From NCBI GenBank assembly GCA_027294925.1, contig JAPULM010000013.1, positions 1-14,486 of the forward strand: a stretch of 14,486 nt of DNA, given 5' to 3'. Below the pieces are notes generated by a model. It searched no databases and was not told the DNA's origin. It saw only the letters and a program-made list of their open reading frames with translations. The stretch is from a bacterium (lineage in GTDB: Bacteria; Tectomicrobia; Entotheonellia; Entotheonellales; Entotheonellaceae). This document shows positions 1 to 14,486 of the stretch, one piece after another (the stretch's first letter is position 1; every line of letters starts with the position of its first letter). The translations under genes were made by a program, and so were the position numbers.

Positions 1-1196
1 GCATCAAGACGCTTCCAGGGGACATCAAGCACGGATTGATCCGCTCCACCATGGGGTGGCGATTCGGCACCGTAAAACAACTTCCAATCACTATGCTCCC
101 CATAAACCTGCCACGCGATGGCTTCTTGAGCTAATATTTCATTTATTCCGTAACGCAGTTTAGCCGCCTGCTCATTGGCCTTTTGAATTGCAGTGCCATC
201 AGATACGGATGCAAGCATCGCAATGCCAGCGACGGCGGAGAGTGGGTTGGCGTTAAACGTGCCGGGATGGTTCATTTTAGTACGCCGCGTTTCCTCTGGG
301 GTTGATTTTGTTGCTAGGTAGCTCATTACTTCTTCTCGCCCTGCCACAGCGCCGCCCGGCAAGCCACCGGCAAGAATTTTTGCAAATGTGGCCAGATCCG
401 GTGTAACGCCAAACAATGACTGCGCACCACCCGGCGACACTCGAAAGCCGCTCACCACCTCATCGAAAATCAATAAGACGTCTGCCTGCTTGGTGGCCTC
501 ACGGAGTTGCTCGAGAAATCCGGGCGCAATGGGCACAGTTCCAAAATGACCACCGGTCGGCTCTAGTATCACTGCCGCAACGTCATGCTTAGCAAGGCTT
601 TGACGAACGGCATCGATATCATTTGGTGCACATAACACGACATTGTCGACGGCTTCTGCAAGTTGTCCTGGCTCTGCAACTGCTTCATATGGTGCCGACA
701 CCCCAACTTCAAGGCCTTCGTGCCAGCCATGAAAATGACCGGCAAATTTGATCACCTTTGCTTTACCGGTAAAGGCACGCGCCAAACGTAAGGCCATATG
801 CGTCGCTTCAGTCCCGGAGCCGGTGAAGCGCACCCTCTCGGCACAAGGCACCAGACGGCACAGCCATTCAGCCCAGTCCACTTCAAGCGCGTGACTGGCC
901 CCGTAATGTGTGCCGCGGCTAGCTTGTTCGATAATTGCATCACGAATATGGGGCGGATTGTGACCAAACAAAAGCGCTCCATGCCCCATCCAATAGTCAA
1001 TATAGGTGCGGCCATCGGTATCCCATTTATAAGCGCCGTCGGAGCGGTCAATAAAGATTGGAAAGGGATCCATGCGGCGATTATCGTGGGTAACACCATC
1101 TGGAAAGAGTGCCTTGGCACGCTCAAAAAGCGCCTTTGAGGTGGGAAGCGCGTCAACATAAGCTTGTTCAAGAGAATTGAAGTCGGATGATGGCAT
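1..1196 (-). CDS. Class III aminotransferase, glutamate-1-semialdehyde 2,1-aminomutase-like (C-terminus beyond window)
   Basis: A pyridoxal-phosphate (fold type I, class III) enzyme; 398 codons are readable from the ATG before the frame leaves the window edge. Seen in translation: a glycine/serine phosphate-binding stretch FTGSGTEATHMALRLAR (about 124-140), the cofactor Asp in LLIFDEVVSGFR (D245), and the Schiff-base lysine in FAKILAGGLPGG (K273). These line up with HemL-type aminomutases, which run to about 427 residues, so perhaps 30-50 residues are missing. The segment that reads GCYHG in authentic HemL is GHFHGWH here, so it is more likely a HemL-like paralogue (aspartate aminotransferase family) than the tetrapyrrole enzyme; the substrate is unknown. 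The start is well supported: AGGAG lies 8 nt upstream of the ATG. It follows the SUMF1-type gene on the same strand after 71 bp and may be cotranscribed with it. Confidence 0.9.
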   Translation of the reverse strand, partial: MPSSDFNSLEQAYVDALPTSKALFERAKALFPDGVTHDNRRMDPFPIFIDRSDGAYKWDTDGRTYIDYWMGHGALLFGHNPPHIRDAIIEQASRGTHYGASHALEVDWAEWLCRLVPCAERVRFTGSGTEATHMALRLARAFTGKAKVIKFAGHFHGWHEGLEVGVSAPYEAVAEPGQLAEAVDNVVLCAPNDIDAVRQSLAKHDVAAVILEPTGGHFGTVPIAPGFLEQLREATKQADVLLIFDEVVSGFRVSPGGAQSLFGVTPDLATFAKILAGGLPGGAVAGREEVMSYLATKSTPEETRRTKMNHPGTFNANPLSAVAGIAMLASVSDGTAIQKANEQAAKLRYGINEILAQEAIAWQVYGEHSDWKLFYGAESPPHGGADQSVLDVPWKRLD

Positions 1197-1267
1197 GTGT
1201 CTCACTCCTATTTGAGACGATCTCATAAATTAACCACAGCCAAGCTCAAACAGGGCTATACAAATGG

Positions 1268-2056
1268 TTATTTGGCAATGCGAAGTAGACGAAAACCAAT
1301 AAAATCATCACGGAAACCAACAACGGAGTATCGGTTCGTCGTTCGACACGCCTTGGCGAAATTATTCCAACCTCCCCCGCGTCGCATCCGATGCGTACCC
1401 ATCGAAGGGCCTTGCGGATCTTTAACCGCCTGAGAGGTATATCTGCCATACCAATCCTGCACCCATTCCCAGACATTCCCATGGATGTCAAATAAGCCCC
1501 AGGCGTTAGGTTGTAGCTGGCCAACCGGATGGGTCTTAGCGCCAGAATTGTCTTTATACCAAGCATAGCGTTTTAGCTGTTGCGGGTCATTGCCAAAACT
1601 GTAGGATGAGGTTGAACCTGCCCGTGCGGCATATTCCCATTCAGCTTCGGTTGGTAAACGGTAAGTGTCCTGCCCTTCCATCTTGTTCAATTTTTTGATA
1701 AAAGCGTTAACATCCGACCACCAAACGGACTCAACAGGTAAGTTTTCGTCACCGGCAAAAAAGCTCCGATTATTACCCATCACGGCTTTCCACTGCCCCT
1801 GGGTGACTTCATACTTGCCTAAGTAGAACGGTCGGCTAATGGTCACCTGGTGAAGCGGTAATTCATCAGATTCTTGGTTGCCGGCGCCCATTTGAAAGGT
1901 TCCGGACGGAATCAAGACAAATTCCATCCCAAGCCGGTTGACCCATGTTTTGTCGGATTCACTTTGGGCCGTTGCAAACAACGGAGAAAGCACCATGACA
2001 AAGTAAACGAACATGATCAAAACGGGACTACAATCACCCGGCAAGCGCTGTGGCAT
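1268..2056 (-). CDS. Exported SUMF1/FGE-sulfatase-domain protein lacking the FGE cysteine pair
   Basis: 262 residues. Residues about 12-30 form a hydrophobic signal segment ending in a plausible signal-peptidase site (LFATA-QS), so the product is probably periplasmic. The rest is one formylglycine-generating-enzyme-like (C-type-lectin-related) domain: FVLIPSGTFQMG (46-57), YEVTQGQWKAVMG (82-94), YRLPTEAEWEYAARAG (132-147), GLFDIHGNVWEWVQDWYG (187-204), RRGGGWNN (225-232) and GFRLLRIAK at the end. True FGE oxidises a sulfatase Cys or Ser to formylglycine using two active-site cysteines after the GGS motif. Here that stretch is GWNNFAKACRTTNR and the mature protein has one cysteine (C237), matching the many SUMF1-fold proteins of other or unknown function. 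AGGAG sits 6 nt before the ATG. It is transcribed divergently from the phosphatase gene at 2257. Confidence 0.88.
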   Translation of the reverse strand: MPQRLPGDCSPVLIMFVYFVMVLSPLFATAQSESDKTWVNRLGMEFVLIPSGTFQMGAGNQESDELPLHQVTISRPFYLGKYEVTQGQWKAVMGNNRSFFAGDENLPVESVWWSDVNAFIKKLNKMEGQDTYRLPTEAEWEYAARAGSTSSYSFGNDPQQLKRYAWYKDNSGAKTHPVGQLQPNAWGLFDIHGNVWEWVQDWYGRYTSQAVKDPQGPSMGTHRMRRGGGWNNFAKACRTTNRYSVVGFRDDFIGFRLLRIAK

Positions 2057-2191
2057 ATAGTTCTCCTAATCATCGTCAAACAAGGGTATTGATTTTCTTC
2101 AGCATAACCCCACATTAAAGATGAGAGGTTAACGCGCCTTTACATCACGCAGCTTAGCATTGTTACTAGTCTGGAGCAAAGGTGGATTCAG

Positions 2192-2220
2192 ATGAAATCA
2201 GGCAGTAAACAACGTATAAT
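2192..2220 (+). promoter_or_regulatory. Sigma-70 promoter for the phosphatase/DUF493/HAD group
   Basis: The -35 box is ATGAAA (2192-2197, 4 of 6 consensus) and the -10 box is TATAAT (2215-2220, perfect), separated by 17 bp. Transcription would start near 2227, about 30 nt before the ATG at 2257. The region between the divergent starts at 2056 and 2257 has room for promoters in both directions; no convincing minus-strand promoter was found. Confidence 0.6.
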
Positions 2221-2256
2221 TCCCCTTAGTCGACGCCTAACAACCTAAAAAATTCT

Positions 2257-2724
2257 ATGCTTGATCATTCTCACCAATCGCGCAGCTTGCTATTTCTGTG
2301 TACCGGCAACTATTATCGCAGCCGGTTTGCCGAGATTTTGTTTAACGCTTTAATTGCTAAAACATCGTTAAGGTGGATCGCATCTTCCCGTGGCATTGCT
2401 ACGGAACGGGGCGTCAACAACATTGGCCCATTATCTAAGCATGCTCGCCTTGGTCTGTATGCCAGAGGTATTAAACTACCAAATCCGCTTCCTTTTCCGC
2501 AACAGCTTAAGCGAGAAGATTTAGAGTCGGCAGATCGAATCATTGCTCTGAAAGAAGCGGAACATCGCCCTTTGCTCGATGAACGATTCCCTAACTGTGG
2601 GGTTGATATCGAGTTTTGGCATATCCATGATCTTGACCAGAGTCCAGCCAACATCGCACTCTCCGCTATTGCAAGCGATGTTCGCAAATTGCTATTACAG
2701 TTGACCTTGGACGCCTCGACCTAG
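2257..2724 (+). CDS. Low-molecular-weight protein-tyrosine-phosphatase-like protein, atypical active site
   Basis: 155 residues, the usual size for the LMW-PTP/arsenate-reductase fold. The N-terminal strand and P-loop are LLFLCTGNYYRSRFAE (11-26), giving the C-x5-R signature with nucleophile C15 and R21. The canonical loop is CxGNxCRSP. Here the second cysteine, which protects the nucleophile from oxidation in many members, is Y20, and the Ser-Pro after the Arg is Ser-Arg. The C-terminal DP motif carrying the general acid is not intact: the corresponding area reads WHIHDLDQSPAN (121-132), so D125 or D127 would have to serve. It is therefore a phosphatase-family protein that may act on small molecules or be weakly active. 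It is the first gene after the promoter at 2192-2220, with no clear Shine-Dalgarno sequence, and precedes the DUF493 gene by 54 bp. Confidence 0.82.
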   Translation: MLDHSHQSRSLLFLCTGNYYRSRFAEILFNALIAKTSLRWIASSRGIATERGVNNIGPLSKHARLGLYARGIKLPNPLPFPQQLKREDLESADRIIALKEAEHRPLLDERFPNCGVDIEFWHIHDLDQSPANIALSAIASDVRKLLLQLTLDAST

Positions 2725-2778
2725 TACCCTGACTTTAGTTTCTGAATATGACTGCGGGTACTCAGATTTGGAGCCTGT

Positions 2779-3045
2779 ATGCTAGTTGACTTGAGAAATG
2801 AAAAACTAGAACTCGAATACCCCTGTAAATGGACCTACAAAGTCATCGGCGCCGGTCAGGAGGTTCTTCGTATAGCGATTGCCGAAATTGTGTATGATCG
2901 GGAGTTTAGTGTGACCTTATCAAATGAAAGCCGAACCGGCAAATACTGCTGCTTAAACCTACAGATGACGGTCGATAGCGATGAATATCGAACGCAAACT
3001 TATGACGCGCTACGCAGCCATCCGCTGATTCGTCTAATTTTATAA
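2779..3045 (+). CDS. DUF493 (YbeD-like) family protein
   Basis: 88 residues, almost exactly the length of E. coli YbeD (87). Shared features are the opening LEYPCKWTYKVIGAG (about 12-26), resembling YbeD's FPTPFTYKVMGQA; the middle SRTGKYCCLNLQMTV (about 51-65), resembling SSKGNYHSVSITI; and the terminal LRSHPLIRLIL, resembling the VRMVL end. The family adopts an ACT-like ferredoxin fold and its molecular role is not established. In enterics ybeD lies next to lipB, but no lipoate gene is visible here. GGAG at 2770-2773 supports the ATG. The next gene starts 10 bp after the stop codon, so the two are probably cotranscribed. Confidence 0.85.
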   Translation: MLVDLRNEKLELEYPCKWTYKVIGAGQEVLRIAIAEIVYDREFSVTLSNESRTGKYCCLNLQMTVDSDEYRTQTYDALRSHPLIRLIL

Positions 3046-3055
3046 GCTGACAATT

Positions 3056-3736
3056 ATGATCCCACTACCCAATTTTCTCGCCGTCATTTTTGACATGGAT
3101 GGACTGTTACTGGATACTGAAAGCATCGCCTACAAAGCTTGGATGCAAGCGGCCCAAAAATGGGGAATTGAACTTCCTGATGCCTTGTATTTTCAGGTCA
3201 TCGGCCTCAATTTGCACGATACGGAGGGTATTTTTAAAGCCCACTTTGGTGATTCGTTCCCGTTTCATGAGGTTCGTCAACTGCGATTGAATTTCGGCCA
3301 GGAACTTATCACCGAGCATGGACTCTCACCACGCCCGGGCGCCGTTGAACTGCTTGTCATGCTTAACGCTTACAAGGTGCCGAAAGCGGTCGCCACCTCA
3401 ACCGCTAAAGATGAAGCATGGCGACGCCTGCATCTTGCAGAGCTGTCGCAATATTTTGATATTCTTTGCGGCGGTGATGAGGTCGAACGTGGGAAACCTG
3501 CACCTGATTTGTTTCTACTCGCTGCTCAACGCATGGGGATACAACCAGCCGATTGTCTGGTTCTGGAAGACTCTGAATATGGTGTGCAAGCGGCCAGAGA
3601 AGCGGGTATGACCCCTCTCCTGATTCCTGACATTAAGCCACCGAGCGATCACGGTAAGTCGATCGCTCATGACATTTTCACCTCTTTACACGAGGTTCGC
3701 CAGGCCATGATGTCGGTACTAAACCCGTTGATTTAA
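3056..3736 (+). CDS. HAD-superfamily phosphatase, beta-phosphoglucomutase-like subfamily
   Basis: 226 residues, normal for subfamily IA HAD phosphatases with an alpha-helical cap. Motif I is IFDMDGLLLDTES (11-23) with nucleophile D13 and acid/base D15. Motif II is the Thr-Ser of AVATSTAKDEAW. Motif III lysine is in GGDEVERGKPAPDLF, and motif IV is LVLEDSEYGVQAAREAGM. The DGLLLDTE form is typical of sugar-phosphate or nucleotide phosphatases such as YniC and of beta-phosphoglucomutase; the substrate cannot be told from sequence. The ATG lies 10 bp after the DUF493 stop without a strong Shine-Dalgarno sequence, suggesting translational coupling. Its last 18 bp overlap the 3' end of the oppositely oriented glycosylase gene. 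Confidence 0.9.
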   Translation: MIPLPNFLAVIFDMDGLLLDTESIAYKAWMQAAQKWGIELPDALYFQVIGLNLHDTEGIFKAHFGDSFPFHEVRQLRLNFGQELITEHGLSPRPGAVELLVMLNAYKVPKAVATSTAKDEAWRRLHLAELSQYFDILCGGDEVERGKPAPDLFLLAAQRMGIQPADCLVLEDSEYGVQAAREAGMTPLLIPDIKPPSDHGKSIAHDIFTSLHEVRQAMMSVLNPLI

Positions 3737-4639
3737 CGTATGCAAGACCAGCTGTTGCGCCACACTTGCTGCTGCTCCCCAATGCTGCGTCAGGCGACGA
3801 ACCTCTGCTTCTGAAGGCATCTCACCTTGCAAATATACGCCCCCGACCGCTTTTCGCACGCCCAGATCGCCTCCCACCACACACGGCCGGCCAAGCCCAC
3901 GGGCAAGAAACCATTCGGCCGTCCACCGGCCAATTCCACGCAATTGCGTTAATTGACCAATCACCTCTTCATCAGACTGTTTCCTCAGATGTTCCAGATC
4001 CACTGTTCCTTGGACCACGCAGCGCGCCAGGTTTATGATATATTCAGCCTTCCGGGTGGTAAATTGTAGCTTGCGCAGATTAGCCGGGTCAGCCTCTGCC
4101 AGGCGTTGAGGATTAAGACTATATACCGCATGGCCAGCAATAGAATGCATGTCGCCGTACGCTTCGGCTAGGCGTCGCCGGGTGGTTGCCGCCCACCGTA
4201 AATTGACTTGTTGCGCACTGATGGAGCGAATCAGGTTGGTAAATAAATCGCCTTGCAGAACGGGTCGTATTCCCTCAAATTGGGCCTCGAGATCGGCAAT
4301 CACTGGGTCACTTGCCAGCAATTTAGAGAATGGCTCAGACACGGTTATAATCATATCTTGAACAGCTTGTTTAACGGCCGCTGTATGAGTCGAGTCCATC
4401 ACCGTCACCTCGGCTTTTGGCTCTTGGATGGTTCCGGTTACCTTGCAGGCGAATGGTATAACCTGTTCTCCCAGACGCACCGTACGCACCCAAATATCCC
4501 CATCCCAGTAATCAATCCCATCGTCACCCCAACGCCGAAAGCTTTCCAAGCACATCGGCAGGTCTAGTCGGCCCGGCCATATCACTTCAACCGTTACAGG
4601 TCGTAGAGAAACGCCTTTGCGTGTCTTTTTTAGGCCCAT
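3719..4639 (-). CDS. DNA-3-methyladenine glycosylase II family (AlkA-type HhH-GPD)
   Basis: 306 residues. The protein removes alkylated bases from DNA in base-excision repair. The helix-hairpin-helix motif is LTQLRGIGRWTAEWFLARGLG (230-250), followed by GGDLGVRKAVGG with the presumed catalytic D258, as in the HhH-GPD fold. ISAQQVNLRWAATTRRRL (140-157) corresponds to the conserved ISQQ-type helix of AlkA. The first 100 residues, rich in aromatic and acidic residues, are an AlkA-like N-terminal beta domain. There is no C-terminal iron-sulfur cysteine cluster, which argues against EndoIII or MutY. The start is supported by GAGGTG (4648-4653), 8 nt upstream of the ATG. The gene converges with the HAD gene (18-bp overlap of coding ends) and diverges from the deacylase gene. 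No Ada-type partner is visible. Confidence 0.88.
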   Translation of the reverse strand: MGLKKTRKGVSLRPVTVEVIWPGRLDLPMCLESFRRWGDDGIDYWDGDIWVRTVRLGEQVIPFACKVTGTIQEPKAEVTVMDSTHTAAVKQAVQDMIITVSEPFSKLLASDPVIADLEAQFEGIRPVLQGDLFTNLIRSISAQQVNLRWAATTRRRLAEAYGDMHSIAGHAVYSLNPQRLAEADPANLRKLQFTTRKAEYIINLARCVVQGTVDLEHLRKQSDEEVIGQLTQLRGIGRWTAEWFLARGLGRPCVVGGDLGVRKAVGGVYLQGEMPSEAEVRRLTQHWGAAASVAQQLVLHTLNQRV

Positions 4640-4729
4640 ATCCGAATCACCTCATGCTTTTCATTTTGTATGGTTTGCCTACTAAACCAAAGAGCCGACT
4701 GCGCTAACACCTTTTGACGGTAGTCGAAC

Positions 4730-4758
4730 TTGAATCTGCACCGTAAAACTTTTATGCT
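4730..4758 (+). promoter_or_regulatory. Candidate sigma-70 promoter for the deacylase operon
   Basis: TTGAAT (4730-4735), 17 bp, then TATGCT (4753-4758); each box matches consensus at 4 of 6. Transcription would begin near 4765, leaving a leader of about 75 nt before the ATG at 4841. It lies in the divergent region shared with the glycosylase gene. Confidence 0.4.
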
Positions 4759-4840
4759 GGGCATCGGGAGTTACCTACGATCAGAAAGACTATTTGTCTC
4801 GATTGATCATCGCCTTGATGACACAAAAGGGGTCTTTATC

Positions 4841-6433
4841 ATGATCTTCGATTTGCTCATTCGTCATGGTTTTGTCCTAGACGGAACCGGTCGTGAAGGA
4901 TTCAAAGCCGATGTGGGGGTCAAAGATGGCAAGGTTACGGCCATCGACCCTGATTTAAGTGGTGAGGCCACATCGGAGATTGATGCAAGTGATCGGATTG
5001 TCTCACCTGGCTTCATCGATGTCCACACCCACTCCGATTTTACATTGCTCAGTACACCCGGAGCAGATAGTAAGATCCGGCAGGGCATCACGACTGAAGT
5101 GGTGGGTAATTGCGGCTTCTCACCTGCTCCTGTGTCACCCGGCACACGCCATCTCCTACAAGAATACGCCGGTTTTCTAAACCCGCATCTGAGCTGGGAC
5201 TGGCACAGTTTAGGCGATTATTACCAGGTTGTTCGTGAACAGGGCTGCGCTATTAATATCGTACCGCTAGTAGGGCACGGGACCATTCGGATTGCAGCGA
5301 TGGGCTTTGCCAATCGTCCGCCCACGGCAAGCGAGTTGCTCGAAATGCAACATCTGGTCGGTGCTGCTATGGAGGATGGCGCATTTGGCATCTCCTCCGG
5401 GTTGATTTACACCCCGGGTTGCTTTGGCGATACAACGGAATTAATTGCCTTAGCCAAGGTCGTAGCGGCCTCCGGCGGTATTTATGCCACCCATATGCGG
5501 GGCGAGGGCGAGGGGCTGGAAACCTCCATTGCAGAGGCCTTGGAGATTGGAGATCAAGCTCAGATAGCGGTACAAATTTCCCATCTCAAAGCCTCTGGGC
5601 GCGACCATTGGGAAAAAATGGCGCGTGCTCTGCAGATGCTTGAAGAAGGGCGAGACCGTGGTATCAAGGTGATGGCGGATATTTACCCTTACATAGCCGG
5701 TAGCACGACAATAACCAGTTTATTCCCCGCCTGGACGCTGGAAGGCGGCGTTAAAGCTTTTCTCACACGCATCGCCAATGATGAAACACGCAAGCGGATT
5801 ATTCACGAAACTCAGGGGAGTGCAGATGGTTGGTCGCGAGGCGATGGCACGGTGGGTTGGGATGATATCGTCATCGCTTCGTGCCGCAATCAAAAACAAT
5901 TTGAGGGGTCTACGCTGGCTCAGATTGCCGCCACGATAGGCCGTGAGCCTGCACAGGCGATGATGGATTTTGTTCTTGCTGAGGAAGGTGTGGTGTCAAT
6001 TATCTTGTTCATGATGTCAGAAGAAAACGTCGCGCTCGGAATTGCGCATCCCATGTTGATGATTGGTTCTGATTCCCTCGCCCTATCGACTGGTAAAGGC
6101 GGCAAACCACATCCCAGAACGTATGGGACATTTCCGCGTGTTTTAGGCAAATATGTTCGTCAGGAAGGAATCATTACGCTGCAGGAGGGTGTGCACAAGA
6201 TGACAGGTATGGCGGCGGCACAGCTTGGCCTCACAGATCGTGGCAGGCTGGCGCCAGGCAAGGCGGCCGACATCACCATTTTTGATGCCGATACGGTGAT
6301 TGATCGAGCCACTTTTGCAGCCCCTCATCAATATTCAGACGGTATCGACTATGTGATTGTTAACGGACAGATCGTTATTGAGCACGGCAATCAATCTAAC
6401 AGTTTACCCGGCCGAGTGTTGAGTAGGTCTTAA
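4841..6433 (+). CDS. N-acyl-D-amino-acid deacylase / D-aminoacylase family amidohydrolase
   Basis: 530 residues from the chosen start. It is a zinc-dependent TIM-barrel amidohydrolase that would release D-amino acids (or a related amine) from N-acyl derivatives. The metal and catalytic set can be read in order: H62 and H64 in GFIDVHTHSDF, C91 in VVGNCGFSPAP, H218 in YATHMRGEGEG, H248 in QISHLKASG, and D411 in MIGSDSLALSTGKGGKPHPR. This is the pattern of the characterised Alcaligenes D-aminoacylase. The end reads GRLAPGKAADITIFD, the usual C-terminal beta-sandwich motif. The frame is open back to a TTG at 4730, but the ATG at 4841 is preceded by AAAAGGGG and begins MIFDLLIRHGFVLDG, the expected family N-terminus, whereas the extra 37 residues resemble nothing. 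No signal peptide is seen, so it should be cytoplasmic. The YheT-like gene follows after 2 bp. Confidence 0.9.
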   Translation: MIFDLLIRHGFVLDGTGREGFKADVGVKDGKVTAIDPDLSGEATSEIDASDRIVSPGFIDVHTHSDFTLLSTPGADSKIRQGITTEVVGNCGFSPAPVSPGTRHLLQEYAGFLNPHLSWDWHSLGDYYQVVREQGCAINIVPLVGHGTIRIAAMGFANRPPTASELLEMQHLVGAAMEDGAFGISSGLIYTPGCFGDTTELIALAKVVAASGGIYATHMRGEGEGLETSIAEALEIGDQAQIAVQISHLKASGRDHWEKMARALQMLEEGRDRGIKVMADIYPYIAGSTTITSLFPAWTLEGGVKAFLTRIANDETRKRIIHETQGSADGWSRGDGTVGWDDIVIASCRNQKQFEGSTLAQIAATIGREPAQAMMDFVLAEEGVVSIILFMMSEENVALGIAHPMLMIGSDSLALSTGKGGKPHPRTYGTFPRVLGKYVRQEGIITLQEGVHKMTGMAAAQLGLTDRGRLAPGKAADITIFDADTVIDRATFAAPHQYSDGIDYVIVNGQIVIEHGNQSNSLPGRVLSRS

Positions 6434-6435
6434 CG

Positions 6436-7410
6436 GTGAGCCGCCAATCTGGGTGTTTATTTGTCCCTTTCCCATTGTTGCGCAATGCTCATCTGCAAAC
6501 CATAGCGGCGTCCAAATTGTCCTTACACTTGCAACCACCATCGAAAACGGACTATGTGCGACTGCAAGACGGCGACATCATCAGTCTAGAGATATCGACT
6601 CCCAACGCCTGGCATACGACGGATGCAACCGTCCTACTCGTTCACGGCTTGTGCGGCTGTCACCGCTCTCCCTACATGATACGGCTATCACGTAAACTGT
6701 GGAAACGTGGCATTCGCGTCATACGTGTGAACTTAAGAGGCTGTGGTTCAGGACAGGGTTTGGCTCGAAATCCGTATCACAGTGGCAGTAGTGATGATGT
6801 GAGAGCTGTGCTTGAGCATTTTCTACAAGTTACCCCTGCCTCACAAATTTCCTTAATTGGCTTTTCGCTTGGGGGTAATATCGTATTAAAATTAGCCGCT
6901 GAATTGGGAGCAGATGGTTTGAGCTATATCAGGAAGGTAACTGCTGTGTGTCCTCCGGTGGATCTTGCCGCCTGCGCACAGTTGTTGGGGCAGCCGAAAA
7001 ATCGTTTGTATGAGGCTCATTTTGTCAAATTGCTTTGTCGAGCGGTCAACATACGCCATCAATTTTTTCCTGATCTGTCGCACATAAAACTGCAACGACA
7101 CATGTCTCTATATGAATTTGACCAGTGCTACACTGCGCCGGTGTGTGGCTTTCTTGGCGCTGATGACTATTACAGTCGGTGCAGCTCAGCTCCACTACTG
7201 CCGCGAATCCAGGTTCCTTGTTACCTCCTGTTTGCGCAAGATGATCCTTTCATCGACAGCTCGGTGCTTGAACAAATCAACTTGCCGCCACACGTGCTGG
7301 TGTGGCGGACGAAGCATGGCGGCCATTTGGGATTTCTCGGCAGGCCCGGCCATTGGGGTGGTTTTCAATGGATGGACCACATGCTGATGCACTGGCATCA
7401 GGTCGCCTGA
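6436..7410 (+). CDS. yheT: YheT-family alpha/beta-fold hydrolase
   Basis: 324 residues, typical for the COG0429 family. Seen: the N-terminal signature LLRNAHLQTIAAS (14-26), the oxyanion region LLVHGLCGCHRSPYM (67-81), RVNLRGCGSGQG (97-108), the nucleophile elbow IGFSLGGNIVLK (141-152) with S144, a late Asp in LLFAQDDPFID, and the His in KHGGHLGFLG. The triad is therefore intact. The family is usually described as carboxylesterase-like, and its physiological substrate is not settled. The start is GTG, 2 bp after the deacylase stop, so it should be translationally coupled to that gene. It ends 42 bp from the convergent LOG-family gene, with no clear terminator between them. Confidence 0.9.
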   Translation: MSRQSGCLFVPFPLLRNAHLQTIAASKLSLHLQPPSKTDYVRLQDGDIISLEISTPNAWHTTDATVLLVHGLCGCHRSPYMIRLSRKLWKRGIRVIRVNLRGCGSGQGLARNPYHSGSSDDVRAVLEHFLQVTPASQISLIGFSLGGNIVLKLAAELGADGLSYIRKVTAVCPPVDLAACAQLLGQPKNRLYEAHFVKLLCRAVNIRHQFFPDLSHIKLQRHMSLYEFDQCYTAPVCGFLGADDYYSRCSSAPLLPRIQVPCYLLFAQDDPFIDSSVLEQINLPPHVLVWRTKHGGHLGFLGRPGHWGGFQWMDHMLMHWHQVA

Positions 7411-7452
7411 GAGCGGGGACTGATATCAACCGTAGATGACTGTAGGTTTGCT

Positions 7453-8034
7453 TTACAGCCAGGGGCGTGTAGGCGGCATCCTATGACGTTCAATGGCATC
7501 TAACATAGCACCGGGTTGATCTTGTAAAAATGTAAGGTGTCGATGTTCGGGCTTAACAAAATCTTCTTTTATCGATTGCTCAATCAAGTCCTGTAAGGGG
7601 TTAAAATATCCATTGATGTTAAGTAAGCCAATTGGTTTGTGATGAATACCAAGTTGCGCCCATGTAATGATCTCAAACAACTCTTCAAATGTACCAAACC
7701 CTCCTGGCATGGCGATAAAAGCATCACTCAATTCAGCCATACGAGCTTTACGCTCATGCATACTTCCCACCACATGGCGGCGGGTAATTTCGAGATGGGC
7801 TAACTCGCGTGATACCATGGGTTCGGGGATTACCCCATCAACCTCGCCACCATTATTGATGACCGCATCGGCAATGACGCCCATTAGCCCCACATGGCTA
7901 CCCCCGTAGACTAGTCCGTAACCCCGTAATGCAAGTGCACGGCCCAGTTCAAATGCTGCTTGGCGGTAAATAGCATCTTTACCTAGGCGTGATCCACAGA
8001 ACACGCAAATGCGCTGAATTCGATTCTGATTCAC
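7453..8034 (-). CDS. LOG family protein (TIGR00730 Rossmann fold, nucleotide 5'-monophosphate phosphoribohydrolase-like)
   Basis: 193 residues, the normal family size. Family members cleave a nucleoside 5'-monophosphate (cytokinin nucleotides in plants, AMP for several bacterial members) to free base and ribose 5-phosphate. Motifs: the N-terminal ICVFCGSRLGKD (9-20), LVYGGSHVGLMGVIADA (41-57), SMHERKARM (91-99) with the catalytic-region Arg, and PGGFGTFEELFEIITWAQLG (110-129), which is the PGGxGTxxE signature. The start is GTG at 8034 with GAGG about 5 nt upstream; no in-frame ATG lies nearby. It is downstream of the second HAD gene by 122 bp and may be cotranscribed with it. Confidence 0.92.
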   Translation of the reverse strand: MNQNRIQRICVFCGSRLGKDAIYRQAAFELGRALALRGYGLVYGGSHVGLMGVIADAVINNGGEVDGVIPEPMVSRELAHLEITRRHVVGSMHERKARMAELSDAFIAMPGGFGTFEELFEIITWAQLGIHHKPIGLLNINGYFNPLQDLIEQSIKEDFVKPEHRHLTFLQDQPGAMLDAIERHRMPPTRPWL

Positions 8035-8156
8035 AGCAACCTCATATTTATGCTCATAAAACGGGCCGTAACTGTTGAGCGATAATAGGTCGGATCACTT
8101 TTGAAATCAATGACTATGCACCACTAAACGGGTGGGGTATGGCAGGTGATGCTGAC

Positions 8157-8909
8157 TTAGACAATGCAGAGGAGGGTTTGAAGATCTTCCCAGTTTGTAA
8201 TCGTTGGTACACTGAGACGTTTAACGATTTCGGCATGTTCTAACGGTGTTTGCGTGCTCATGCCTTTGAATTGTTTTGCATACTGAGTAAAAATCGGCCG
8301 CATACCGGCTTGATGTGCACCTGTGACGTCATTTTCGACGTCATCTCCAACGTAGGCGATCTTCGTGTTTGAAATTCCGAGTTGATAGCCAAGCTCATCA
8401 AATATACGGCTGTGCGGTTTTCGATAGCCAAACTCGCCGGAGATCACAATCACATCGAAAAAAACTGACAATCCGTGCCGTTCTAGAATATCTCTGGCTG
8501 CCGGCCCGTGGGTAAAGTTAGAAACCAAACCAAGACGAAATTTAGACTGCAAGACGGTTAACATGTCACGCGTTTTTGGCAACGCCTCAGAAAACTCAAG
8601 GAAAGCAGAAAAATAAGCCTCGACCGCCTGTGCAATCCTGCAATCGTCAGGCTGAACGTCATGACCCAGGCGGCTCAACGTGTTGCTAATCCAAAAACGA
8701 TTGTGCGATTCCCGGCCATCGCGCCGGGCTTGTTCGATAAACTGGCGGCTCGTTTGACGATAAACAAGGGTGAAATGTTCTGCTTCAATGGTCAAACCTT
8801 GCACTTGTAGACTATGGATGACGCGTCCAATTGCTTCGTCTAAGCTGAGATTTCTGACCATGATTAAGGTGTCAAATAAATCGAAGGCAACCCCTTGAAT
8901 GTCTTCCAT
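8157..8909 (-). CDS. HAD-superfamily hydrolase, dehalogenase/YjjG-like, with DxF motif I
   Basis: 250 residues of a subfamily I HAD protein. Motif I is VAFDLFDTLIM (7-17): nucleophile D10, but the +2 position that is Asp in phosphatases is F12, as in haloacid dehalogenases, which carry Tyr there. Motif II is LVSNFTHG (128-135) with S130/N131, motif III lysine K164 is in GYRKPHSRIF, and motif IV is YVGDDVENDVTGAHQAG (186-202). The helical cap lies between about residues 20 and 110. The substrate is unknown; because F12 replaces the phosphatase acid/base, phosphatase activity is uncertain. The upstream sequence holds GAAAG but no strong Shine-Dalgarno sequence. A possible 47-codon ORF ends 26 bp upstream. 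Confidence 0.87.
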   Translation of the reverse strand: MEDIQGVAFDLFDTLIMVRNLSLDEAIGRVIHSLQVQGLTIEAEHFTLVYRQTSRQFIEQARRDGRESHNRFWISNTLSRLGHDVQPDDCRIAQAVEAYFSAFLEFSEALPKTRDMLTVLQSKFRLGLVSNFTHGPAARDILERHGLSVFFDVIVISGEFGYRKPHSRIFDELGYQLGISNTKIAYVGDDVENDVTGAHQAGMRPIFTQYAKQFKGMSTQTPLEHAEIVKRLSVPTITNWEDLQTLLCIV

Positions 8910-8935
8910 GTCAGGCTTTCAGATGGTTGTATGAC

Positions 8936-9079
8936 TTATACATGCGTTGCAACGGACGGCATGATCCCACCCCGCACATGCTTATTGCGGGAAATGGGAT
9001 CACACCCGGCATCTTCAAGCTGAATATCCACCAGGGTATTGTAACAGTGGTGCAGATAGGCGTCACGGCCGGCGCCCAT
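8936..9079 (-). CDS. Possible small ORF (47 aa) upstream of the HAD gene
   Basis: An ATG-initiated frame encoding 47 residues, beginning MGAGRDAYLHHCYNTLVDIQ and ending VATHV, in the 320-bp gap between the HAD and PilZ genes. It has a realistic composition, with an amphipathic start and no low-complexity run. There is no convincing Shine-Dalgarno sequence. A candidate promoter sits so close that the ORF would be almost leaderless. A strong inverted repeat lies inside it, so the region may instead be an untranslated leader or the remnant of a longer gene. I do not recognise the peptide. Confidence 0.3.
   Translation of the reverse strand: MGAGRDAYLHHCYNTLVDIQLEDAGCDPISRNKHVRGGIMPSVATHV
8963..9001. 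repeat. Imperfect inverted repeat / stem-loop upstream of the HAD gene
   Basis: Arms GATCCCA (8963-8969) and TGGGATC (8995-9001) pair over 7 bp. After a small internal loop (C against AAA), CCCGCA (8971-8976) pairs with TGCGGG (8986-8991) over 6 bp, leaving a 9-nt apex. No T-run follows on either strand, so it is not a simple rho-independent terminator. It lies about 55 nt before the HAD start codon and could be a regulatory leader structure, a protein site or a REP-like element. Confidence 0.6.
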
Positions 9080-9087
9080 TTGCTTAC

Positions 9088-9118
9088 GTTATAGGGTCAA
9101 AAGGCCGCCATGCGTCAA
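9088..9118 (-). promoter_or_regulatory. Candidate sigma-70 promoter upstream of the small ORF/HAD gene
   Basis: On the minus strand TTGACG (9113-9118, 5 of 6) and TATAAC (9088-9093, 5 of 6) are good boxes, but the spacer is 19 bp, which is long. The start would be near 9081, giving a leader of about 170 nt for the HAD gene that includes the inverted repeat at 8963-9001. Confidence 0.3.
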
Positions 9119-9191
9119 CACATAAAAAGGGGCAATGACATTTCTTGCAAGCGTCGTCCTGAAGTAAATTCAAGAAAAATTGTGCCATATT

Positions 9192-9237
9192 GAAAAAATT
9201 AAGACTTATACATCGACCGCATTAACCCATTAAGCGG
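9192..9237 (-). terminator. Weak hairpin and distant T-run after the PilZ gene
   Basis: The PilZ stop codon lies inside an inverted repeat: CCGCTTAA pairs with TTAATGCGG across a short TGGG loop with one bulge (9217-9237). Six T residues on the minus strand (9192-9197) follow only after about 19 nt, so this is at best a poor terminator. Confidence 0.2.
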
Positions 9238-9589
9238 CGCAAAACTGTTCAAGGTAGTCGAGTTTAGTTGTCAATTCGTTGACTTCGCCATGCAGAAAGG
9301 TCAACCCAGCACCTGCTGGGGTACGGTGAACCACACGCGCTCGTAAGCGGTAGGGCCGACCGGAAGGCAAGACGAAGGCAGTTGTGATTGTTTCGCCAAT
9401 CGACAATTCCGGCGTGTACTCCAAAAACATGCCGCCAATTGACAAATTACGTGCCAATCCAAGCCATGCATGGCCGTTTGTGTCAATATAATCAACTCTC
9501 AATGAAACATCCCGGCGCGGGTAAACGCGCCGCTCTTCTCCTTTTTTGTCTCGATAGTCATCAAGCTTTGAAATTTGATCAAGAGCCAT
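9230..9589 (-). CDS. PilZ-domain protein (c-di-GMP binding)
   Basis: 119 residues from the chosen start. The c-di-GMP signature is complete: RxxxR as R21-V-Y-P-R25, and [D/N]xSxxG as N48-L-S50-I-G-G53, with the expected beta strands between and after (FVLPSGRPYRLRARVVHRT, about 72-90; GAGLTF, 93-98). It is a single-domain PilZ protein with no signal peptide or membrane segment, so probably a cytoplasmic c-di-GMP receptor acting on pili, flagella or exopolysaccharide. An in-frame ATG exists at 9625, but AAGGAGGTG at 9598-9606 is placed for the ATG at 9589 (8-nt spacing), so the shorter form is chosen. A sigma-54-type promoter lies about 75 bp upstream. No pilus or flagellar genes are visible in the window. 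Confidence 0.9.
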   Translation of the reverse strand: MALDQISKLDDYRDKKGEERRVYPRRDVSLRVDYIDTNGHAWLGLARNLSIGGMFLEYTPELSIGETITTAFVLPSGRPYRLRARVVHRTPAGAGLTFLHGEVNELTTKLDYLEQFCAA

Positions 9590-9597
9590 AACGATAA

Positions 9598-9606
9598 CAC
9601 CTCCTT
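9598..9606 (-). promoter_or_regulatory. Strong Shine-Dalgarno fixing the PilZ start
   Basis: AAGGAGGTG on the minus strand is a near-perfect anti-16S match, 8 nt before the ATG at 9589. It lies within the frame of the longer alternative starting at 9625, which argues that the first 12 residues of that version are not translated. Confidence 0.8.
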
Positions 9607-9663
9607 CAGAGTAGCCCAGGAACATTTTTTATCTGCAAACGATACAAGTCATTACAAGCTAAC

Positions 9664-9679
9664 AGCAAAACTTATGCCA
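9664..9679 (-). promoter_or_regulatory. Sigma-54 (RpoN) -24/-12 promoter of the PilZ gene
   Basis: The minus strand reads TGGCATAAGTTTTGCT, matching the consensus TGGCAY-R-N4-TTGCW, with exactly 10 nt between the invariant GG (-24) and GC (-12). The start would be near 9653, about 64 nt before the chosen ATG. A small palindrome AATTG-T-CAATT lies upstream at 9719-9729, a possible activator or other regulator site. Confidence 0.65.
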
Positions 9680-9781
9680 CAGGGAAAAACCAGGTGATAT
9701 CAGGGATTTTATAGGGATAATTGTCAATTGGCTGACACTCGGCGTTGGTACAGTGGCAGAGGGTGGGAAATAGTATCAGCT

Positions 9782-10693
9782 TCAGTTCGATGGCAATTGA
9801 CCATCACGGGCATGGCTAATGACAACGACACGGCCAATCAAATGCGCTGGCGGGGTCGCAGTGGTGGAGGTTAATTCTAAACGGCGTCCCACACCTTGCA
9901 CGATCTCGATGCCTCTTGTGGTTCTGACAAATCCTTTGGCACGTAGCATGGAAAGACGTTCTAGACGTTCTAGTAAGACATCAGGCGATATATTGTCCTC
10001 GACCTCCAACTCGTACGAGACAAACGTTTGGTGATGATGTTGTGATGGGGTTATCTGATGCCGCCGTCGCAGACGATTACCTTCAGGATCGGGAGGGAAT
10101 AACACGTGGGGGTCAATCTGGCCACGCACGGTATGCAATATCGGGGTATCCGGTGCAAGATCGGTCAACCGCGTTTCTAGCCCGGTTAAGGAAACCTCAG
10201 GAACCAGATCGGTCTTGTTAAGCAATAGGAGGTCAGCCGATGACACTTGATCTTCAAACGTACCTAGAAGGTCGCGTCCTTCGTGTAGTTGTTCCGCATT
10301 GACGACTACCACGGCGACATCCTCTGCCACCCAATTGCTGACCGGTTCGCGCCAAAATTGCAGTTGCGTGTCCGAAGGTAAGGCAAGGCCTGACGTTTCC
10401 ACCACGATTTGATCAGGGTTAATACGCTCTCTAAGATCCTGCAGGGTGTCACGTAACTCATCCGAAAGTTGACAACACACACAGCCACCCTCAAGTTCAA
10501 CATAAGCGTCATTGCCCTCCCCCAACAGAGCCCGATCAATCCCTAGAGCGCCGAACTCGTTGGAAATGATGGCCAAGCGTTGTCCGGAGGCCTGAGCTTC
10601 ATGCAATAGATGTTGCACCAGACTCGTTTTACCAGAACCTAAAAAGCCGGATACAATCAAAACAGGAATCTTTTTGTCCACGATTTGGTCCAT
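9782..10693 (-). CDS. COG0523 (CobW/G3E family) metal-trafficking GTPase
   Basis: 303 residues. Walker A is GFLGSGKT (16-23), the metal-binding CxCC motif is GGCVCC (C71, C73, C74), VVETSGLALP (97-106) is the switch/Walker B-like region, and LLNKTDLV (157-164) is the guanine-specificity loop. A CobW C-terminal domain follows (from about 222, FVSYELEVEDNISPDVLLERL, with KGFVRTT and RLEL). A short His cluster (H219-H221) joins the domains. Family members couple GTP hydrolysis to delivery of zinc, cobalt or another metal to client proteins. There is no cobalamin gene nearby, so a zinc-linked or unspecified metallochaperone role is likelier than cobalamin synthesis. A sigma-70 promoter and operator-like repeats lie in the 136-bp gap upstream. 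Confidence 0.9.
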   Translation of the reverse strand: MDQIVDKKIPVLIVSGFLGSGKTSLVQHLLHEAQASGQRLAIISNEFGALGIDRALLGEGNDAYVELEGGCVCCQLSDELRDTLQDLRERINPDQIVVETSGLALPSDTQLQFWREPVSNWVAEDVAVVVVNAEQLHEGRDLLGTFEDQVSSADLLLLNKTDLVPEVSLTGLETRLTDLAPDTPILHTVRGQIDPHVLFPPDPEGNRLRRRHQITPSQHHHQTFVSYELEVEDNISPDVLLERLERLSMLRAKGFVRTTRGIEIVQGVGRRLELTSTTATPPAHLIGRVVVISHARDGQLPSN

Positions 10694-10706
10694 TTAATGA
10701 AACTGC

Positions 10707-10739
10707 TTGATACCACTCTATCAATGTTTACACTCTATC
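10707..10739 (-). promoter_or_regulatory. Operator-like inverted and direct repeats in the CobW-like gene leader
   Basis: An inverted repeat TTGATA-N6-TATCAA (10707-10724) overlaps the first copy of a 9-bp direct repeat, CACTCTATC, found at 10714-10722 and 10731-10739 (17-bp period on the + strand). Both sit between the predicted transcription start (about 10742) and the start codon at 10693, where a repressor would block transcription. The repeat does not match the Zur box known from other COG0523 genes, as far as I can judge by eye. Confidence 0.4.
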
Positions 10740-10748
10740 GTATGGTTC

Positions 10749-10777
10749 TTTATACACAAAATGAGCCATAATCGCAA
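10749..10777 (-). promoter_or_regulatory. Sigma-70 promoter of the CobW-like gene
   Basis: On the minus strand TTGCGA (10772-10777, 4 of 6) and TATAAA (10749-10754, 5 of 6) are separated by 17 bp. The start would be near 10742, about 50 nt before the ATG at 10693. Confidence 0.5.
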
Positions 10778-10829
10778 TCGAACTTACATAACGTTTAGAG
10801 GGGTGTCAGCGGCGCTTTAAAGACGCCTT

Positions 10830-11615
10830 TTAGGAGAGCGGGCTGTGGCTTGTACTAACATACATGCAGATGGCGCCACTTGTAGCGACATTCAACGATT
10901 CGCTGCCGGCGCGCATCGGGATTTTAATGCGAAACTCGGCGATCTGCTGCATGGTAGACGAAAGCCCTGCAGCCTCATTTCCCAAGACGAGAAGAAGGGG
11001 TGACTGTTGAGCGAGGACAGAGGGATCTTCCTGACCATAGGGATCGGCGGCCGCACAGACAAACCCTTTTTGTTGCAGCGCACGCAGTAGATCAAGGTAA
11101 TGGGTCGTCCGCCTTAGCCACACGGACAACACAGTACCAGCCGTAGCTTGCACGACTTTAGGTGCTAAAGGATCGGCACACTTTTCAGATAAAATGACGC
11201 CGGCAAAGCCAAGAGCCGTCGCTGTACGAATAAGTGCCCCGACATTCCCCGGGTCTTGTACATCTTCCAAGATAAGAACATGAGAGCCAATCTCGCTTGG
11301 CAAGACGTCTGAATAGATCTCAGGCGGAGAGGTGACAATAGCAAGAACGTTTGGCGGGCTTTTTGAATTTGCGATACTGCTAAGCTGACGTTCAGTCACG
11401 CTGTACAAGGGGAGATGCCGCAGCTCAGGCGGTGGTGCGCCCACATAAAGTATTTCAACAATGGCGTTAGGCTGGCGATGCGCAATATGTCTGACGGCTC
11501 GGATGCCTTCAACCAAGAAGCAGCCGTTTTCCAACCGGCCTTTCCGGCTGGTAAGTTTCTTGTACCATTTGATGGCTCGGCGTTGTGCTGGGGCTTCATG
11601 TGGCTGAGGCGACAT
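10830..11615 (-). CDS. TrmH/SpoU-family RNA 2'-O-methyltransferase
   Basis: 261 residues. The N-terminal RNA-binding part has KLTSRKGRLENGCFLVEGIRAV (20-41), typical of SpoU substrate-binding domains. The SPOUT knot motifs follow: LEDVQDPGNVGALIRTA (116-132) with N124 and R130, LLLVLGNEAAGLS (207-219), and IKIPMRAGSESLNVATSGAICMY (230-252). The enzyme would methylate a ribose 2'-OH in rRNA or tRNA using S-adenosylmethionine; the target nucleotide is not deducible. The ATG at 11615 has only a distant AGGGA. A much stronger ribosome-binding site upstream serves a 17-codon leader ORF in another frame that overlaps this start, suggesting translational coupling or a frameshift. Confidence 0.9.
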   Translation of the reverse strand: MSPQPHEAPAQRRAIKWYKKLTSRKGRLENGCFLVEGIRAVRHIAHRQPNAIVEILYVGAPPPELRHLPLYSVTERQLSSIANSKSPPNVLAIVTSPPEIYSDVLPSEIGSHVLILEDVQDPGNVGALIRTATALGFAGVILSEKCADPLAPKVVQATAGTVLSVWLRRTTHYLDLLRALQQKGFVCAAADPYGQEDPSVLAQQSPLLLVLGNEAAGLSSTMQQIAEFRIKIPMRAGSESLNVATSGAICMYVSTSHSPLS

Positions 11616-11649
11616 ACATGCAACTCAATCCCTGATCCATGAGGTTCAT
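11596..11649 (-). CDS. Leader ORF (17 aa) overlapping the RNA methyltransferase start
   Basis: On the minus strand GGGAGGAGG (11653-11661), the best ribosome-binding site in this region, is followed by ATG at 11649 and the frame MNLMDQGLSCMYVASAT, then TGA at 11596-11598. The ORF runs 20 nt past the methyltransferase start (11615), in a different frame, so ribosomes ending here could re-initiate on the main gene. The peptide has no run of one amino acid, so classical attenuation is unlikely. A sequence error shifting the true start of the methyltransferase is the main alternative. Confidence 0.4.
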   Translation of the reverse strand: MNLMDQGLSCMYVASAT

Positions 11650-11662
11650 TTTCCTCCTCCCT

Positions 11663-11965
11663 TCAAGCGTCGGCGAGGTGAGGACTGGCTTCAGAGGCTT
11701 GGGCGGATAGGCAAAATAAAGCACATTTTTTCCTCTGTGTCCACTGAGGCTGGTTGCCGGGTAGGGTTTCGAGCCTGGACGTGTCTCTGAAAGAATCCTT
11801 CTCTTTCCCAGCTAGAGGGTGTGTATGGTTACGTATAGGTGATTCAGATGGCATTTTAGCGCCCGCCCCCTGGGCTGCGCGCAACCCCTGAAAACACTCT
11901 TGGACACATGATAAGCAAAAGGCATGGCCTTGAATAACCGGGCAGAAGTTCCTGAATAATTCCAA
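11663..11965 (-). CDS. Doubtful Cys-rich ORF (up to 100 aa)
   Basis: An open frame in the 400-bp gap between the 712-residue protein and the RNA methyltransferase. The longest version begins at a TTG inside a T-run with no Shine-Dalgarno sequence. Its first part, FCPVIQGHAFCLSCVQECF (7-25), has four Cys (8, 17, 20, 24) and one His and could hold a metal, but the rest looks like non-coding translation (many Pro/Gln/Ser, no hydrophobic core). It stops just before the strong ribosome-binding site at 11653-11661. A pseudogene remnant or non-coding sequence is as likely as a gene. Confidence 0.18.
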   Translation of the reverse strand: MELFRNFCPVIQGHAFCLSCVQECFQGLRAAQGAGAKMPSESPIRNHTHPLAGKEKDSFRDTSRLETLPGNQPQWTQRKKCALFCLSAQASEASPHLADA

Positions 11966-11996
11966 AAAAATCAGTCAGTCCATCTCACTAGAGTGG
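11964..11996 (-). terminator. Candidate rho-independent terminator after the 712-residue protein gene
   Basis: On the minus strand CCACTC (11991-11996) pairs with GAG-A-TGG (11980-11986, one bulged A) across a TAGT loop. Nine nt later comes a run of seven T residues (11964-11970). The stem is short and the spacer long, so it is suggestive only. It lies about 25 nt after the stop codon at 12019. Confidence 0.33.
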
Positions 11997-12018
11997 CGCG
12001 GTAATGCGTTACGTGGCA

Positions 12019-14157
12019 CTAGTTGCGTGAGTGATACCAACGCCACAAACTGCCCACCGCAGCACCGGCCAAAAGGCCACCGAGGGTGCCGGCAGCAAAG
12101 AGAAAATACCACTGCAATGCGGACAGCGACTGATTTAAGATATAGATCAAAAAGACCAAAAAAACTAAAAGGGCAATATTGGCAACAATGCTTCCGAAGA
12201 TGGCTGTCAGAAAGACAAAGCGGAGATTGGCATGCCCATCTCTGCCTTCAGGAGCTTGGCGTTTATCTGTTGCTTCAAGCTCTCTAATGGTTGTTTTTAA
12301 AGATTGTAGATCGTGCCATGCACACCAAAATTGATCCGCATTGGTGAACGAGTCAATACCCTGCAGTCGGGATAGCTGTATGTTCATACCTGCCATTCGC
12401 TGATCTTTGATGTCTTGTCCACCTAAGTTTAAAGCAAATATTAGCGCTTTTAGCTCTTGCGCTACGTTACCCAAGCTGGAATTGAAACCTTTGTGAAGAT
12501 ACGCAATTCGCTGAGAGAGTAGGATCTGGTATCGTTTTTGGATCACCTCAGCTTCTTTAACGGCATCGCAATAACCCAAATAACTATCGCTCTTAATACG
12601 CTCCGTTACCAGTTGGAGGGAACGTTCGGCGGTTTGTAGCTCCGCTTCAGGCTGCTGGTACCACTCACGTAGCTCGTTGTATTTATCACTTGCCTGCTTC
12701 ATCTGAACCAATGCAAGGTTGCGTGTTTCCTGTAAAATGGTGGTTAGAATGGGTGAAATACGGTTTCGAAAATGCACAAAGGCTGGATCAAGCGCCACTT
12801 TTAAAAAGGCTGTGCGATCTTCAGAGGTTAGTTTTTTAAGATAATTGGAAAGGTTTAAATTGTTGTTCAACTTAAATTGAATTGCTCTTCTACGATAATT
12901 CGCCTCGTCTAAATATGGATATCGATCGAGGGCTTTATTGAGTTCTTGTTGGGCTTTCTCCATTTGCCCATCAAGATCGAATGAGCGATGCAAAAGGAGG
13001 TGAATATAGGCGCCTTGCAAGTTGGTTTTTACAAGTGGCAAGGCCTTGCGCCAGTATTGCTGGGTGGTATAAGACTGCCCATTTTCCATTGCCAAAAAGC
13101 CAAGTGCGACGTAAGGCTTATGATCGCCCCGATTGCTATCCAGAGCTGCATCAAGATACTGCTGGGCTTCTTTTAGCCGTCCAGCCCGTAGGGCATCTAC
13201 CCCGAGACACAACCGTGTACCCGCTAATGAAGATGTTACAACCGGACTTGGTTGGCATAAAGAACGCCAATTTTCATTGCTTGCTACCCAAACCCTGCTT
13301 AAAAAACGAAGCTGGTATGGTAAATAAATTTCATAATAGGCTTCAAACATGTCTTCATTGTCTTTTTCCACTAAAGTAGACGCATTGAGGTCCGCTTGTT
13401 GAAAACGCCCTAAGACTTTATGCAAGGGTTGATAGCCTAATTGATTCAGCTTCCCAGCATTTCTTGACATTTGCTTGGAAGGACAGTTCATGGCCAGATG
13501 TTCTTTTAACCCGCAATAAAAACAAGCATGGTGGGTGCCGGAAAAACTTCGAAATGAGGTTGTGTTGGCCACTAGTTCTGCGCTTTGTTGCCAAAGCACC
13601 TCATAAACGTCCACGTCATCCTCATCTTCCTTGCAGCAAATCGGGCCATAAGGAAGCAGAGGCGGTTCATCATCCCTGTTTAATTGATCATAGACAGCCT
13701 GAGACAGTAGAATTTGGGCAGCTTCAGTAGCGTCATTCAAGCGTGCTGAAATGTTTAAGAGTTCCTCGCAGACCTCATCCGTTTCGCCTCCCGCGCTGCC
13801 ATAATGGAGTGCGATTTTAGTTTGTACAGGTGGAGGGTCTGAATCGCTCTCATTATCGTCCAGCAGGCTCTGCTGGATGGCTACTGAGCAGTTCAAAGCG
13901 TCTGTAACGTTGCTAAACGACGCCACTACGGTATCATCCATCGGTTTTCTAATACGCCCCGCGTACTGCTCAATTAGTTGCACCAGAGTATCATAATGTC
14001 GTTGGGCGACCTTACGCCCTTCGAGATGATTGTTTTTTTGCGGTAAGGGAGATGAGTCGACAAGATTAGCAAGCAACAAACAAAGATTTTGCCCTAAGGT
14101 TGGCGCAATAGAGCGTACGTCATTGTTCTCACTTAAGACAGGCTGCGACGATTGCAT
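12019..14157 (-). CDS. Multidomain membrane protein: degenerate class III cyclase domain, CCHC zinc knuckle, TPR-like repeats, C-terminal anchor
   Basis: 712 residues from the chosen ATG. Residues about 22-160 read like an adenylate/guanylate cyclase homology domain: LCLLLANLVDSS (25-36), a helix up to IEQYAGRIRKPMDDTVVASF (62-81), SNVTDALNCSVAIQQSLL (82-99), KIALHYGSAGG (114-124), LLNISARLNDATEAAQILLS (133-152). The first metal Asp is Asn (N31), while D74/D75, N135 and R139 remain. C212-x2-C215-x4-H220-x4-C225 is an exact zinc knuckle. Residues about 313-430 hold two or three TPR-like repeats (LCLGVDALRAGRLKEAQQYLDAAL is the clearest). Residues about 470-560 are charged and helical, probably coiled coil. 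Membrane helices are at about 646-674 and 682-705, the second with a glycine zipper, leaving N- and C-termini in the cytoplasm. The frame is open to a TTG at 14193, but TGAGGA 4 nt before the ATG at 14157 supports the shorter form. I infer a membrane-tethered sensor or scaffold; catalysis is doubtful. Confidence 0.85.
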   Translation of the reverse strand: MQSSQPVLSENNDVRSIAPTLGQNLCLLLANLVDSSPLPQKNNHLEGRKVAQRHYDTLVQLIEQYAGRIRKPMDDTVVASFSNVTDALNCSVAIQQSLLDDNESDSDPPPVQTKIALHYGSAGGETDEVCEELLNISARLNDATEAAQILLSQAVYDQLNRDDEPPLLPYGPICCKEDEDDVDVYEVLWQQSAELVANTTSFRSFSGTHHACFYCGLKEHLAMNCPSKQMSRNAGKLNQLGYQPLHKVLGRFQQADLNASTLVEKDNEDMFEAYYEIYLPYQLRFLSRVWVASNENWRSLCQPSPVVTSSLAGTRLCLGVDALRAGRLKEAQQYLDAALDSNRGDHKPYVALGFLAMENGQSYTTQQYWRKALPLVKTNLQGAYIHLLLHRSFDLDGQMEKAQQELNKALDRYPYLDEANYRRRAIQFKLNNNLNLSNYLKKLTSEDRTAFLKVALDPAFVHFRNRISPILTTILQETRNLALVQMKQASDKYNELREWYQQPEAELQTAERSLQLVTERIKSDSYLGYCDAVKEAEVIQKRYQILLSQRIAYLHKGFNSSLGNVAQELKALIFALNLGGQDIKDQRMAGMNIQLSRLQGIDSFTNADQFWCAWHDLQSLKTTIRELEATDKRQAPEGRDGHANLRFVFLTAIFGSIVANIALLVFLVFLIYILNQSLSALQWYFLFAAGTLGGLLAGAAVGSLWRWYHSRN

Positions 14158-14486
14158 GGATTCCTCAAGCCCATTAGTCTCAGTTGGAGACAAAGCTTTT
14201 TGGATGGATTTTTTGCTGCGCTTTCTTCAATCATACAGATAGTTGTGAAGCGTAGGAACCAGAGTCCTTTATCGTCAATCGTAGATGGATGGTTTAGGGC
14301 GAATGTTGCTGGTTGCGATCTGACCCGTGCTCTATATGCTGGGATGCAGGGAAGGCGGCTTGTGGACGTGAAAGGGAAACAAGGTCTTGCTGCAAAACAT
14401 TATATGTCACCCTCGACAGAATAAATAGACCTGGTATATCATCGTGTTTAGCAGCAATTGACGCACCTTTTTTGGCGAAGCTCAAC
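14158..14486. other. Non-coding region upstream of the 712-residue protein gene
   Basis: About 330 bp without a supportable gene. Short frames on both strands lack ribosome-binding sites and recognisable sequence. On the minus strand TATAAT occurs at 14399-14404, but no acceptable -35 box lies 16-18 bp upstream, so it is only a weak promoter candidate for the gene starting at 14157. No tRNA, repeat or terminator was seen. Confidence 0.4.

What the first reader, a model, noticed from the sequence alone, without database searches (positions are those of the whole stretch)
12019..14157. Unfamiliar domain combination: cyclase-like domain, zinc knuckle, TPR-like repeats and C-terminal membrane hairpin in one protein
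Reading the 712-residue product from N to C gives a class III cyclase homology domain, a CCHC zinc knuckle, TPR-like helices, a charged helical region and two adjacent membrane helices. Each part is visible in the sequence. Bacterial cyclase-plus-TPR proteins are known, but I know of none that insert a zinc knuckle between them and end in a C-terminal membrane hairpin. The geometry suggests a cytoplasmic sensor or scaffold held at the inner membrane. It may represent an undescribed signalling family.
Basis: partly seen in the sequence, partly recalled or inferred. Interest (0 to 1): 0.75.

Follow-up and report, generated by a model that had tools for sequence, protein, structure and literature searches.

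The report
Zinc-knuckle TPR protein with degenerate cyclase
An uncharacterised bacterial protein joins a nucleotide-cyclase-like domain, a virus-style zinc knuckle, TPR repeats and a membrane hairpin; its relatives keep the zinc knuckle almost unchanged while the cyclase part has often lost key residues, which suggests that the zinc knuckle rather than the cyclase is the heart of an undescribed family.

Summary
The gene is on the minus strand (14157→12019, 712 aa). Residues 21-190 take the class III cyclase fold in a good model; 212-225 form an exact C-X2-C-X4-H-X4-C knuckle; TPRs, long helices and a C-terminal hairpin follow. I gathered 47 family proteins (a lower bound; the searches score a capped candidate list), including ones named Tectomicrobia, Nitrospinota, Desulfobacterota and Desulfovibrio. 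No family-specific Pfam or NCBIfam model turned up, nor any paper in my searches. (1) The zinc knuckle is the constant part: spacing kept in 46 of 47, the 47th a fragment lacking that region. The cyclase has all six catalytic residues in 21 of 28 close members, keeps its metal sites but never the catalytic Arg in ten Desulfobacterota-type proteins, and is not recognisable by sequence in the Desulfovibrio type. (2) In the window's three-member clade each member has lost a metal-binding Asp, and the cyclase, elsewhere the best conserved region, is the least conserved soluble part. Best reading: a membrane-tethered, probably dimeric zinc-knuckle/TPR scaffold, with a likely adenylyl cyclase output in most close relatives and a pseudocyclase here. 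Zinc binding, topology, ligand and partners are untested.

The parts
12019..14157 (-). 712-aa ORF (ATG to stop), the whole protein
   Evidence: full-length relatives at 61-62% identity
14162..14166 (-). GAGGA, possible ribosome-binding site 4 bases upstream of the ATG
   Evidence: read directly; not tested
13588..14097 (-). class III nucleotide cyclase homology domain, residues 21-190, degenerate active site
   Evidence: AF2 model and structural match; catalytic columns
14065..14067 (-). residue 31: Asn at the first metal-binding Asp position
   Evidence: Asp in 25 of 27 aligned rows of the close family
13774..13776 (-). residue 128: Glu at the adenine-specifying Asp position
   Evidence: Asp in 26 of 28 aligned rows of the close family
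13474..13524 (-). CCHC zinc knuckle, residues 212-228 (CFYCGLKEHLAMNCPSK)
12820..13215 (-). TPR-like helical repeats, residues 315-446
12256..12819 (-). long-helix region, residues 447-634
   Evidence: model secondary structure
12136..12240 (-). helix 640-674 with the first hydrophobic membrane segment (656-674)
12046..12120 (-). residues 680-704 with the second hydrophobic membrane segment (686-704)
12064..12090 (-). GxxxGxxxG motif in the second membrane helix, residues 690-698
   Evidence: the three Gly columns are at least 90% conserved in A1; a GxxxGxxxG is in the last 60 residues of 35 of 47 family proteins

Best explanation
The protein is a cytoplasmic scaffold or sensor held at the inner membrane by a C-terminal two-helix hairpin, both ends inside, probably dimerised through a GxxxGxxxG helix and through the cyclase fold. 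Its conserved working part is a zinc knuckle fused to TPR repeats, which most likely binds a ligand (nucleic acid or protein). In most of the close family this core is coupled to a cyclase domain with a complete adenylyl cyclase residue set, so that binding would change cAMP output. In the window's three-member clade the cyclase has lost metal-binding Asp residues and serves, I infer, only as a dimerisation or nucleotide-binding module, or as one half of a pair with an intact partner. Shown: domains, fold, conservation, loss of catalytic residues, faster divergence of the cyclase domain. Inferred: zinc binding, membrane topology, dimerisation, ligand, enzyme activity of the relatives, signalling direction.
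For: Cyclase fold in the model. All six catalytic residues in 21 of 28 close members; window Me1 D→N and AdeD D→E; P0002 Me1 D→E and N→D; P0003 Me2 D→Q, AdeD→E, N→D, R→C (same reading from a separate alignment). The three form a clade (100/100) with cyclase identities of 52.4, 55.0 and 63.1% against TPR 75.8, 71.2 and 78.8%, while in the 21 other rows compared the cyclase is the most conserved region (65.5%, TPR 59.9%) (24 of 28 rows used, P0022, P0025, P0027, P0028 dropped). Zinc ligands kept in 46 of 47; of the 12 Cys of the window protein only the three knuckle Cys are invariant over the 25 rows of A3. Downstream homology of the groups holds with the knuckle cut off: HHalign probability 99.4-100% in five of six comparisons, 83.6% in the sixth. 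GxxxGxxxG in 35 of 47; 131 of 5000 shuffles of the window tail have it. Cyclase part net -21, knuckle and TPR parts basic.
Against: No ligand, partner, operon or expression evidence. Neighbours in the window look like unrelated housekeeping genes. The only relative whose DNA neighbourhood I read, L001, has other genes upstream (a PriA-like and a 158-aa ORF by my own reading), so no shared neighbourhood was shown. K71, D75, N135 and R139 are kept in the window protein, so residual or heterodimeric activity is not excluded. P0002's cyclase is still closer to outside members (mean 52.9%) than its TPR part is (47.5%), so decay is uneven in the clade; the membrane part of the clade is as variable as the cyclase. 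The hydropathy threshold misses one or both helices in 16 of 47.
Confidence: 0.6

Rival explanations
1. The protein is still a working adenylyl cyclase, alone or as one half of a heterodimer that supplies Asn135 and Arg139 while an intact partner supplies the metal-binding Asp pair.
For: K71, D75, N135 and R139 kept. Ma1120 is an active cyclase although it lacks the usual Asn (PMC4215837, passages), so one changed residue need not kill activity. Ten Desulfobacterota-type relatives show the opposite half: both metal Asp kept, Arg lost.
Against: A metal-binding Asp is lost in each of the three clade members and the domain diverges fastest among soluble parts. No partner is known; no whole genome is held for the window.
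Confidence: 0.2
2. The knuckle is a nucleic-acid binder of retroviral nucleocapsid type, making the protein an RNA- or DNA-tethering factor at the membrane with no cyclic nucleotide role in this clade.
For: Exact CCHC spacing with an aromatic after the first Cys and Gly after the second (likeness to retroviral knuckles recalled); 5 of 25 members match Pfam zf-CCHC at E up to 0.05, best 0.0046. Knuckle and TPR parts are basic.
Against: zf-CCHC is not listed for the window protein up to E 10. Zinc knuckles also bind proteins (recalled). No binding data.
Confidence: 0.3
3. The gene is a decaying remnant of a family cyclase.
For: Loss of catalytic residues.
Against: The frame is open over 712 codons, the TPR part stays 71-79% identical within the clade, and two relatives have products of the same length.
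Confidence: 0.05

Closest known systems
Class III nucleotide cyclases (Ma1120 4wp8; 3mr7; Rv1900c 1ybu)
   Different: Window protein lacks the first metal Asp and the adenine-specifying Asp; its cyclase is followed by zinc knuckle, TPR and a C-terminal membrane hairpin
Bacterial cyclase-TPR proteins (PF00211 with TPR, many with PF13191)
   Same: Cyclase and TPR in one chain; distant hits
   Different: None of the 38 left-over hits P0029-P0066 has a C-X2-C-X4-H-X4-C motif; matches cover at most 26% of the query where a coverage is given
Zinc knuckle zf-CCHC (PF00098)
   Same: C-X2-C-X4-H-X4-C spacing, aromatic after the first Cys, Gly after the second
   Different: Not found by the Pfam model in the window protein; a single knuckle between cyclase and TPR in a bacterial protein with a membrane hairpin
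Desulfovibrio-type 'tetratricopeptide repeat protein' (P0082, D. aerotolerans)
   Same: Same knuckle, homologous TPR and helical part, two C-terminal hydrophobic segments
   Different: N-terminal 350 residues not recognisable as cyclase by HHalign (probability under 1%); the model there has low confidence; no GxxxGxxxG

Membership tests
Class III nucleotide cyclase (fold) | cyclase homology fold | tested here: met
Class III nucleotide cyclase (active enzyme) | two metal-binding Asp | tested here: not met
   Asn31 in place of the first Asp; the second (75) is present
Class III nucleotide cyclase (active enzyme) | Lys/Asp substrate pair of adenylyl cyclases | tested here: not met
   K71 kept, Asp→Glu128; roles from PMC4215837, passages
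Class III nucleotide cyclase (active enzyme) | transition-state Asn/Arg | tested here: met
   N135, R139
Class III nucleotide cyclase (active enzyme) | makes cAMP or cGMP | not testable with these tools
   needs an assay
Zinc knuckle (zf-CCHC) | C-X2-C-X4-H-X4-C with conserved ligands | tested here: met
   46 of 47, the 47th a fragment
Zinc knuckle (zf-CCHC) | Pfam PF00098 match over its cut-off | tested here: inconclusive
   not listed for the window protein; 5 of 25 members at E up to 0.05, where cut-offs are not shown
Zinc knuckle (zf-CCHC) | binds zinc and nucleic acid | not testable with these tools
   needs purified protein
TPR protein | TPR helix pairs | tested here: met
   22 of 25 members hit TPR_2 at E up to 0.05; helix pairs in the model; the window alone is below Pfam's cut-offs
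Protein with C-terminal membrane hairpin | two membrane helices | tested here: met
   656-674 and 686-704 by Kyte-Doolittle hydropathy only; no topology predictor or experiment
Pycsar defence cyclase (PycC) | PADLOC PycC match with an effector gene beside it | tested here: inconclusive
   PycC model matches at 5.7e-5 in the window protein; no gene recognised as an effector among the window's Pfam hits, but the window ends 329 bases upstream of the gene

The most novel reading that the evidence does not exclude
An undescribed bacterial family in which a membrane-anchored zinc knuckle plus TPR acts as receptor for a nucleic acid (or another zinc-knuckle ligand). One branch reports binding by cAMP; others have turned the cyclase into a pseudoenzyme or replaced it, so that nucleotide signalling is an optional output of a conserved zinc-knuckle core.
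Probability: 0.25. Interest if true: 0.75.

Novelty: new variant of a known kind. Interest (0 to 1): 0.5.

Why it matters
CCHC zinc knuckles are known mostly from eukaryotes and retroviruses (recalled). A bacterial family in which the knuckle is nearly invariant while the attached cyclase is kept, degraded or unrecognisable is a natural series for asking what the knuckle senses and how cyclase pseudoenzymes arise.

Tried and rejected
Genome neighbourhood: genome contigs gave nothing with the single protein and one locus with the alignment (L001). Viral contigs gave nothing with A1 or A4. Plasmids had no match to P0082; P0028 matched 362 plasmid records, none over 80% of the query, and the 20 rows listed cover 18-24% at the cyclase end. 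Of the 5 genomes held for L001's phylum 1, its own, has the family. A family search for zf-CCHC rang neither in G001 nor in the 14 control genomes, which the tool says does not show absence.

Cyclase origin of the Desulfovibrio-type N-terminus: HHalign found no homology. The model is poor (mean pLDDT 58.2), and the 50 Foldseek rows shown are TPR-type or other helical chains by title. The order of strands and helices in that model looks like a cyclase core, but at this confidence it is not evidence.

Fold of the other parts: VIA-align rows cover mainly residues 15-193; TPR, long helices and hairpin were not folded and searched alone.

PADLOC: the Pycsar cyclase model PycC matches at 5.7e-5 (window) and 2.3e-9 (P0004), not P0082; I take it as general cyclase similarity.

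Rfam and tRNA scans of the window were empty. Promoter and terminator hits in 11600-14486 are at chance level.

Papers: searches are search listings. Three gave no paper; in the others I saw no title on this family, but one search listed 15 of 26 and one search listed 6 of 28. PMC4215837 was seen as passages. PMC2447327 (cyclase survey in Actinobacteria) was searched for zinc, TPR, tetratricopeptide, inactive cyclase, transmembrane and knuckle with no occurrence in the main text held.

Full report
What is there. The finding's coordinates hold one long ORF on the minus strand, 14157 to 12019, 712 residues. Frame 1 of the plus strand is closed. The closest relatives, P0002 and P0003, have the same length at 62 and 61% identity; 28 proteins including the window's form a close family, P0028 being a distant member at 24% (alignment A1). 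The search scored only the 7994 candidates sharing most words, so the family may be larger. Named sources are a Tectomicrobia MAG (P0008) and a Nitrospinota MAG (P0027).

Active site. Six positions were read from A1. All six canonical residues are present in 21 of 28; P0025 is truncated before three of them. The window has N31 and E128 in place of Asp, with K71, D75, N135 and R139 kept. P0002 has Glu at the first metal site and Asp for Asn. P0003 has Gln at the second metal site (with an Asp one residue earlier), Glu for the adenine Asp, Asp for Asn and Cys for Arg. P0020 (Asn→His), P0027 (Arg→Gln) and P0028 (Lys→Asn, Asn→Asp, Arg→Lys) also depart. A separate alignment gave the same readings for P0001-P0003. 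The roles of Lys/Asp and Asn/Arg follow PMC4215837 (passages). It also shows an active cyclase without the usual Asn, so I take only the loss of a metal Asp as strong evidence against activity.

Relaxed constraint on the cyclase. P0001-P0003 form a clade with 100/100 support (25 rows, P0022, P0025, P0027 left out; the letter make-up of P0001, P0002 and P0028 was flagged as unusual). In 24 of the 28 rows (P0028 also left out), the cyclase is the best conserved region among the 21 others (65.5% mean; knuckle region 60.0, TPR 59.9). Inside the clade it falls to 52.4, 55.0 and 63.1%, below every other soluble region (TPR 75.8, 71.2, 78.8). The membrane segment is about as variable (58.9, 49.3, 65.8). 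Against the picture: P0002's cyclase is still 52.9% identical on average to the others, above its TPR part (47.5%); for the window the figures are 42.0 and 45.9, for P0003 45.7 and 46.5. Decay is uneven.

Zinc knuckle. CFYCGLKEHLAMNC is the only stop-free hit to this spacing in six frames of the window, and 1 of 20000 shuffles of the protein makes it. A search with the knuckle-to-end part (A2) listed 21 proteins, 19 of them new, among them ones named Desulfobacterota, Deltaproteobacteria and Desulfovibrio aerotolerans. Of the 47 family proteins so gathered 46 carry the spacing and 43 the full CFYCGxxxHxxxxCPSK; P0005, P0010 and P0014 differ by one letter each and the fragment P0077 starts in the TPR part. 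Of the window's 12 Cys only 212, 215 and 225 are invariant in the 25 rows of A3, with His220. The other 38 hits (P0029-P0066), left out of these counts, lack the motif (38 of 38).

The core is more constant than the cyclase. With the knuckle cut away, the downstream parts of the close, Desulfobacterota-type, Desulfovibrio-type and P0079/P0080 groups still align at HHalign probabilities of 99.4-100% in five of six comparisons and 83.6% in the sixth; TPR repeats may add to this. The N-terminal parts behave otherwise. In ten Desulfobacterota-type proteins (P0028, P0067-P0075; only some carry an organism name) both metal Asp are kept in 10 of 10, the Arg in 0 of 10, Asn and Lys in 4 of 10 each, the adenine Asp in 7 of 10. 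A second, degenerate copy follows in some: sets of such segments match the cyclase profile at 96.3 and 95.6% (tested as sets, not one by one). P0076 and P0078 seem to have only that copy. In the Desulfovibrio type (P0081-P0085) and P0079/P0080 no cyclase homology is detectable, and the structure prediction is too weak to decide.

Membrane part. Two C-terminal hydrophobic segments pass a Kyte-Doolittle threshold in 31 of 47, one in 13, none in 3; flanking charges are mostly positive on both sides, which suits both ends in the cytoplasm, but several loops are slightly positive too. Columns G690, G694 and G698 are at least 90% conserved in A1. GxxxGxxxG lies in the last 60 residues of 35 of 47; the five Desulfovibrio-type proteins, P0079, P0080, P0069, P0073, P0075 and the two C-terminally incomplete ones lack it. 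Shuffles of the window's tail give it in 131 of 5000, so single occurrences mean little; its column conservation in the close family does.

Library coverage. Pfam was scanned for 25 members (25 of 36 matching families shown) and NCBIfam for the window protein and seven relatives. No model specific to this architecture was listed.

Context. The window holds, by Pfam, SUMF1-like, LMW phosphatase, DUF493, two HAD proteins, HhH-GPD glycosylase, amidohydrolase, alpha/beta hydrolase, LOG-type (lysine decarboxylase-like), PilZ, CobW and SpoU genes. SpoU is the next recognised gene downstream on the same strand, 403 bases away. Nothing there points to a pathway.

Judgement. The architecture is real, conserved and, as far as my searches go, undescribed. 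The most likely function is a membrane-held zinc-knuckle/TPR scaffold whose cyclase output is dispensable and lost in this clade. Binding partner, zinc occupancy, topology and the activity of the intact relatives are inferred.

Noticed in passing
window 3-1226, minus: ORF running off the window end that reads like a class III aminotransferase (glutamate-1-semialdehyde aminomutase type, recalled from the sequence); not searched.
   Followed up: no
window 9230-9625, minus: PilZ-domain protein, usually a cyclic-di-GMP binder (recalled), three genes from the cyclase-like gene; no link shown.
   Followed up: no
P0028, P0067, P0068, P0074; P0073, P0075: A second, degenerate cyclase-like segment lies between the first cyclase domain and the zinc knuckle (tested as two sets).
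   Followed up: partly
window 4844-6433, plus: The amidohydrolase is 67-72% identical to proteins in three of the five genomes of L001's phylum, in which the zinc-knuckle family was not found; a hint at the window's kinship only.
   Followed up: partly
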